IMG/VR virus record: IMGVR_UViG_3300044511_000209
Span: 1-64,000 of that record
DNA length: 64,000 nt
Reading direction: 5' to 3' (one strand)
DNA from: a virus
In this document: positions 1-64,000 of the stretch, piece by piece
Position numbering within the stretch: position 1 is the first letter of the stretch
How the letters are laid out: each line of letters opens with the position of its first letter
The notes under the pieces: model-generated
Told to the model about the DNA's origin: nothing
Databases searched by the model: none
Seen by the model: the letters and a program-made list of their open reading frames with translations, nothing else
Position numbers and translations under genes: made by a program

Positions 1-788
1 CCCGCGAGCAAGACTTGTATTCATACGTGCAGCAAAAAGCAGCCTACGACGCGCGCGTGCAAGAAGCAATGAAGCAATATAAGCGCGCGAAGGACCAGCG
101 CTTGATTGGGGCTTGGCTGAACGCGGGCATTACATTGGCAGCGGCAGGTATTAGCCAACAGGTGGAAAGAAGTCAACTGAGAGGGGCAATTAACAAAATG
201 GGAACAAAACTGCCCGCAACGGGGCCGTCGGGCCCTATGCCCACGATGGTTGCAACCGGCGGCTTAATTGGTTATGCTCGTGGTGGCCTATCCGATTCCG
301 TTCCCGCCTTATTAACTGGCGGCGAATATGTGATGCGCAAGGATGTGGTTGACCGCTATGGCGTGCCCTTCTTCAATCAGTTGAATCAAGGGCAAATCAG
401 CCGGTTTGCGATGGGTGGGGTTGTGGGACGGGAAGCGGTGTCGCAAACGGGCCTCGCCGACCAGATTAATAATCTGTTTGTCAAGTTGACCGAAACGCTT
501 CAACGCATTGAGGGGGCCGTCAATAATACCAAGGGCACGGGGCCGACAACCACCACCGAAAATGCGGGGGCCGTCACCAACAACATTACAGTTAACGTCA
601 CCATGAATCGGGATGGCTCGGTCAGCACCGAAAGCAATACCGAAACCAAAGGGCGCAACCAACAGGAACAGGAAGCTCAAAAGATGCAGCAATTGGGCAT
701 CATGATGGCTCAAGTGTCGCGTGACACCATGATTAAGGAAAGCAGGCCCGGTGGGTTACTTTATACGGAAATAGAACGTCGGAAATAA
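1..788 (+). CDS. Tail tape measure protein, C-terminal part (partial)
   Basis: The frame is open to the left edge, so the TTG at 15 is not a real start and the gene begins outside the window. The visible 262 residues contain glycine-rich motifs typical of tape-measure C-termini, such as GGLIGYARGG and LLTGGEYVMRKDVVDRYG, then a Thr/Asn-rich stretch and a Gln/Glu-rich helical tail. Such proteins set tail length and line the tail tube. Its position next to the tail-tip genes fits. The family call rests on motif style and context; the N-terminal helical bulk is not visible. Confidence 0.8.
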   Translation, partial: REQDLYSYVQQKAAYDARVQEAMKQYKRAKDQRLIGAWLNAGITLAAAGISQQVERSQLRGAINKMGTKLPATGPSGPMPTMVATGGLIGYARGGLSDSVPALLTGGEYVMRKDVVDRYGVPFFNQLNQGQISRFAMGGVVGREAVSQTGLADQINNLFVKLTETLQRIEGAVNNTKGTGPTTTTENAGAVTNNITVNVTMNRDGSVSTESNTETKGRNQQEQEAQKMQQLGIMMAQVSRDTMIKESRPGGLLYTEIERRK

Positions 789-816
789 TGGTTTCTTGCT
801 TTCCTACGCAAATAAA

Positions 817-846
817 TTGGTGAAGTTTGTGCCCAATTACAATAAT
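817..846 (+). promoter_or_regulatory. Weak candidate promoter before 852
   Basis: TTGGTG (817-822) and AATAAT (841-846) are separated by 18 nt, and the -10 box ends 5 nt before the ATG at 852. The geometry resembles the stronger leaderless promoters elsewhere in the window, but the -35 match is poor. Confidence 0.3.
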
Positions 847-851
847 ACAAT

Positions 852-1241
852 ATGATAAATCGTCGAAACTCGTTAAAACTCTTTGGGATAACCAGTTTAG
901 TTGGAGCCCTATCTCTTTTTGAAATGTTGCCAAAATGGGGTCTGAAACCCAGTCCAAAAGTTGGAGCTATATCTGTTGACAATGTTCCACCGGGAACAAC
1001 ACCTTCCGATTGGGAGATTTTTGATAATCAAACGGGTGAAAACCTATCTCTATTACTCACTGACTCCCCCAATGTCAAATATTTTATCCAATGGGCGGAT
1101 GATGTAACGGGAGATTATGGGGGTATTATTTGGCGTGGGGGAGGGGGAAGGATTAGCAGAATCGAAAGCTGGGCAAACAAAAATCAAGATATTAGAATAA
1201 AATATCGCGGCAAGTTAAAAGAATATCAAATATATTCATAA
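852..1241 (+). CDS. Small exported protein with Tat-like signal, unknown function
   Basis: This 129-residue protein begins with a twin-arginine-like signal (RRNSLKLFG) followed by a hydrophobic segment of about 15 residues, so export to the periplasm or membrane is likely. The rest has a Gly-rich patch and no recognisable domain. It stands alone between the tape-measure gene and the convergent tail-tip genes, has no visible Shine-Dalgarno, and is AT-richer than its neighbours. That setting resembles a moron gene. The function is unknown; superinfection exclusion or host-surface modification is possible but speculative. Confidence 0.55.
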   Translation: MINRRNSLKLFGITSLVGALSLFEMLPKWGLKPSPKVGAISVDNVPPGTTPSDWEIFDNQTGENLSLLLTDSPNVKYFIQWADDVTGDYGGIIWRGGGGRISRIESWANKNQDIRIKYRGKLKEYQIYS

Positions 1242-1242
1242 A

Positions 1243-2094
1243 TTAATCTTTTAGTTTTTCATGTATTTTACGTAGCTCCGCATCTATCTTTTGAAGCGCA
1301 TCATTAAAAAGCGAGTCGAGTGATGGCGTATTTTTCGCGGCCAAGGCAAAGCCCAGAGGGGTAAAATCGCGCAAAATTTTATATTCTGCATTAATCTTGT
1401 TATCACCTGCATAATTGGCGGTTAAATATAAGCACCATTTCTCCACGGATAGTTTGCCGTTCGTGATATACGGGGGTAGCGGATGATTCAGATAAACAAT
1501 GGATTCTGCGCCCAACTCAATCATTTCAACAGTGCGGTCAAACGTTGTGCGCGTGTCGGATACGCCAAACATTACCCTGACCCGCGCGCCAGTGCCAGAG
1601 CCTCCCGTAAGATTCATTTCATCGGCGGGCGGCGTAGCATACTTGCCCGGATACTTGACGGCCAAATTCAATATCTTACCCGCACCATCCACATCCAACA
1701 CCACAAAGCAGGCAATTTGCATTACATTATCTTGCGAATCATACGTGGGCTCCCCACCTTCGCAGTAAATTTCATCCCCCATCTTATAATTTTGCCCGCC
1801 ATCCAGCAATTTGATGATATTCTTCGTTTCCCATTCCTTGAAGGATATAAAGATGGAGTCCCCGCGCACCAGATTGATGCCAACATTGTCCTGTATCTTG
1901 ATTTTGCCCGAGGAAATGACGCTAAAATCCTTGATGTAGAAAATGGGTTCAACGCGCGCCACGGTATAAAATACATCCTCGCCGCCAAACTTGATTAGGC
2001 TGTTGGGACGGATGGCCGACCAGTTGGATTCGGAAAGGGAAAAGACCCTGTTGGAACCATTTAGAACGCTGGCAGTAAATCCGAAATCCTTCAT
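1243..2094 (-). CDS. Tail-associated structural protein, unknown
   Basis: This 283-residue protein is the last gene of the minus-strand tail block, downstream of the J-like gene. Its middle contains a phage beta-rich pattern (YPGKYATPP followed by TGGSGTGARV), common in tail and baseplate accessory proteins. The C-terminus is charged and helical. It probably binds the tail tip or a fibre, but the exact role is unknown. It converges with the gene at 852-1241, with only 1 nt between the stops. Confidence 0.6.
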   Translation of the reverse strand: MKDFGFTASVLNGSNRVFSLSESNWSAIRPNSLIKFGGEDVFYTVARVEPIFYIKDFSVISSGKIKIQDNVGINLVRGDSIFISFKEWETKNIIKLLDGGQNYKMGDEIYCEGGEPTYDSQDNVMQIACFVVLDVDGAGKILNLAVKYPGKYATPPADEMNLTGGSGTGARVRVMFGVSDTRTTFDRTVEMIELGAESIVYLNHPLPPYITNGKLSVEKWCLYLTANYAGDNKINAEYKILRDFTPLGFALAAKNTPSLDSLFNDALQKIDAELRKIHEKLKD

Positions 2095-2132
2095 ATGTGT
2101 GACCTGTATTTCCTCTTTTTATTTACACGGGT

Positions 2133-2825
2133 TTAGGGCGGGCCGATAACCTCCGCCTTCGCTTTGGCTATTTTCCCACCATTTTCGGGCGGCTCAATCA
2201 TCACATCAATGAACCCTTGTTCATACCCGCAATTAAAGCCTAATATGCTTATTTCAGCCACGGAATCGCCTTCGAGCCTTGCCGAAGCATAAGCCGCGTA
2301 AGTTTCGTGTCCATGCGTGGGCGCGGGCAAGGTTATCTTGGGTGGACGCCGATAACCCGTGCCGCCATCAATCATCTTCACCCAGACAATATTGCCAAAG
2401 GGATTGATATTTTCCAATTGTTCCAAGGATAATACGTTCAAAAAGGCAAGATGGGCGGGCAAATCTCGGTAGAATTGCTTGATAGTTTTGATGCGTTGAA
2501 TGTTATAATCATCATTCTTTTCGGTGGCGATGATAAATTGGGTATCCAAGGATGCAAGAATCGAATCCCGGAAGTGCCGAATGGAATGAATGGTATTATC
2601 CAAAATCGTTTGTTTATCTACTTCGACGCGCCCATCCTTATATTGCAAGAAGTGCATATATCGAATATGTTCCGGCCCGTCCAAATAGGCCCAATGTATT
2701 GGGGTGCGGCTATGTTCGCTTGCTATGGAGCGCACTAATTCATCCGTGATTTCCATTTCGTCAAAAAAATGAATAACGATGCTTGGCGCATCCTTGCAAA
2801 AAATAACAATGCCCCTTTGTTTCAT
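2133..2825 (-). CDS. Tail-associated structural protein, unknown
   Basis: This 230-residue protein lies directly downstream of the J-like gene with a 3 nt gap, so it is probably co-transcribed. The C-terminal half has the pattern GGTGYRRPPKITLP with later Gly turns, the same beta-rich type as in the next gene, suggesting related C-terminal domains. The N-terminal half is charged and helical and not recognised. A tail-tip accessory or fibre-anchoring role is inferred from position. Confidence 0.6.
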   Translation of the reverse strand: MKQRGIVIFCKDAPSIVIHFFDEMEITDELVRSIASEHSRTPIHWAYLDGPEHIRYMHFLQYKDGRVEVDKQTILDNTIHSIRHFRDSILASLDTQFIIATEKNDDYNIQRIKTIKQFYRDLPAHLAFLNVLSLEQLENINPFGNIVWVKMIDGGTGYRRPPKITLPAPTHGHETYAAYASARLEGDSVAEISILGFNCGYEQGFIDVMIEPPENGGKIAKAKAEVIGPP

Positions 2826-2828
2826 AGT

Positions 2829-5800
2829 TTAATAGTATGGGGTCTTATCTATCAGCCCGATAAACAAAAAACAGCGGGAAGCGGCAACTGGAAAGAGATT
2901 ATTTCGGTTATCAGTATATTTGGCGAAATGCAATACATCACTAGGTATTAGAATATTCATATAGTTGATAAACTTTTGCACACCTACTTGTGTAGATTGA
3001 GTTGGAATCGAAGGAAAGGGTGTTCTAGGAATAGATACATGGGTTCTTGCGTTCAAAACAAAAGTGCGCAAGCGCGCGGGGGTATCATATAAATCGATTA
3101 CATTACCATTGTTCAAGTCTTTTAGAGTGCCAATATCTACGAAATGTGATATTAGTGGAAAATAATCCGTATTGATAAACGTTTTTTTGAAATTTAAACG
3201 CACAATCAAATAGTTGGGCATCCGAGACACAATCGATGACACGCCCTTACTGAATAATAAGTTGTTATCTATACTAACATTAACACCATTTATTGTGTTA
3301 TAGTTTAAAATCAATGGTATCGTTGCCCACACATTAACCAAACCCAGACCTTCAAACCCTGCCCGGCGTTGAACCCGAACCACGTTTGAAGCATTAAGGG
3401 TGGGTATAATATTGGTTCCACTTCCACGTTTCAAGTTGGCCTTGTCAAATTCATCATAATAAGCCAAGCTGATATACCCATTTTGCACGCCCGTCAAGCT
3501 CTCGTGAATAATGATTGGATTATCATCGGGTTCAAAACGTTTTGCCTCGACGGGCCAAGGTGGGTTAACAAAGCCCTGCGCCTGTTGTGTTGTAAAGGTG
3601 CCGGTGCTATAAAAGAGATAACCGCCCGCCCGCTCATCTGGATATTGGCCGGTAAAGACAAGGATTTTTGTGCCACCGTCTGGGTTAATCCATTGGGAGG
3701 TGGCATAACCATAAACGCCGGTATCAATGACTTCATTGATGTCGGTCAAGTGGGGGGCGCGTGGCCGGGCGTTTGTCACATACAGGATATCATATCCGTT
3801 GGCATTTTCGTAATTGGTGCCCGCCGCGCTGTGACCGCTGGAATTAACAGCTTCCACAACAATATCATAATCGCGGAATGGGCCGGGTTCCCCCTCTGTA
3901 GAAATGGCGTTCGCATTATCCTCAAAATCAAACGTATAGCGCAATGTGCCATCAGGTGGCACGTAATTATTCTTAGTAAAATAGATAACAGGGTTGGGCG
4001 TGTTGGTGCCGCTAGGCGAGGGGCGTCGGGCGGTAATCTTGTATTTTATCGCCGAACTCAAATCAATATTACCCTTCACGTAACCTAACTGCCAATTAAA
4101 GGATGGGGAGGCAACCGAGGTGCTTTGGTATTCACGGTTGCCTTGCGCGTTTGTTCCCGACTCTGTTTCAAGCCGTAAGGAACTTATAATAACATCCCGT
4201 ATGGGATTCACGTTGGAAACAGTAATATTATTAGACGCAAAGGATGGGGAAAGCTGGCCAACACTATTAACACCATAAGCTCTGAAATAATACAAGCCGT
4301 CCTGCGGGGGCACAAAGTCACCACTAAAGGCATTGACGGGCAGCGTATTGATAAGATAGGTGCTACCGCTAACGTCCGCATCGACAAATGGGGTGCTTAA
4401 TTTTGAAAAGACGCGCCAAGCCGCCACACCAGACGTGCTACTACGATTGAATAAATAGGTTAAAACGGTGGTATTATCCGTAGATAATCCGGCGTTTCTA
4501 TACAACAGCATTCCTACCGGACTGGTTGGTAATGGAACTCCCCCCACTTTCTGTATGCCCAAGCCAGATTCAATTTGCGTGTATTTAGACTCATTATATT
4601 CGAGCCCTGCAACATTATACATTGCGCCGTCCCTTTCCTCGATGCGTATGGCCCTATAATAGTTGAATTCATTATCCTTGATGTCGGATAGGGCATTGAG
4701 GGAGCCAGTGGCTTGCAGCGTCCAGATTGGGTTGCCCGTAACCAGATAATCCCAATAGTTAACAACGTTGCCCGTGCCGAACACGTTGCCCGTTTTGATA
4801 GAGATTTGCGTTAAATTATCCACCGTGGGGGCGTCCGCGCCAGAAAAGGTGATAATTTGCACTTGGCCCCTGCGAATATTGGATATGTCGGAGCTATTTA
4901 AATCGGTAATGTTCGACGGGTCATAGAAATAGGAGGGAGTCAATAATGACAACGAATATAGTTGGTTACTGACAAAACCTGTTACCTCCATATCCAATTT
5001 GATGGTTGAGGCCGCGCCAGTGGGACTATTGATGGTCATGCTGTTGACCCGTCCGCCGTGCCGCTTTGTTTTTCGGTGGGTATCAAACACCTTGAATACA
5101 TCTCCCGGTCTTAGGAAAGAGCCCTCAAAACCGGCGGTAAATGAAATCGTTTCCGTTTCCAAGGTTTCAGACAGGAGCGCCCAGCGTCCCCAGCGGACCG
5201 CTTGCCCACGGCTGGTGCAGCCAAAAGCCGTCACGTCAATCTCGCGGATGCCATACCGCTTGATACCCTCCACGTCCTCTACATATTCCACGGCGGGCTT
5301 ATAGAAATTCGTCCTGTCATTATATCGAACGACGGCCACCGTATGACGCACGCGCCGCGAACTCGAAGAATAGGTAAAATCACCATTCTCCACGTTGGCA
5401 TTGGTAAAGATGAAGAAATTTTCCTTGTCGCGCGGCCTGTCTTGGGCGGCATAGATAGCGCCCGCACTATAATAGGTGATGGCGCGGAAAACCGAGGCCA
5501 TGTCGTTGATGACTTTATAGGCTTCCTCGCGCGAGGCTATGATTAAATTGCAGGTAAAGCGCGGCTCTACACCCCCAAAACCATCGGATACCATCGTATC
5601 GCAATATTGCGCGATTTCATATAGCGTCCATTTATCCACCAAACTTTCCTCGATATAGCCCCCCAACCCATATCGTTTATTGGTTAACAAATCATAAAAA
5701 CACCACGCCGGGTTGTCCGTCCACGCTTTGTTTGCGGCAAAGGTGCCATCCCAAGTGCCAGTATATGACTTCTTAATCGGGTCATAATTGCTTGGGATTT

Positions 5801-6725
5801 TAACCTTCAATAATTTCGCCTCAAATGCGCGGGCTGGCACTTGGGAGAAATACTCGGCGGAAAACTTAGATGCAACAATGGCCGAATTCGGATAAAGGAA
5901 AGTGTTATCGTAAATCTCGGTTAATGAATCAATGAAGGTTTGATTCCGTATGTAAGAGGTCGTGGCGTCGGGCGTTATTCTTTGAATCTTGATTTCCCAA
6001 CCCAAAAAGTCCGGGTCTGAGTAGGTAGCACCATCGGGGTCAGAGTTTAAGCTGATGCGCAGGCTCTTGATGAAGCCCTGCGAGACTTTACCCTTGATTT
6101 CATCCTCCTTGAAGAAAATGAAATTGCCGACGCCTTTGGACGGATTTGAATAGATAGGTCTATAGAATAATTGGAAGGTTACTGTCGTTTGTTCTATATC
6201 ACCAAAGGCTTGTGATGTTGTATTATTTTGGCCAAAAGATGTAACCTTGATATTGATGGCCACCGCCTTGCAATCCCGATTGATGATGCGATAAATCTTT
6301 GCGAAATCGGCCCCCGCGCGCAGGCGCTCGCCTAACGAGCGTGAAACGGTCAAATCATCTGACAGATTTGAATTAAGGGAACTAATTGTTGCGCCAAGGG
6401 GCTTGCCGGGTGTGAAGGCCAACTTAACATTATTGAAATTAAACTTATTTTCCGAGTTAACAACGGGCACTTCATTCCAGTAGATTGAACGAAGCCAACG
6501 CACGCCACCGACGGGCTCATATCCTGAAAATAAATAGGAATCATAGCCAATATTGCCGAGCGTCGCGCCATAGGTATAGGAGCCTGTGACAAGACCCTCT
6601 ATTTCGCCCTCACCCAGCATATCCAGCACTTGGATTTCCGTAAGGGAAACACCAACACCCGTCCCAATACCCGTGACGATACCCTCTGGCGCTTCAACTG
6701 GAACTCTGGTTGAGGTTGTTGGCAT
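2829..6725 (-). CDS. Tail tip attachment protein, lambda J-like
   Basis: At 1298 residues this is close in size to lambda J, and it follows the I-like gene as in lambda. The N-terminal half has the J/host-specificity hallmarks: VLDMLGEGEIEGL, a repeated-domain region with NPAWCFYDLLTNKRYGLG, and IREIDVTAFGCTSRGQAVRWGRW around residue 500. The second half is beta-rich and fibronectin-like (GLYYFRAYGVNSVGQLSP). The protein forms the tail-tip hub and usually contacts the receptor. Variation is expected in the C-terminus, which shows no lambda-like motif and may be adapted to this host. Confidence 0.88.
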   Translation of the reverse strand: MPTTSTRVPVEAPEGIVTGIGTGVGVSLTEIQVLDMLGEGEIEGLVTGSYTYGATLGNIGYDSYLFSGYEPVGGVRWLRSIYWNEVPVVNSENKFNFNNVKLAFTPGKPLGATISSLNSNLSDDLTVSRSLGERLRAGADFAKIYRIINRDCKAVAINIKVTSFGQNNTTSQAFGDIEQTTVTFQLFYRPIYSNPSKGVGNFIFFKEDEIKGKVSQGFIKSLRISLNSDPDGATYSDPDFLGWEIKIQRITPDATTSYIRNQTFIDSLTEIYDNTFLYPNSAIVASKFSAEYFSQVPARAFEAKLLKVKIPSNYDPIKKSYTGTWDGTFAANKAWTDNPAWCFYDLLTNKRYGLGGYIEESLVDKWTLYEIAQYCDTMVSDGFGGVEPRFTCNLIIASREEAYKVINDMASVFRAITYYSAGAIYAAQDRPRDKENFFIFTNANVENGDFTYSSSSRRVRHTVAVVRYNDRTNFYKPAVEYVEDVEGIKRYGIREIDVTAFGCTSRGQAVRWGRWALLSETLETETISFTAGFEGSFLRPGDVFKVFDTHRKTKRHGGRVNSMTINSPTGAASTIKLDMEVTGFVSNQLYSLSLLTPSYFYDPSNITDLNSSDISNIRRGQVQIITFSGADAPTVDNLTQISIKTGNVFGTGNVVNYWDYLVTGNPIWTLQATGSLNALSDIKDNEFNYYRAIRIEERDGAMYNVAGLEYNESKYTQIESGLGIQKVGGVPLPTSPVGMLLYRNAGLSTDNTTVLTYLFNRSSTSGVAAWRVFSKLSTPFVDADVSGSTYLINTLPVNAFSGDFVPPQDGLYYFRAYGVNSVGQLSPSFASNNITVSNVNPIRDVIISSLRLETESGTNAQGNREYQSTSVASPSFNWQLGYVKGNIDLSSAIKYKITARRPSPSGTNTPNPVIYFTKNNYVPPDGTLRYTFDFEDNANAISTEGEPGPFRDYDIVVEAVNSSGHSAAGTNYENANGYDILYVTNARPRAPHLTDINEVIDTGVYGYATSQWINPDGGTKILVFTGQYPDERAGGYLFYSTGTFTTQQAQGFVNPPWPVEAKRFEPDDNPIIIHESLTGVQNGYISLAYYDEFDKANLKRGSGTNIIPTLNASNVVRVQRRAGFEGLGLVNVWATIPLILNYNTINGVNVSIDNNLLFSKGVSSIVSRMPNYLIVRLNFKKTFINTDYFPLISHFVDIGTLKDLNNGNVIDLYDTPARLRTFVLNARTHVSIPRTPFPSIPTQSTQVGVQKFINYMNILIPSDVLHFAKYTDNRNNLFPVAASRCFLFIGLIDKTPYY

Positions 6726-6730
6726 GATGC

Positions 6731-7381
6731 TTAAACCGTGATAATATCTGTGCTACGCTGCGATATTTCGTAGGAGGCCGAAATAACTTGACTACCCACG
6801 ATTAACTGACCATAGCCCATAGGCACCGGACCACCCTCGCGTGTGGCGTTTTGCGGGCCGTTAAAAAGATAACTGACGCGGCCACCGTTCTTAATCTCCT
6901 GAAAATCTTCAAATTTTGGAGGAGAGGATAATAGGTTGATAACGCCAGCGGCAACTAGACCAAGACCGGCCATTACCAAAGCAAATCCAAATGGATTGCC
7001 AGCCATCATCATGGTGACGCCGATTACGATTAAAACAATACCGGCAATAATCGTTAACACATCTTTTGCCCCTCCCAGCACCGGCACAATATCAATCGTT
7101 TTTAACCCCCCGTTAAATTGCACCATTAATTCAGAATTAGCGATACTCTGAGGTTTTTGAGGATTTAAGGGTTCATTCGTCTCAAAATCGCGCCCGTTGA
7201 TTAAAACCCGATATTTGAGCCCACGCTTGTCCTGCTCATATAAGAACTTATGCAAACGCCCCTTCGTAATCGTGTTAATGGCGTGGGTGGCCTCGGCCAC
7301 ACTTTTTATAGCAAGGTTCCATTCGCGCCCGATGTGCTCTCCAAGCACTCCGAATAATGTGATTTTAGTCAGGGATTCCAT
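6731..7381 (-). CDS. Tail assembly protein, lambda I-like
   Basis: The ATG at 7381 (MESLTKITLFGVLG) lies just after the stop of the K-like gene, so it is preferred over the start at 7450. The protein has a ubiquitin-like N-terminal region (ITLFGVLGEHIGREW), then two hydrophobic segments around residues 105-155 rich in Gly, Ile and Met, and a C-terminal GPVPMGYGQLIVGSQVISA motif typical of lambda I proteins. It assists assembly of the tail-tip complex. The next gene, J-like, starts 5 nt downstream. Confidence 0.82.
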   Translation of the reverse strand: MESLTKITLFGVLGEHIGREWNLAIKSVAEATHAINTITKGRLHKFLYEQDKRGLKYRVLINGRDFETNEPLNPQKPQSIANSELMVQFNGGLKTIDIVPVLGGAKDVLTIIAGIVLIVIGVTMMMAGNPFGFALVMAGLGLVAAGVINLLSSPPKFEDFQEIKNGGRVSYLFNGPQNATREGGPVPMGYGQLIVGSQVISASYEISQRSTDIITV

Positions 7382-7382
7382 A

Positions 7383-8111
7383 TTAGATGGCGGATTCGTG
7401 CCGCAAAACAAGCTTGGTTTTATTCTTGTATAACGGGTTGTATGGTTCAATTAAAGAATACCTGCAATCATGGGGATGATGCAGTATCAAGTCGTTTCCC
7501 AAATGGATGGCCGCGTGCGTTACCGCATCCGTATCTGGCGCAAGTTGCATGAGTAAGATATCATGCTTTTGCCTTTCGTCGAACGATACGGCTAAAAAGC
7601 CCTCTTTTTGATAATTATCCTCATAAATATGAGGGGTGTCTCGTAGCCAATCTTTACCCCTTGGATAATCCGAAATGGATATGCCCAATTCGTTCTTATA
7701 ATACTCACGAATTAAGCTGAAACAATCGGATATTCCAATATGAAAGGCGCGCCCGACATAGGGAGATACGACCCCCATTGGCGTATAGGTATCGAATTCA
7801 TCCTCGCGCACGGCATACACAACGTAGGATATCTGGTTCAATTCCGCCTGCTCTTTATCGTATTCCGAAAATCGTGCGCCGCCGTCGTCATGCGAATGAT
7901 AACAGGCCAAAATGTTGCCCCGCGTGGCCGCGCGTAAAAAACTATCCGGGGCTAATTCAAAATGCTTGGTAGGGGTAGGGGAAATGTTTCGCCCACGAAC
8001 AACGGCGGGTTTCTTGTCGGTATGATTAAAGACGATGAGCCCGCAACATTCGTTGGGAGCCTCCAATGTCGCGTGTTCCTTAATTTGCGCTTTGATATAA
8101 CCGTTGAGCAT
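7383..8111 (-). CDS. Tail tip peptidase, lambda K-like (JAB plus NlpC/P60)
   Basis: This 242-residue protein has two domains. The N-terminal JAB/MPN-type metallopeptidase has NECCGLIVF and the zinc ligands HSHDD near residue 73. The C-terminal NlpC/P60-type cysteine peptidase has DCFSLIREYY, with the nucleophile Cys near residue 130, and a His in HAAIHLGND. Proteins of this type sit at the tail tip and may cut peptidoglycan during DNA entry. The start overlaps the stop of the L-like gene by 1 nt. The catalytic residues look intact. Confidence 0.9.
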   Translation of the reverse strand: MLNGYIKAQIKEHATLEAPNECCGLIVFNHTDKKPAVVRGRNISPTPTKHFELAPDSFLRAATRGNILACYHSHDDGGARFSEYDKEQAELNQISYVVYAVREDEFDTYTPMGVVSPYVGRAFHIGISDCFSLIREYYKNELGISISDYPRGKDWLRDTPHIYEDNYQKEGFLAVSFDERQKHDILLMQLAPDTDAVTHAAIHLGNDLILHHPHDCRYSLIEPYNPLYKNKTKLVLRHESAI

Positions 8112-9148
8112 TATGATACCTTGTTTGCAGCGGGGAACCCTCCAAAGGGTAAATTACCTTTCGTATTGCTTCCACTTTTTGGTTTAACTGCACCCTTTGA
8201 GCCCCAACGAAGCAAACAACCGTTATTAACCAGCTTGGAGCATTGGTCGGGTATCCAGTGGTTCGTGTCGGGCGGGGCCACATTGCTATTGGATGTCTTT
8301 GCGACAAAATAGAATTTGATATTATTCTTCTGGATAAACACGAAATCCCCCTTATTATACACGGCGGTTCTGTTCCATTCGCCACGGTTGGTCCCCACGG
8401 CCATTCCTAAAATATCCACAATCTTTTCGCCCGTGTCTGTGGCCACGGGTGGCGCTTCCTCTGGTAATGTGACCCCCGCGTGAACGGGAGAAACACGATT
8501 TGCATACTCGTAGCAGCATCCTTCGCCTCTATATTGCCAAGAACAACGGTTGGCAATAACGAGACGGTTGGGAAGTAATACCCCCTCCACATCCAAAATG
8601 GAGGCCAATTCATATTCGAGGATAAACTTGTTCTCGGTGGTTTTTCTGTCAATATAATAGATGTCACGCGGGAATTCCGCGTTGGGATTGGGGTCAAAAC
8701 CGGCGGGGGTTTGGTCGTTGGGGAAATTATTCCTCGGTAAATATTTGGCAAACACTCTGATACGAGTCACCTTGGCCCCGGCCAAGTCGCCCAATTGATT
8801 CAGTTTATCCTTCAATAAGGCAAGGTAATAAGAGCCGTCGGCGTTGGTGGATAAGCTTAAACGGGGCGTGGGTAACGTGCCTTTTGCGTTAATTTCGAAG
8901 CCCTCGGCGCGTATGGGCGCGGGCACATACTCAAAACCGTTGTCACTGGGCCAGAAAATCGAGCTATTGAGCAGCTTGACGTTGTTATGAAAACGGAATA
9001 TCTTTTCCTCATCTAGTAAATTAAGATATTTGTCCGCGCCAAGCGCCGAAATATCAATCTCAAAGAGTTCCACTAAGCTTGAGGGTGTCAAGCCCATCCG
9101 CTCCGCATTAAGTTTCTTTAATGCTGATTGTGCCGTTGCCTTATCCAT
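8111..9148 (-). CDS. Minor tail protein, lambda L-like
   Basis: This 345-residue protein contains the L signature: a beta-domain with EYELASILDVEGVLLPN, then a Cys cluster (NRCSWQYRGEGCCYE) and later Cys residues (QCSKLVNNGC) that in the family bind an Fe-S cluster or metal. The C-terminal segment has an extra domain with DFVFIQKNN, resembling carbohydrate-binding type 5/12 inserts. It lies between the M-like and K-like genes, matching lambda gene order. Confidence 0.86.
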   Translation of the reverse strand: MDKATAQSALKKLNAERMGLTPSSLVELFEIDISALGADKYLNLLDEEKIFRFHNNVKLLNSSIFWPSDNGFEYVPAPIRAEGFEINAKGTLPTPRLSLSTNADGSYYLALLKDKLNQLGDLAGAKVTRIRVFAKYLPRNNFPNDQTPAGFDPNPNAEFPRDIYYIDRKTTENKFILEYELASILDVEGVLLPNRLVIANRCSWQYRGEGCCYEYANRVSPVHAGVTLPEEAPPVATDTGEKIVDILGMAVGTNRGEWNRTAVYNKGDFVFIQKNNIKFYFVAKTSNSNVAPPDTNHWIPDQCSKLVNNGCLLRWGSKGAVKPKSGSNTKGNLPFGGFPAANKVS

Positions 9149-9150
9149 GC

Positions 9151-9660
9151 TTAATTGGGCACTTCTTCAAAAGTGGCCCGAATTGTGAAATTATCCTTGA
9201 AAATAAAGGAGGGGGTCCATTCCCTGCAAACGTATCGCTTGTTTACATTGTAGGGATTTGGCGCGTTAAATACAAAGGATTCCCATGCGGCTCTGACGTG
9301 CAAAAAGTGTAAGATAGCGGTAGCCTCATTTTCCCTCTTCGTGGCAAAAGATAAATCAAAGGCAAGCAATACGTTATTGATACCATCGGGTGCGCGCTGT
9401 TCATAGCCATCCCCGAATTTTATCGATTTTGCACGCGGCTTCATGGACGCCTCGCTGTTGTAGGAGGGCTTCCAAAAGAAATAGGGCTTTGTTTCGGCGT
9501 TATCGGTAATAGTGCCGTTAAATTTTGTGGCATCAAAGGAGGCTGTGCTGGTATGCGGAACAATACAATAATAGAAGTAATTACCATTCTTTACAATATC
9601 GTAAAGGTCATATTTGGTGCTTGCAGCCCAATTGGGAATGTTGTAAATGGAGCTTGCCAT
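9151..9660 (-). CDS. Minor tail protein, lambda M-like
   Basis: This 169-residue protein begins with a carbohydrate-binding-like stretch (IPNWAASTKYDLYDIVKNG). It continues with the M-family signature FGDGYEQRAPDGIN near residue 85 and ends in TIRATFEEVPN, as M proteins do. It heads the minus-strand tail-tip block M-L-K-I-J. Its start is divergent from the plus-strand virion genes, separated by 66 bp that contain a palindrome. Confidence 0.86.
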   Translation of the reverse strand: MASSIYNIPNWAASTKYDLYDIVKNGNYFYYCIVPHTSTASFDATKFNGTITDNAETKPYFFWKPSYNSEASMKPRAKSIKFGDGYEQRAPDGINNVLLAFDLSFATKRENEATAILHFLHVRAAWESFVFNAPNPYNVNKRYVCREWTPSFIFKDNFTIRATFEEVPN

Positions 9661-9691
9661 ATGACCTTATACCTTTAATTGCTATAAAGAG

Positions 9692-9712
9692 TTACACGCG
9701 ATTCTCGTGTAA
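9692..9712. promoter_or_regulatory. Palindrome in divergent tail-gene spacer
   Basis: A perfect inverted repeat, TTACACG-N7-CGTGTAA, lies in the 66 bp between two divergent structural operons. It could be an operator controlling both directions or a small hairpin in either leader. Symmetry and position are the only evidence. Confidence 0.4.
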
Positions 9713-9726
9713 TTTGTGGTAGGTAT

Positions 9727-10584
9727 ATGGCCGAAAACGTAACTTTTGCGGGCAGGGTAAGGCGTGAACATCAACGCTTCTTCATTAATTCCACCGAATT
9801 ATTTGGAGTTCAGTCCATTAACCTCGGATATGCCGTTGGCGGGCAGAATCTTGCCTATTTAGGTATGAATAATGCAAATTTCGTGCCCGCTGGCGCACAG
9901 GTTGGTAATGTAAGCTTGAACCGTTTGATGCTAGATTCCGACCCGTTGCTGAATTATACAGGGGAGAATGGGTTTAACGGTTATATTCTAAAAAATCTTA
10001 CAAATGGCGCGGATAATTACAGTTTTACCTCCGGTTTTGTGACACAATACGGGTTGAAGTGCGCCGTAGGGGAAATACCACAAAGTAATGCGGGTATTAC
10101 CGTCTTTGGTAATATGGGAAAGATTGCTACGGGCGAATCATCCCAAACACTTACCGATTTTGCCAACATCTCCGCCGCAACCAGCGGCGTATTCTTTAAC
10201 TTAACATCATACGGGGCATTAACCGTCTCCATTAACGATTTCAACTCCAACCGTCTTTTGGGACTTGACCTTAGCCTGAAAATCAACCGTAACCCCATTT
10301 ATCGCCTCGGCAGCAAGGCCGTGAAAAATGTGTTCATCAACTATCCGATAGAGGTAGATTGCTCATTCGAGGTGGATATCAATGATTATGACGCAACCAC
10401 CTTGGATAAGTATCTGAATCTGCCCAAGGTTGAAAATCTAACGCTGAATTTAAATCATTTTACGCGCGGGCATACAATCCAATCCTTCGCGTTTAGCAAT
10501 ATGGAATTACTCGGAGAGGAAAGAAATGTCAATATCGATGGCAACGTCGTGTCTCGTCTTGCCTACAAAGGATACATCTTGTAA
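9727..10584 (+). CDS. Virion tail protein, paralogue 1 of 3
   Basis: This 285-residue protein opens the plus-strand virion block. Its fold appears shared with the next two genes: a beta-rich protein with a motif near residue 115 (YGLKCAVGEIPQSN) matching YTLKCAPNDIV in the second and YSLNCTPNNPV in the third. Length and beta content fit a tail-tube or tube-capping protein, but I do not recognise a named family. The start follows a GGTAGGT-like Shine-Dalgarno. Confidence 0.6.
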   Translation: MAENVTFAGRVRREHQRFFINSTELFGVQSINLGYAVGGQNLAYLGMNNANFVPAGAQVGNVSLNRLMLDSDPLLNYTGENGFNGYILKNLTNGADNYSFTSGFVTQYGLKCAVGEIPQSNAGITVFGNMGKIATGESSQTLTDFANISAATSGVFFNLTSYGALTVSINDFNSNRLLGLDLSLKINRNPIYRLGSKAVKNVFINYPIEVDCSFEVDINDYDATTLDKYLNLPKVENLTLNLNHFTRGHTIQSFAFSNMELLGEERNVNIDGNVVSRLAYKGYIL

Positions 10585-10586
10585 TT

Positions 10587-11405
10587 ATGCTCTTCTTTAA
10601 ACGATGTAATGTTGAGATTAATGGTTCTGGGTTAATCGCCGAGAACGCGAACATTAATTCCAGCAATTCTTTGACTCCTGCTTGGATGGTGGGAAAAATC
10701 GGGGCTGGTAACATTACCCCCAATGGCCCCTTACGAACCACCATTCGTATTGATTACATACCAGAAACGAACAGGGAGCCCAATCACGGTATCGCCAATT
10801 TAATCCGCGCCTTGGCGGACGATTCGACGTGGAGTGGGGTTAACATTGCCATTGGGGGCATCACGGGTTATGAATGTTATCTGGATAATTATACGCTCAA
10901 ATGCGCGCCAAATGACATTGTAAAATCAAGCGCAACTTATACCACGTTTCTTCAATTGTCGGGGGTGTTGGCAAACCAAACCGGCACGCATCTCGTTCGT
11001 AACAACATAGCACACGCTTGGGGGCTTTATATCGTTGGTAGCGGAACCAACTTGAACGATATTTATGATTTTGATTATACCTTTAATGCGGCTTGGGAGC
11101 CCGTCTATAAAATAGGACAAAAAACACCCATTGCCGTGCGCTTGATGAACGGTAATGAAACCTTTGCTGTCACGCGCGATACCTTTTATCGCAATACCTT
11201 TTCGGGTGAAACGCTGTATTCTGGCGTGATTACAAATGGCACCGACTATGGTATCGACGTATTCAACCTTAATGCTTTTATCAGTGGGTCGGGTATTGCC
11301 CCGCTTAACTTAAACTTTTCTGGCGCGAAAATCACCAATGTAAGCGTAAACGCCAGCGTAAATGATATTGTCAGGGTAAAAACAGAGGCAATCAAATACT
11401 TCTAA
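10587..11405 (+). CDS. Virion tail protein, paralogue 2 of 3
   Basis: This 272-residue protein starts 2 nt after the previous stop. It shares the Y-x-L-x-C-x-P-N core motif near residue 105 and an overall beta-rich layout with its neighbours on both sides, indicating tandem duplication and divergence. It probably forms part of a tail-tube-like ring or tip. The function is inferred from context and paralogy only. Confidence 0.58.
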   Translation: MLFFKRCNVEINGSGLIAENANINSSNSLTPAWMVGKIGAGNITPNGPLRTTIRIDYIPETNREPNHGIANLIRALADDSTWSGVNIAIGGITGYECYLDNYTLKCAPNDIVKSSATYTTFLQLSGVLANQTGTHLVRNNIAHAWGLYIVGSGTNLNDIYDFDYTFNAAWEPVYKIGQKTPIAVRLMNGNETFAVTRDTFYRNTFSGETLYSGVITNGTDYGIDVFNLNAFISGSGIAPLNLNFSGAKITNVSVNASVNDIVRVKTEAIKYF

Positions 11406-11411
11406 TCGCCC

Positions 11412-14400
11412 ATGTTTTACTCCTACAAAAATTCCAATGTTCGCATCAATGGCAGGGATTTACAATTTACTGATGCGAGCATCAACATCCGGGGCGACCA
11501 AGAGCCGGTTTATAGTATTCCCAATCGGAATAGCACCGAATTTGTTCCTAATGATGGTATTGGCGGCTCATTAAAGTTGACATATTACTTGACTGGTAAT
11601 GATATACTCAAACCCTTTATTACCAATGAATCCAGTGGTATTTCTGGCAATTTTGGCGGCTTGTTCTTTTCGGGTGGCTATCTTAAGAATTATAGCTTAA
11701 ATTGCACACCCAACAATCCCGTTCAGGTTAATGCGGAACTGGTATTTTTCGATGAATTAAAGGGTGTTTTTGCGCCTACCTATCAAACTGTTTCTAATTT
11801 TCATTGCTTAAATTATGCGGATGCAAGCCTGACATTAACGACGGGTAATTCAATCGGTGACATTACCAACGCAACCCGCATAGCCTTCAATTACAATGTG
11901 GAAATTGTTCCCGTATATGCCGTGGGAGACATACTGCCCGAACGCATTTTTTTCGGTAAAAAGGAAATCACGGCAGAAGTTGAGTGTGATAATTTAAGCG
12001 GCAATTTATTGGTATCGGGCAATCGTGCGGGCATCAAGATTAATTTTGCCCATCCTAGTTTGCCGAACCTGTCCGAATCGTTCCTATCCAACGGCATCCT
12101 ACATACGCGCGAGATAGGCGCTTCACAAGGCAGCTTACTAAAAAGCGTATTATCAATACGGCAACAACACACAAATAATCCGCCCGTCATTTCTTATTTT
12201 CAAGCCACGGGTGGGGCTCCCGGTGGTCAATTTTTCATTAGTGGCCAATATCTTTTATCCACAAATCGGGTGGAAATTGGTTCTGATGCCGCTACATTCA
12301 TTATATCGGGAGATGATTTGCTTGGCGTTTACGTGCCAGAGGGGGCCGTTAACGGTAACGTCAAGGTTACAAATGCCGACGATTTCACCATTTCCAGCGG
12401 TTTTAGCATTATCCAGCGCCCAATAACCATTTCGGGCATTGACGCTCATACGGGCGAATTCAACAAAATTGTTCGAATATCAGGGGATAATTTCCACAAA
12501 ATAAACCTTGTTACTTTTTCTGGCGCGGCAAGCGATTTTAAGGTCATCAATTCCAAGTTAATTGAAGCGGCGGTTCCCCTCAAGGCCGCGTGGGGAACAA
12601 TACAGGTCGCCTCAACAGACCGGACATTAACCGGAACATCCACCGGATTATTCGTGCCAGTACCTGTCATATATGGATTTTCGGGCATTAGCGGATATCC
12701 CGGTGACACCATTAACGTGTCAGGTTTCGGATTCGTAGGAGTAACGGGGGTCTATTTTAACAACATTACAGGTTCGCCCGTTTCAGTAAGTTCAATTTCT
12801 GGTTTATCGGCGGTTTTACCTACGGGAAACACGAAGGGGTTGGTTGCATTAATTGGACGCAGCGGGGTCAGCGGTCATTCCACCTTTGAGTTTACTTCAC
12901 TTTTAAGAATTTCGGGTCTTGACCCACTAAGCGGAGCTACGGGTAGTGCGGTGCGAATTTCTGGCGTCAATTTTGCGCCAACAATGCTGTTTTCCTCGGG
13001 TTCGCCCAGCAACAATGCGCTCCTTGCGTTCAACGGTGGCACGGGCGCACTGGTGCGCGTGAGTGATATATTGATTACTGGCCTTGTTCCCACGGGCGCA
13101 AAAACTGGCCCTATCTATATCTTCAAGCCGGATGGCGTAACAACCTATCCATCAGGATTGACCTTCAAGGTCTATAACGACCCGCCCACCATTACCCTTA
13201 TTGACCCCAACTCGGGCGTTCGTGGCGATAATATAGCAATCCACGGCAAAAACTTTTTCGATATTGATTCCTTCCTATTGACTGGTATTAATGCCACAAC
13301 GGGTTACAATTTCCCATCCACGGGATACAACGCGAGCGAATTCGGGGATGTATTAACCTTCAACGTGCCCAGCATTACGGGGGGTATCTATAGGGCTCTT
13401 ATTAATGCCGCAAGGGGGGGTGTTAGCGGATTCTTCACTATCAAGGATAAGCCCTTCATCAGTGGTTTTTATAATACGAGTGGTTTTATTGGGCAGCGTA
13501 TCAGCTTATCGGGCTCCAACATATACAGGGATTCTAGGGTCTATCTCAACACTACTGGAACGTCTGCGTTGGTAGATACGGGCTCCTATGTCGCGACGAA
13601 TTCAAAACTCGAATTCTTCATACCCACCAACGCGCTTTCAACCAATACGGTTATCGTTTATAACGGGGCGGACTATCATACAGGCACCGCAAACCTGACG
13701 GTTATCAACAAGCCCGTCATTAGCGGCTTCAAACCCGCATCGGGCGAGTGGGGTGATGTCATTAGCGTCAGCGGTTTGTATCTGAATGGGACAACCGGAA
13801 TGTTGATTGGCACCTCAAGGGTTAATACCTTTAGGCTAGATGGCACAACCGGCGCAGCCATGACCATTCCCGACGATGCGGCCACAAACCATATCTTTGC
13901 CCAAACGGTTGCGGGGGAAGCTCAATCATCTGGCAGGTTGGTGGTGTTGCAGCCGCAAATTATCATTAGCGGGTTCATTCCCACAAGCGGACGCACATCC
14001 CAAAAAATTACAGTATCGGGCAAATATGTTAGCACTACCGATTATGTAAGAATATCGGGCATTAATTCTTCCGAAATCATATTGAATGTTGATGGGTTTT
14101 CCAAGATTGGAACGACGGATATTTCATTCAATATTCCGGTTGGGGCTGTTACAGGCCCGATTCGCCTTCAAAATCAAAGGTATATTACCAATAGCGCCTC
14201 GAATCTTGTCGTTATTCCGTCACCCACCATTACGGGGGCATCCCAAGTTTCGGGTATATTTAATGAATCCATATCATTATTCGGAGCCAATCTAACGGGT
14301 GTAAGTGAATTCTTGTTTGTTAATCCGACGGGCGGATACACACCAGCCATAAATACTACATTAATTGGCGGCACGGGGGCTACCATTACCTTCCCGAAAG

Positions 14401-15671
14401 AAGTTACTCAAAACGCCATCATCCTTAGCGGTGAAAATGATATTCTTGGATACGGCATTGAATTTACCCCGCTGCCCACCATCGGCGGGTTCCGTCCAAC
14501 CACGCTCCAATCGGGGGATAATTTAACGGTTACGGGCATCAACGCCACAAATATCATACGCAATGTGGGTATTAGCGGCAGCGACGGCACGGTAACATAT
14601 ATCATCAGTTCAGACGATATCTTTATCGACGACTACAACATTACCGGGGCACAGGTCATCAATTGCAATACGGGGTATGTCGTTGTCACTGGGCGCGTCA
14701 ACGCTAATTATTTCGGTTCTGGCCGCATTTTCCTAATTAGTGCAAGCGATTCGGTATCTGGAAACTTTGATGCTATTGTCACTGGGTCTGCAACCCACGC
14801 ACGAATGTCATCCTTGATACATTCAACATTCTTGACGATTCAGCAAGGAACGCCAACCATTAGTGACTTTACGCCCTTAAGCGGCAATAATGATATCTTG
14901 GTTCGTATTAACGGTTCGAACCTTAAATATACGACTGGCATTTATTTCAGAAGTGGGAATGTGGTCGCCACGGGTTTCTTAGGTGCCACCAATAATAGTT
15001 TTGTCAACACTTATCCCCCGGCGAATTTTGGTGCCACGTCTGGACAAGTTGAGGTTTATACGAACTACGGCGCAGCCACGGGTATTTACTTTACATTCGT
15101 GCCCCGGCCACTCGTTTCTGGTTTCACGCCGATTCAAGGCATCAGCGGCGTCAAAGTTCGCATTACGGGTTCTGGTTTCCAATATGCTAGTGGAGTTTAC
15201 TTTGACAGGTATCCCGTTTCCTTCAACATTGTATCCGAGCTTAATACCCACGTCATTACGGGGACCGTGCCCTACATGACGGAAGCGATGCCCCGTGAAA
15301 TTGGCATCAAGGTAATGACGCCCGGCGGCGAGCATACCCTGAGTGGCTTTACTGTTCAGAACCCATTCTTAAAATTCGTCAATTTAAGCGATGTGCCAAA
15401 CACCATTACCGCACAGGGTTATGTTCGTGGTAGCGATGATGGCCAAACATTGGTCTTTAGAACCACCGGACAGGTGCTTACGGACATTGGGGCCAGCCAA
15501 GTTAAGGTAACGGGTTCCAACATAATCCAAATACCAAATTTCACTGGAATAGGCGGCACCAGTGTAACTTTAGATGGGTCATTGGTGAAAATCAGTGGTG
15601 CGGCTGGTGGGGCTGGCGGTAGTGGTATTGCGGCTTCCACAGCGTTGAAATATGCATTAATTTTCGGATAA
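11412..15671 (+). CDS. Giant Ig-like (IPT/TIG) repeat tail protein
   Basis: This 1419-residue protein has two parts. Residues 1 to about 250 match the two preceding paralogues (YSLNCTPNNPVQV). From about residue 257 there are about twelve repeats of 75-105 residues, each beginning with a motif like PVISGFKPASGEWGD followed by ISVSGLYL, which is the IPT/TIG immunoglobulin-like pattern. The C-terminus is Gly/Ala-rich. Such domains usually display on the virion surface and weakly bind cell-surface glycans. This looks like a duplicated tube-type protein fused to a long Ig array. Confidence 0.7.
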   Translation: MFYSYKNSNVRINGRDLQFTDASINIRGDQEPVYSIPNRNSTEFVPNDGIGGSLKLTYYLTGNDILKPFITNESSGISGNFGGLFFSGGYLKNYSLNCTPNNPVQVNAELVFFDELKGVFAPTYQTVSNFHCLNYADASLTLTTGNSIGDITNATRIAFNYNVEIVPVYAVGDILPERIFFGKKEITAEVECDNLSGNLLVSGNRAGIKINFAHPSLPNLSESFLSNGILHTREIGASQGSLLKSVLSIRQQHTNNPPVISYFQATGGAPGGQFFISGQYLLSTNRVEIGSDAATFIISGDDLLGVYVPEGAVNGNVKVTNADDFTISSGFSIIQRPITISGIDAHTGEFNKIVRISGDNFHKINLVTFSGAASDFKVINSKLIEAAVPLKAAWGTIQVASTDRTLTGTSTGLFVPVPVIYGFSGISGYPGDTINVSGFGFVGVTGVYFNNITGSPVSVSSISGLSAVLPTGNTKGLVALIGRSGVSGHSTFEFTSLLRISGLDPLSGATGSAVRISGVNFAPTMLFSSGSPSNNALLAFNGGTGALVRVSDILITGLVPTGAKTGPIYIFKPDGVTTYPSGLTFKVYNDPPTITLIDPNSGVRGDNIAIHGKNFFDIDSFLLTGINATTGYNFPSTGYNASEFGDVLTFNVPSITGGIYRALINAARGGVSGFFTIKDKPFISGFYNTSGFIGQRISLSGSNIYRDSRVYLNTTGTSALVDTGSYVATNSKLEFFIPTNALSTNTVIVYNGADYHTGTANLTVINKPVISGFKPASGEWGDVISVSGLYLNGTTGMLIGTSRVNTFRLDGTTGAAMTIPDDAATNHIFAQTVAGEAQSSGRLVVLQPQIIISGFIPTSGRTSQKITVSGKYVSTTDYVRISGINSSEIILNVDGFSKIGTTDISFNIPVGAVTGPIRLQNQRYITNSASNLVVIPSPTITGASQVSGIFNESISLFGANLTGVSEFLFVNPTGGYTPAINTTLIGGTGATITFPKEVTQNAIILSGENDILGYGIEFTPLPTIGGFRPTTLQSGDNLTVTGINATNIIRNVGISGSDGTVTYIISSDDIFIDDYNITGAQVINCNTGYVVVTGRVNANYFGSGRIFLISASDSVSGNFDAIVTGSATHARMSSLIHSTFLTIQQGTPTISDFTPLSGNNDILVRINGSNLKYTTGIYFRSGNVVATGFLGATNNSFVNTYPPANFGATSGQVEVYTNYGAATGIYFTFVPRPLVSGFTPIQGISGVKVRITGSGFQYASGVYFDRYPVSFNIVSELNTHVITGTVPYMTEAMPREIGIKVMTPGGEHTLSGFTVQNPFLKFVNLSDVPNTITAQGYVRGSDDGQTLVFRTTGQVLTDIGASQVKVTGSNIIQIPNFTGIGGTSVTLDGSLVKISGAAGGAGGSGIAASTALKYALIFG
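12181..15365 (+). repeat. Array of about twelve IPT/TIG-like protein repeats
   Basis: The repeats recur within one open frame every 230-310 bp. Each has an (I/V)SGF...SG...G(D/Q)xIxxSG core. They are diverged at DNA level, so the array is old or under diversifying selection. Confidence 0.65.
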
Positions 15672-15677
15672 AACATT

Positions 15678-15986
15678 ATGATACGGGCCACATTTGTAGG
15701 AAATAGCATAACAAACATCGTTGAGGCCACCGGCCAATATGCGAGCGTTTCCGTGTATTTCTGCAATATTCATCATACCGCCGATGAATATGTTACGCTT
15801 TATTTGACTCCCGCAGGGGTTAATCCCAGCGATAGCAACACCATAGTCAAAAACTTGCGTTTGGGAGCCTTGGATACTCTTACTTTTGGCCACGAACGCT
15901 TTATTCTGGATGGTGGGGAAAAGGTAGTCGCCAGCGGTGTAAACGGTAATAGGGTTTCGGCGGTGGCAAGTTATACCACCCTCTAA
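15678..15986 (+). CDS. Small virion protein, unknown
   Basis: This 102-residue, mostly beta protein lies between the Ig-repeat protein and the repetitive fibre, with 6 nt and 22 nt gaps. It contains VTLYLTPAG and ERFILDGGEKV, a pattern seen in small decoration or adaptor proteins. Together with 18361-18726 and 27304-28119 it belongs to a set of small, beta-rich, Ser/Thr/Gly-rich proteins. A virion role is inferred. Confidence 0.55.
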   Translation: MIRATFVGNSITNIVEATGQYASVSVYFCNIHHTADEYVTLYLTPAGVNPSDSNTIVKNLRLGALDTLTFGHERFILDGGEKVVASGVNGNRVSAVASYTTL

Positions 15987-16008
15987 GGAAAAACAAAGGT
16001 AAAAGGAA

Positions 16009-18339
16009 ATGCCAGAATTTCTCCAACGAAGCGATAATATCACGTCTGGTCAGCAAACCGACCTCGACGCGCGCGTTACCACCTTGGAAGGGTTGGCAAA
16101 GGTTACTGGTATCGTTGTGTCAGGATTAAATGCCACCGGACAAATATACGTGACTGGTGCGGGGGGCATCAACGTATCCTATACGGGCAAATTAATCACA
16201 ATCAGCGGAGACAATACCTCTTATTATTCTAATACAAATCCACAACAATTTACCAATTCGGGTAACTTACATAATACTGGCTCCGCCTTAGATGCGCGAC
16301 TTGTTACTCAGGAAAGATTACCAACGGTGACGGGTATTATCACAACCGGATTAAATGCGACCGGCCAGATATATTTGACGGGTTTGGGTAGTATTCAAAT
16401 CGCCTACACGGGCAAAATTATCAGTATTAGTGGCGATACAACGTCCTATTATAGTATTTCGAACCCCCAACAGTTCTCAAATAGTGGCAATCTTTACAAT
16501 ACCGGCTCGGCGCTTGATGCCCGATTAGTAACCCAAGAAACGCTACCTAAAGTAACTAGTATCATCGTTTCTGGGTTAAATGCTACAGGCCAAATCTATA
16601 TTACCGGATTAGGCGGTATCAATGTCGCCTATACCGGCAAACTCATTACCATCAGCGGAAGCTCGGTGGGCGGCGGTTATCCAAATGATAACCCCCAACA
16701 GTTCGCGAATAGCGGTAACTTATCTGCAACGGGGTCTGGTTTGGACGCGCGATTGGTCACGCAAGAAACACTACCCAAAGTCACCAGCCTTGTTGTAACC
16801 GGACTCAACGCCACGGGACAAATATACCTGACGGGCCTTGGTGGTATCGCTATAGCCTATACGGGTCGGTTAATAACCATCAGCGGCGACACGACTACCT
16901 ATTATAACAACTCCAACCCCCAACAATTCGCGAATAGCGGTAACTTGCATAATACGGGCGTGGCGCTGATTAATAATGCTTTTTTCGTTAAAACGAGCGG
17001 CAATCAAAATATTTCGGGCGTCAAAACCTTCGTTAATAAAACCGTGCATTCGGGCAGGCTCGGCATCTACAATTCTTCCGAACTTAGTGATGATGCAAAC
17101 CCTCAATTTGATTTGGACGTGGGAGGCACCGGATTATTTGTCGGTCGTCCATTAAACGTTACTAGCGGCGTCTATACCAACCTGATTCTTGGAGCGTCCA
17201 GAGTATTCTATCCTAACGGCTCCGAAAGAGAGTTTCGTTTCCAAAGCGCATCAGACGGCGGGGATTATCGCGGCTACTTCGTCTATAACGGGCGCGCGAG
17301 CGGCACCTTCGGTATCGATGAACGTTGGATTCAGGGTCATTATGGAAAATTAAAGGCCATGACCTTCGGTAATCAGGGCATGGTCTGGTATTGGAATACA
17401 GGCATTTTATTTGATAGTGGCGTTAATGTGGATGTAACCAGCCATATTGACCGCGTGTTTACAATGGATGATAGCGGCTATGCCAGCTTTGGTAAAAACG
17501 CCCCAAGCCACCGGTTTGGAGTAGAGTATAATTCATCTATCGGCCCATTCTTGGATAACGTTTATAATTTGGGCTCCACCGCATACCGCTTTGCGGGCGC
17601 GCATATTGTCAGCGTCACGGGGAATGAATTTACATCTGGCACAACCAAACTGGCCGATGTATTGTATCCCCGCAGTAACCCATACAATTTCGTTACATCT
17701 GGCAACCTACATAGTTCGGGCTCGGCATTAGACGCCAGACTCGTTACCCTTGAAACGCTCCCGAAAGTGACGAGCATCGTCGTGACGGGGCTTAATGCAA
17801 CGGGCGAAGTCCGTTTTGCGGGGTTAGGAGGTATTGAGATTGCTTATACCGGAAAATTTATTACCATTAGTGGAAGCTCGGCGGGCAGCGGCTATCCAAA
17901 TGATAACCCCCAACAATTTGCCAATAGCGGAAACTTGCATAATACCGGGTCGGCACTCGATGTTCGGTTAGTGACACAAGAAAGGCTACCGACAGTAACG
18001 GGCATTGTCGTTACCGGACTCAACGCAACTGGTGAGGTTCGTTTTGCCGGATTGGGTGGTATCAATATTGCCTACACTGGAAAATTAATTACAATTAGTG
18101 GTGATACCACAACCTATTATCCCAATTCGAATCCACAACAATTTGTTAACACGGGCAATTTGAGCGCTTATTACTTAAATTCCAACCCGCAACAATTCGC
18201 AAATACCGGAAACCTATCTTCCTATTATTTGAACTCCAATCCACAGCAATTTGCCAATTCGGGCAATTTACATGCCTCGGGTTCCTCCTTGGATGATAGA
18301 TTAAATAGAATAATTTTGAAAGTGCAGGTTTTTTCGTAG
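16009..18339 (+). CDS. Repetitive tail fibre protein
   Basis: This 776-residue fibre protein has a GGAA Shine-Dalgarno before the ATG. Four copies of a roughly 75-residue unit (core GLNATGQIYxTGxGGI then YTGKLITISG) fill residues 15-320. A unique domain (about 325-545) contains DLDVGGTGLFVG and a putative head region (NVYNLGSTAYRFAG). Two more copies with GLNATGEVRFAG follow, then short NSNPQQFAN repeats. The layout suggests a trimeric beta-structured shaft with an inserted knob. It probably takes part in adsorption. Confidence 0.75.
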   Translation: MPEFLQRSDNITSGQQTDLDARVTTLEGLAKVTGIVVSGLNATGQIYVTGAGGINVSYTGKLITISGDNTSYYSNTNPQQFTNSGNLHNTGSALDARLVTQERLPTVTGIITTGLNATGQIYLTGLGSIQIAYTGKIISISGDTTSYYSISNPQQFSNSGNLYNTGSALDARLVTQETLPKVTSIIVSGLNATGQIYITGLGGINVAYTGKLITISGSSVGGGYPNDNPQQFANSGNLSATGSGLDARLVTQETLPKVTSLVVTGLNATGQIYLTGLGGIAIAYTGRLITISGDTTTYYNNSNPQQFANSGNLHNTGVALINNAFFVKTSGNQNISGVKTFVNKTVHSGRLGIYNSSELSDDANPQFDLDVGGTGLFVGRPLNVTSGVYTNLILGASRVFYPNGSEREFRFQSASDGGDYRGYFVYNGRASGTFGIDERWIQGHYGKLKAMTFGNQGMVWYWNTGILFDSGVNVDVTSHIDRVFTMDDSGYASFGKNAPSHRFGVEYNSSIGPFLDNVYNLGSTAYRFAGAHIVSVTGNEFTSGTTKLADVLYPRSNPYNFVTSGNLHSSGSALDARLVTLETLPKVTSIVVTGLNATGEVRFAGLGGIEIAYTGKFITISGSSAGSGYPNDNPQQFANSGNLHNTGSALDVRLVTQERLPTVTGIVVTGLNATGEVRFAGLGGINIAYTGKLITISGDTTTYYPNSNPQQFVNTGNLSAYYLNSNPQQFANTGNLSSYYLNSNPQQFANSGNLHASGSSLDDRLNRIILKVQVFS
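16057..18110 (+). repeat. Six direct in-frame repeats in the tail fibre gene
   Basis: Six units of about 225 bp, four before and two after a central unique region, encode DARLVTQETLPKVTS then GLNATG. They are separated by NPQQFANSGNL spacers. Similarity is obvious at protein level and partial at DNA level, so recombination could change copy number. Confidence 0.7.
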
Positions 18340-18360
18340 ATAATCAAAGAGAAACATATT

Positions 18361-18726
18361 ATGGCATACATACCCGACAAACTACACTTGAGTAACTCCG
18401 TAAATGGCAAGGGAATTGCCGTAAGCACAACCGTCAGCGGGCTTGCAAAACTCATCCATACAAGCCATAGCACAAGTGGTATATTGGATGAAGTATGGCT
18501 CTATGCCACGAACAACTGGACGGGCTCCGCGACTTTAATATTACTCTGGGGGGCACAACCAAACAACGAGAGTTACCTAACCATTCCAAATAAAGCCGGG
18601 CGCTATAACCTTGCTGATGGGCGTCTCATCGCCAGCGGGTTGAGTATTAACGCCTTCATTGATACGCCACATAGCGGGGCGGAAATTATTGTGGATGGCT
18701 TCGTGAACCGGCTTACCTACCCGTAA
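18361..18726 (+). CDS. Small virion protein, unknown
   Basis: This 121-residue beta-rich protein follows the fibre gene and has an AAAGAGA Shine-Dalgarno-like stretch. It contains LDEVWLYATNNWTGSATLILLWG. Short proteins of this style sit among fibre and head-decoration genes in many siphoviruses. No domain is recognised. Confidence 0.5.
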   Translation: MAYIPDKLHLSNSVNGKGIAVSTTVSGLAKLIHTSHSTSGILDEVWLYATNNWTGSATLILLWGAQPNNESYLTIPNKAGRYNLADGRLIASGLSINAFIDTPHSGAEIIVDGFVNRLTYP

Positions 18727-18727
18727 A

Positions 18728-19585
18728 ATGCACCGTTCGCGTTTTCTCAACACCTATATTGATAAATCCAGACGCAACACCGCCTTGGATTTTGAAACTG
18801 TGGATTGGGTAAATCGCGTTAACGCCAATCGGGGTAAGGTTTCAGAACGTACGATTTTCATCGTTAATAAGTGGTTAGTCAATCTAAAAAAAGCTGGATT
18901 GCGACATTTAATCAAGCGGGTCAATTTATACTGTGGTAATTCACTAGCATCCGCGCAAATTCCCATCATCCGCGACCCGAATGGTGGAATAATGGATACC
19001 CTGTTTAATTTTGTTGAAACCGATTTTTCAGAAAAAGGGGGTATTAAGGGAGATGGAGCTACTAAATATATCAATACTGGACTATCCCCAGCAAACGCGC
19101 AACAGACCTTAACTTCCATGCATATCGGTGTATTTTGCTTGACAAGCGCCGATGAGGGGGCGGAAGAAATCAGTTCTGGCGGTAACGCTTGTGGCGGTTG
19201 GGCCAATGGATATGTTTCCTATCTTGGTAGCACTTATTTTGATTGCTGGTTTCCGGGTGGTGGCGGTCAATTCGGCCCCGTTACCGATTCGGAAGGAACT
19301 GGATTCTATCTGTATACCCGACGCGCTTCCGATAATGTAGAAGTATACAAAAACGGAAAGACCATCATCACGGGCACGACAACTAACGGCTCACTTCCCG
19401 GTCAATCGTACATGATATTCTGCCAAAGTTCTTGTGAAGTAGCGGAGGCGTTTTCAAGTAAAACACACGGCATGTATACGATTGGCACATCGTTAACGCC
19501 CACGGAAGCGCACAAATATTACCAAATTACCAAAACCGTTCAACGCGAGTTGGGAAGAACTTGGACACAAGATTTTGGAGCTTAA
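18728..19585 (+). CDS. Putative adhesin or fibre-tip protein
   Basis: This 285-residue protein starts 1 nt after the previous stop. An N-terminal helical, basic region of about 70 residues precedes a beta-rich part with DGATKYINTGL, Gly-rich loops (WFPGGGGQFGP) and VYKNGKTIITG, resembling concanavalin-like (LamG-type) domains of phage receptor-binding proteins. A C-terminal helix follows (TPTEAHKYYQITKTVQRELG). It probably binds a surface carbohydrate. The domain assignment is by style only. Confidence 0.55.
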   Translation: MHRSRFLNTYIDKSRRNTALDFETVDWVNRVNANRGKVSERTIFIVNKWLVNLKKAGLRHLIKRVNLYCGNSLASAQIPIIRDPNGGIMDTLFNFVETDFSEKGGIKGDGATKYINTGLSPANAQQTLTSMHIGVFCLTSADEGAEEISSGGNACGGWANGYVSYLGSTYFDCWFPGGGGQFGPVTDSEGTGFYLYTRRASDNVEVYKNGKTIITGTTTNGSLPGQSYMIFCQSSCEVAEAFSSKTHGMYTIGTSLTPTEAHKYYQITKTVQRELGRTWTQDFGA

Positions 19586-19588
19586 ATC

Positions 19589-19963
19589 ATGCAAATGCTC
19601 ATAGTAGATAAGAAAGCATTGAAAAACTTGATTCACCTTAATAAATCAAGCCCTTTTCGCAAAATTGTGCCCTCCTTGCTCAAGGATGGACGACGGGTGT
19701 TGAATATCGATATATTGACGGATACGCATCATGCCGGTGGATACAAGCGTCAAAAACACATTCTGGATAAATGTTTCGTTGAAGAAATTGACGCCGCGAC
19801 CAAACTAGAAATGAACCCCGATATCGTATATGCGAACTCGGTTGAGTTGGATGAGAGGCTTATTCGAGACGACGACCCGGACTTGGAAAAGTCACCCGAG
19901 AATAAGGGTGGGGTCGAATCCATATTGACCGACCAAACCGATACAAATCTTAACGGTTTTTAG
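19589..19963 (+). CDS. Hypothetical protein at end of virion block
   Basis: This 124-residue charged protein has no recognised domain. It has a basic N-terminal half and an acidic C-terminal tail. It is the last plus-strand gene of the virion block, and its 3' end overlaps the convergent gene 19950-20774 by 14 bp. A scaffold or chaperone role for the fibre genes is possible but unsupported. Confidence 0.45.
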   Translation: MQMLIVDKKALKNLIHLNKSSPFRKIVPSLLKDGRRVLNIDILTDTHHAGGYKRQKHILDKCFVEEIDAATKLEMNPDIVYANSVELDERLIRDDDPDLEKSPENKGGVESILTDQTDTNLNGF

Positions 19964-20774
19964 CCGTGTCTCGCTCGGCTAATCTGCTTTTCAGCGCCTC
20001 AATTTGCTCAAAAAGCAACAGTTTTGGCATATCTTGTGCAGATTCAAATTTATCCGCACCCTCTACCTTGTCGATTACCATCTTCTTTTTCAAATCCTCA
20101 AATGTCTTACCATATTCACGCAGTAAGGACTCTAAAAGATGAACTGGACTCGCAAGACTGGCGGATGTTGCGTTTTGTTCCTCTTCGAGAATCCTAGCGC
20201 CACCGCCCAACTCTTCGCGTGACACAATATGAATCTTGAGCGCGTTGCGAACACAACGGCAAAAGGCTCGATTTTCCGCCATTTCCAATAAATAATTCTG
20301 ACCAAAACTTTCAGTATTTCGCAAAGTAGCCCCCGCAACAGCTTCAAATGTCAACGAGCGGTTCTCCGTTTCAAAATTGGGAATCCAGCGAATCCGGCAT
20401 TTTACTGCCGCATAAGTGTCGGATGCAATGATGGGTTGATATGTTACCGATTCGAAACCTCGTAATTGGGCCAGATATTTCAATCCGCCAAGAAGAATAA
20501 TCAAATCCTTATCATCCATTTGCGCCACATTACTTGGGTTTGTTTCATCGGCCTCTCTTTCCTTATTTTTCAATTCCTTCGTCCTATCGGGAACAAGGAA
20601 TTCCTTGGGAATCATGGCGCGCCAGTTGATGAAGCCATTTTCATCGAAAATGTAATTTACGTCGGTGAGAAGGCCATGCTCGTTACGTTGAAAAACTTTC
20701 GGGGGGTTACAGTTAGGTGTGGTGTCTGGTTCAACTGACCCGACAACTACACAAGAGGCGCTATCTTCATTCAT
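19950..20774 (-). CDS. Possible single-strand annealing or DNA-binding protein
   Basis: This 274-residue protein has a central region with GGLKYLAQLRGF, FEAVAGATLRNTESFG and AENRAFCRCVRNALKIHIV. That layout recalls phage recombination mediators, where a Glu-Asn-Arg-Ala helix follows a beta-sheet core, as in Rad52/RecT-like annealing proteins. The C-terminal 90 residues are helical and acidic. The start overlaps the upstream GT9 gene by an ATGA-type junction. I cannot confirm the family, so treat it as unassigned DNA metabolism. Confidence 0.4.
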   Translation of the reverse strand: MNEDSASCVVVGSVEPDTTPNCNPPKVFQRNEHGLLTDVNYIFDENGFINWRAMIPKEFLVPDRTKELKNKEREADETNPSNVAQMDDKDLIILLGGLKYLAQLRGFESVTYQPIIASDTYAAVKCRIRWIPNFETENRSLTFEAVAGATLRNTESFGQNYLLEMAENRAFCRCVRNALKIHIVSREELGGGARILEEEQNATSASLASPVHLLESLLREYGKTFEDLKKKMVIDKVEGADKFESAQDMPKLLLFEQIEALKSRLAERDTAKNR

Positions 20775-21967
20775 CGGTTAATGATACTTGGAGCTTGTGC
20801 TGATGTCAATAAATAAAAATACTCAAATTCCCGCCAAAACGCGGGCGTATCCAAAATGGGTAGCGGGTCAACAATATCGAAAGATGGCACGCTCAAATCG
20901 GCCTCCATTGCGGCGCGGCTAGGGAAGATTTTACCATTAGAAAGTATCAATTTGCCCGTTTTATAGAAAAGTGACCCCTTTTGTCTATATTGGTTAATTT
21001 CTTCTTCGGTTGGAAATCGTTTCTTAAAAATGATACCATAATCCATATAATACATCTTGTATTTTTCAAGCGTTTTATCGTCCGCGCATGAAAACAGGGT
21101 AAATTTCACCCCCAATTCTTGCATTTTGGCGACAAATTCGGGGTTATGATTATCGTCCAATTGATAAACAATATGGCTAATGTTATTCTTAAAGGAGCGT
21201 AGAATATCCAAATGCAGCGGCCTATCCGTAACAATGCTGCAATTATTCTTACTTAATTGACCCGCCAAATTATTTTCATTGAATAAATAATCCATCCGCA
21301 TAATGAGTGATTGGATGCCAATAGAGCTAATATCTACCACTTGATTTGGCACCGCTTCCAGCACAAAATTCAAATAGGCGTCTCCCCAACATAGTGTCTT
21401 GTATGGATAGTGATAATCAATACCCAACAATTGCAGCACCGAAGAAGCAATAAGTTCGGGGGGTATGGTATTAATCGTTTTGGGCACCTCATCAAAAGCG
21501 TGAGAGGGTTTGGTGCCGTTACGAGCCGGTTCCAATAAAACGTGGTTAGCGGAATTTCCCCAAAACGGGCGCACATTATTAACGTGGGAATTGGAATATA
21601 ACCCAACCACTTTTTTATCATACGCACCCGCAAAATGAATGGGAAAACTATCAACCCCGCAATGAAGAAGGGTATTTTGCAGGATATATGCGACTTGGTT
21701 GATATTGGTCTGCCCGTTCGTGATATACGCGCGCTTTAAAAAGCGGCTGCTTTTGTCACCTAATTGCACAACCTGTATTCCCGCGCGACCCAAGGGGGTT
21801 CCAATAATATCAATTACGTCCTGCCCGAAATCGTAGGTTTTCGCAGGTTTGCTATTGAAATGCACCGTGATATACTTATCCACGGCGAGCGGAAAATATT
21901 TGGGCAAAATGAATGGCTTGTCAACTTTTGCACCGCTAGACACCGCATATCGTTCGATTAGATGCAC
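20771..21967 (-). CDS. GT9 heptosyltransferase-like, C-terminal portion (frameshifted)
   Basis: This 398-residue frame opens without its own N-terminal Rossmann half. It contains a GT9-type C-terminal fold: VVQLGDKSSRF, LHCGVDSFPIHFAGAYDKKVVGLYS and the nucleotide-sugar region that follows. An extra roughly 200-residue C-terminal domain of unknown type follows. The frame is open upstream of the GTG at 21967 and continues the sequence of 21979-22440 in another frame. The pair therefore looks like one gene broken by a 1 or 2 nt shift, or a domain-split enzyme. Confidence 0.6.
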   Translation of the reverse strand: MHLIERYAVSSGAKVDKPFILPKYFPLAVDKYITVHFNSKPAKTYDFGQDVIDIIGTPLGRAGIQVVQLGDKSSRFLKRAYITNGQTNINQVAYILQNTLLHCGVDSFPIHFAGAYDKKVVGLYSNSHVNNVRPFWGNSANHVLLEPARNGTKPSHAFDEVPKTINTIPPELIASSVLQLLGIDYHYPYKTLCWGDAYLNFVLEAVPNQVVDISSIGIQSLIMRMDYLFNENNLAGQLSKNNCSIVTDRPLHLDILRSFKNNISHIVYQLDDNHNPEFVAKMQELGVKFTLFSCADDKTLEKYKMYYMDYGIIFKKRFPTEEEINQYRQKGSLFYKTGKLILSNGKIFPSRAAMEADLSVPSFDIVDPLPILDTPAFWREFEYFYLLTSAQAPSIINR

Positions 21968-21978
21968 AAGATTTTCCT

Positions 21979-22440
21979 TTAGGTTTCTACGCCCTGAATA
22001 TCGAAAGCTATCTTATCTTTACCGTTTTGACAATAATCTATCAATCTCTGCGTCCCAAAATAGGGATGAAAGGCAATCTCAACGTATCCTTTATTGTTGC
22101 CCGCGCCCGTAAGAAAGAAATGGTTGTCCATTTGTGGGGTATACGGAATAACCTTATCCACGAGGGTATTACCGTCAAATATCTCGAAATATTCCGGTTT
22201 CGTGGCGAAATACAGCTTACACCAAGGGTATGTTTCTTTAAGGCTTTTTAAGAGCGCGGTGCACAAAAACACATCCCCGATGGATTCAGGCATGATAAAG
22301 AGAATGATTTTGCCCCTATCCTCTTCATTAAACAGGGCGTCAAACGGGATAGGGTTTTGCTTGGCTAATTCTTGCCGCGCCACATTCCTGAAATATTCGA
22401 GAATCTTATCTCGTTTGGCTTGTTTGTCGGGTGTAATCAT
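21979..22440 (-). CDS. GT9 heptosyltransferase-like, N-terminal portion
   Basis: This 153-residue protein carries the N-terminal half of a GT9 enzyme: IILFIMPESIGDVFLCTALLK, matching the conserved (I)-x-G-D-(V)-(L/F) entry motif, then LKETYPWCKLYFATKP. It ends in QGVET just where the next frame begins NLKENLVHL. Full-length GT9 enzymes are about 350 residues, so on its own this is half a protein. It overlaps the upstream GT4 gene by 4 nt. Confidence 0.6.
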   Translation of the reverse strand: MITPDKQAKRDKILEYFRNVARQELAKQNPIPFDALFNEEDRGKIILFIMPESIGDVFLCTALLKSLKETYPWCKLYFATKPEYFEIFDGNTLVDKVIPYTPQMDNHFFLTGAGNNKGYVEIAFHPYFGTQRLIDYCQNGKDKIAFDIQGVET

Positions 22441-23951
22441 ACTAATTGTTTCATCCAGTTGTTAAAACCTTCTTGGTCCGGCTCGCGCCCTAGAACGTTT
22501 CGATATAAAAGTGTTACCCATTCGGCGTCATTTTCCACATCGGAAATAACAGCTTCGGGATTGGCTTTCGGAACATCAAACGTAACGTTCTCATCGAGAA
22601 ATGGGGCGGCATCAATGAACTTTTCAAACTCTAAACCGATACTATCGAGAGCGTAATTCTTAATCGTCCATTCACGCGCCTGTTCTCCCATTTCGCGGCG
22701 TTTGAGTTGCGGCATGTCGTAAACTTTGTTGAGTTGTTTGGCGATGGAACTAGGCAATGTGGACGCCTTTCTAAATTCCGTGCCATGTTCCCTATATTCA
22801 GACCAATCAAGCGGAAGGGATGCGGCCCCTTCCATACACGCTTCTTCACCACAACTATAATTGGTAACAGCAGTAATAAGCCCCGTCAGCTTCGCTTCCA
22901 TAATAGTTAATTCCTGTCCGCCGGATGAAATACAGCAAAATTCCATATCCATAAAGTTATAAATCTCATTCAACTGCCGCTCATCCACTCCAAAATGAAC
23001 ACTAGGAGTCACCAAGCTATCTTGAGCGCCACAATACTTGCAGGGCTTATCGTGGATTTTCAAAGGCTGGGAAGCGTCCGTCCTATCATCATAGGATTTA
23101 ATTTGATACCTCTTACAATTCTTGCAAATATAGGTAAGAAGAATTTCCTTATGGTTGATGCCATACTCACCGACAAGGCGGGGGATATTCCAGCCTTCAA
23201 CCATTGACGTATGAAACAAAAGATAAGTATTCTTTAGGGTCGGACGGTTCTGTTTCCAGAGCTTATAACCCTCCAATAGATTTGGTACGGATTTTCTTAA
23301 TTGATTCCGAAACACAAAACCACCGATAAAGGCATTCTGTTCAATATTATTTTCCTTGCGTAAGGCCGCGCGCTCCGCGTCGGCAAGGCGTTTAAAATTC
23401 GATACATCCATCGGTCCGTGCATGGTTTGGACGTGTTTATGTCCTAAACGGTGCATTTCCTTTGTTGCGAAGGAACTCCACATCCAATAGTTTTTGATTT
23501 TCGGGGCGTTTTCAACCGCGTATGGAAGCAGGGGGAGGGAATCTAAAGTTGTCCATATGACACAGGTGGGCTTATTCCACCATCCGACATTAAAAGAATT
23601 GAACGCCCAAATGTCCTGAGCGCCGATATAAATGTCCGGGCGCTCATCGTGAATAACCTTATCTATGAATACCTGACCATACGAAAGATTACGAAGGTGA
23701 ATTTCCCTTTCTGGTGGCGGAAATTGACTTACCCAATTGTCAATTTCGGACTGGGTGGAAAAAATAGTCCCGATGGAACGCCAAGGGGTTCTTTGTAAAT
23801 CGGGGTGGGAAGCGGGCGACCCACAGCAATAATGCACCAAATCATATTTGCCAGTCTTATAGAGATAAGACAGAATATTACGGGAAATCTTTCCAAAGCC
23901 GGTTTTAGCTATGGCGGAATCCGAGTGATATAAGACCTTCTTTTTGCGCAT
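22437..23951 (-). CDS. GT4 glycosyltransferase with zinc ribbon and DUF4214
   Basis: The ATG at 23951 is chosen because a promoter-like pair places transcription just before it. The 504-residue protein starts with VLYHSDSAIAKTGFGKISRN, a GT-B N-terminal domain. It has an inserted CxxC...CxxC ribbon (YICKNCKR and PCKYCGAQ) around residues 285-320. The GT4 donor-site region FCCISSGGQELTIMEAKLTG follows. The C-terminal 30 residues (NVLGREPDQEGFNNWM) match the DUF4214 repeat, found in secreted and glycan-related proteins. The acceptor is unknown. Confidence 0.75.
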   Translation of the reverse strand: MRKKKVLYHSDSAIAKTGFGKISRNILSYLYKTGKYDLVHYCCGSPASHPDLQRTPWRSIGTIFSTQSEIDNWVSQFPPPEREIHLRNLSYGQVFIDKVIHDERPDIYIGAQDIWAFNSFNVGWWNKPTCVIWTTLDSLPLLPYAVENAPKIKNYWMWSSFATKEMHRLGHKHVQTMHGPMDVSNFKRLADAERAALRKENNIEQNAFIGGFVFRNQLRKSVPNLLEGYKLWKQNRPTLKNTYLLFHTSMVEGWNIPRLVGEYGINHKEILLTYICKNCKRYQIKSYDDRTDASQPLKIHDKPCKYCGAQDSLVTPSVHFGVDERQLNEIYNFMDMEFCCISSGGQELTIMEAKLTGLITAVTNYSCGEEACMEGAASLPLDWSEYREHGTEFRKASTLPSSIAKQLNKVYDMPQLKRREMGEQAREWTIKNYALDSIGLEFEKFIDAAPFLDENVTFDVPKANPEAVISDVENDAEWVTLLYRNVLGREPDQEGFNNWMKQLV

Positions 23952-23958
23952 CCGTCTT

Positions 23959-23987
23959 ATTATCAACGACGGAGGAAAATTGTCTAA
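23959..23987 (-). promoter_or_regulatory. Candidate leaderless promoter for the GT4 gene
   Basis: TTAGAC (23987-23982), a 17 nt spacer and GATAAT (23964-23959) lie 7 nt before the ATG at 23951. The match is weaker than in the other members of this promoter set, but the spacing is identical. Confidence 0.4.
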
Positions 23988-24568
23988 ATTAAATCCGAAG
24001 TATCGCCAACAGGTTCGGAATTAGATTCTTGGCTCGAATCGGAAGGTTCTGACGGGGGCGCATCCTGTTGTTCTCGCTGTTTCGCAAATTCGAGTGCCCT
24101 CTTCTTGTCAAGACTATAATCGGCGCTAAAAATATGATTGAGCGCAAAACGCAGATATTCCAACAGGCGCTCGGCGGAATCCAATGAAAAACCAACCTTC
24201 ACGACATTTTCCGGGTTACTTCCCACTGTTTGTTTCACGGTCAAACCAAAACCCTCACGCGCCTTATCCCCCTCTTGTTTTGGTTCGATTTTATAATGAG
24301 TAAAATGAATGGCGGTATTAGTGTCCTTAAATTTATGATAAAAGTTTGCGTTATTACGTGTTCGTACCGCCCGGATGATGCCAGCCGCCTCGTCCTCAGA
24401 TAGTTTCAAATTAATCGGATGTTGCCCATCAAAATTGCCCTTCTTGGATGGATTATTAGCGATTTGCTTCAATAGTTTGAAAAATACCGCACCGTCTTTG
24501 GATGAGAAGGAGACGAAGAGTGCGCCGCCAGTAACGCGGGTGTTCGGAGCGAAGTAACAAGATGCCAT
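23984..24568 (-). CDS. Possible ssDNA-binding protein
   Basis: This 194-residue protein has a beta-rich N-terminal domain (GALFVSFSSKDGAVFFKLLKQ) and a central NANFYHKFKDTNTAIHF region. A Glu/Gln/Ser-rich acidic tail ends in DTSDLI. A compact beta domain followed by an acidic tail is typical of phage ssDNA-binding proteins. Its strong, leaderless-type promoter and position next to the polymerase core fit that role. No family motif is certain; a transcription cofactor of PC4/whirly type is an alternative. Confidence 0.4.
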   Translation of the reverse strand: MASCYFAPNTRVTGGALFVSFSSKDGAVFFKLLKQIANNPSKKGNFDGQHPINLKLSEDEAAGIIRAVRTRNNANFYHKFKDTNTAIHFTHYKIEPKQEGDKAREGFGLTVKQTVGSNPENVVKVGFSLDSAERLLEYLRFALNHIFSADYSLDKKRALEFAKQREQQDAPPSEPSDSSQESNSEPVGDTSDLI

Positions 24569-24579
24569 ATATTATTATG

Positions 24580-24608
24580 ATAATACGCTAAAGTTGTTCA
24601 AATGTCAA
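24580..24608 (-). promoter_or_regulatory. Strong sigma70-like promoter, leaderless geometry
   Basis: TTGACA (24608-24603), a 17 nt spacer and TATTAT (24585-24580) lie 11 nt before the ATG at 24568. The predicted start of transcription falls within a few nucleotides of the start codon, with no room for a Shine-Dalgarno. Confidence 0.75.
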
Positions 24609-24616
24609 GAAGAAAC

Positions 24617-27211
24617 TTAAACTTCTTTGTCACCTGTTTCGGCCAAATCTTTACCCCTATCCTTCAATTGGGATACCTTGTCGAATACCTCACAAGGCTG
24701 GATTCCAATAGCCCGTGCGAACACAATGTCGGCTCCCTTTGACCCACGACAGATAATAATGTCTCCCACGGCGGGCTTTCTTCCGTTATTCTCAATGCTA
24801 TCCCCAATATTATCACGTCCCACGCTATTCGTAAGGAGGATATTGGTCTGCCCGGTGCCATCCTTAACAAATAGCTTCCAATAGGCGTTCTTCTTTTCCT
24901 TGCTGACGCCCTCCTTAAATTCAACGATTTCCCCAGCAAAATGCACCGCTTCTCGTTCGGCGGTCTTGTTTACCACGTCATGAATTGTAACTAAATCGCC
25001 ACAAAAACGCTGGAAAATATCTCGCAAATTACATGAATACGAAAAGCCGAGCAGCCTGTTTTCAAAGACATAATTTGTCAGTAATTCATTTTTACGGTTT
25101 AGGTTATAAATATCCAAATAAGGTTGAAAATACTTCTTTATAGTTTCATAACGGGATGGCTTAACTACAGGCTTACCCTTTAGATTCAGAGCTTGTTCGC
25201 GCACGTATCGGAACGTATCAAGCAAATCCCACGAATAAGTCGGGCCATACTTGAAACATTGTTCTTTTTCTTTTTGAGTTAAAATGTTCCAAAGCCCGGC
25301 CTCCATTGATAAGCGGCTACGATTAGTGGCCGAGGCATCATCTAAACAACCAGAGAATATCAGGGCGTTCAGAATAGAAATGCTTAATCCCGCATCCTCG
25401 GCGGCTTGAAAGATGTCAAACTTGCTGGAATATTCATGCTTGAAATTGTTAAGCTTTTCAAGTGTCTTTTCTGCTACCCCCTTGATGGCTCTGAGCGGAT
25501 ATCGGATATTCGCGCCCTCGGGTTGAAAATCTTGTCCTGATTTGATGATGTGTGGGGGGAGTAACTTTATACCGAAATGACTTAGTTCGGACTGAATCAG
25601 TGAAATTTCCTCGATGGGGGCGGCAAGTTCGCGGGTTGCCTTAAGACAGGCAATGTAGAATTGTTGGGGATACTTGTATTTGAGGTATATGGTTAACGCC
25701 CCGGTATAAGAAACGCTTAAGCTGTGCGTCGAGTTGAATGAATATTTTGCCGAGTCATCCAATACTTTCCATAGTGCGTTACCTACTGATTCATCATATC
25801 CGTTGGCACGACATGATTGATAAACCCGTTCCTTCCATTTCTTTACTTCCGAAACCTCCTTTTTGCCCACTATTTTGCGGCACCTTTCTGCGTCCTCACC
25901 AGAAAACCCGACCTTCATCAAGAGGCGCATCATTTGTTCCTGATACAAACAAAGAAAGCGTGTTGGCTTTAAGATATCCGTAAAGGCATTATTAACTGGT
26001 TTGGAACTATTGTTCACATAATCTGCTAAATAAGACAAAGCACCCGGACGAGCTATGGCGTTTGCATCTGATAGTTCATTAATGTTTTTGGGTTTAATGG
26101 CGGCTGTCACCCTAAACATACAGTCGGCGGAAATTTGATACAACCCATAAGGCAATAATTTACCCGTTTGAAATTGGTCATAAATCAACGGGTTTACGTC
26201 CAGTTCAATATCCTCCACCTTTTCTGGAATGTTATCAAGCACATCCTTAATGATGCCGTTGCTGGTGAGGCCGAGCAAATCCAATTTTAGCGCAATTTTG
26301 GCTGCGTCCTTCATTTCGAAGGAAACTGTAATTTCCTTGTCTTTGTTTAACTCTATCGGAATATTGCCATCTAGCGCGTCAAACGAGATTAGATAGCCGC
26401 TTGCGTGGCTTGTTTTTTGGCGAATAACGTCGCGTAGTTTAAGCGCGATACCAAATGTTTCGGGGTGCTTCTTGACCCACTCGGCAAAATCCTTGCTCTT
26501 CTCTGGCATCTTTTCGATATCTTCGACGATACCAAAATGTTTCTCAACTGTGTCAGCAACCCTTTTAGCCTCATCCTCATTAACCTCATCCACGGCTTTA
26601 AATACGTCCTTAACAAGAATTTTGCCAGTAAAGGTGCTAAGTGCTGCAATCTTAGCGATTCGACCCTGATACAGTTGATAAAGCCATTGCACGACGCTGG
26701 GCCGGACGGGGCCAATGTTGATATCTACGTCGGGAGCCAAATCACCCTGCACGTAAGTTACCCCGTTCATCTCTCGTTTATTAGCGCGCACCCGGCTGAT
26801 AAAACGCTCTAAAATAAGGTTCTTTTGAATGGGGTCAATACCAGTAACGCCTATTAAATAGAAAATAAGGCTTGCCCCTGCGCTTCCACGCCCATAATCA
26901 ATAAAAGTGCCTAATTCGCGAGCCTTATTAATAACCATCCAAACCAGAAGAAAATAGTCAACAAAGCCCAGTTCTTGAATTAAGGCCAATTCCTTTTCTA
27001 TACGCTCAAAATACTCGGAGAGCCTATCCTTGGGAATGGTGGGCATTTTCTTATCCAAACCCTGTTTGATTAAATGGGACAGAAAATCAACGTGCGAGGT
27101 ATTTTCGGGTAATCCGGCGTATAAAAGCCATTTTGTATCCAATTCAACTGTAGGAAGGCGAACCCAATTTAATAGAGGGAACTGGTATGGCTCAAATTGC
27201 TCAACAAACAT
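24617..27211 (-). CDS. DNA polymerase III alpha subunit, catalytic core without PHP domain
   Basis: This 864-residue protein aligns with DnaE from after the PHP domain onward. It has YGRGSAGASLIFYLIGVTGI, the first two catalytic Asp in LAPDVDINI, and the third in ALKLDLLGLTSNGII. Thumb and fingers regions follow (ANAIARPGALSYL, CLYQEQMMRLL, YSFNSTHSLSVSY). An HhH-like segment and a C-terminal OB fold (VHFAGEIVEF) complete it. The N-terminal PHP domain is absent but encoded separately at 31215-31988. It should copy the phage genome, probably with the exonuclease at 30580-31221. Confidence 0.93.
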   Translation of the reverse strand: MFVEQFEPYQFPLLNWVRLPTVELDTKWLLYAGLPENTSHVDFLSHLIKQGLDKKMPTIPKDRLSEYFERIEKELALIQELGFVDYFLLVWMVINKARELGTFIDYGRGSAGASLIFYLIGVTGIDPIQKNLILERFISRVRANKREMNGVTYVQGDLAPDVDINIGPVRPSVVQWLYQLYQGRIAKIAALSTFTGKILVKDVFKAVDEVNEDEAKRVADTVEKHFGIVEDIEKMPEKSKDFAEWVKKHPETFGIALKLRDVIRQKTSHASGYLISFDALDGNIPIELNKDKEITVSFEMKDAAKIALKLDLLGLTSNGIIKDVLDNIPEKVEDIELDVNPLIYDQFQTGKLLPYGLYQISADCMFRVTAAIKPKNINELSDANAIARPGALSYLADYVNNSSKPVNNAFTDILKPTRFLCLYQEQMMRLLMKVGFSGEDAERCRKIVGKKEVSEVKKWKERVYQSCRANGYDESVGNALWKVLDDSAKYSFNSTHSLSVSYTGALTIYLKYKYPQQFYIACLKATRELAAPIEEISLIQSELSHFGIKLLPPHIIKSGQDFQPEGANIRYPLRAIKGVAEKTLEKLNNFKHEYSSKFDIFQAAEDAGLSISILNALIFSGCLDDASATNRSRLSMEAGLWNILTQKEKEQCFKYGPTYSWDLLDTFRYVREQALNLKGKPVVKPSRYETIKKYFQPYLDIYNLNRKNELLTNYVFENRLLGFSYSCNLRDIFQRFCGDLVTIHDVVNKTAEREAVHFAGEIVEFKEGVSKEKKNAYWKLFVKDGTGQTNILLTNSVGRDNIGDSIENNGRKPAVGDIIICRGSKGADIVFARAIGIQPCEVFDKVSQLKDRGKDLAETGDKEV

Positions 27212-27220
27212 CGTTGAATT

Positions 27221-27249
27221 ATGATACGCAAACCTTGGATTTTCGTCAA
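27221..27249 (-). promoter_or_regulatory. Strong sigma70-like promoter for polymerase core
   Basis: TTGACG (27249-27244), a 17 nt spacer and TATCAT (27226-27221) lie 9 nt before the ATG at 27211. There is no Shine-Dalgarno upstream of the ATG. The promoter lets the polymerase core be expressed separately from its PHP domain. Confidence 0.78.
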
Positions 27250-27303
27250 TAGAAAGGTTTTAGCCCATTTTTTAAGTGTAAAGAAAAGTGAAATTTTACT
27301 CCT

Positions 27304-27717
27304 ATGCCCATCTCAATTCAAGAATATAGCGGCGTTGGTCGAATAAGCTCCTTAAACCCCGTCCTGAACTATCTATTTGACGATGCGCTCGGTAGTGGTG
27401 TTCTTCGAGCGGTTAAACCATCAGACTTGGCGGCTACATCTATAACCATCAGTAATGCAACTATTAGCGGCACCAATGGTAATTGTCTGCAAGCGAACAC
27501 CGCGCGGCGCGATTTTTATGTCCAAAATTTGGGCACTGGTAATCCACTCTTCCTCAAATTCGGTAGCGCCGCCTCCAACACATCATTTAGCGTCGCCCTT
27601 AAACCGGGTAACGTTGCGGATGATGGTATTGGCGCTTACATTTCTGATGATGTTTGGAAAGGCGTAATTAGTGTAAGTGGTGTCACGCCCCGTTATATCG
27701 CTTGGGAAAGAAGTTAG
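27304..27717 (+). CDS. Small virion-type protein, unknown
   Basis: This 137-residue beta-rich protein contains RISSLNPVLNYLFDDALGSG and repeated Ser/Thr/Ile-rich strands. Its composition matches the small proteins of the virion block, yet it lies in the replication region on the opposite strand, divergent from the polymerase core. It probably forms a two-gene unit with the next gene. A decoration or tail-accessory role is inferred from composition. Confidence 0.5.
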   Translation: MPISIQEYSGVGRISSLNPVLNYLFDDALGSGVLRAVKPSDLAATSITISNATISGTNGNCLQANTARRDFYVQNLGTGNPLFLKFGSAASNTSFSVALKPGNVADDGIGAYISDDVWKGVISVSGVTPRYIAWERS

Positions 27718-27720
27718 GAT

Positions 27721-28119
27721 ATGGGCTTAAACATCGGACAACCTGAAACAGTTCATTCGAGCCTGTATGGACGGCGTATTGCCTATAAGAACAGCGTAGC
27801 GGCGCAGACGGTGGGCAACACCGCGCTAACCTTTGAGGCGGGTTTAAGCCTAAATAATGCCGTGCCTAGCTTTGCGCTGGTAAAGTATCACAATGGCACC
27901 TTCGATTCGGCCTCAATAACAGTAGATATTGGGTCAAATGCCTTGTGCCCGGCAAGTTCATTGGTGGGCTTGGCGGCGGGCACAGTTGCTATATTGAACC
28001 TATCGGCAACCGTGGATATTGTAACATTAACCGATACTCTTCAAGTTAATGTTGCCGTTGGAAATAGCTCTGGCTCCGCGTTTGATATTGACGTGTTTGG
28101 CTTTGTTTACGCCAGCTAA
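27721..28119 (+). CDS. Small virion-type protein, unknown
   Basis: This 132-residue protein starts 3 nt after the previous stop, with a TTAGGAT Shine-Dalgarno-like stretch. It is rich in Ala, Ser, Val and Asn and contains repeated beta strands (AGLSLNNAVPSFALVKYHN, VNVAVGNSSGSAFDIDVFGF). It looks structural. It converges with the membrane-module gene at 28124-28726. Confidence 0.5.
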   Translation: MGLNIGQPETVHSSLYGRRIAYKNSVAAQTVGNTALTFEAGLSLNNAVPSFALVKYHNGTFDSASITVDIGSNALCPASSLVGLAAGTVAILNLSATVDIVTLTDTLQVNVAVGNSSGSAFDIDVFGFVYAS

Positions 28120-28123
28120 ACCG

Positions 28124-28726
28124 TTAACGCGCGTCTGGTTTGCGATGAATTTCTCCGGGTCGTAGTTCATGAAAAACCCATTCCTGTTCTTGGGATTCGC
28201 TACCCCCTTTACCCGCGTTTTTATCGTTGCCTTTTGATTTGCCAGCCTTCCCGTTTTGACCGTTTGCGCTAGCGGTGCCTTTGACTAGCTTTCCACGCGC
28301 AATCTGACCCTGACGAATTTTCGGTATGACTTCCCGTTCCAACTGCTCATGTAATTTACGGTTATAGCGCATTTCGAAAGCCCTCGGCTGTGGAATCGAT
28401 ACCCCCTTGTAACCAAAGAATTTGAGGAACGGATTTAATTGGGGCTTTTCGGAGGTTTCCAACCATAGATAAATCTTGCCGGGAAAATCCATCGATTTGT
28501 TTGGCTCTTTGATGATTACCGCGTGGATATTTACCATTTGTGGTAATTCTCGTTCAAGCGCGGGCCAACCCAAGAAGGAGTGCGAAGTGAGCCAAAAGAT
28601 AACCGTAAATAAGCAAAACGCAGAAATGCAAGATACCTTGAAATACCAGCGCACTTTTGATTCCGTTAGTAACCAGAAGGTTAAGCCCCCGAAAACCAAC
28701 ATGAGGATTGGAAAAGCTAAATTCAT
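28124..28726 (-). CDS. Two-helix membrane protein with basic tail (PMF module)
   Basis: This 200-residue protein has two N-terminal membrane segments (LAFPILMLVFGGLTFWLL and VSCISAFCLFTVIFWLTSH). An extracytoplasmic or cytoplasmic domain follows, with IYLWLETSEKPQLNPF and FEMRYNRKLHEQLEREV. A low-complexity Gly/Lys/Asn/Ser stretch near residues 150-180 and a final EWVFHELRPGEIHRK complete it. It starts 4 nt after the ExbD-like gene, as the last gene of the module. The function is unknown; a coupling or anchoring subunit is plausible. Confidence 0.6.
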   Translation of the reverse strand: MNLAFPILMLVFGGLTFWLLTESKVRWYFKVSCISAFCLFTVIFWLTSHSFLGWPALERELPQMVNIHAVIIKEPNKSMDFPGKIYLWLETSEKPQLNPFLKFFGYKGVSIPQPRAFEMRYNRKLHEQLEREVIPKIRQGQIARGKLVKGTASANGQNGKAGKSKGNDKNAGKGGSESQEQEWVFHELRPGEIHRKPDAR

Positions 28727-28730
28727 AGGT

Positions 28731-29318
28731 TTAGTAGGGACGGGTCAAAATGATGGGTAATTCGCTAATTTCCGTAATATTACCTTGCTTGTCGGTCTTA
28801 AAGCGAAAAAACGTCTTTTCCTCACCCGTAAAGGAAAGAAGCTTTTCCTTGATAATAATTTCTTGGTATGGCTTTATTTTGATTAGTTTAACCATGACTT
28901 TCGTGGGGCTTTTATCTACCTTTAGGTAGGTATGAACATTAACAATGTTTTCGCCCTCAACAACGCCCCTAAACGATACAACCTCTTCGTTCATATTGGC
29001 AACTACGCCGTTTTCGTCTGGGATGTTATTATTTCGGGCTCGGCCCAACGCATCATGGTTAAGAGATACTAAACTACCTTGCCCACCCTCCCGGTTATTA
29101 AAGCTGACAATATGACCCGATGCGGCCTTAACCCATAAATCATGGTCGTCGTCGCTTTCCCCATCCCACGTTAAAATAACCTGATATAGCACGTTGGGAA
29201 GTGGTGCTTTCTGGCTTTTATCCTCTGTTTTCAAGAGGAACAGAATAGCAATTAGCATCAGGAGGCAACAGAAAAGACTATCAATAAACGGCGTAAAGGA
29301 AAAATAGCGGCGGCGCAT
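28731..29318 (-). CDS. ExbD/TolR-like membrane protein with periplasmic domain
   Basis: This 195-residue protein has one N-terminal membrane helix, FTPFIDSLFCCLLMLIAI. It carries Asp at the place of the proton-relay Asp of ExbD/TolR, followed by the usual Leu-rich run. The C-terminal part, presumably periplasmic, has ILTWDGESDDDHDLWVKAA and later beta strands resembling DUF2135/YfaP-type domains. It lies between the TolQ-like and two-helix genes. It probably forms a proton-driven stator with 29330-29791. Confidence 0.68.
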   Translation of the reverse strand: MRRRYFSFTPFIDSLFCCLLMLIAILFLLKTEDKSQKAPLPNVLYQVILTWDGESDDDHDLWVKAASGHIVSFNNREGGQGSLVSLNHDALGRARNNNIPDENGVVANMNEEVVSFRGVVEGENIVNVHTYLKVDKSPTKVMVKLIKIKPYQEIIIKEKLLSFTGEEKTFFRFKTDKQGNITEISELPIILTRPY

Positions 29319-29329
29319 ATTGGATGATG

Positions 29330-29791
29330 TTATTTTTCCGACGCGCCCTTTAGTATCATCAATTGAATCTGCACGGGAAGGCTAAAGACGATGCCAAAAA
29401 TAGTCGTGAAAAATGCGGTGTTTAACCCTGATTTCATACCGCCAACCATTTGGGTAAGCGAGTTAGTATCGTTCAAACTTGTTTGTGTAGCCATACACAA
29501 GCCAATTAGGGTGCCAAGTAGCCCAAGTGTAAAGAAATGTTCGGCGAAAAACCAACCCGTTTCAAGTCCCTTATCCACAACCTTGCGTTCTCCGCTGTCA
29601 ATCATCTTATCCACCGAATAGGAAAGGCGTCCCAAAAATGCAGATATACCAATATACAATAGCATGATTAAAACGCAAATATAGGAAGAATCATTCTTTA
29701 TCATCATGGAAAGCATCCCACGTTGCTCGGCAAGAACGCAAGCGGTAGCAAAGACCGAATTTAGAAGAAACCATTTAGTGAATGTGTTCAT
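29330..29791 (-). CDS. MotA/TolQ/ExbB-like proton channel protein
   Basis: This 153-residue protein has an N-terminal hydrophobic segment, a second helix (VLIMLLYIGISAFLGRLSY), a cytoplasmic stretch and the family signature HFFTLGLLGTLIGLCMATQ. A conserved loop and last helix follow (GLNTAFFTTIFGIVFSLPV). That is the conserved MotA/TolQ/ExbB pair of helices. It is shorter than ExbB (about 240 residues) and has no ZorA-like tail. The start overlaps the metallopeptidase gene by 17 nt, implying translational coupling. Confidence 0.78.
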   Translation of the reverse strand: MNTFTKWFLLNSVFATACVLAEQRGMLSMMIKNDSSYICVLIMLLYIGISAFLGRLSYSVDKMIDSGERKVVDKGLETGWFFAEHFFTLGLLGTLIGLCMATQTSLNDTNSLTQMVGGMKSGLNTAFFTTIFGIVFSLPVQIQLMILKGASEK

Positions 29792-30551
29792 ATCGTTTAT
29801 GCGCCGGTAATCCTCGCAAATCCCTCAGTGTTCCGCCCATTTCTGAGCCGGTAAAATCATGCACATAAAAATATGGGGGCAAAATCCCAGCATCATGCGC
29901 GGCCTTTTCCAGTAATAAATGATAAGGCTTTTCGACGCTATTTTCCACTTTTTCGGGAAAAAGATTCGTATAGGCCACATGATAGGCATAATCGAAATAA
30001 AGCTCGATAGTCATGTTAATCTTGTGGCGCACCAATTGTTCCTGCCCAATGTTCTTAGCGTGTTCCCACTCGTGAATGAGAACGCTGGCAAAATCCCTCA
30101 TTTTATTCAAGTCTCGCGTGTCCGTGGGTTTGATTTCCTTGGCCACCGCAACATAAGCGTTCCAAGGGGTTAATTTCCCACGAAATACGGTCATGCCCAA
30201 AAGTCCGGGATTCTTCGTGAGCATATCGTCCGACCAATACAAATTCTGAAAATTCATGTCGTATTTGTCGCCCGTAAGATTCTCAACGAATCGAACGGCT
30301 AGAATTGCCAGTTTGGTGTCCTCGGCGCTAAATGGACGCCCAAAGGTAAAATCCACATCTTGAAAATCACCCAATTCCTCCCCCTTAGCCAACACTATAT
30401 CCCCGAAAGGCTTACCAGAAATGGAGGGGAATTGAATCTGATGGATACGAAGGGGCTCCTGAACGATTATGGTTTCCTTGTTAAGATAACCGATTCCTAA
30501 GACAAGAGCAACAATCCACCCGAGGATGGCAAGGTAGCGTCGTGCACCCAC
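29775..30551 (-). CDS. Membrane-anchored HEXXH metallopeptidase-like protein
   Basis: This 258-residue protein starts at a GTG. An N-terminal hydrophobic anchor (YLAILGWIVALVLGIGYL) precedes a domain with SVLIHEWEHAKNIG near residue 167, which is a zinc-metallopeptidase HEXXH motif (HEWEH). A candidate third ligand is the downstream EL/DYAYH region. It is the first gene of the four-gene membrane module and probably acts in the periplasm. It might process the cell wall, a receptor or the partner proteins. No family is assigned. Confidence 0.65.
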   Translation of the reverse strand: MGARRYLAILGWIVALVLGIGYLNKETIIVQEPLRIHQIQFPSISGKPFGDIVLAKGEELGDFQDVDFTFGRPFSAEDTKLAILAVRFVENLTGDKYDMNFQNLYWSDDMLTKNPGLLGMTVFRGKLTPWNAYVAVAKEIKPTDTRDLNKMRDFASVLIHEWEHAKNIGQEQLVRHKINMTIELYFDYAYHVAYTNLFPEKVENSVEKPYHLLLEKAAHDAGILPPYFYVHDFTGSEMGGTLRDLRGLPAHKRYEHIH

Positions 30552-30579
30552 ATAAAAAATTACACGAATTTTGCACGAA

Positions 30580-31221
30580 TTAAACCTCTATCTGAAAAAT
30601 GAGCTTCCTGAAAAGCTGGTAATTGATACTAAGGTCATATAATGCATGGTGGGTTTTCGTCGGGTCCACCTCGATACCATGCTCCTTACAGGCCAAGGTC
30701 AGGTTGGTTTTCAATCCCTTCTGGATATGATGATACAGTTTATACTGGTATTCCAGTAGGGACGATTTTCCGTCATAGGGGGCGCTCATCTTGATACCCT
30801 TTAACAAAAGGCTCGTATCCAAAACCTTGTCGGTAAAGTTATACACGGGAATTCCCAAATGCCGGAATAACGCATTTACGATATAATAGTCGAAGCATAA
30901 AATATTGTGCCCAACAATGTAATCTGCCTCGTGAAGCCACGTATTTACCGTATCAGCAACCGTTCGCGGGTCTTTACCCTCGCGATTAACTCTATCCTCG
31001 CTATAACCCGTAATTTTGGCGGCATCTCTTGATACCTTCAAGGGCGGGGTCCATTTTAATAGTTGACAAAATTCATCCACGACTTTGTTTCCCTGAACCC
31101 TAAGCATTGCTATTTCCCAAGGAAGATTATGACTCTCGTGCAGGCATAACGAGGCGGTTTCCGCATCTATGAATACGATTTTCTTGTCTTGATTGAATCG
31201 GAGTAAATGTTCGCCTAGCAT
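30580..31221 (-). CDS. DEDDh 3'-5' exonuclease, epsilon/DnaQ-like
   Basis: The ATG at 31221 overlaps the PHP gene stop (ATGCTAG), so it is preferred over the ATG at 31245. All catalytic motifs are present: Exo I FIDAETASL, Exo II VGHNILCFDYYIVN and Exo III HHALYDLS (His-x4-Asp), which make it DEDDh type. Length is 213 residues. It probably supplies proofreading for the polymerase III core. Its place directly after the PHP-domain gene suggests a reassembled PHP-epsilon-alpha enzyme. Confidence 0.88.
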   Translation of the reverse strand: MLGEHLLRFNQDKKIVFIDAETASLCLHESHNLPWEIAMLRVQGNKVVDEFCQLLKWTPPLKVSRDAAKITGYSEDRVNREGKDPRTVADTVNTWLHEADYIVGHNILCFDYYIVNALFRHLGIPVYNFTDKVLDTSLLLKGIKMSAPYDGKSSLLEYQYKLYHHIQKGLKTNLTLACKEHGIEVDPTKTHHALYDLSINYQLFRKLIFQIEV

Positions 31222-31988
31222 GAAATACCTTGCCTTTCTGTCCAAGACTCAAACGAGAACGTGTCAACGCTCATATGCTCCAAATTAGGCGCATTAATAG
31301 AAGCCCTCTTATTGATAGCGCGGGCCGTAAGGTAGGCGAGAAAGTCCTTTTTCTTATAGTAAAAGATGGAATCCACCCTCTGTGTTGGCAAGTTATTATT
31401 TTGCGCGTAATTTGTAACCTTATTTTCGATGATATGGTCAAACGGCAACCCTTTCGATTCGAGGAAGAAAGTGGGTTTTATATGCCCAAAGTTCGGCACA
31501 ATATTTGCAAAAGTGAGAGCATTTTTAAAAAGAAACGAATCATAAAACGGCACGCCCAGCGCCAGATTTTCCGTCCAATATTTTTGAAGATTTTGCCAAT
31601 CCGTGCGGTTTTCATAATAAAAGCCCTCCGTGCTTGAGTGTGAATAGAGCCGGGTTAAATCGTGATACCCCTTTGTATTTCGAGCCCAAACGATAACCTT
31701 GTTTTCTCCCAAAAAACTACCATCATCTTTCTGATGAACGTCGTTGCACACAACGACTTTATAGCCGAAACGTAACAGGGCTCCCGCTTTTTCTATATTC
31801 GAAAAAGCTTGAATAAAGCCAGACATTGACGTTTCTGCCAGAAAAACCTCCTTTAATCCGAACTTTTTAACGAGCGCGCAAATCGAGACGGGATAATTAT
31901 CCCGAATCTCGTCGGAATCATCAAGGGTTAAAATGCTACGTCCAATGGAGTAATGGGACGCAAAAACCGGGATGGTAGGCTCGTTCAT
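31215..31988 (-). CDS. Stand-alone PHP domain of split DNA polymerase III alpha
   Basis: This 257-residue protein matches the N-terminal PHP region of DnaE, not a whole enzyme. It has FASHYSIGRSILTLDD (the first His motif region), LKEVFLAETSMSGFIQAF, ENKVIVWARNTKGYHDLTRL and GFYYENRTDW. Several His/Asp metal ligands of active PHP domains seem altered, so the nuclease activity is probably lost and the role structural. It is followed by the exonuclease gene and ends close to where the core gene begins in a fused DnaE. Confidence 0.82.
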   Translation of the reverse strand: MNEPTIPVFASHYSIGRSILTLDDSDEIRDNYPVSICALVKKFGLKEVFLAETSMSGFIQAFSNIEKAGALLRFGYKVVVCNDVHQKDDGSFLGENKVIVWARNTKGYHDLTRLYSHSSTEGFYYENRTDWQNLQKYWTENLALGVPFYDSFLFKNALTFANIVPNFGHIKPTFFLESKGLPFDHIIENKVTNYAQNNNLPTQRVDSIFYYKKKDFLAYLTARAINKRASINAPNLEHMSVDTFSFESWTERQGISC

Positions 31989-32155
31989 TCGTTGCGTCGT
32001 GAATCCTTGGAGGTTTTCTTAAACGAGAATCTCACGCCGCTAACAGTATTGAAAATATGCACACAATCCTCCAATAAACCGAGAGGGAAGGGACCAAGCT
32101 TGGGCTTTTTGGGCACCTTCACAAAAAACATGACGATGGGTTTATCCCGCCTCAT
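31985..32155 (-). CDS. Small basic protein heading the PHP operon
   Basis: This 56-residue protein (MRRDKPIVMFFVKVPKKP at its start) has an ATGA overlap with the PHP gene. A strong promoter lies immediately before the ATG at 32155, with a 6 nt gap after the -10 box, which fixes this start over the internal ATG at 32131. The protein is Lys/Arg-rich and otherwise unknown. It could bind DNA or the replication complex. Confidence 0.62.
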   Translation of the reverse strand: MRRDKPIVMFFVKVPKKPKLGPFPLGLLEDCVHIFNTVSGVRFSFKKTSKDSRRNE

Positions 32156-32161
32156 TGATGA

Positions 32162-32190
32162 ATGATATCCGAAACTGGAAGATGTGTCAA
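32162..32190 (-). promoter_or_regulatory. Strong sigma70-like promoter, leaderless geometry
   Basis: TTGACA (32190-32185), a 17 nt spacer and TATCAT (32167-32162) lie 6 nt before the ATG at 32155. It should drive the small gene, the PHP gene, the exonuclease and possibly the membrane module. Confidence 0.8.
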
Positions 32191-32200
32191 TACAATTCTT

Positions 32201-32656
32201 TTAGAAGCTATCCACCCGCAGGAATAGTTCCTCACATACCTCTCGCGGAACGCAATATCCGATGGAACTATAACCCTTATTTTGCACGGTTTTGGGTTTT
32301 AAGTCTTGGGTATATTTATCGAGAAAACGGGTTAATTTCACGGGGTCAAGCCAGAAAAACGTCTTATCTTGCAAAAAGAAATAAACAAAATAATCTATCC
32401 CATCCTCCACGGCGCGCCACGGACCACCGGGCTTTAGTGTTTTATCATTGCCGTAACGCTCGAAGAAGAAATTTGGCGTGGCTTCCATCGAGTAGGTATC
32501 CGTCTTTATCTCGACTGTTTTTCCATTCTCCACAACCAAATCATGTTTTATCCCATCGGTAGTGCTTGGGTTTAAATTGGCATAGAACGAACAAAATAAC
32601 TTCTCGCCAGCTTTCCCGATGTTGTTTTGCGCGTTGAAATAGAATGTGCGTTTCAT
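32201..32656 (-). CDS. PD-(D/E)XK endonuclease, resolvase-like
   Basis: This 151-residue protein has the core of a PD-(D/E)XK nuclease: GKAGEKLFCSFY with a helix Glu, then DGIKHDLVV with the catalytic Asp, and VEIKTD with the E-x-K. The size and order resemble small Holliday-junction resolvase-type or restriction-type nucleases. It is transcribed with the RecB-like nuclease and primase. A role in recombination or genome processing is likely. Confidence 0.7.
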   Translation of the reverse strand: MKRTFYFNAQNNIGKAGEKLFCSFYANLNPSTTDGIKHDLVVENGKTVEIKTDTYSMEATPNFFFERYGNDKTLKPGGPWRAVEDGIDYFVYFFLQDKTFFWLDPVKLTRFLDKYTQDLKPKTVQNKGYSSIGYCVPREVCEELFLRVDSF

Positions 32657-32667
32657 GAGATGGCTGA

Positions 32668-33687
32668 TTAGATGAAGGTGGGGTCGTTGTTATTATTTAC
32701 ACCCTTATTAAACTTTGCAAAAACCGGGCACCCATCATATTGCTTCTCAACCACTTGCGAATCGAAGTTTGCCTTGGCTTCAAGTTTTTGCTTATCAAAT
32801 CCAGTTGAAATGATTTGCCCGCTAATGGAATCAATGAGGGCAAAATACTTTACGGGAAACTTATAGGGGCAATACCACATTGGGGTGCCATCCTTTTTCT
32901 TTTGACCGGGTGAGCGGGCAAAACCACAGAGCCATTTCTTATCATCGTGGTTATAGGCGAAATCAGATTGCGCCTCTTTTTCGGTAAAGCTCTTAAATAC
33001 TTCACCCATTTTGGATAAATAGGATTCCAATCCTCTCAATTGCTTCTCGGAATAAGGTGGAACGGTCTGTATAGGATTTTCAGGAAACCGTAACAACACG
33101 AATTCCACGCGCGCGGGCTTGTTGAACCTTTTGCGTGCGGCCAACTGATAAATCCCAGCCTGAATATTATCGCGTAATTGCTCATCCGTAAATTGACGGC
33201 TTTGGGATTTAAAGTCTCGAATAAGGACTTCATTCTCGAATTCCGCGCAATCATCAATAAGTCCCTTCAATTCCAAGGGCTCCAAATGCAAAACAAATTC
33301 ATACTCTGGCGGCAAAACTTGGAGCGCCCCCTTGTGAAAGAAATCATATTTCAAACCTACCTGAATCAAGCCATTAAATTCAGCTTGAAAGGTTTCATAG
33401 GATACGCCCAATCTTTTACAGGCGGATTGTATCATCCTCATAATCGCCTTCGATTTATGAATAGACGGGTTGGGCTCGGATGTGATTTCTACGAAATGAT
33501 GATAATGCCGGGGGTTCTTCAATACCTCAAACACGCTATGCACAATCGTTCCGACAAGCGTTTTGGGGTGCGGGGTTTGTGGCACCCGAAGCACGTTATT
33601 GACGTAAAACATCCAAGAACAATTATCCAGTTCCTTGATTCGGGATGCTGAAAGTCTTAATTTCTTGGGTGTGTTGACGTTATTCAT
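32668..33687 (-). CDS. RecB/Cas4-type PD-(D/E)XK exonuclease
   Basis: This 339-residue protein shows the RecB-family nuclease order: a His in VGTIVHSVFEVL near residue 50, GLIDDCAEF with the catalytic Asp, VLIRDFKSQ with D-x-K, and DNIQAGIYQLAA with the Q-x3-Y motif. Two late Cys-containing segments (WLCGFARSPG and WYCPYKFP) could hold a metal cluster, as in Cas4/AddB-type proteins. It overlaps the primase gene by 8 nt. Confidence 0.82.
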   Translation of the reverse strand: MNNVNTPKKLRLSASRIKELDNCSWMFYVNNVLRVPQTPHPKTLVGTIVHSVFEVLKNPRHYHHFVEITSEPNPSIHKSKAIMRMIQSACKRLGVSYETFQAEFNGLIQVGLKYDFFHKGALQVLPPEYEFVLHLEPLELKGLIDDCAEFENEVLIRDFKSQSRQFTDEQLRDNIQAGIYQLAARKRFNKPARVEFVLLRFPENPIQTVPPYSEKQLRGLESYLSKMGEVFKSFTEKEAQSDFAYNHDDKKWLCGFARSPGQKKKDGTPMWYCPYKFPVKYFALIDSISGQIISTGFDKQKLEAKANFDSQVVEKQYDGCPVFAKFNKGVNNNNDPTFI

Positions 33688-34690
33688 GGGGCGCTAATTG
33701 CGTGAAAAAATCAGTGATTTTCTCCCGTCCGCCATCGGACATCAATAACTCATTCCAATCTTTGGCTGGGGGCAGACAAATTTGGATTTTCGGCGCATCA
33801 AAATATTTACGCAATTTGGTTTGCAACTTAGAAGCCGCCTTGTTCCCCGCTTGACCGCCCACCAAAGCATCATTATTCACGCTGATAATAATCCTGTCTA
33901 GCGGCAACTTCAATAAACAATTAATTTGTGCCGTGCTGATATCCACACCAAACAAGACAAACGCCGTTTTGATTCCGCACTCGTATAGAGCAAGGCAATC
34001 AAAAATGCTTTCCACAAGAATTATTTCTCGTTTTGTCTTGATATCTTCCGCATTAATAAACAGGGGATATTTGAACTCGGATTTATCACCAACAATCTTC
34101 ACCTTGGGTCTGGGTGTGTTCTTGGTTGATGTCACGTCCCTTCCCACAAAACCCACAACCTGATATTGGTCATTAAAAACTGGAAAAATGAATCGCCCGC
34201 TCAATTTGCCCTTATTAGTCGGCGAGGATAATCCACCCTTGAATATTCTTACCGTGTTTTCGGAGATGCCCCGGCTCAGTGGATAAGCATATATTGGGGC
34301 TAACTTCAAAAGTAAATCGTTTGAAAACACCCTCTGGGTCTTTAACTTCATTTTCTGACGAAAAAGCGCGCCCTGCACGGGGGGCACAACGATGTTTTTA
34401 TCGGCGAGCCATTTAGCAAAAGACCCATCCTCCATTTGCAAGGTGCGGGCAATCAATTGTTCAATTGAGAATTTCTCAGTTGTGACAAAATCAATCACGA
34501 GATTCTTATCGGGATAAATGGCGAGACTCGTGTTATTATCGCCGTTTCGATACAGCGCGGCGGTCTGAATATAGGTGCCAGACCGTCTTAATGAATATCC
34601 AAGCTCTTCCAGCGCGGACAATAATTGCTCAACGGAATGACCCGTCGCTGGCGTAACCGGCGCTGCGGTTGTTTGTGGGTTGGATAGCAT
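33680..34690 (-). CDS. DNA primase with TOPRIM domain
   Basis: The ATG at 34690 overlaps the helicase stop; an earlier ATG at 34705 is also possible. The N-terminal region (VEQLLSALEELGYSLRRSG, TSLAIYPDKNLVIDF) follows the CHC2-type layout but lacks its Cys/His ligands. The TOPRIM domain has REIILVESIFDCLALYECG with the key Glu, and RIIISVNNDALVGGQAG with acidic residues. It should make RNA primers for the helicase encoded just upstream. Confidence 0.85.
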   Translation of the reverse strand: MLSNPQTTAAPVTPATGHSVEQLLSALEELGYSLRRSGTYIQTAALYRNGDNNTSLAIYPDKNLVIDFVTTEKFSIEQLIARTLQMEDGSFAKWLADKNIVVPPVQGALFRQKMKLKTQRVFSNDLLLKLAPIYAYPLSRGISENTVRIFKGGLSSPTNKGKLSGRFIFPVFNDQYQVVGFVGRDVTSTKNTPRPKVKIVGDKSEFKYPLFINAEDIKTKREIILVESIFDCLALYECGIKTAFVLFGVDISTAQINCLLKLPLDRIIISVNNDALVGGQAGNKAASKLQTKLRKYFDAPKIQICLPPAKDWNELLMSDGGREKITDFFTQLAPHE

Positions 34691-34691
34691 A

Positions 34692-36224
34692 TTACAATTT
34701 CTCATCCTTGTGTGGCTCCTTGCCGCCCTGTTCGTCTGTGTTCTCGTAAATTTCCTTGAGTTCTTGGGCCATCTTGTTCAAATCGCCCTTATCTTCAAAA
34801 AAGAATGAACTGCTCGCCAAATTGATATAGTTCCTCTCATACTTTTTGCCGACCTTGACCGGGTTCAGCGCGGCCTGATAATCCATTCCCAAGGAACGAT
34901 GTTTGACGTTCTTCATCTTGAGATTACCATATTTGTCCCCCTCGTAGGCAACTTCATCCATCAGTTTTTGCCGGATAATCCAAGCGTGATTCACTTGTTG
35001 AATAATGCGGTCGGATAGGCTGAAAATATCCTCAGAATCATCTATCTGTGAGGACAGCCGGTTATTGGTAATACCCTTTCGGTTCGATTGCAAGCTTACC
35101 CACGCCGCCGCATCTATTTCATTTAGTATCAGGGATTTTAAAGACTGGATAAAGTGACCCATCTCCTTGTATTCGGGCACATTTGGATTAAAATCGAAGG
35201 GTTTTAAATAATCGTAATGAATCAAAAGCTTCGTCTTTCTGTGCTTAGGGTCAAACTTGATGTCACGGCCCACAACCAAGAAATAAAAACGCTTGATAAT
35301 GCTGACAATTTCGGCTGGCGACTTTAAGCTGATATCCTCGTAAAACAACTTCATCGTTCGGACGCGCGGCCAAACAGACCGAACCAATCTTTCACACTCG
35401 GCGCTTTTTCGCCAAGTGCCCTGTTCAATCAGGTGTAACGGCACCCGTCCACCCGTCAACATGCATACCGCCCGCATCTGCAATTCCTCCTTGGACATTT
35501 CGCCAAAATCCAAATGCAAGATGGGTAAGTTGTATCGTTCGGCAACCCATGTCAGATAATACATGCCGATTGCGGTTTTACCAACGCCGGTTCTTGCTGC
35601 TACTAGATTAATTGCGCCCGGCCTTAGTAATGAACCGTAAATTCGATTGACTGTTTGAAAAGGGCCAACCAAAAAGGTTTGGTCGTATTCCTGTGGATTA
35701 TTGCCGCGCTCTTCAATCACCGCCTCCAAGTCCTCAAAGATATTCGACGCGCCCAAAGAGCGGGTATGAAAAGAGCTTATCGTTTTGTGATAAATAGTAT
35801 CGGTATTATTGATAAAATCGAGGCCCGTTTTGTCGGCGGACGCACGGGCCAGCTTCTTCAATGACTCGCCCATACTTTCAACGTCGCGCCGCATCCTTAA
35901 ACGAATCAAATCTTGCGCCGCCTTGATGGTCGCGGCTTTGGTTACGCTGGTAAAACAGACAACATCAATATAGGCGAAAATATCCATTTCCCCAAAGACG
36001 TGAATCCCCAAGTCCTTGATTTTTTGAGCCAAGATAACCTTGTCTATCTTCTCGCCGCCCACAAGCAGTTGGTTGATTATGGAATAAATAACCCGATGTG
36101 TGGATTCGTAGAAGTCTTTCTCGGAGAGAAAGTTGTTGATTTCTACATATACATCCAGCCCATTGTGAACTAAGCCACTAAGGACGTGGCGCTCTAATTC
36201 GATAGAGTGAATTTGACTGTCCAT
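34692..36224 (-). CDS. Replicative DNA helicase, DnaB-like
   Basis: This 510-residue protein has an N-terminal helical domain typical of DnaB (ELERHVLSGLVHNGLDVY). Its RecA-like motor has Walker A AARTGVGKTAIGMYY near residue 205 and DnaB motifs LHLDFGEMSKEELQMR, LIHYDYLKPF and AAWVSLQSNRKG. The C-terminal tail is charged. It unwinds the replication fork. It lies in one operon with the primase. Confidence 0.9.
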   Translation of the reverse strand: MDSQIHSIELERHVLSGLVHNGLDVYVEINNFLSEKDFYESTHRVIYSIINQLLVGGEKIDKVILAQKIKDLGIHVFGEMDIFAYIDVVCFTSVTKAATIKAAQDLIRLRMRRDVESMGESLKKLARASADKTGLDFINNTDTIYHKTISSFHTRSLGASNIFEDLEAVIEERGNNPQEYDQTFLVGPFQTVNRIYGSLLRPGAINLVAARTGVGKTAIGMYYLTWVAERYNLPILHLDFGEMSKEELQMRAVCMLTGGRVPLHLIEQGTWRKSAECERLVRSVWPRVRTMKLFYEDISLKSPAEIVSIIKRFYFLVVGRDIKFDPKHRKTKLLIHYDYLKPFDFNPNVPEYKEMGHFIQSLKSLILNEIDAAAWVSLQSNRKGITNNRLSSQIDDSEDIFSLSDRIIQQVNHAWIIRQKLMDEVAYEGDKYGNLKMKNVKHRSLGMDYQAALNPVKVGKKYERNYINLASSSFFFEDKGDLNKMAQELKEIYENTDEQGGKEPHKDEKL

Positions 36225-36227
36225 TCA

Positions 36228-36488
36228 CTACTTTCCCTTTGGTCCGCCGCCAGCCGAGATAATGTTCTGCACCATCATTTGGGTATTGACCATATTCAAC
36301 GCGGCACACCAATTCGTGGCGTGCTGATTCAGGGCCAATCCCGCGTCCACGGTGTCATACTGTGCGGCTACTTGTGGGAGCCCGTCTTGATTGAAATAAA
36401 ACATAAGAAACCCATTGCGAGTGCACTCGCTGATTTGCTTCAATAACAAATCTGGGAACTCGAACTCTTTTTTACGTTTCTTGCTCAT
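36228..36488 (-). CDS. Small hypothetical protein
   Basis: The ATG at 36488 (MSKKRKKEFEFPDLLLK) follows the stop of the previous gene by 8 nt, so it is preferred over the upstream ATG. The 86-residue protein has a basic N-terminus and a Met/Gln/Gly-rich end. It lies 3 nt before the helicase gene. The function is unknown; a helicase loader or accessory protein is possible from position only. Confidence 0.5.
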   Translation of the reverse strand: MSKKRKKEFEFPDLLLKQISECTRNGFLMFYFNQDGLPQVAAQYDTVDAGLALNQHATNWCAALNMVNTQMMVQNIISAGGGPKGK

Positions 36489-36496
36489 AAAGCGCG

Positions 36497-36730
36497 TTAA
36501 TATCCCCAATCTGTGCGATGATGGGGTTCTTCAATGTAGCGCGCGGTTCTATATTCCCGCCCCATCGAATATGCCACCCACGCAGCACGTTTCAAATCAT
36601 CTTCGGTGACGAGCCCCTTGTCTAACAAGCTTAAATACGCATGGTTCAGCTTGCCATTGAATTGCCACCATTTATTGAATTCGTAGCTGTATTGTGGGTT
36701 CATAGTTTTGTTTGTTTTGTTTATTACCAA
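36497..36730 (-). CDS. Small hypothetical protein
   Basis: This 77-residue protein (68 residues if the ATG at 36703 is used) has a Trp/Tyr-rich N-terminal region (FNKWWQFNGKLNHAYL) and LVTEDDLKRAAWVAYSMGRE. It overlaps the 3' end of the nuclease gene by 7 nt in the same operon. No domain is recognised. Confidence 0.45.
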   Translation of the reverse strand: MVINKTNKTMNPQYSYEFNKWWQFNGKLNHAYLSLLDKGLVTEDDLKRAAWVAYSMGREYRTARYIEEPHHRTDWGY

Positions 36731-37131
36731 TAAATCTGATATTTATCCACGAACCATTGGCGGGTTAATGGAAAATCAGATTCCTCCAATTCGATGACTG
36801 TATAACCATTCTCTTCCAGTATTTTACGTTTCTTGCAATCATTTCGAAATTGTCTTAAAAAGCCATCGCGATTTCCGGCAAAAAATTTGACAAACTCATT
36901 ATGCTGCCGCCCATTGAATTCGATGGCCACCTTCTTTGAGGCACATAAGAAATCCACCCGGAGTCGGCATGTTGGCAACCTGTATTCCTCATACCACATG
37001 TGATTCTGTGCCACATTTTTCAAAAAATCCTTGACATATTGCGACCCACTGGACGGCGCGGACTTTTCCCAAACAATCTTGTATTTGCCGTCATTATGCC
37101 AGCGCTCCGCACCATTGATTATCCAGCGCAT
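36724..37131 (-). CDS. DUF559/Vsr-like PD-(D/E)XK endonuclease
   Basis: This 135-residue protein contains CRLRVDFLCASKKVAIEFNG, then FRNDCKKRKILEENGYTVIEL. It is the Vsr/DUF559 arrangement with catalytic Asp in VDF and Glu in AIEF. Small phage proteins of this type are often stand-alone homing or repair nucleases. It starts 1 nt after the RecA-like gene stop. Confidence 0.7.
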   Translation of the reverse strand: MRWIINGAERWHNDGKYKIVWEKSAPSSGSQYVKDFLKNVAQNHMWYEEYRLPTCRLRVDFLCASKKVAIEFNGRQHNEFVKFFAGNRDGFLRQFRNDCKKRKILEENGYTVIELEESDFPLTRQWFVDKYQIYW

Positions 37132-37132
37132 A

Positions 37133-38281
37133 TTACTTCACGCCCGACAAAACGTTGACATATTTCTCGTAAAGAAATTGGCACACTTTGGGATTTTCCT
37201 CCAAAAAGGCACGAACATTATCAATACCCTGAAATTTATCTGGCACATCAGGGCATACCTCTTGAAGAGATTTGTGCAATTTTTCCTCCACCGTAAACCA
37301 TGAACCCTTCTCCCCCTTGCGTTTTAGGTGTTCCCACATTATCATCATATTAACGAGTTCCGCTTCCCGCCAAACACTTGCGCCCCCGGTGCGGCCATAT
37401 TTGATGGGATAGGTCAATTTATTGTAATTTTCGTTATCCGATTTGACGATACGCACCTTACAATGGTGCCCCACAGCTTTGCTATTCCTATCGCTGGGGT
37501 CTAGGCGCAACACATCATCGCTATTGCGCGGCAAAAAGTCCAACACGCAAGACGCTCCGTGTTCAATGGCGTGGCCACCCGATGATTTGCCCTGTCGGGG
37601 AGTTGTTACTTGATATTGGTTCAATTTAATTTCTTCCCGCACTTGGGAAATAAAGACAATAATATGGCCCCGTTTGGCTAATGCCACGGCTGTCTTTTTG
37701 AGAAAGACGGACGTAATCAGCGCGCCCCCCGCAACCTTGTCTGCTTCTTCCAAGGGCTTGCTCAAATCCTCTCGGCGGGCCATACTGTCCACAGAATCAA
37801 TAACGAAGAAATATTTGTTGCCCTTTTCGTTCTTGGTGATTAACTCTCGGATAAACCCAAACACAACCTCATAAACATTCGTATCCACAATAAGGCATGT
37901 GCCGGGTTTCCAATCGGTGGGGTTAAGCGTGAATGGAACGCCCGAACGACTTTGCACTTCGGGGGAAAGCCGTCCCTCGCATCGAAAATAGACGCCAAAA
38001 TTATCGCCCTTGTTTTTTCCGTGGCCCCGCAGGAAATTAAGCATGAAATCAAGGGCGCATGATGTTTTGCCGCCCGCTGTAATGCCGATAAATCGATGCG
38101 CGCCCGTGCATAGCCCGCCGGTTAATTCCAACGTTAAATTCAAACTTGAGCTTGGCACCTTGTAATAATTGTCCGGCTCAAAATTATAGTGGTCGTCCTT
38201 TGTAGATTGTAAATACGCCGTTGCTTGTGCGCTGGCTGTCTGTTCGGGCTTTTCGGTCTGCGCGGGTGGTGTTTTGGCCAT
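37133..38281 (-). CDS. RecA/UvsX-like recombinase
   Basis: This 382-residue protein has Walker A RFIGITAGGKTSCALDF near residue 68, Walker B YFFVIDSVDSM, VFISQVREEIK matching the RecA L1-adjacent motif, and SSGGHAIEHGASCVLDF matching the RecA GGNALKF region. It should catalyse strand exchange for repair and recombination-dependent replication. The N-terminal 35 residues are a disordered Pro/Gln/Ala-rich extension. It belongs to the replication operon. Confidence 0.85.
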   Translation of the reverse strand: MAKTPPAQTEKPEQTASAQATAYLQSTKDDHYNFEPDNYYKVPSSSLNLTLELTGGLCTGAHRFIGITAGGKTSCALDFMLNFLRGHGKNKGDNFGVYFRCEGRLSPEVQSRSGVPFTLNPTDWKPGTCLIVDTNVYEVVFGFIRELITKNEKGNKYFFVIDSVDSMARREDLSKPLEEADKVAGGALITSVFLKKTAVALAKRGHIIVFISQVREEIKLNQYQVTTPRQGKSSGGHAIEHGASCVLDFLPRNSDDVLRLDPSDRNSKAVGHHCKVRIVKSDNENYNKLTYPIKYGRTGGASVWREAELVNMMIMWEHLKRKGEKGSWFTVEEKLHKSLQEVCPDVPDKFQGIDNVRAFLEENPKVCQFLYEKYVNVLSGVK

Positions 38282-38291
38282 AAAAATCAGA

Positions 38292-38627
38292 TTAAGAAAT
38301 GAATTCCATCAGTGATGGCTTATTGGCGATAATGGCATCCAACCCCACCTTTTCCCTTTCAAGGGGGATAGGATTATCATTGGTAATGAATACCCTATCA
38401 CGAACGGAGTATCTACGGCTTATTTGCTCATTGCCCTCGGGGGTTAGAAACCAACTGAGGGTTCCAGCATGGGGGCGGTCGCTTTCGAGTGTTTCCCAAA
38501 ATGTAATATCGGGAAATTTAGCAAGAAGTTTACGTGCAATTTTGATTTCCTTGCCCCAATTTATAGCTTGGGCGTTTGGGCAGAATTTGGATATGATATA
38601 CCGGCAATTCTCGAAATCCACATTCAT
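38292..38627 (-). CDS. Hypothetical protein at head of recombination operon
   Basis: The ATG at 38627 (MNVDFENCRYIISKF) is set by a promoter whose -10 box ends 7 nt upstream. A TTG at 38663 would overlap the -35 box. The 111-residue protein contains ITFWETLESDRPHAGTLSWF and a charged C-terminus. No domain is recognised. It may act with the RecA-like protein 10 nt downstream. Confidence 0.55.
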   Translation of the reverse strand: MNVDFENCRYIISKFCPNAQAINWGKEIKIARKLLAKFPDITFWETLESDRPHAGTLSWFLTPEGNEQISRRYSVRDRVFITNDNPIPLEREKVGLDAIIANKPSLMEFIS

Positions 38628-38634
38628 CAGCCTT

Positions 38635-38663
38635 AGTTTACACAAGTCTTGAAAGGAAAGCAA
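38635..38663 (-). promoter_or_regulatory. Candidate leaderless promoter for recombination/replication operon
   Basis: TTGCTT (38663-38658), a 17 nt spacer and TAAACT (38640-38635) lie 7 nt before the ATG at 38627. It likely drives the genes from 38627 down to about 32201. Confidence 0.5.
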
Positions 38664-38680
38664 GCGCCGAAAAAGAAAAA

Positions 38681-39679
38681 CTATTCGGGCGGCGCGCCAG
38701 ATTTTTGCAAATAAAAATTGTGAACCCCAACGTAATCTGGTTGTCTACTTTGCTGTAAGTCTCTCGTTCGTAAATACTTGACAATACTCCAATCATACCG
38801 ATTCGCCAAAATATCCTGCCGTGTTTGTTTCAAAATATAATACCGATACAATGTTTTAAGGCAATGCTCGTTTTCGACGGGGGTTAAAAAGACGGCATCT
38901 TCAAAGGCGTCGGGGCGGCGAAAATAACCCAATAAATCATCAAGGGTATTCATGTTTAACCCAAGCGCTTGAATACAATATTGACGAAATACTTGCCGCG
39001 TGCGCTCATGGGCTATAACCACATCCCGCCCAAAGCGCCCATACATGTTTTCCGTTTCGTTGGTAATATTATGGCACACGAAATATTTCGCCGAGTGCAG
39101 CAGCATTGAGTTATCAGGATTTTTGCGATTGATGATAAAGTCGCCAAAGTAGCATTCATTATCATTCGGGCGCTTTACCTTGGATTCATCTTGGATGGAA
39201 ATAGCCTTTCCCATCAGGGGTTGGGGCCAAACATGAGTTGTTTGCGGGTAAGTTTGTGAGGGATGAAACCTGAAAAAGTAGGGGCGTCCCCACATCATGC
39301 ATCCAATATCCTCGGATTCGTATTGGGTGGCGATGGCGCGCATATTTTCCAACCAAGGCTTTTGCGGCTCTTCTTGCGCATCAATCATCAAAACCCAATC
39401 CCCCAAGCATATTGGCCCCGCTTGCAGGGCCATTGTCATGCCCATACCATTAATATTAACCCAAGGTGCGACCATGATACGCCCCTCTTTTTTGGATGTG
39501 TCCAACATTGCGTATGTTTTGGATAGGGTGGCTTCCAAGGGGTATTGTGAATGACTATGATTTACCACCCAACAAGCGCCATCGAAATAGGGGAATACAT
39601 TCGTGGTAAGGCGGGTAATATTGTGTTCCTCGCCTGTGCAGCCAACTTGACCGCATATCCAAAATTTAGTCTTGCGCAT
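38681..39679 (-). CDS. Glycosyltransferase, GT2-like
   Basis: The ATG at 39679 overlaps the stop of the upstream gene, so it is preferred to 39706. The 332-residue protein has CWVVNHSHSQYP, a GT-A core with CLGDWVLMIDAQEEPQ in place of the DxD, and MMWGRPYFFRF. The C-terminus is helical and Arg/Tyr-rich. It is the last gene of the 13 kb sugar cluster. Donor and acceptor are unknown. Confidence 0.6.
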   Translation of the reverse strand: MRKTKFWICGQVGCTGEEHNITRLTTNVFPYFDGACWVVNHSHSQYPLEATLSKTYAMLDTSKKEGRIMVAPWVNINGMGMTMALQAGPICLGDWVLMIDAQEEPQKPWLENMRAIATQYESEDIGCMMWGRPYFFRFHPSQTYPQTTHVWPQPLMGKAISIQDESKVKRPNDNECYFGDFIINRKNPDNSMLLHSAKYFVCHNITNETENMYGRFGRDVVIAHERTRQVFRQYCIQALGLNMNTLDDLLGYFRRPDAFEDAVFLTPVENEHCLKTLYRYYILKQTRQDILANRYDWSIVKYLRTRDLQQSRQPDYVGVHNFYLQKSGAPPE

Positions 39680-40517
39680 GGAAAATTTCGGGTAAAGATT
39701 GCCCACGCCGATTATAATAGGCTAGATTAAATTCTGCTGTATCCCTTTCCACATTCCATCTATATGAACACGTTCCGATGGCCCTCCATTGATAGGCTAT
39801 CTTATCCTTGATGCGTATCTTTGATTCTACGCTATCATCATGCGTCCAACTTAAATGACACGGATTGCACATATAATAAGGAATTTGAGTTCCGGCGCAA
39901 TTGGGGGTCTGTGTCTTGTCAGCAAAAGTAACATCATTATCCCAATAAAAACGTGTCACGCCGCCATGATTTTTGTTATTTAAGATGCGAACGGGGCGGA
40001 AGTCTTGAACGTAAGTTCTATCCTTAATGTGTCCGAAGTAATTGCGGAAATTAATCCGGTAAAAATCATACCACGGATGTTCGTGTAGGAACTCGCAAAT
40101 TGTATGGATTTGGGCAAGGGTATAATATTCGTCGAATAAATCCAGTTGGAAAATGAAATCTGGGTTAAATTGCCTCAGATAATCCAGCCCGGCATTGCGA
40201 GCCTCGAAGTCTAAGATGGGGGCGTCAATTTCAATGAATTTATCAATGGCGCGCGAGGCTTCATAGCGCCGTAACGTTTCCGAGCAAGCATTATTAGGGG
40301 CATACACCCGCCCCAATTCCCTATTTTCCTTGAAAAGCGCGCTAACACAAACAATTTTCAGGTCAAAAAGAGGATTAGGGGCGACATCTTGTATGCCGGT
40401 ATGCTCATTCGGTGCCCCGCATTTGGATAACACCCAAGGCGCAAGCGTTGAGATAACATCGGGGCAATCGTAACCGATGGCGATGATACCTAAAATTGGT
40501 TTACTACTCATAATCAA
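39666..40517 (-). CDS. Glycosyltransferase, GT-A-like
   Basis: This 283-residue protein has an N-terminal ILGIIAIGYDCPDVISTLA and a GT-A core with NPDFIFQLDLFDEYY near residue 130, an acidic metal-binding motif. NKNHGGVTRFYWDN and a His/Asp-containing C-terminus follow. It overlaps neighbours by ATGA-type junctions. A GT2-type role is probable, but the family is distant. Confidence 0.55.
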   Translation of the reverse strand: MIMSSKPILGIIAIGYDCPDVISTLAPWVLSKCGAPNEHTGIQDVAPNPLFDLKIVCVSALFKENRELGRVYAPNNACSETLRRYEASRAIDKFIEIDAPILDFEARNAGLDYLRQFNPDFIFQLDLFDEYYTLAQIHTICEFLHEHPWYDFYRINFRNYFGHIKDRTYVQDFRPVRILNNKNHGGVTRFYWDNDVTFADKTQTPNCAGTQIPYYMCNPCHLSWTHDDSVESKIRIKDKIAYQWRAIGTCSYRWNVERDTAEFNLAYYNRRGQSLPEIFHAQD

Positions 40518-41104
40518 CTGGCAATAAAGGGCACTTTAACCATCCAAGAACTTTTATCACGTATGATATTTAACCCCTTCGGTGGGAAAAATTCGCCGAC
40601 AGCCCTTTTGACATCTCCATTAAAATCGTGGCCACCGATATACCCTCCGGGCCGAACGTGGGGGAAAAAATACGGTAGCTCTTTTGAGAAATTGTCGTAT
40701 TTGTGGTCGCCATCTAAAAAAATGAATTCAAATTGTTTATCTGTTATTTTATCCAAAGACGATAATGATTCCGAAATAATTGGATGCACATGTTGTTCAA
40801 GGTGTAAATCGACAATATTTTGCCAGAAAGCATTAAACGCACACCCGCCGAGTTTTTTTACAGCTTCTTGTTGGGCTTGACAAGTATTATCACCCGTCCA
40901 CGTATCAACGGTATAAAATTTGATTTGTTTGCCTGACTTTTTGATTAACGTGCCCATAATCGCGGTGCTTTTACCAAGCCACGCGCCGACTTCTAAAAAG
41001 GTAAAATTATCCATCGCGCCCCGAACAATATCAAAATAAATATTTTCAAAATCACACCACCCCTGTATTTCTTGCGGGCTGGTAATAATAGGACCGAGAC
41101 GCAT
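40514..41104 (-). CDS. SAM-dependent methyltransferase (Methyltransf_24 type)
   Basis: This 196-residue class I methyltransferase has motif I NFTFLEVGAWLGKSTAIM and the family signature FEFIFLDGDHKYDNF, followed by GGYIGGHDF. Methyltransf_24 enzymes often O-methylate sugars. In this operon the substrate is probably a sugar or nucleotide-sugar made by neighbouring enzymes. Confidence 0.8.
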   Translation of the reverse strand: MRLGPIITSPQEIQGWCDFENIYFDIVRGAMDNFTFLEVGAWLGKSTAIMGTLIKKSGKQIKFYTVDTWTGDNTCQAQQEAVKKLGGCAFNAFWQNIVDLHLEQHVHPIISESLSSLDKITDKQFEFIFLDGDHKYDNFSKELPYFFPHVRPGGYIGGHDFNGDVKRAVGEFFPPKGLNIIRDKSSWMVKVPFIAS

Positions 41105-41106
41105 AT

Positions 41107-41919
41107 TTAATCCGCGATGGGGTCTAGTTCTGGGGAATAAAAGAAAAACGGTTTATGGTTCTGGGGTATACGACCATTCTTCCATCGTTTATTCAAAATA
41201 TCGTCCCATTCCGCATCTGTCAAGTTAAGAATGGGTTCCTTTTGGCTTGGGATTTTGAGCCAAGATAATTGTCCCGTATCGTTCCGTCGGTGATAGGTGC
41301 CACCGTATTTTGTCTGATGTATTGAATATTTGCCGGTATCTGCGACGAGCGGCGGGTTCCAATTATGCACCGTTTTGTTGCAATGCGCCAGCCATTTTGA
41401 CATGGTTTCCTCTGTGCTTGGAAGCTCATAGAAACGCCCGGCTCCGCCCCCGCGCGCAAAAATGTTTTCACAGTAAAAAGCCGTATTCACCATAAAGGCA
41501 CGCTCGGAAAACACCCCCTTGCCCACCATTGCAAAATCAATCGCGCCCGCATCGGTTGTTTCCAGAACTGCCTTCATCGTGTCCAATTCTTCCTGCCCGA
41601 AGTGGCGGCGCAGGGCATTATCGCACTGAAAGTTGATAAAATAGGGAGTTTGACAAAAGTGGGATAAACGAAGCGTCCCAAATCCACTCCCTTCATTTTC
41701 CCGGCTTAAAATAGCCTTATCAATCAAACCCTTTTCATACATTTCCCAGATGTAATATTGCTCGCCCCCGTTGGATAGCAATACAACCTCGTAATTATCA
41801 AACTTAACAAAATGCCGGATGCTGTGAAGTAGATAACTGGTTTCGGCGGGGCGGCAGTAATCCAGAATAAGAAAGGTTAATTGCTTATCTAGGTATTCAA
41901 AGGCGGGGTGTGGATTCAT
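41107..41919 (-). CDS. Glycosyltransferase, GT2-like
   Basis: This 270-residue protein opens with LTFLILDYCRPAETSYLL, the entry strand of a GT-A fold. It has YEVVLLSNGGEQYY and a conserved NFQCDNALRRHFG segment where the metal or nucleotide would bind. It overlaps the GT4 gene upstream by 4 nt. It is likely inverting, with unknown donor and acceptor. Confidence 0.62.
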   Translation of the reverse strand: MNPHPAFEYLDKQLTFLILDYCRPAETSYLLHSIRHFVKFDNYEVVLLSNGGEQYYIWEMYEKGLIDKAILSRENEGSGFGTLRLSHFCQTPYFINFQCDNALRRHFGQEELDTMKAVLETTDAGAIDFAMVGKGVFSERAFMVNTAFYCENIFARGGGAGRFYELPSTEETMSKWLAHCNKTVHNWNPPLVADTGKYSIHQTKYGGTYHRRNDTGQLSWLKIPSQKEPILNLTDAEWDDILNKRWKNGRIPQNHKPFFFYSPELDPIAD

Positions 41920-42935
41920 CCGTAATGTTTACTCAAAATACAACTTATATTAGCTGCGCACCGCTCCCACGTCAAATCTTTCGCAAAGCACGCCCCATTA
42001 TAAGATAGCCGGGCGCGTTCTTCGGGGTGTTTATAAAGAGACGCCATGTTTTCCATCACGGCTTCGATACGGGGCACGGCCCAATAAGGGGGTGTCCGAT
42101 AGCCTTGGGTAAAAAAGAAGTTTCGCGCGCCAATTTGTTGCAAATCGGATAAAATACGACTATTCAAATGCTCAATACGATAATCGCAGGTTAGGCCCGT
42201 AATTTCATCGAGAATATATTCACGGGGACCAGAATAGGACGTTGCAATGGTGGGGATGCCCATTGCCATTGTTTGGCACGGGGGCATCGCCCAAGTGGAT
42301 GAGAAATTCAGGTAACAATGAGCGTCAAAGCAGGATAATAGAGCGCGCTCGGCTTGGGCGCTATCCAAATGGCAATTATTGTAGATGCACTTGATGTCGT
42401 AATATTGAATTTGCTCGTTTATCCAGCGCTCGAATTCGGGGGTTCCATTTCTATCCTTAATATAAAGCAAAACATCCTTATTACCCCCGAATAATTGGCC
42501 AAAGGCGTGCATTAAGACATCATACCCGCCGCGCACCAAACTTTCGCTATACGTTCCAATAACGAAGAAATCTCTCAAATTCGTTTTAGGTTCTGGGAAA
42601 AATTGGGTTGTATCCACGCCCAATGGTGTCCAGCTAACTAACGCCGGGTCAAGTCCACCTTCTAGCGCGAACCGATAATTATCTCGACTGACGGCAATTA
42701 CCGGAATCTTTCCGCATTGCTGGGTGATAATATCGGGAAAGGATAGTTCATAACAAACAATAAGGGCATCTGGTTTGTATCCATGATGGTTCGCGATACA
42801 GTCATACACCACGGTTTTACCCTGTTCGTCGTATAAATCCAGCCGCCGCGCGGCTTGATTAATATTGTCAATAATAATCTGACTGCTAAACCGGGGTTGG
42901 TTTTTGGGGTCGCCTACAACCCTGAACTTTTGCAT
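41916..42935 (-). CDS. Glycosyltransferase, GT4-like
   Basis: This 339-residue GT-B protein has RDFFVIGTYSESLVRGG, a central LYIKDRNGTPEFERWINEQ and the donor-site region MPPCQTMAMGIPTIATSYSG with REYILDEITG. This matches GT4 retaining glycosyltransferases, where a Glu in the last motif contacts the nucleotide sugar. It is co-transcribed with the GT2-like genes. Confidence 0.78.
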   Translation of the reverse strand: MQKFRVVGDPKNQPRFSSQIIIDNINQAARRLDLYDEQGKTVVYDCIANHHGYKPDALIVCYELSFPDIITQQCGKIPVIAVSRDNYRFALEGGLDPALVSWTPLGVDTTQFFPEPKTNLRDFFVIGTYSESLVRGGYDVLMHAFGQLFGGNKDVLLYIKDRNGTPEFERWINEQIQYYDIKCIYNNCHLDSAQAERALLSCFDAHCYLNFSSTWAMPPCQTMAMGIPTIATSYSGPREYILDEITGLTCDYRIEHLNSRILSDLQQIGARNFFFTQGYRTPPYWAVPRIEAVMENMASLYKHPEERARLSYNGACFAKDLTWERCAANISCILSKHYG

Positions 42936-42940
42936 GACTG

Positions 42941-43873
42941 TTAAACAAACGTCACTTCCTGAATATCCGCTCGAGAAAAGGTATCATAATCCTTTGGAAA
43001 ATGCCCCCCGTTGACCCCTTTAAAACAACCCCCCTCTGGAAAAAAGCGAGGGTCGAGTTTGCCGTTAATGCCCTGATTTGCGGCGTGAAAGGCGATACTG
43101 GCGTCTGCAATATTGAGATATGCAAAATGTTTACTGGTATCAATACCATTCTTGAGCATCCATTTGTAATGCAGATAGGTATGGGTTCCGCTCATGTGAG
43201 CGTCTGATGCGCGCGTTCTATCCAGCCCTACATGAAATCCCCGATTCATCCCTTTCCAATATTCCGCTTCGGCACCCAAGTCTTGAAAAAGGAATTCCCT
43301 AATTCTTTTCCAATGTAAGATTTGACAACCACACGAGTTAGACGCGCCAAATACTTTCATTACGCCAGTTGCAGTATCCAAATCGAAAGCGTCATACATA
43401 TGATTCCGATTACCAACATCCTCCCCATATTGCTCCTTCATTAATTCAACAAACGAACCGTGCGTTTTTTCTCTTTGATACATGTCGGCATGGTCGCAGC
43501 CGGGTATCGCAATGGTATGGGGTGCGGCCAAGAATAATGCACACACGTCATCTATCCATCCCCTCCGAAAAAAGTAATCCCCCTCGATAATACAAACAAT
43601 ATCAGGATTATGTTGAGCTATCAAATTATAGGCGGTTTGGAATTGATGTCCGACCCCCAAATTCGCACGGTTCAATACGAGGTTAATAGGGAAGGGGTGG
43701 GTATGGGAAGTATGGGCGAAATTCAACAAACTATGTTGCAAATCAGGATTAGAGCAATCATCCAAAATATACATCATGTCAGGCTTGATGGCGGTATTGT
43801 CAAGTGCCGTGCGGATACACTCGCCCAGTGCCTTGGGGCGTTCGTAACTAAGAATAATGTAAAGCAGCCTCAT
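42941..43873 (-). CDS. Glycosyltransferase family 2
   Basis: This 310-residue protein has the GT2 N-terminus LYIILSYERPKALGECIRTA, then MMYILDDCSNPDLQ (first Asp motif), NLGVGHQFQTAY and DIVCIIEGDYFFRRGW as the metal-binding acidic motif. It is a clear GT-A enzyme. The long C-terminal part with HYKWMLKNGIDTSKH may recognise the acceptor. Confidence 0.82.
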   Translation of the reverse strand: MRLLYIILSYERPKALGECIRTALDNTAIKPDMMYILDDCSNPDLQHSLLNFAHTSHTHPFPINLVLNRANLGVGHQFQTAYNLIAQHNPDIVCIIEGDYFFRRGWIDDVCALFLAAPHTIAIPGCDHADMYQREKTHGSFVELMKEQYGEDVGNRNHMYDAFDLDTATGVMKVFGASNSCGCQILHWKRIREFLFQDLGAEAEYWKGMNRGFHVGLDRTRASDAHMSGTHTYLHYKWMLKNGIDTSKHFAYLNIADASIAFHAANQGINGKLDPRFFPEGGCFKGVNGGHFPKDYDTFSRADIQEVTFV

Positions 43874-43875
43874 AT

Positions 43876-44217
43876 TTAATACGCCCCACGTTTGGGGAAC
43901 AGTCCGTTCTCATCTGGACATTTTAAACAAAAATATTCAGGCTTTTCGTTCAGAGTCCAAACCTCAATAATATCGCCCGCATTGGCTTTACCTAATAGGG
44001 CCATGAATTCTTCCCATTCTGAGCCCATTGTCCAAATGGGCGCAGTTGCAGCACAATATAGCCAATGCTTGCAAAAGAAATCTTCAAAAATATCTGTATC
44101 ATCCACCGTGGATAAATATTGCTTAAGACGCGAGAATTCTTCATCAAAAGAGACGTTTGGTTCCCATTGATGGATGGATAAATCGGGCTCTGTAAACAGA
44201 TGATGGAACCGTATCAT
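43876..44217 (-). CDS. Hypothetical protein in sugar cluster
   Basis: This 113-residue acidic protein has several Trp/Phe residues and ends with EYFCLKCPDENGLFPK, including a CxxC pair. It fits tightly between two glycosyltransferase genes (2 nt and 4 nt gaps). No family is recognised. It may be a small partner of a transferase. Confidence 0.5.
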   Translation of the reverse strand: MIRFHHLFTEPDLSIHQWEPNVSFDEEFSRLKQYLSTVDDTDIFEDFFCKHWLYCAATAPIWTMGSEWEEFMALLGKANAGDIIEVWTLNEKPEYFCLKCPDENGLFPKRGAY

Positions 44218-44221
44218 GGTG

Positions 44222-45253
44222 TTACCCTAATGCGTTTATTAGCTGGCTGGCTGATTTATCCCATCCCCATTCGTTAACTACGGGTGCACGGGTATCAACA
44301 GCCTTTAAGTTGTCCCAATTCTCATATACATCATACAGTTTTTCCGCATACTTATCCACGGAAAAATCCCAAAATAATGGGGAGTCGCCATAGCAAAATT
44401 CCATTGGATAGCAATTGGTTAACCCCCAATATTGCTCCAAATCGGGAGCGACAAACTCAATTGGCACCTGATTATTGGGGCGTAGTAAAGCTCCGAAACC
44501 GGGTTTGATAAGTTCATTGTTAGGCGCAACATCCCCTGTAAGGGTATAACAGCCACACGCCGAAGCTTCCAACAACGGAAGTCCGAAACTGGCTGCACGA
44601 GTCATGTAAAGGCAAACGTGGGCCGCGCTATACAAGTCGCGCAACGCGCTATTATCGAGGCGCTCATTAATATACACGATGTTGCTGCCCGCCGCTTGAT
44701 AATCCTTAATAATATCTGCGAGCCTAGCAGAATCCGACGTGTTCTTGATGATTAATTGAACATCAAAGCGATTCTTGAATATGGTATGGTAAGCCTTTAA
44801 CGTCAAATCCAGCCCTGAACGCACATTAGAAAAACCAACATGCAGAAAGGTGAAAACCTCATTTTTGGGTTTTGTGGGCTTCCAAAAGTTAGTATCGCAG
44901 CCTGCGTAAACCGTGGGGCAAATAATGCCATATTTGGCCCATAAGTCCGTTACCTGACGGCTAAGGCCCAAAAGTTTTGGTTTGTATTTCTCATACAGGG
45001 CCAAGTGCTGGAAGGATAGGGCGGAGGCTTCCCAAACGTGTAAAAGGAAGGGTCTTTTATCCTTATATTTGAAGGAAAAATCCAACCCGTCACAAATACC
45101 CACCCAATCAGCTTTGTCTGGCGGGGTATATTGCCTTAATTTCCCCAGAACTTTATTAAGATTAATGGCCACAACGCCGAATGAGCCCGGATTATTCGGA
45201 TAATTCGGGTCGCTCTGCGCGCGAGGGTCTTTATCGATTAGACAGATGGGCAT
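44222..45253 (-). CDS. Glycosyltransferase, GT4-like
   Basis: This 343-residue GT-B protein has FTFLHVGFSNVRSGLDLTLK, LIIKNTSDSARLADII, AAHVCLYMTRAASFGLPLLEA and SACGCYTLTG. The last two segments form the typical GT4 donor site (EAxACG-like). It overlaps the upstream methyltransferase by 23 nt. It probably extends a glycan built by the other transferases. Confidence 0.8.
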   Translation of the reverse strand: MPICLIDKDPRAQSDPNYPNNPGSFGVVAINLNKVLGKLRQYTPPDKADWVGICDGLDFSFKYKDKRPFLLHVWEASALSFQHLALYEKYKPKLLGLSRQVTDLWAKYGIICPTVYAGCDTNFWKPTKPKNEVFTFLHVGFSNVRSGLDLTLKAYHTIFKNRFDVQLIIKNTSDSARLADIIKDYQAAGSNIVYINERLDNSALRDLYSAAHVCLYMTRAASFGLPLLEASACGCYTLTGDVAPNNELIKPGFGALLRPNNQVPIEFVAPDLEQYWGLTNCYPMEFCYGDSPLFWDFSVDKYAEKLYDVYENWDNLKAVDTRAPVVNEWGWDKSASQLINALG

Positions 45254-45842
45254 GATAATGTTTCTTAAAGAAATCGGTATCTTTGTATTGGCAATGAACT
45301 ATCGAGCCGTCGGGATGAAAGGACTGTAAATTACTAGCACCACAAAATTCATCAATCGCTCGTTTGAGCCCACCGTTATCAAAATGTTCCGAATAATCAT
45401 CGAATACCAGTTGTGTCGTTGGTTTGAAACACCTTTTCCAAGCGTGTAAATCCGCGCTAACGGCTTTATAAGTATGCTCACCATCAATAAAAATAAGGTC
45501 AATCCAATAGGGAAATATGAGCGCGACTTCCGTTGAATAGGCTCGAATCGGGAAAATCTTAGAAAATAACTTATCTCCGACGTTACGGCAAAAACGATGA
45601 AAAAACACGGTGCCACCACCCTGTTCCCTCATTGTAATAGCTGTAACGTCTTTCTCGCATCCATATTTGGGAGAATCCCAATGCCACGGGTCCACCGCGA
45701 ACACTATACGCTGGTCTTGGGCTAAAAAAATGGTAGATAAACCTTCAAACGCTCCAATTTCTACCATCGTAGCATTGGAAGCCGTCAATGTCTGGACAAT
45801 TTGCGCGATAGTATGGGTTTGATGTGGGTTAGATAATATCAT
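45231..45842 (-). CDS. SAM-dependent methyltransferase (Methyltransf_24 type)
   Basis: This 203-residue protein has motif I NATMVEIGAFEGLSTIF, DPWHWDSPKYG and LIFIDGEHTYKAVSADL, the same Methyltransf_24 pattern as 40514-41104. It likely methylates a sugar hydroxyl. It is adjacent to a third enzyme of the same class at 45844-46362. Confidence 0.78.
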   Translation of the reverse strand: MILSNPHQTHTIAQIVQTLTASNATMVEIGAFEGLSTIFLAQDQRIVFAVDPWHWDSPKYGCEKDVTAITMREQGGGTVFFHRFCRNVGDKLFSKIFPIRAYSTEVALIFPYWIDLIFIDGEHTYKAVSADLHAWKRCFKPTTQLVFDDYSEHFDNGGLKRAIDEFCGASNLQSFHPDGSIVHCQYKDTDFFKKHYHAHLSNR

Positions 45843-45843
45843 G

Positions 45844-46362
45844 TCAAAAACGTGCTATGCCGATGTTTAGTTCTGGTATTATAAACGTCTTTAAATGGAA
45901 TAACTTCTCTGCTTCCAATAAAACTTGTCGAACCGACGGGGAGCTTACGTCATGCAAAACAAAAAGTCCGTTATGCGCAAGCAGATTCAGGAAAATGCAA
46001 TTATGTATATCTCTCATGCAGCAATCATAGGTATGGTCGGCATCAATCAAAACCAAATTACAGTGATGGATGTTTTGATACAATACTCGAAGATGCCCGA
46101 GGTCCTGACTGTTTGAATTTCCTATCCGAAAGTCGTAAGTATCCGATGGAAATTGTTCAAGCGCGAGTTTCGCCCGTGGGTGTGGCTCAATATCAACGAG
46201 AAATAGCTTGCTCTCGGGAATCTTGTTTTGAGTCATTACATCCAAAATCCGAACGGCGGTATGAGCGTCATGGCCAACGCCAATCTCCAATACCTTGCTT
46301 GGCCTCATTTGTTCAACAAGGCCACACACAAAAGGTCGATAACTCTCTACACTAGGGTTCAT
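45844..46362 (-). CDS. SAM-dependent methyltransferase-like protein
   Basis: This 172-residue protein has PSKVLEIGVGHDAHTAVRIL as motif I, LFLVDIEPHP as the acidic SAM-binding strand, and NLVLIDADHTYDCCMRD as the DADH-type signature. A truncated class I methyltransferase is the best call. It overlaps the oxidoreductase gene by 4 nt. Confidence 0.72.
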   Translation of the reverse strand: MNPSVESYRPFVCGLVEQMRPSKVLEIGVGHDAHTAVRILDVMTQNKIPESKLFLVDIEPHPRAKLALEQFPSDTYDFRIGNSNSQDLGHLRVLYQNIHHCNLVLIDADHTYDCCMRDIHNCIFLNLLAHNGLFVLHDVSSPSVRQVLLEAEKLFHLKTFIIPELNIGIARF

Positions 46363-47228
46363 TTTTGTGTGATTTTTTCCAATAACACCATCACGTCTGT
46401 TACTTGGGCGGACAAATCCAAGTTATCCCAGCGCTCTTTATTATCGCATTTTTCTATGAAGCGCGCAAGCATTATTTTCAAAGGGGCAAATTGGCGCTCA
46501 TCCTCAAACGAAAAGCGCCCAGCCTCATTAGTGGCTCCTTGATAATTTTCGAGCAACCTTATCTCGTAAAAGCGCCTGCGGGTCGGGCTTAAGTTACCCG
46601 TTTCAATATGCGCGATGCCATTATCAAACTTTAGGACAATTTCATACAGCCCGGCGTTTCTATCGTCCCGGTGTGCTATGGTTCTGAAAATTTCTATTGA
46701 ATATGGGTATTCGCCCATAATATCGAGGGCAAGCGCAATATCATGGGGGGCATAATCCCATAAGGCCGAATAATCCCGCCTAAATGGGCCATAATTTTTC
46801 CCAATTAATGTAATATCCCTAAATTTCGTGTTGCCACTCTGATATTGTTTAAATTGCAAATAGGGAGGTTGCCAAAGATGGATGAAATCAACAATAAAGT
46901 TGCGCCGCCGTTCGTGGGCCAGTGCCCTTAGCTCCCTAGCTTGCTGAGGACAAAACACAAAGGGCTTCTCGCAAATAACGTGCTTATTATGCGTTAATGC
47001 AAACTTTGCGATTTCGTAGTGGGTTGATGGGGGGGTCGCGATGATAACGCCATCGGTTAGGGGGGATAATATGGCTTCTTGGTAGCGCTGGACAAATTGG
47101 GTGCCTTCACCAAAATTAAATTGGGGAATGTGGCGGCTACAAATAAAGGATAAGGGCTGTCCTAACGTGGCAAGGGTATGAATATACCTCTTACCCATGT
47201 TGCCGGGACCGATGAGGGAGAATCGCAT
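46359..47228 (-). CDS. Gfo/Idh/MocA-type sugar oxidoreductase
   Basis: This 289-residue protein starts with a Rossmann motif SLIGPGNMGKRYIHTLAT and has KHVICEKPFVF, the EKP signature of the Gfo/Idh/MocA family. A C-terminal alpha-beta domain follows (WDYAPHDIALALDIMG). It probably oxidises or reduces a nucleotide-linked sugar with NAD(P), upstream of the transferases that use the product. Confidence 0.82.
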   Translation of the reverse strand: MRFSLIGPGNMGKRYIHTLATLGQPLSFICSRHIPQFNFGEGTQFVQRYQEAILSPLTDGVIIATPPSTHYEIAKFALTHNKHVICEKPFVFCPQQARELRALAHERRRNFIVDFIHLWQPPYLQFKQYQSGNTKFRDITLIGKNYGPFRRDYSALWDYAPHDIALALDIMGEYPYSIEIFRTIAHRDDRNAGLYEIVLKFDNGIAHIETGNLSPTRRRFYEIRLLENYQGATNEAGRFSFEDERQFAPLKIMLARFIEKCDNKERWDNLDLSAQVTDVMVLLEKITQK

Positions 47229-47234
47229 AGCTGG

Positions 47235-48311
47235 TTAGGCATAGTGTGTTTTTGCCCACTCCCAATACGATTTCAGTCCATCTTCCAAGGATGTTCCCGG
47301 ACGATATGCGAGTTCAGAGCAAGCCTTGGTAATATCAGGACAACGGCGCTTCGGTTCGTTATCGGGATATTCGGCTGGATATTGGACAACTTCAACCTGC
47401 ACATCCGATTCAGTCACCCTTTTGATTAGATGGGCCAAATCCCACATGGTAATTTCGGGTTTGTCATTCCCAATATTATAAATCTCTCCTGCCCGACCCA
47501 ACAATAATACCCTCAAAAACCCATCAATACCATCAACCACAAAACAAAATGTGCGGGTATTGTCGTTTTTGCCATATACCTTTAGGTTTTCGTTTCGTAA
47601 TATAGATTTGAAGAAGTTGGGAATTACTCGCGTGTCAGATTTGTGAGCAAAACCATACATATTGAAAGGTCGAACTACCTTTGTGTTTAATTTATATTTA
47701 GTGTAATAAATTTGGTTTAAAACCTCGATACATGCCTTTCCATAATCGTAGCAAGCACGGGGAGATGCGGTTGGAATGGCTCCAACATATTTCTCATTAG
47801 TAGGAATCTGGTCATCGGGCGGACATTGATACACTTCGGACGAAGAGAAGTTCATGATGGATTGTGTTCCTCTTTCGTATGCTAAATCTAATACGTTAAT
47901 TGTGCCCATATAAGATACCGCCATCGTATCGAGCGGGACACGTTTATAAACGTTTGGTGCGGCCACACCTGCCGCATTAATGATAAAATCAATTGGTTTT
48001 TGGTCTAATTTACGGAAAAAGGGTTGGGTAATATCATGTTGTAAAACAACAATATTCGGGTCGTCCGCGACCCCATCTGGCAATACAGACCCAACCGCCA
48101 AATTGTCCACCACAATCATTTTACATCGGGAATCGGGCCTACACGCCCACGACATAACTCTGTTCAAATACTGAAAATACTGAACAAAGATGCGTCCCAA
48201 AAAGCCAAACCCGCCAGTAATTAAGATGGTTTTACCCTCGAATCGGTTATTCAACGCGCCCAGCCCGTTCACAATACGGCTTAATTCAATTGTGGGAATG
48301 GTATCTAGCAT
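47235..48311 (-). CDS. NAD-dependent epimerase/dehydratase, UDP-sugar type
   Basis: The ATG at 48311 overlaps the stop of the C-methyltransferase gene (ATGCTAG), so it is preferred to 48347. The 358-residue SDR enzyme has KTILITGGFGFLGRIFVQ as the cofactor site, MNFSSSEVYQ with the Ser, and SPRACYDYGKACIE with the catalytic Tyr-x3-Lys. The last motif is close to UDP-glucuronate decarboxylases and dTDP-glucose 4,6-dehydratases. Which sugar it makes cannot be decided. Confidence 0.85.
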   Translation of the reverse strand: MLDTIPTIELSRIVNGLGALNNRFEGKTILITGGFGFLGRIFVQYFQYLNRVMSWACRPDSRCKMIVVDNLAVGSVLPDGVADDPNIVVLQHDITQPFFRKLDQKPIDFIINAAGVAAPNVYKRVPLDTMAVSYMGTINVLDLAYERGTQSIMNFSSSEVYQCPPDDQIPTNEKYVGAIPTASPRACYDYGKACIEVLNQIYYTKYKLNTKVVRPFNMYGFAHKSDTRVIPNFFKSILRNENLKVYGKNDNTRTFCFVVDGIDGFLRVLLLGRAGEIYNIGNDKPEITMWDLAHLIKRVTESDVQVEVVQYPAEYPDNEPKRRCPDITKACSELAYRPGTSLEDGLKSYWEWAKTHYA

Positions 48312-49522
48312 GATATAACCTCTACCGATGGGGATGGATTTACCCACGCCCCTTTAAAATGTGTGTTTCTCTGTAAGATTTGCCCCTTGAAATTATATGC
48401 CCCGATAAATACCACATCCAAGTTTTTAGACCAAAAATCCGTTGGGGATTCAATTTTGATGTTTGTGCCCGGAATGTATTTGTTCCATTTCAAATCGCTA
48501 TCATCGGTAGCGCAATCAAAAAAGGGTGCAAGGTTGAAAAACTTCAACATGAAGGCTAACTTGGCGGGCACACCGAAAATCCCTATACGTTTGCCACTAT
48601 TCTTAAAACCGGACAAAATATTATGAAGTTGCTGCTTATTGGTGTTCAACTCATTGAGCAGTGTTGCGTAGGTCGTTGGGTCATATAACCCCATCGCCGC
48701 CTCATCATTTATTGCCCGCATTACAGTTTCATCCTCTGGAAAAGCGTTTGCTGTTCGTTTGACATAGGCTCGAAATGTCCCGTTTTGCACATTATTGAAT
48801 TCTACCCGCACAATGGAATAACCGCGCGTATTAAAGAATTGCTGTAACGGCTTAATACTTAGGTATTTAAAATGCTCCGAATATACTTGAAAAATATCCC
48901 GGTTCCTTACGTTGTGCGGCCAATAGGCGTTCTCCATCACCAAAAAACCATTATCATCCAATAACACGTCAAGACCCTCCATGATGGGCGTCAAATTACA
49001 GTGAGCCAAAACATTATTTGCTGATACCACCTTGGCACGTCCGAAATGTTTAACAATAGATTCGCAAACACCCTTATCGAAAAAGCTATTGATTGTTAAT
49101 ACGCCGCGTGCAGCGGATTCGCGCGCTATGTTTGTGGCTGGTTCGACATTGACAACCTTTAACCCCAAATCATAAAAGGCAGATTCTATGAGCCCCGTAT
49201 TGCCACCAATACCCACCATTAGGGCATTGGGGGTTAAATTCAAGAAACGATAGGCTGACCCAGCATAATCCTTAAAATGCCTTTCCAAACCTAGCGAGCT
49301 TCGATAATTGTAATTGGAAAATAGAACCTCTGCATTTACCAAATCCTTAAGTTGAAAACAGCCGCACGATTCGCACGTAACAAGACGAAGCGGGGCTTCC
49401 AAATCGCTATCGTGTGAATTGACTCTCAGGTTATTGGCCAGCGGAACGTTACCGAAATCCCAAATGGGGGTTAAGTTGCCGCTATCACAGAGGTTGCACT
49501 TGTTAATTGTATGGAAAATCAT
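48305..49522 (-). CDS. NDP-sugar C-methyltransferase-like
   Basis: This 405-residue protein has an N-terminal zinc site (CNLCDS and CESCGC) and then a SAM domain with NALMVGIGGNTGLIESAF. A C-terminal Rossmann-like domain follows (KRIGIFGVPAKLAFMLKF). This three-part layout is that of TylC3-type C-methyltransferases that add a methyl to NDP-4-keto sugars. It suggests the phage directs synthesis of a branched sugar. Confidence 0.82.
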   Translation of the reverse strand: MIFHTINKCNLCDSGNLTPIWDFGNVPLANNLRVNSHDSDLEAPLRLVTCESCGCFQLKDLVNAEVLFSNYNYRSSLGLERHFKDYAGSAYRFLNLTPNALMVGIGGNTGLIESAFYDLGLKVVNVEPATNIARESAARGVLTINSFFDKGVCESIVKHFGRAKVVSANNVLAHCNLTPIMEGLDVLLDDNGFLVMENAYWPHNVRNRDIFQVYSEHFKYLSIKPLQQFFNTRGYSIVRVEFNNVQNGTFRAYVKRTANAFPEDETVMRAINDEAAMGLYDPTTYATLLNELNTNKQQLHNILSGFKNSGKRIGIFGVPAKLAFMLKFFNLAPFFDCATDDSDLKWNKYIPGTNIKIESPTDFWSKNLDVVFIGAYNFKGQILQRNTHFKGAWVNPSPSVEVISC

Positions 49523-49917
49523 GCCTTGTTGTGTATCACTCTGAGTGAATGAGAGAATCGCACCGTATCGCCTTCATAACTGTCCGAATCTCTAGGTAAA
49601 TCGCTAAAGCACCAAAAAGAGGTATGGCAAGGGAAAAACATTTCATGCTCGACCATCGGTCCCGTATAATGATAATCGCCTTTATTTAAGATAAGAAGTT
49701 TGGGGGTTTCCTCACTGTATGCCGGTCTTTCATAAAGGAAGATTTGCCCCTCGTTCACAAGAATCGTGTGTCCATCCTTCTTGTGGTAATGGGAGGCTCT
49801 TGTTGTTTCGGGCGCGGAGTCAATAATGGAAATACTGCCCACACGACAAGATTCCAGAACCATTTGAATAGTGCCGCGTGCGTCCGTGTGTTTTGGGGTG
49901 TTTTTGAGGTTTTGCAT
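49519..49917 (-). CDS. Cupin-type sugar isomerase/epimerase-like
   Basis: This 132-residue protein has a single cupin domain: TTRASHYHKKDGHTILVNEG with His metal ligands, then GDYHYTGPMVEHEMFF with further His ligands. The layout resembles small WxcM/FdtA-like or RmlC-like enzymes acting on dTDP-4-keto sugars. It overlaps the C-methyltransferase gene by 4 nt, supporting a sugar-modifying role. Confidence 0.7.
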   Translation of the reverse strand: MQNLKNTPKHTDARGTIQMVLESCRVGSISIIDSAPETTRASHYHKKDGHTILVNEGQIFLYERPAYSEETPKLLILNKGDYHYTGPMVEHEMFFPCHTSFWCFSDLPRDSDSYEGDTVRFSHSLRVIHNKA

Positions 49918-49919
49918 TT

Positions 49920-50699
49920 TTACAGAATATATTGCTTATATTTTGAAGCATTATTCAATAAAAATTGCGGGCAATTATCTACATTTAAATCCACCCGTTC
50001 AAGTTGTGTCCGTGCACTCTCCGCGTGAACGCTTTCCATTGCGGCTATCCGCGCCTTGACATATTCGATGGTTTTCTGGTCTGGGCTAAACTCATCACTA
50101 TGAGCGTAAAAATTCATTTTACGCACAATATCCTCGGGTGACATTAGAAATGTATAGTGCCAGCCCGCAAGGGGAATTGTTTTGTAATTATACCAATGTT
50201 CGCGCGTTTCTGCCAAAGTTTCCCGTAGGTAAGGAAGCTTTGTAACGATAGTCGCCCTTTCCCAAGAATTACGCTTTGTATCCCTCAAATTGAAATAGTA
50301 GTAAAAAAGGTCATTCTGCAAGATAAGGGGTTCTGTGATGCCGGACGAGATTAAATCCCTCAGAATGTTCGGGTTGGGTATTTCATCCATATCGCCATGA
50401 AGCACGATATCATCCTTGCTTAAATGCGGGGATAAAAGTGTTTGAATAAAATTACGATATTGCCAATTGACCACAAATGGATTTTCATGCATAGGCAAAT
50501 CAACCGTAAGTGAAGCAAGCTTATCCTTAAAACGCGCGAATCGCGCGGCATTATCCGCAAAATAAAGGGGTTTTGTTTTGCGCGTGTGCGACTGGCGGGA
50601 CTCCACAAGAATAAACTTGTCAACGACGGAATCCAGAACATCTAAACGGAATTCTAGCAAATCCAATTCGTGGGAAAACATGAAAGTATCGTAAACCAT
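49920..50699 (-). CDS. GT17-like N-acetylglucosaminyltransferase
   Basis: This 259-residue protein is close to GT17 (MGAT3-type) proteins: MVYDTFMFSHELDLLEFRLD, VDKFILVESRQSHTRKTKP and the DxD motif DIVLHGDMDEIPNPN near residue 103. GT17 enzymes add beta-1,4-linked GlcNAc. It lies second in the sugar operon, 2 nt after the first gene. Confidence 0.82.
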   Translation of the reverse strand: MVYDTFMFSHELDLLEFRLDVLDSVVDKFILVESRQSHTRKTKPLYFADNAARFARFKDKLASLTVDLPMHENPFVVNWQYRNFIQTLLSPHLSKDDIVLHGDMDEIPNPNILRDLISSGITEPLILQNDLFYYYFNLRDTKRNSWERATIVTKLPYLRETLAETREHWYNYKTIPLAGWHYTFLMSPEDIVRKMNFYAHSDEFSPDQKTIEYVKARIAAMESVHAESARTQLERVDLNVDNCPQFLLNNASKYKQYIL

Positions 50700-50701
50700 A
50701 T

Positions 50702-51625
50702 CTAATATTTGAACAATAACTCACGATTCCAACACGCATCTAAATTTTGAATGACGGCCATTCTTGGAATAAGGGTTGTTTGCGGCTCATTAACACACGT
50801 ATAAACCAAGCGAGAAATATCCGCAACACTTGATTCAATGGGGACACTCTCACTTAAATCTTGTCGCCAACGAGCAATCCAAGGCATACAGGCGCGCCCA
50901 TCCTGATAGATGTGTTTGGGGTCTAGCAACAATCGGGGTATTCCCAAATGATAAGCAAAATGGGATATACCATTATCAGCGCATACACAAAATTCGGATT
51001 CCGCCAAAACATCCAAGGAATCAGAAAATTTTGGGTTAAAAACAATTTCGACGTTATGAGGAAACCACTTGTTAAACTGTCCCATATTCAAATCCTTGCC
51101 CGCCCAAGCGGATAGGATGGGACAATGGATAGTGTGGTTCGGCATATCAAGCGCGAGACGCGCTACTAATTCGGGCACATCATGGTAAACATACCCTTCT
51201 GTTGAACTATTCAACCCTACATAGACCATGCGTTTGGCTTTCTTCCGTTTATGTAAGAGGAGCCGGACGGAACGTATGGTTTGAGGGCATGTATGATAAC
51301 GCTCATAATCAAAAGCATGGGGATTCCTAAAGAGCAAATCAGGCTCCACAACATATATTCTGTCCGTTTTGAGTGAACGATTAAATGGCGCTAAAAAAGC
51401 GTCTGGGTTATTGCAGACTTCGTTACTATGCCACTTTTCCCCATCTGAATGTCGGAACACTGAATAATCGCCACTAAACAGATGAGACACGGGTTCAAAG
51501 GTCGCGCGCCGGGCGACCATACAAACTTGGGGGTTTTCACCCTGTAGCTTCGAAAAGTGGGCGCATTGCAGCGATAATAGCAAATCCCCCGCGCCTCCGA
51601 AACCAACAATAAATGGATTATCCAT
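50702..51625 (-). CDS. GT9-like glycosyltransferase
   Basis: The ATG at 51625 is preferred over the TTG at 51628. The 307-residue protein begins FIVGFGGAGDLLLSLQCAHF, a GT9-type glycine-rich entry motif. It has a C-terminal donor region (FCVCADNGISHFAYHLGIP) matching the D/S-G-x-H-x-A pattern of heptosyltransferases. It is the first gene after a leaderless promoter and opens the long glycosylation operon. Confidence 0.68.
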   Translation of the reverse strand: MDNPFIVGFGGAGDLLLSLQCAHFSKLQGENPQVCMVARRATFEPVSHLFSGDYSVFRHSDGEKWHSNEVCNNPDAFLAPFNRSLKTDRIYVVEPDLLFRNPHAFDYERYHTCPQTIRSVRLLLHKRKKAKRMVYVGLNSSTEGYVYHDVPELVARLALDMPNHTIHCPILSAWAGKDLNMGQFNKWFPHNVEIVFNPKFSDSLDVLAESEFCVCADNGISHFAYHLGIPRLLLDPKHIYQDGRACMPWIARWRQDLSESVPIESSVADISRLVYTCVNEPQTTLIPRMAVIQNLDACWNRELLFKY

Positions 51626-51632
51626 CAACGAA

Positions 51633-51661
51633 ATAATGATGCGTTTTTAGAGGAAAATCAA
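51633..51661 (-). promoter_or_regulatory. Candidate leaderless promoter of sugar operon
   Basis: TTGATT (51661-51656), a 17 nt spacer and CATTAT (51638-51633) lie 7 nt before the ATG at 51625. The geometry equals that of the stronger promoters in this window. Confidence 0.55.
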
Positions 51662-51666
51662 AAATT

Positions 51667-51772
51667 TCTCGCGATTTATGTTTTTTTGTGCTGGGATGCC
51701 ATCGACTCGCGAGAAGTTTCGGTCGAACTGAATCGACTTACTGTTGGTTGGCGTCAATTTTATCGCCAGCAC
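51667..51772. other. Interlocked inverted repeats, possible pseudoknot RNA
   Basis: TCTCGCGA (51667-51674) pairs with TCGCGAGA (51707-51714). GTGCTGG (51688-51694), inside that loop, pairs with CCAGCAC (51766-51772) outside it, an H-type pseudoknot arrangement. A small hairpin (GTCGA 51722-51726 with TCGAC 51733-51737) and TGGCG/CGCCA (51749-51768) add structure. The 157 bp stretch lies between a gene end and the sugar-operon promoter, so it may be a 3' structure, a terminator or a small RNA. Confidence 0.45.
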
Positions 51773-51786
51773 TCAGGTCCGCACCA

Positions 51787-52323
51787 TTAAAGTTTACACA
51801 ATTTAGATGGTTTTTGCAAGGTTTCTTCCTTAATTTTGGAAAAAATCTTCAACCAATCACTTAAATGATTGGCAACGTCACGCTTATTGTCCTTGCGGAA
51901 TCCATCATCAATGTATTTGAGAAAGAAGTGCTTGCTCTGGTTTTCTTTTTTGAGAAGGAATTCATCGAATAATCCCAGCATTACGAGATAATAACGCGAT
52001 TCGTTTTCCCCGGCCTTGCCTCGTTTGCGGATAAAGGCCCGTTTGCTGATGATTTTTGGCATCTCTTGAGCGAGACATTTTGCGATATAGCTTTTTTCCG
52101 TAATATCAAAAGGATAATCTTTCGCGTTTTTAAAGACAACTATCTTGAAAAAAAGCTCATCGGAAATATTCAGGGGTTCGCGCTCCCACAATCCAAAAAG
52201 GGCGATTTGCTCCAAAATGAGGTCCAAATCCCTCTCTTCCTCGGACAACAATCTTACTTTCTCGGCTGGGAGATTCAGTCTATCACATAGGAAGCGCAAA
52301 TCTTTTTCGGATAAGGCGGTCAT
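51787..52323 (-). CDS. Hypothetical protein downstream of RNR
   Basis: The ATG at 52323 (MTALSEKDLRFLCDRLNLP) avoids overlap with the reductase gene; the ATG at 52404 would overlap it by 64 bp. The 178-residue protein is helical and charged, with FIRKRGKAGENESRYYLVMLG and a Lys-rich C-terminus. No domain is recognised. It is probably expressed with the reductase gene 16 nt upstream. Confidence 0.55.
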   Translation of the reverse strand: MTALSEKDLRFLCDRLNLPAEKVRLLSEEERDLDLILEQIALFGLWEREPLNISDELFFKIVVFKNAKDYPFDITEKSYIAKCLAQEMPKIISKRAFIRKRGKAGENESRYYLVMLGLFDEFLLKKENQSKHFFLKYIDDGFRKDNKRDVANHLSDWLKIFSKIKEETLQKPSKLCKL

Positions 52324-52339
52324 CCTAAATGTGATTACA

Positions 52340-54262
52340 CTATTTGATTGGACACGCACCACCCACGCACTCAAGAAAATCAATAGTCGATTTTCCAGCA
52401 TCAATCATATTTTGAATTGGCTTCAATTTTTGTGTAAGCGCCAAATATTTTTCCTCCGAAATTTCTTCGTATGGCGCTTGTGTAAACCCGTGTTCGCTAT
52501 GTAACAAAAAGCTCACCGACTTGATGGCTGTATCATAATTATCGGAAAGCCACTGTTTAATGGCTGGCAACTCGTCCTTTTTGTAATAAACGGTGACAGA
52601 AATAGCGTTGTCCGCCCATAGTGTTTGTAATTTTTTAACTAATTCCAACTGTTGAACCGCCGTCATATCTTTAGCTAGAACGGCATCTTCACCTGATTCG
52701 CAAGGAAATTCAACAATCATGGTATTATGGTCGATAGAGCCGTCAAAATTCTTCACGTATTCCACTGTATAACCCAACTCTTTGCATCGTGAAAGAAGCT
52801 TATCATGGCTAGACATTCGCACGCGGCGAATATAATAGCGTGAATAACCGGGATGGATACCGGGAGTTGACCCAGCAAGCAAGGATAAGGTTCCCGAAGG
52901 CTTACAAGTTGTCAGTTTGATGCTTTGGGGCCACCCGCGTTGTTTGCTCCATTCCTTATCGAAGGCGCGTAACGCCTTGTATGTAGGGTCAAGCCATTCT
53001 AATTTATTCAAGGATTGACAGATACCCGTTAAACCTACACCTACACGAAAATTACGGTGAACAATATCGGTGGTTTTTTTGTGAATATAAGGTAAAGCAC
53101 AAATTGCCTTTTGCGTCTTATAAAGAAGTCGCGCACAATCAATCAATTCATCCCGCGAATCAATATTATTGAGATATAGTTCGCTTAAACAACAGGATTC
53201 GCCCGATTCGAGAACTAATTCTGCACATGGATTTACGCCCTCACAATTATCCTTGATTTTTTCGCCAAGTCGTCCATATTTCCTTGATAAAGGAAGGTTA
53301 AACAACCCATAGGGCTCCCCGGTGCCCATGTATCCCTCCCAAACAGTATCGGATAGATAAGAAAAATCATCGGCACAAATGGTATTGTTACTGGCTGAAC
53401 GCCAATTGGGAATATTACCACTATCCCATCTTTTTGCTTTGAGGAAAAGATGGTCGTCCGCATCGCCCAAGGCTAACTCGCTTGAGCGACGAATATTACC
53501 CGCAATAACGATTGTTCCAATAATATTACAAATATCCAATACATCTACCGAACGCAACTTCTTGCCTTCACGATGTTTAAAGACGGTAATAATTTTCTCG
53601 ATACCATCAATTAAGATTTGTGGGCCGCTGGCTGTGCCGCCAAAACCCTTAATGGGTTCGCCGTGCCCTCTAACTAGAATCGTTGAATAGGTAAATCCCT
53701 TGCCTGTAAAAAAGAAAGCAAGCAAAACCCTGCGTAGCAATTCGACCCACCCTTCCCTAGAATCGGGCACAATAAAATCCGTATCTTTTGCCAAAAAATG
53801 CGAAATTTTGATGTTTTCTCGAATGGTTGGTAATTCATGAATATGTTCACGACGAACCGAAAACCCAACACCAGACCCCATCATTAAATTCTCGAAGAGA
53901 AAACAAAAATCCTCAAGCTCGCGAATAGAGATAAAAAAGCAATTAATCAGGGAATTCGCGTGGAAACGCTCCACTTTATCCGTGCCCAACTGCCACAACA
54001 TACGTCCGGCAAGGTTGCACTTCAAATTAAACATGTAGTCAAATAAACGCTCGGCCTCTGCCCTTGTATATTGCGCTCCAATTTTTTGCGCGCCGTTAAT
54101 ACACCGCTGAATTGTATCTGGCCATTCCTCGGTGGTGGTATCGGAAACGTTACGTGAATACGTTCGTTTGTAAACTACATATCCCAAACCATTAAATCCC
54201 CAATTAACTTTGCGGTTTTTATATTTCGAAACGAACTCATCGGTGATGACTACCTTATCCAT
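52340..54262 (-). CDS. Adenosylcobalamin-dependent ribonucleoside-triphosphate reductase (class II)
   Basis: This 640-residue monomeric reductase has all key residues of the Lactobacillus leichmannii-type enzyme. Residues in NSLINCFFISI and SGESCC form the reducible Cys pair. NPCAELVLE provides the radical Cys with its Asn and Glu. The C-terminal CVGGACPIK is the redox shuttle. It converts NTPs to dNTPs using coenzyme B12, so it needs no oxygen-dependent subunit. A host able to make or import cobalamin is implied. Confidence 0.93.
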   Translation of the reverse strand: MDKVVITDEFVSKYKNRKVNWGFNGLGYVVYKRTYSRNVSDTTTEEWPDTIQRCINGAQKIGAQYTRAEAERLFDYMFNLKCNLAGRMLWQLGTDKVERFHANSLINCFFISIRELEDFCFLFENLMMGSGVGFSVRREHIHELPTIRENIKISHFLAKDTDFIVPDSREGWVELLRRVLLAFFFTGKGFTYSTILVRGHGEPIKGFGGTASGPQILIDGIEKIITVFKHREGKKLRSVDVLDICNIIGTIVIAGNIRRSSELALGDADDHLFLKAKRWDSGNIPNWRSASNNTICADDFSYLSDTVWEGYMGTGEPYGLFNLPLSRKYGRLGEKIKDNCEGVNPCAELVLESGESCCLSELYLNNIDSRDELIDCARLLYKTQKAICALPYIHKKTTDIVHRNFRVGVGLTGICQSLNKLEWLDPTYKALRAFDKEWSKQRGWPQSIKLTTCKPSGTLSLLAGSTPGIHPGYSRYYIRRVRMSSHDKLLSRCKELGYTVEYVKNFDGSIDHNTMIVEFPCESGEDAVLAKDMTAVQQLELVKKLQTLWADNAISVTVYYKKDELPAIKQWLSDNYDTAIKSVSFLLHSEHGFTQAPYEEISEEKYLALTQKLKPIQNMIDAGKSTIDFLECVGGACPIK

Positions 54263-54362
54263 AAGATGGTAACGTAGTTTACCCTAAACTTAAGGGGACG
54301 AACAGAAAAAACGAATTGTGAACAACTTTTCTGACCGAAATTTTTTGAGGGTGTAGCGGGTG

Positions 54363-54722
54363 CTACTTTTTCTGCCTGCGTGGGTCGTCCCGGTGAATTT
54401 TGCCACCCCTTGCCTTGCTCCAATCGTCGTAAACCTTTTGTTTGAGCGGGTCGGTGTCGCCGACCTTTTGGGCGCGCTTATCTGAAAATTCCCGACTCAT
54501 ATCAAGCAAATTGCCAAGGGTGCCAGATTTCCTACCCGTCTTGTTTACAAAGTCTTTTTGTGAAAAGGCGTCAATGCGTGTATCGGTGGTCGCTTGTGGC
54601 GCGATGAATACCCTTTCCCACTGGACACCATCCACCACCAAGGTATGCTCGTCATTCATACCTTGGATTATCTCCCGTGTTTGATTTGGATTATCGGGAT
54701 TACGGAACAGATAGCTTGGCAT
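54363..54722 (-). CDS. Hypothetical protein, FmdB-like without Cys
   Basis: This 119-residue protein begins MPSYLFRNPDNPNQTREIIQ, similar in layout to small FmdB-type regulators but lacking their zinc-binding Cys residues. The C-terminus is basic (GKIHRDDPRRQKK). Similar phage proteins are common but uncharacterised. It ends 100 bp before the reductase gene. Confidence 0.5.
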   Translation of the reverse strand: MPSYLFRNPDNPNQTREIIQGMNDEHTLVVDGVQWERVFIAPQATTDTRIDAFSQKDFVNKTGRKSGTLGNLLDMSREFSDKRAQKVGDTDPLKQKVYDDWSKARGGKIHRDDPRRQKK

Positions 54723-54727
54723 GTTGG

Positions 54728-54913
54728 CTACTGATTCGAAAATACGATTTTGAGCTTGTCGGCGGGAAGTTCAACCCAATCGTTGTTTTTGGCTGAAAAA
54801 ACCTTCACTTTGCAAGTCTCTGGTGTTGCCGTTACTTGATGCTTGGCTAATTCTTCGCAAAAATGCGTGAGAATATCCGTTCCGGTTAGTTCTGCGTTGA
54901 TGTTTAGTTTCAT
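54728..54913 (-). CDS. Small hypothetical protein
   Basis: This 61-residue protein contains GTDILTHFCEELAKHQV and ends VFSNQ. It overlaps the GT4 gene upstream by 4 nt and lies 5 nt before the next gene, so it is part of an operon. No domain is recognised. Confidence 0.45.
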   Translation of the reverse strand: MKLNINAELTGTDILTHFCEELAKHQVTATPETCKVKVFSAKNNDWVELPADKLKIVFSNQ

Positions 54914-55986
54914 AATGCCGATAAAAGCGTATCCACGGTCTTTTCCACCGTAAATTGTCCTTGTAGTTTTAGCCCATTATGATTTACACGGTCTTTTCGG
55001 GTTCTTTCAATAGCAATATCACAGGCGGATAAAAAGGCTTGGTCATCAAAGCCGAAGAAATTACCTTGATTATAGGGTTGACCGCGATGAAAAAACAAGC
55101 CATCGTATGCTTCAAACTTATGGTTGGGTTCCACCAGCACGGCATTATCGTTATTTGCCCATTCTTTGTAACCTGCACAGTTCAATAAAACGGCATGTTT
55201 ACCCAAGGCTACGGATTGAAATTCTGGTAATCCCCAACCCTCCGTACCCATCCCAATGATAATATCGTTCGATTGCAAATAATCGTTATACAATTCATTG
55301 GTTGGCATGAAGCCCAAAAATTGGATATTGAAATATCGCCTGCCGCCCAGCGCTTCATTTAAAAGCCTTTGCTGGTCCTCTGGTTTCATGAAGGGGTTAA
55401 AAATAGCACAATTAAGGAAAAAATTGGGATTATTGCCAAATTTACTCGCCCACAAGCGTAAGACCTTCAAATGTTGCTTACGGGTGAACTCAAACTTCCC
55501 GGCGAGGCCCATTTGGATTCTATCTTTAAGATAGTTTTTACTTAAAGGCGGGAAATTCAAACTATCAAACGATAGATGCGTCAACCGCACATTATCAAGC
55601 CCAAAATTCTGAAAGAGATTAACCGTATATTTATTCGTAAAGAAACAAACCTTATTATTCTTGATGGTATTTAATTCTTGCGGAGTGGGAGCGTCACACT
55701 CGTAAAAAGATAATAAAATTTGACTATCCGAATAGGAACTCAGGGAATCATTCAGGTGCCAAAGTTTAATAATGGGAACCTTCCGAGAGTGCCGGGCTCC
55801 CGCTTTATTTACGCAAACGTTAAGCCAATCTACAAACTCTTGGTCAACCTTCTGGGCGGATAAATCTACCTGACCAATAGGAAACAAACAGGGTTCAAAC
55901 CCTCGTTTCTTAATCTCTCGCAGGAGTGAGACGGAGGTTTGACCAAATGAGAGCGAATTAATTGGAAGGTGAAGGGCGAAACTCAC
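54910..55986 (-). CDS. Glycosyltransferase, GT4-like
   Basis: This 358-residue GT-B protein has SLSFGQTSVSLLREIKKRG, RIQMGLAGKFEFTRKQHLK and the donor-site region NDIIIGMGTEGWGLPEFQ with AVALGKHAVLLN-type continuation. Its location among nucleotide genes, away from the main sugar cluster, hints at a different acceptor, possibly DNA. No modified-base synthesis gene is visible nearby, so that remains open. Confidence 0.75.
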   Translation of the reverse strand: MSFALHLPINSLSFGQTSVSLLREIKKRGFEPCLFPIGQVDLSAQKVDQEFVDWLNVCVNKAGARHSRKVPIIKLWHLNDSLSSYSDSQILLSFYECDAPTPQELNTIKNNKVCFFTNKYTVNLFQNFGLDNVRLTHLSFDSLNFPPLSKNYLKDRIQMGLAGKFEFTRKQHLKVLRLWASKFGNNPNFFLNCAIFNPFMKPEDQQRLLNEALGGRRYFNIQFLGFMPTNELYNDYLQSNDIIIGMGTEGWGLPEFQSVALGKHAVLLNCAGYKEWANNDNAVLVEPNHKFEAYDGLFFHRGQPYNQGNFFGFDDQAFLSACDIAIERTRKDRVNHNGLKLQGQFTVEKTVDTLLSAL

Positions 55987-55989
55987 AAT

Positions 55990-56295
55990 TTAAATGAATT
56001 CGCTAGCCTCCACTGGCTTAGGTGCGGGAGTGGGCTTCGGGACGGTAGCGGGGTTAGTAACCTGCGGGAGAACCGCCGACACGCCGCGTGGACCATCCAA
56101 ATACATACGCAAGTCGGGCGTCTTTTCCCCCGCCTTCTTGTCTCGGTTCTTAAAGCACCGAAATTCAACGGTTTGCCCGTTGAGTTCCAAGCGTCCAAAG
56201 TAATAAGGGGAGCCGTTCTTATCTTCTCGACGCCAGAGCCCGCCCACCGAGCGGCGTTCTGACTTCTGTGGTTGGTTGGTGTTTTGATTTTCCAT
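55990..56295 (-). CDS. Small protein of DUF736-like type
   Basis: The ATG at 56295 (MENQNTNQPQKSERRS) is fixed by a promoter whose -10 box ends 6 nt upstream; the alternative TTG at 56313 overlaps the promoter. The 101-residue protein contains GLWRREDKNGSPYYFGRL and FRCFKNRDKKAGEKTPDLRM, the pattern of DUF736-like small proteins, then a Pro-rich tail ending EASEFI. A nucleic-acid or ssDNA-binding role is possible. Confidence 0.6.
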   Translation of the reverse strand: MENQNTNQPQKSERRSVGGLWRREDKNGSPYYFGRLELNGQTVEFRCFKNRDKKAGEKTPDLRMYLDGPRGVSAVLPQVTNPATVPKPTPAPKPVEASEFI

Positions 56296-56301
56296 ACTTT
56301 G

Positions 56302-56330
56302 ATAATAAGACAAACTTGCGCGTTTGTCAA
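56302..56330 (-). promoter_or_regulatory. Strong sigma70-like promoter, leaderless geometry
   Basis: TTGACA (56330-56325), a 17 nt spacer and TATTAT (56307-56302) lie 6 nt before the ATG at 56295. Transcription should begin at or beside the start codon. Confidence 0.78.
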
Positions 56331-56332
56331 AT

Positions 56333-56926
56333 CTAAATGGTGTCAGGAGAACAATTGCTGCTTACCTTTTGACGTAGCATTTTAAGCCCCCTTGAGTGAA
56401 GATTAATGGCGGTTTGAGTGCTGACCCCCATTTTCTTGCCAATGGTAGCCCATGTTGTTACCTTGTCGTGATTGGCGTAACGTAATTCAAAAACCTTACG
56501 GATTCGTTTGTCTTGAATCTGTTCCAAAATATTCTTCACGTATTCGGAAAATTGCTCAAATTCAACATGCTCATTATTTTGCCCTTCGCGCTTATCAATA
56601 AATTGATTTAATTCCTCGGGGGGTAATGATACTTTTGGATGCTTAAAATCAATATGTTTGAGACAATAAAATCGCGCTTGATTGCCAAACCAAGTGGAGA
56701 ACTTGACATTCCTAGTCTCGTCATACGAAAGTGCGGCTTTAAATACGACAAAATCCTTGTCGGCGGTAACATCCTGCATGTAAGAGCCGGACGCCTCAAT
56801 TGCGGGGGTATATTTCTGGCAAATCTGCATGTATAAACCCGAATGGCGTTCACTTAACTGCTTCAAGGCATCATTCGAGTTATACAGCTTTATTTCAGTG
56901 ATGAGTTGGGTGTCTGTTTTATCCAT
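56333..56926 (-). CDS. Sigma-70-family RNA polymerase sigma factor
   Basis: This 197-residue protein has a region 2-like domain (YDETRNVKFSTWFGNQARFYC) and a region 4 helix-turn-helix near the C-terminus (TTWATIGKKMGVSTQTAINL). It lacks regions 1 and 3. Phage sigma factors of this size redirect host RNA polymerase, usually to late genes. The structural operons here lack the TTGACA/TATCAT pattern and could be its targets. Confidence 0.82.
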   Translation of the reverse strand: MDKTDTQLITEIKLYNSNDALKQLSERHSGLYMQICQKYTPAIEASGSYMQDVTADKDFVVFKAALSYDETRNVKFSTWFGNQARFYCLKHIDFKHPKVSLPPEELNQFIDKREGQNNEHVEFEQFSEYVKNILEQIQDKRIRKVFELRYANHDKVTTWATIGKKMGVSTQTAINLHSRGLKMLRQKVSSNCSPDTI

Positions 56927-57294
56927 CTGGCAACAAAATTTTCCAGCGCGGCGGGCTCGATTTCTTGTTTGTCGAAGTAAAATACATCAAATTCACGACA
57001 ATCAAACGCCAGCAAAAACGCCTTCATGAATAATAATGCCTCTTCCTTTTTATCAATGTCGAAATGTGCGCTTTCAAAAGTAAAATTACCTAATTCGTCG
57101 TCTATTGGCTCATCACTCGGACGGGACGGATATAATCCCGTTTTAATCGAATATACACGTTTGTCTCCTACAGTAATTATTAGCGCCGCCAGAAGAAAAT
57201 TAAACTTTTTTTGATTCCCTATGGAGCAAAAGGGGGAAATTTTAACTGGCGCGGTATTTTTGATAAATAATAAAGGTTTAACATTATTATTCAT
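56890..57294 (-). CDS. Hypothetical protein
   Basis: This 134-residue protein overlaps the kinase gene by 8 nt and the sigma-factor gene by 37 nt, so it is co-expressed. It has a hydrophobic-rich start (KPLLFIKNTAPVKISPF), a beta segment (FNFLLAALIITVGDKRVYSI) and an acidic centre. No domain is recognised. It may regulate or accompany the sigma factor. Confidence 0.5.
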   Translation of the reverse strand: MNNNVKPLLFIKNTAPVKISPFCSIGNQKKFNFLLAALIITVGDKRVYSIKTGLYPSRPSDEPIDDELGNFTFESAHFDIDKKEEALLFMKAFLLAFDCREFDVFYFDKQEIEPAALENFVARWIKQTPNSSLK

Positions 57295-57877
57295 ACCATA
57301 TTTTGCGGTTTAAATCAGGTAATGTAGTGCGAATATACTCTGCGCGTGCTTCGTCCGAGGGGAGAGATGGCCACCGAAAGACAATATCCGCTTCTTTCAT
57401 AACCAATTCATTATTAACGGTTTCTGTGTAATTGGCCGGGGGCACCAATTGACCATTATTATCCAACCGTTCAAGGAAAATAACAATACCGCCCAAGCTT
57501 TTAACCCATTTTAATTCATCCTCTGGAAAGTAATTGAATCTAACGTCTGTAACGCAGACTCGCCCACCACGGGCGAGTATATTCTTGACGGATGGGGTAA
57601 TTTTACTAATCCAGTAGGTTCCCTGATATAATTCGCGCTTAATCACGCCATATGCTACTAATAAGGGGCGAATAAGTTCCTTTTCCTTGGGGTCTTGAGT
57701 GGTTGTATGGATGTGAAACTCGCGCCAGCAAAGTTCTTCCAGTTCCGACTTGAGGATATCCGCGAAGGCAACCCGGTTAAATCTCGCCTGATTTTCGGGG
57801 CATAGCAGGTTTAACGCTTTAAAGAAAGAATCTTTCCCCGAGCAACTATTGCCTGCCACCCCAATCAATTTAATCAT
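57287..57877 (-). CDS. Deoxynucleoside monophosphate kinase
   Basis: The ATG at 57877 (MIKLIGVAGNSCSGKDSFF) places the P-loop at residues 6-14 and is preferred over 57916. The 196-residue protein has the Walker A GNSCSGKDS, DVRFNYFPEDELKWV and a lid-like segment with IFLERLDNNG, as in phage dNMP kinases such as T4 gene 1 and T5 dnk. It phosphorylates dNMPs to dNDPs, feeding phage DNA synthesis with the reductase and deaminase nearby. Confidence 0.85.
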   Translation of the reverse strand: MIKLIGVAGNSCSGKDSFFKALNLLCPENQARFNRVAFADILKSELEELCWREFHIHTTTQDPKEKELIRPLLVAYGVIKRELYQGTYWISKITPSVKNILARGGRVCVTDVRFNYFPEDELKWVKSLGGIVIFLERLDNNGQLVPPANYTETVNNELVMKEADIVFRWPSLPSDEARAEYIRTTLPDLNRKIWYE

Positions 57878-57926
57878 ACCAAAATATACGGTAACACAAA
57901 TTGAGCAATAAGTCAACCATTATTTA

Positions 57927-58782
57927 TCAAACGTTTACATATTTCTTAAATCTATCAATATATTTATTTACAAATCTTATTTCTCCATTTAAATATTTAT
58001 CTTTTAAAAGTTTTGAATCTGGCTGAATATCTACTATTTTGTATTCATAACCCCTTTCGGCGCACCATTTTTCGGCAGCTAATTTCTTACATTGTATTTT
58101 TTTACAGTTCCACAAATTTTTAGGTTTTATCTCAATTAGACATTTTTCTTCTACAAAAAAAATCAGCCCTGTAAGTTCTGGGTTTATTATTCCAATTGAT
58201 ATAATGAATAATAAGGTCTTTTGATTGCCCCGACCGGCATTTCAATCCTTTAGCCTCTATTTCTAACACGTAATACATTAATTCTCTTAAACTTCTAAAA
58301 TGAATATTTTTATACCAACACGCCCACCCATTACCACTCCCACATGGGGGCGGCTTGCCATACATCGGATTTTTCGCACCAGAAAAGGCTCGCGATAATT
58401 TCTCTTTAAGCGCTTGATATTTTTTATCCGCTATTTCTTTACCGAATTTTTTACACCATCTTTCATAAACAGTCTTTCCGTTTTCGCGCGCTTTTTGGGC
58501 GGCAATTTTAATTGCCGCCCTTGACCTCGCTAACTGAACCCCGGTTTGTTTCCTGCCTTTAGTTTTACTAATAATTTTATTGATAGTTTCCTGACTATGC
58601 CTTTTACCATAAAACGGATTCTTTGGCCCTAGAAATCTTATTTTGTAATCGTTATCTCGACATTTTTTGCAAATTTTGTTTAATTTACGGGCTTTTGTCG
58701 CATAATATTTATGAAGGTGATAACAAATAGAACCACATCTGGGACATGCTCTTTGACAATCTAGGTCTATATCGCTTTTCAT
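57927..58782 (-). pseudogene. NUMOD3 plus PD-(D/E)XK homing endonuclease, frameshifted
   Basis: The first frame (58782-58132) has a CPRCGSICYH...CKKC zinc finger, a NUMOD3 motif (NPFYGKRHSQETINKI), a second (NPMYGKPPPCG) and a nuclease domain up to YRADFF. A run of eight T (8 A at 58154-58161 on the plus strand) then breaks the frame. One base fewer would continue VEEKCLIEIKPKN, which supplies the E-x-K, and join the 58115-57927 frame ending FKKYVNV. It is a disrupted gene, a slippage-decoded gene or a sequencing error. Confidence 0.72.
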
Positions 58783-58804
58783 TTCTTCTTGATAAATATT
58801 AATC

Positions 58805-59212
58805 CTAATCTTCTTGTTGCCCTTCGCGCGAATACATATTTATGATTTGCAGAAGATTTTGCACATCCTTCTCCGTAATATGTAAGGGGTCACACACGTC
58901 GCGCTCATCCTTGAATTGCTCGCAAGCTTCATTGATAACTTGCGAAATAACGTGCGCCGTGCCGGGGCCGATTGTAACTGTTTGCTCAAAAGTGGCCCAA
59001 GGCTTGTTTAATACCCAATATTCCTCGTCGTCCACCTTGAAGGCTTTCATCATTTCATTTTTGGTAAAATTATCAAGGGCGAGCCTTAAGATGCCGTTAT
59101 CCACCCCTTCATTTTCGGTAAGGGGGACGATTTGTTTTGTATCTTTAAATGAAAAGGTGTCATTTTTTTGAAACCATTCCCATAGAAGCGCGGAGGCGGA
59201 AAAGACGGTCAT
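58805..59212 (-). CDS. Hypothetical phage protein
   Basis: This 135-residue protein (MTVFSASALLWEWFQKND at its start) has LALDNFTKNEMMKAFKVDD and a Cys-containing acidic C-terminus. A TATAAT box (59225-59220) ends 7 nt before the ATG at 59212, the same geometry as the other leaderless starts. No family is recognised. Confidence 0.55.
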   Translation of the reverse strand: MTVFSASALLWEWFQKNDTFSFKDTKQIVPLTENEGVDNGILRLALDNFTKNEMMKAFKVDDEEYWVLNKPWATFEQTVTIGPGTAHVISQVINEACEQFKDERDVCDPLHITEKDVQNLLQIINMYSREGQQED

Positions 59213-59219
59213 AATATTG

Positions 59220-59257
59220 ATTATACAGTTGACAAAACAAAAAGACTAAAGTATCAT
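59220..59257. promoter_or_regulatory. Divergent promoter pair
   Basis: Plus strand: TTGACA (59229-59234), a 17 nt spacer, TATCAT (59252-59257), and the ATG at 59268 10 nt later. Minus strand: TATAAT (59225-59220) lies 7 nt before the ATG at 59212, with a poor -35. The two overlap, so a single regulator could act on both. Confidence 0.72.
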
Positions 59258-59267
59258 TCATTTTGTT

Positions 59268-59582
59268 ATGCGGGTTTTTGACCTCGCGCAATATATCGAA
59301 AGACAAAAGTGTTGGAGCCAAAAAACCTTCGGAGACGGCCCCCGAACCAAGGGGATTACAGCCCATATTCGTAAGGAATTGTCAGAAATTGAAAACGCCC
59401 CATCCGATATCCGGGAATGGATTGATGTGGTTATTCTTGCTTTGGATGGCGCATGGCGCGCGGGGCACTCACCAAAAATGATTGTGGCGGCACTCCAAGA
59501 AAAACAGGTTATTAACTTCCAGCGTCAATATCCCATGCCCGCATCGCAAGATGAGCCCTCGGAACATGTTCGAGGCAAATAA
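59268..59582 (+). CDS. DUF550 dATP/dGTP pyrophosphohydrolase (MazZ-like)
   Basis: This 104-residue all-helical protein has the DUF550/MazG-like pattern: QYIERQKCWSQKTFGDG, AHIRKELSEIENAP with the E-x2-E metal site, and EWIDVVILALDGAWRAG with the second acidic motif. Members convert dATP/dGTP to monophosphates. In 2-aminoadenine (Z-genome) phages the homologue supplies dGMP to PurZ. No PurZ is seen in this window, so pool balancing is the safer call. Confidence 0.82.
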   Translation: MRVFDLAQYIERQKCWSQKTFGDGPRTKGITAHIRKELSEIENAPSDIREWIDVVILALDGAWRAGHSPKMIVAALQEKQVINFQRQYPMPASQDEPSEHVRGK

Positions 59583-60023
59583 ATGCAAAGCGCTTCTAAA
59601 ACTAACGGTCGCAACAGGCTAAACTGGCCAGAAACCGCCATGCGACTAGCCCAAACAATCGCAGCGTGCCGTTCTGAGGATACCTACGTGCAGGTTGGTG
59701 CTTGTGCTGTGCGTTATAACAAGACGGTGGCCTTGGGCTACAATGGTGCGCCGAGTGGCATTACTATTGATTGGTCAAACAGGGATGAACGTCGCAAGCG
59801 TGTTTTACATGCCGAGGCTAATGTTCTTAATTATTGTATGCCCGACGAGGTAGAGTTTATTGCGGTAACACACCTACCGTGCCCCGAATGTTTGAAGTTG
59901 ATTGCCCAAAAAAGAATCAAAACAGTCTTTTATGATAAAATACCCGAAAATTATGATACGGAACTGACCTTTATGCTGGCTAAAGAGTTTGAAATTAATT
60001 TGATTCCAATAGAACAATCTTAA
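59583..60023 (+). CDS. dCMP deaminase
   Basis: This 146-residue protein has the zinc-binding cytidine-deaminase motifs VLHAEANVLNY (His-Ala-Glu) and LPCPECLKLI (P-C-x2-C). NGAPSG lies in the substrate loop. It converts dCMP to dUMP for dTMP synthesis. It starts 1 nt after the DUF550 stop and shares its promoter. Confidence 0.9.
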   Translation: MQSASKTNGRNRLNWPETAMRLAQTIAACRSEDTYVQVGACAVRYNKTVALGYNGAPSGITIDWSNRDERRKRVLHAEANVLNYCMPDEVEFIAVTHLPCPECLKLIAQKRIKTVFYDKIPENYDTELTFMLAKEFEINLIPIEQS

Positions 60024-60025
60024 AT

Positions 60026-60232
60026 ATGTTGGGCGATTTAAACTATAAAAACGTGCTGTTCGCACTTGACTTTGCCCGCAAATGCGCCGGGCACTTGGAA
60101 ACGTGCTCAAAGATACGCCAGCAAAAGCTGGGTATCCTCAAGCACACGGATGGGGTTCCTTGCACCTGCGGATATGAACGCGCGGATGAACAATTAAGGA
60201 AGTTGATAAGAGTGCTTGAAAATTACAATTAA
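60026..60232 (+). CDS. Small hypothetical protein
   Basis: This 68-residue protein starts 2 nt after the deaminase stop. It is basic and Cys-containing (FARKCAGHLETCSKIR, PCTCGYERAD), possibly a small metal-binding protein. It is probably co-transcribed with the deaminase. No family is recognised. Confidence 0.5.
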   Translation: MLGDLNYKNVLFALDFARKCAGHLETCSKIRQQKLGILKHTDGVPCTCGYERADEQLRKLIRVLENYN

Positions 60233-60244
60233 TTGGACAAATCT

Positions 60245-60406
60245 ATGCGAATTCACCCTCAAGTTCCTTTACCTATAGATACACCCCAAAGAATGGTTGA
60301 GATATTTAGAGGTTTACGCTCAACAGCGTCACCCGCAATGCAAGAGGTATTGAATACCCTAATATTAAAGCTCTGCATCGAAGAATTAACCGCGAGTTTG
60401 AAGTAA
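60245..60406 (+). CDS. Small hypothetical protein
   Basis: This 53-residue frame (MRIHPQVPLPIDTPQRM at its start, TASLK at its end) fills the gap between two same-strand genes. It contains an amphipathic helix, MQEVLNTLILKLCIEEL. Coding density around it supports it being real, but there is no clear ribosome site. Confidence 0.4.
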   Translation: MRIHPQVPLPIDTPQRMVEIFRGLRSTASPAMQEVLNTLILKLCIEELTASLK

Positions 60407-60424
60407 AATGAAAACTAAAACCTA

Positions 60425-60769
60425 ATGATTACGATTTTTACCCTTAACTCTCGTGTTATCCGTGCGGAATCCACGGATATCGTAATGATTAATTCTGTTA
60501 CTATTCCTCCTAAACATGTCATGTTGTTACTGGCAGATGATTCACTCATTAAACGTGACGGCGCTTTAATGACACAATATCTCTTGAATAATACAGAGCA
60601 AGAAATAACGGTAAACCCACACGTCCGCATAAAAAATGTACGACCCCGCCCATCAACCGCGTTTGATTTGGCTTATCACCAAAATAACCTGATAATTAAC
60701 GAAGGTGAGGTTATTGCACATGGCGTTTTGATAGAGGAAAAAGATTTTAGACAAGTGGACTCCAAATAA
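60425..60769 (+). CDS. Hypothetical protein, possibly dUTPase-fold related
   Basis: This 114-residue beta-rich protein has TIPPKHVMLLLADDSLIKRD and LIINEGEVIAHGVLIEE. The last motif faintly resembles the end of dUTPase/dCTP-deaminase folds (GxxIAQ-type), but the catalytic motifs are not clear. It follows the dCMP deaminase genes, where dUTP handling would make sense. Treat it as unassigned. Confidence 0.42.
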   Translation: MITIFTLNSRVIRAESTDIVMINSVTIPPKHVMLLLADDSLIKRDGALMTQYLLNNTEQEITVNPHVRIKNVRPRPSTAFDLAYHQNNLIINEGEVIAHGVLIEEKDFRQVDSK

Positions 60770-60810
60770 GCATAATTTGGTAACGTTCTTTGATTGGTGC
60801 ATGGTTTACT

Positions 60811-61035
60811 AGGACTTTCCAGAACGGAATTCTGGGAAGATGGGTGTGGGCTAACTACCCGCACAAGCAGTAATGTAATAACCGCCGGACGGGAATCCAA
60901 GTCGAAAGACGCGGAGACGGGATTAAACCGAAAGGAATTGGTGGTTTGTAGCCACCGGCTCGATAAAAGCCCATATTGCCACAGCCCGCCTCAATATGGA
61001 AGTAGGTTTAATGGATGGGAGAAATTCCATCATCC
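60811..61035 (+). ncRNA. Candidate structured non-coding RNA
   Basis: No convincing protein frame exists here, but the plus strand can form consecutive helices. These are CCAGAA/TTCTGG (60819-60835), GTGTGGG/CCCGCAC (60844-60864), AATCC/GGATT (60894-60924) enclosing GTC-GAAA-GAC (60901-60910), CC-GAAA-GG (60928-60935), GGTGG/CCACC (60940-60956), CCATATTG/CAATATGG (60971-60999) and GATGG/CCATC (61014-61031). GAAA tetraloops favour the plus strand. I could not match it to a known RNA class. Confidence 0.4.
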
Positions 61036-61080
61036 TCCTAATAGCCTAGACAAATCCTCTAACCGGTCAAGGACATTTTT

Positions 61081-61379
61081 TAGCGCTTAAGGGGCGCGAT
61101 GGCGGTTTTGTAGCTACGCGCTCCTTCTGCTCCTAAAAACCTTTCGAACTTCATTTTTTATACGGATATTAAACTTCGTATAAACCGTTCAAAATATGAA
61201 ACCGAAATTTGAATGAAAATCGAACTTGGAAAGTCTGAATTCGGGAAAAAGGAAGTCGCGAAGCGACAAGCGCGGAGCGCTTCATTCAACACCTCCCAAT
61301 GGATTGAACGAATTTAAGCTATCGCTTGCCGCTGCGCGGCTATAGCCGCTTCGCGGCCAGATTTGAAAAGAATGTTTCG
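61081..61379. other. Non-coding stretch with GC hairpins between RNA and tnpB
   Basis: There are four short GC-rich hairpins: GTCGC/GCGAC (61255-61267), AAGCGC/GCGCTT (61268-61282), GCCGC/GCGGC (61328-61340) and GCCGC/GCGGC (61345-61357). A 38-codon minus-strand frame (61285-61169) has a good GGAGGT Shine-Dalgarno (61296-61291), but its sequence is mostly hairpin-derived and is doubtful. No other gene is seen. Confidence 0.4.
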
Positions 61380-62546
61380 TCACTTACCCTGAATAAATTC
61401 GGGGGCTTGTAATACTTTGGCTTTCGCCGAAGTTTGACATACATTTGGGCAAGTGACAATGCCCTGCCCATCAAGCAGGTTGCCGTGCGAGACGGGGAGT
61501 TTGGAACGCGAGCCTATGTTTCTTGCCGCGTTGATATCGGCATCATAGACCATTCCCGATTTCGCATAGAACCTTCTACCCTTGCGTTCACCCTCAACTT
61601 TTCCGGTTAGGGAATCGGTTTGAGAGGTTAAGTAAGGATTAACGAGAACCACGGTTTTACCCATGTGGTCTGCCTTGTAGGTTATTACTCTGCGAAGCTC
61701 AAAAAGTGGGACTTGCGAAATGACATTTTTGTTTTGGTATCTGTTTTTCTTGGCTTTGATACCCTTGAGATTTTCCAAAGCAACCGTATCCGCCTTGGTT
61801 TTCAAGATTTCATTGGCTATTAAATGGGTTTGATTGAAATTTTTATTAGCCTCTTTATGTCGAATTTTCTGTAAATGTTTGCGCGCGGATTTCGTTTTTT
61901 TAGCCTGTAATTGACGTTTTAGGTATCTTAATTGACGTTTTTCCCTATTGAATTTCTTATCAATAATGAGACGCCCATCGGAACACGCGGCGGAAACGCG
62001 AACGCCCAAATCTACACCTAAGCAAAGTTTGGGTTTGGCTTTTTCCGTTTTTATTTCGAACGAAAAAGAAATACACAAAACCCCTCTATCATCCTCGTAA
62101 ATTAGCGGGTCGCAATAAGGATATTTGTCGAGTAGATTTTTTAACTTTGGATAAAGAACAAATTTGAAGGTTTTACGTTTGTTAGCGGTTGTAATCCGAA
62201 TAGAGTATTTTTCGATTTTACCGGGACAATAAAGGTGCTTATCAAGCCTCATTGATAATCTTTGTTTAACAGCCGGTTTGGATATCTTATGCTTATTGGA
62301 TTTAATAGAACAATAAGAACTCAAACATTCCTGTTCCGCGCGAATAACAACCTGCGAGGTAATTTCTGGGTGGTTCTTTCTAAACTTTTTGTAAAATTTA
62401 GAATGAAGAACAACAATGGAATTTTTGGGTTGCTCAAACTGAATTTTTGAAGCCTCATTAAATGCAAGACGTTCATATTCAAGTATTTGGTGCAGGGCCA
62501 ATAAGTCCTCTTGACATCCGAGCAATCTTGTGTTATAACTTAACAT
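61380..62546 (-). CDS. tnpB: TnpB RNA-guided nuclease-like protein without zinc ribbon
   Basis: This 388-residue protein has the OrfB/TnpB RuvC motifs: catalytic Asp in LCLGVDLGVRV (D179), Glu in VALENLKGIK (E258), and Asp in MVYDADINAARNIG (D335 or D337). The usual zinc ribbon between the last two is Cys-free (LTSQTDSLTGKVEGERKG), as in a subgroup of TnpB proteins. The end APEFIQGK is encoded by the right-end hairpin. It probably uses an omega-RNA from its own 3' end to cut DNA. Confidence 0.85.
   Translation of the reverse strand: MLSYNTRLLGCQEDLLALHQILEYERLAFNEASKIQFEQPKNSIVVLHSKFYKKFRKNHPEITSQVVIRAEQECLSSYCSIKSNKHKISKPAVKQRLSMRLDKHLYCPGKIEKYSIRITTANKRKTFKFVLYPKLKNLLDKYPYCDPLIYEDDRGVLCISFSFEIKTEKAKPKLCLGVDLGVRVSAACSDGRLIIDKKFNREKRQLRYLKRQLQAKKTKSARKHLQKIRHKEANKNFNQTHLIANEILKTKADTVALENLKGIKAKKNRYQNKNVISQVPLFELRRVITYKADHMGKTVVLVNPYLTSQTDSLTGKVEGERKGRRFYAKSGMVYDADINAARNIGSRSKLPVSHGNLLDGQGIVTCPNVCQTSAKAKVLQAPEFIQGK
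61387..61405 (-). repeat. Right-end hairpin of IS element
   Basis: CCC-T-GAA-TAAA-TTC-GGGGG overlaps the last tnpB codons. Read on the minus strand it ends the likely omega-RNA scaffold, and the adjacent bases below 61387 would be the guide. Confidence 0.5.
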
Positions 62547-62602
62547 AGTGATTGTTACACTGAAATATCATAATGGGAACCAGAATTAGTTAAAATTCCT
62601 CT

Positions 62603-62635
62603 CCCGAATGAATTCGGGGGTTTCTTTTTAACGTT
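62603..62635 (+). terminator. Left-end hairpin, also a possible terminator
   Basis: CCCGAA-TGAA-TTCGGG (62603-62618) is followed on the plus strand by GGTTTCTTTTT, a T-rich tract. It is probably the IS left-end hairpin. It may also stop plus-strand transcription before 62640. Confidence 0.45.
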
Positions 62636-62639
62636 TTTT

Positions 62640-63020
62640 ATGAGTGATTCGCTGTCCAGAAGTGCCGCCGTCGCGTCCATCCTCGTAGTATGGTTCAAGA
62701 CGCGCGGCACGCCATTCTTCGTATTTTCTTATTTTATGCGTTTGATTGCTTCGCAAAATGACGCAAATAATAAGATAGAGAAAGAAAAAGCTCCGAAAAC
62801 CCCCGAATTCTTTTCCTACCCTGAAACCTTATATCTCAAGCACCCCAACTTTTTTACCCGGTTGCTGAAATGTCCCATTTGTATAGCCTTCTGGCTCTCC
62901 GCCACGATAAGTATGGGCGGGTGTGACAATTTGGCACACTTCCTGACACGGTGGCCCCTTGTCAATCTCGGCGGGCTTTTCTTGTATTTTTTGCTGTGCA
63001 AAATAATGAACGAAGATTAG
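62640..63020 (+). CDS. DUF1360-like membrane protein
   Basis: This 126-residue protein has two hydrophobic segments and a CPICIAFWLSATIS motif near residue 80, as in DUF1360 proteins, which carry C-x2-C-x3-W on a membrane helix. It starts just after the IS left-end hairpin. Phages often carry such proteins near lysis or injection genes; the function is unknown. Confidence 0.55.
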   Translation: MSDSLSRSAAVASILVVWFKTRGTPFFVFSYFMRLIASQNDANNKIEKEKAPKTPEFFSYPETLYLKHPNFFTRLLKCPICIAFWLSATISMGGCDNLAHFLTRWPLVNLGGLFLYFLLCKIMNED

Positions 63021-63244
63021 GTGAATCGGATTATTGGACGGTCTATTTATTGTTCCGGGAGTATCCTGATAAATACCCTCCCATAAACCACCTTTTCATG
63101 GACGCGGGCAAACTCATTGAGGACGCCCCTTGTGAGGGCTGCGGCACCAAGAAGTATCACAAACTGATGAAATACCAGCTAACGCAATATCTTTTGGGGT
63201 TGACAATGGAGCAAGAGCGTGATATTCTTAATGCTGTATGCTAG
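62996..63244 (+). CDS. Hypothetical protein with CxxC
   Basis: The likely start is the GTG at 62996 (an ATG at 62951 lies deeper inside the previous gene). The protein has about 82 residues, with YWTVYLLFREYPDKYPPIN, DAPCEGCGTKKYHK and a helical end. The CEGC-GTKK stretch looks like a small metal site. It overlaps its neighbours, suggesting an operon. Confidence 0.5.
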   Translation: MQNNERRLGESDYWTVYLLFREYPDKYPPINHLFMDAGKLIEDAPCEGCGTKKYHKLMKYQLTQYLLGLTMEQERDILNAVC

Positions 63245-63426
63245 ATAAGCTCGAATACACGAAACGTTTAATCGGTAAGGATATTTACGTGTTGTTGGAT
63301 GGCGGATTCTTTGCTACGGTGGTGGACGCCTTGGATTGGGAAACTCTCTTGGTGGAGCATAACGCGCACCAATATCAGGTTAATATTTGGGATATTAGGC
63401 AACCCCCATTGATAGCAATTGCATGA
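63238..63426 (+). CDS. Small hypothetical protein
   Basis: This 62-residue beta-rich protein (MLDKLEYTKRLIGKDIYVLL at its start) has a pattern of alternating strands that could form a small barrel. It overlaps the previous gene by 7 nt and the next by 4 nt (ATGA). The function is unknown. Confidence 0.48.
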   Translation: MLDKLEYTKRLIGKDIYVLLDGGFFATVVDALDWETLLVEHNAHQYQVNIWDIRQPPLIAIA

Positions 63427-63668
63427 ACACCGAAACCTCACTTTTAATCAACCGTTTAGAAACGGAATTAAGAGAATCCTTGGCTTTAGCCGCTTCCCAA
63501 GTGGCGGCTGAAAAATTGGCCGGAAATATCGCTAAAGAAGAATATTGGAAGGGGGAGTTAGCTGTCCTTACCCGATTCTCGCTTATACTGTCGGATAATC
63601 TGGTAGAACCCCCTCCAAAACTTGATAATAAACCCATGCGGGCATGTAGTGGTCAATGCTATTTTTAG
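63423..63668 (+). CDS. Small helical hypothetical protein
   Basis: This 81-residue protein is almost entirely helical (LLINRLETELRESLALAAS) and ends with a Cys-containing tail. It is coupled to the previous gene by an ATGA overlap. A regulatory or structural helix bundle is possible. No family is recognised. Confidence 0.48.
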   Translation: MNTETSLLINRLETELRESLALAASQVAAEKLAGNIAKEEYWKGELAVLTRFSLILSDNLVEPPPKLDNKPMRACSGQCYF

Positions 63669-63835
63669 CGGGGAAAAACAATTTTTTATAAAAACGCGCC
63701 AAAAATCAAAAATCAAAACAAGCGGCTGAACCGATGATTTTTTGCACGGGTCAGGGCGTAATTTTCCAAGGTCATAATAAGGATATGAACGAGCGATATA
63801 TGTGGCCGTGCGGGTAAAAGTTTTGGGGATATAAT

Positions 63836-63895
63836 ATGGGGTTATTGACTATTTTTATTTTCTTTATTCTCCTGTTTACGATTTTTGACGTTTGA
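63836..63895 (+). CDS. Possible membrane micropeptide
   Basis: This 19-residue frame, MGLLTIFIFFILLFTIFDV, is a single hydrophobic helix preceded by a GGGGAT ribosome-site-like stretch. It lies just before the tRNA-like sequence in a 230 bp gap with no other gene. It could be a real small membrane peptide or chance. Confidence 0.25.
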   Translation: MGLLTIFIFFILLFTIFDV

Positions 63896-63899
63896 ATTT

Positions 63900-64000
63900 G
63901 GGCGCGTGGCGGAATGGGATAGACGCTGAAAAATCGCCAAGACTCCTAGTGTAACGGAGGATAGCTAGCAGACGAATGGCGATTCTAGGTGTGGACGTTA
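63900..64000 (+). tRNA. Possible tRNA-Leu-like start, cut by the window edge
   Basis: The sequence GGGCGCG-TG-GCG-GAATGGGATAGA-CGC fits the acceptor 5' strand, U8-G9 and D-arm of a tRNA-Leu. A normal anticodon arm does not follow; AATCGCC and GGCGATT (about 63931 to 63983) instead pair at long range. It may be an intron-interrupted or degenerate tRNA, or chance. The 3' half is outside the window. Confidence 0.3.

Follow-up and report, generated by a model that had tools for sequence, protein, structure and literature searches.

A tailed-phage lineage whose DNA polymerase III alpha subunit is probably made of two proteins, a metal-dead PHP domain and a separate polymerase core

Introduction

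Bacterial DnaEs and most phage DnaEs are fused proteins and, as textbooks have it, the PHP domain is invariably built into the polymerase. In Escherichia coli, the epsilon subunit wraps around this domain by means of its C-terminal tail. The literature describes the PHP domain as strictly conserved among the C-family replicases of bacteria (PMC3666897, PMC12926913). Five of its nine metal ligands are replaced in E. coli, where the variant domain serves as a structural part of the polymerase, which is destabilised when this domain is mutated (PMC3666897), and isolated fragments of E. coli alpha (residues 1-270 and 1-285) are well-behaved and display full exonuclease binding (PMC3642679). In PolC-type Pol III the exonuclease is physically linked with the PHP region, being placed in-frame inside it in one chain (PMC3919608), and in cyanobacteria alpha is produced from two genes, the halves of which are re-joined by a split intein. 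Among phages, the cultured Rhodococcus phages Trina (gp101 and gp102) and Grayson (gp102 and gp103) carry PHP and core as two adjacent genes, and in their relatives NiceHouse, Dorin and Muntaha the annotation gives one long gene. The split is not discussed in the available part of the Rhodococcus phage paper covering Trina, and no report of a PHP/core split was found in the literature searched, whose coverage of subscription journals was thin.

The locus described here shares with bacterial DnaE-type Pol III alpha (E. coli, T. aquaticus and M. tuberculosis DnaE1) the same domains in the same order, the palm Asp triad, the fingers and the HhH region, whereas its PHP domain is a separate protein in which the nine ligands are lost. 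It differs from PolC in that the exonuclease has a gene of its own, located between PHP and palm, and from cyanobacterial DnaE in that the junction is without an intein. The E. coli alpha(1-270) fragment and the PHP-epsilon chimera (PDB 4gx8/4gx9) likewise represent an isolated folding PHP domain that binds the proofreading exonuclease (PMC3642679); however, alpha(1-270) is an engineered fragment, while the phage PHP is a natural gene. Unlike the lineage of the present locus, Trina retains the PHP metal ligands, neither Trina nor Grayson has an exonuclease gene between PHP and core, and the Trina core carries an insert at the intein site; furthermore, the Trina core groups with the fused DnaE of phage NootNoot, indicating that the split in these Rhodococcus phages is an independent event. 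We propose, with a probability of roughly 0.8, that a two-polypeptide C-family alpha is the only replicase of this lineage, its dead PHP domain docking on the core and anchoring the exonuclease, and that it derives from one ancestral split.

Results

The DNA analysed here (hereafter the window, 64,000 nucleotides of a virus record that measures 65,675 b in full) belongs to a tailed phage by gene content, with lambda-like tail genes, ribonucleotide reductase and UvsX. The original prediction placed the PHP domain and a DnaE-type core in separate genes 4 kb apart with the exonuclease adjoining the PHP gene, and these positions were confirmed and are supported by Pfam (Table 1): the PHP-to-core distance is 4.0 kb, and the true start of the exonuclease gene is the ATG at 31221, which overlaps the PHP stop. 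While the 4-kb separation is real in the window, it reflects a local 3.4-kb insertion (two plus-strand and four minus-strand ORFs, including a MotA/TolQ/ExbB-like one), and the genes of relatives are mostly closely spaced. These unrelated genes explain why the parts lie so far apart and why the core has a promoter-like site to itself.

Table 1. Coordinates of the alpha genes and associated features in the window
Feature	Position	Strand	Remarks
PHP-less polymerase core: palm, thumb, fingers, HhH and OB region	24617..27211	-	864 aa
Promoter-like TTGACG-N17-TATCAT	27221..27249	-	ends 9 nt before core ATG
Insertion between exonuclease and core	27212..30579		3.4 kb; absent there in nearest relative L073
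DEDDh 3'-5' exonuclease	30580..31221	-	213 aa; RNase_T, phrog_192
Metal-dead PHP domain as a protein of its own, corresponding to the N-terminal part of Pol III alpha	31215..31988	-	257 aa
56-codon ORF, stop overlapping PHP ATG	31986..32155	-	heads PHP-exonuclease unit
Promoter-like TTGACA-N17-TATCAT	32162..32190	-	6 nt before 56-codon ORF leading PHP-exonuclease unit
PD-(D/E)XK (Cas4/RecB-type) nuclease, same replication module	32668..33687	-	PDDEXK_1 1.1e-17, synteny
DNA primase	33680..34705	-	phrog_47 1e-20, synteny
DnaB-like replicative helicase	34692..36224	-	phrog_19 2e-30, synteny

In the window, six promoter-like sites of this kind are located no more than 11 nt from an ORF that starts with ATG and has at least 50 codons (0 in 200 shuffles). 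A leaderless promoter had been predicted for each of the two genes. For the core, which is plausibly leaderless given the spacing of 9 nt, this holds; it does not hold for the PHP gene, since the site at 32190 serves the 56-codon ORF that overlaps the PHP ATG. No homologue of that ORF was identified in the loci of 14 relatives. The separate promoter-like site of the core in the window means that core and PHP dosage may be uncoupled, a point against a two-subunit alpha.

In silico analysis of the PHP protein identified the Pfam PHP domain (1.4e-11), a match to positions 65-240 of phrog_405 (a family of full-length phage DnaEs) and, by profile comparison against solved structures, an alignment with residues 49-251 of Taq alpha (1e-11). 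AlphaFold2 modelled it as an independently folded domain (pLDDT 92.2, pTM 0.89), for which the best Foldseek matches were Pol III alpha PHP domains (TM 0.77, E 4.8e-13), the E. coli PHP-epsilon chimera also being among the structural matches. Several metal ligands had been suspected to be lost, and while the loss is real its extent was understated: relative to the active class, with its nine ligands HHDHEH[C/H]DH, all nine are replaced or gapped in 94 non-redundant PHP sequences, with isolated single-row exceptions. Two of the nine positions fall in alignment gaps, and the remaining seven are occupied mainly by K, R/K, R, K, F, S and Y/F. The ligands are retained in phage DnaEs such as those of Trina and NootNoot. 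Since all nine are replaced, the PHP of this lineage is, judged on these residues, a catalytically dead, structural domain, and proofreading would be left to the DEDDh enzyme.

The exonuclease was recognised by RNase_T (8.4e-15, Pfam) and by phrog_192, a polymerase exonuclease subunit family (5.1e-25), and its DEDDh residues D19, E21, D111, H191 and D196 are invariant in 28 relatives. It lacks the C-terminal PHP-binding tail of E. coli epsilon, and the family profile stops at the exonuclease domain. The core matched the Pfam families DNA_pol3_alpha (5.2e-48), finger (3.5e-20) and HHH_6 (1.4e-14), covers phrog_405 positions 329-1037 and aligns with Taq alpha 383-952 (5e-113). As predicted, the three catalytic Asp residues of the palm are present; D161, D163 and D311 are invariant across 29 core relatives. 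The core thus has the palm, finger and HhH domains and the Asp triad of the C family, while the same-chain N-terminal PHP domain of a DnaE is absent from the window and all sampled relatives with the exception of one fused protein, L146. Against the curated NCBIfam model TIGR00594, for which the cut-off is 434 bits, the core alone scored 340 bits and the PHP protein alone 44 bits; only L146 (509 bits) passed. Taken on these profile matches, PHP and core make up one Pol III alpha that is divided at the flexible linker between PHP and palm.

To our searches of viral contigs, in which core relatives displayed 34-53% identity, PHP relatives were returned from at least 563 contig stretches (alignment-based search) and core relatives, in a second search, from at least 584. 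Profiles of the three proteins were applied to 170 loci, and all three were present in 156, among which L146 is the only one to encode PHP and core in one ORF. The search of phage genomes for the same split, proposed with the original prediction, identified PHP, exonuclease and core as three separate genes in that order on one strand in 129/129 distinct related viral loci, which excludes chance as the source of the window's arrangement; PHP and exonuclease genes are at most 20 bp apart in 60/128. In a later scan of 74 loci, some contigs of which overlap the earlier loci, all three genes are separate in 68 and no fusion occurs. The genes belong to a conserved module, ordered uvsX, small nuclease fold, helicase, primase, Cas4-like nuclease, PHP, exonuclease and core. 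A nuclease-like gene is situated between PHP and exonuclease in 39 loci, and a nuclease-like domain is fused to the PHP C-terminus in five. A candidate PHP-exonuclease fusion in L078, L071 and L015 was rejected, as the tail is a different, nuclease-like domain. Contigs assigned to metagenome-assembled genomes carry inconsistent taxa (Flavobacteriaceae, Saprospiraceae, Halobacteriovorax, Woesebacteria and Verrucomicrobiales), and these entries are probably mis-binned viral contigs. Mirror-tree analysis of 32 genomes gave r values of 0.89-0.90 for PHP, exonuclease and core with positive partial correlations, which weakly favours a two-polypeptide alpha, although other pairs were equally strong (partial r of 0.28 for PHP-core versus 0.33 for PHP-primase and 0.54 for core-36724).

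L146 encodes PHP and core in a single protein of 1138 aa, in which PHP residues 3-250 are directly joined to core residues 258-1111 (PHP ...SFESAQEIG, a short linker, and core ...NLPFYGIRLPSV). Its AlphaFold2 model, computed from a smaller alignment because the first MAFFT set spread core rows over the PHP region, reached a pLDDT of 85.5 and a pTM of 0.70, so that domain placement is only moderately defined; the main internal segment of low confidence is 256-270, i.e. the split point, and whole Pol III alpha chains are its top matches in the PDB. No further fused relative was obtained, the L146 search having matched only itself and the profile scan having given none. As a natural fusion, L146 shows that both predicted parts belong to one functional unit and, because they join end to end in it, docking in trans on the core is the most likely arrangement for the separate PHP. 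Ligand loss in the PHP part of L146 equals that of the separate PHP proteins, and PHP inactivation was therefore not caused by the split. The single chain in L146 also bears on the possibility that PHP has left the polymerase for another partner (e.g. a PD-(D/E)XK-like nuclease), with the core working alone. The catalytic death of the PHP and the nuclease-like gene between PHP and exonuclease in 39 loci, PHP-fused in five, would be compatible with such a departure; however, besides the L146 chain, there is one PHP per core in all ten large contigs examined, adjacency is conserved in 129/129 loci, and PHP has been described as a strictly conserved and structurally important part of C-family replicases (PMC3666897, PMC12926913), which renders this explanation improbable.

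The refuting condition set with the original prediction, a full-length DnaE elsewhere in the genome, was checked: a single alpha match is present in the window's 65.7-kb record, and ten contigs of relatives (146-219 kb) each contain no more and no less than a single copy of the PF07733 core, the PHP and the exonuclease. Neither PolA nor PolB was detected in these 11 records; as the records are linear and may be incomplete, this absence is well but not absolutely supported. A beta clamp (PF02768) was sought in the relatives' contigs and no recognisable one was found. The last result would suit a core that acts as an accessory or translesion polymerase while the genome is copied by a polymerase of the host or by another one of the virus, since replication without a recognisable clamp leans on the host or on other factors. 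We nevertheless consider this slightly less probable again than a new partner for PHP, as the core shares its conserved module with helicase, primase, UvsX and nuclease genes and has a DEDDh proofreader dedicated to it, and as the 11 records contain no PolA or PolB.

In agreement with the original prediction, no intein sequence was present at either junction: the PHP tail past the domain has a median of 2 aa, and the N-extensions of 117 cores are at most 36 aa, both being too short for an intein. Rfam detected no RNA element in the 20-40 kb region of the window. Trans-splicing through a split intein or split intron has precedents in the intein-split cyanobacterial DnaE (PMC3919608) and in the contiguous and split inteins found elsewhere in the core of L069, L079, L076 and L061; yet, with such short ends, no Rfam intron in the region, and a core that has its own ATG and promoter-like site, it is very improbable here. 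That the split is an assembly or sequencing artefact (frameshift or chimera) can practically be dismissed: although the window is a metagenomic record, more than 120 distinct loci share the gene order and a clean cut at one linker, and 3.4 kb of other genes separate the parts in the window.

Discussion

The fused state of DnaE in bacteria and in most phages means that this lineage has undergone fission at least once. In our trees L146 forms a trichotomy with the window's subgroup and a larger group, and basal and nested positions for it are both compatible with the data (AU p of 0.41 and 0.58 for the alternatives). Fission may have taken place in the common ancestor of the split genomes, to which L146 would then be sister, or L146 may be a re-fusion instead of the ancestral state. 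The exonuclease gene is positioned between PHP and core in all split genomes and upstream in L146; insertion of this gene into the linker as the cause of the split is attractive but unproven.

In the two-polypeptide alpha that we favour, the separate PHP would dock on the palm and thumb of the core, as in an ordinary alpha, and stabilise the core. It would also anchor the adjacent DEDDh exonuclease, PHP and exonuclease together constituting a proofreading module on the core. By analogy, docking on the core and carriage of the exonuclease are the most likely functions of the phage PHP, because the E. coli fragments bind the exonuclease and the variant E. coli PHP stabilises its polymerase. The mode of exonuclease docking must, however, differ from that of E. 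coli, as the 213-aa phage enzyme lacks an epsilon tail. A single split in the ancestor of the lineage would have followed PHP inactivation, the exonuclease gene coming between the halves. A more far-reaching version, in which this tailed-virus lineage has an obligate two-subunit replicase whose metal-dead PHP docks both exonuclease and core, and in which entry of the exonuclease gene into the linker led to detachable proofreading, is put forward tentatively, as somewhat short of even odds.

The lineage breaks the rule of the built-in PHP domain, of which the splits of Trina and Grayson were already annotated exceptions. What is new is a virus lineage whose C-family alpha probably has two subunits, the enzyme itself being known, and an inactivated PHP that is a separate protein and is retained throughout the sampled genomes wherever this can be assessed. 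A separate PHP makes the structural role of this domain directly testable in trans, in a natural two-part Pol III alpha for which the L146 fusion provides a built-in control.

Interruptions of the polymerase genes

The catalytic core of the DnaE-type polymerase carries an intein site, YSFN^C...N^S, in some relatives (L069, L070, L079 and L076), occupied in the first three by a contiguous mini-intein of ~130 aa. The L076 core is encoded by two genes broken at this site, and the L091 core is broken similarly, the intein halves being read in L076 only. A second split-intein site, GRG^C...HN^S, was identified in the L061 core. DnaE is also spread over several ORFs in Alicyclobacillus phage KKP_3916 (L173) and Bacillus phage G (L175), where a homing endonuclease adjoins it in the latter; these breaks are likely due to introns or inteins, unlike the PHP/core split of the window lineage.

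The PHP/exonuclease interval holds a nuclease-like protein, judged by eye to be of PD-(D/E)XK type, in 39 loci, and in 5 loci such a protein is fused to the C-terminus of PHP. In L061, a LAGLIDADG-like endonuclease gene occupies this interval.

Neighbouring genes and promoter-like sites

The insertion between the exonuclease and core genes (27212-30579), with two ORFs on the plus strand, also encodes a weak ExbD-like protein, and is possibly an envelope or lysis cassette. Within the conserved replication module, the tree of the DUF559 protein correlated most strongly with that of the core (mirror-tree partial r 0.54). A strong promoter-like site (TTGACA, 17 nt, TATCAT or TATTAT) recurs in the window 6-11 nt upstream of ATG; none of this kind occurred in 200 shuffled versions. 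This short distance suggests that leaders are absent or very short at these sites.

Features of the window and related loci
Feature	Locus	Position	Remark
Promoter-like sites	window	59229, 56330, 32190, 27249, 24608, 20809	
MotA/TolQ/ExbB-like	window	29330-29791	insertion
HExxH-like motif protein	window	29775-30551	insertion
DUF559 protein	window	36724-37131	VSR/restriction-fold; module member
Transposase	window	61380-62546	phrog_506, 8e-40
LAGLIDADG-like endonuclease	L061	8596-9390	
Nuclease-like protein	L078, L071, L015, L025, L064		PD-(D/E)XK-type by eye
Nuclease-like protein	L010	936-1424	
Nuclease-like protein	L022	8511-9086	
Intein-bearing core	L069	9983-13018	
Intein-bearing core	L079	9995-12934	
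Two-gene core	L076	3726-6701	intein site
Broken core	L091	7995-10979	
Core parts	L061	10001-10603 + 10706-13048	second split-intein site
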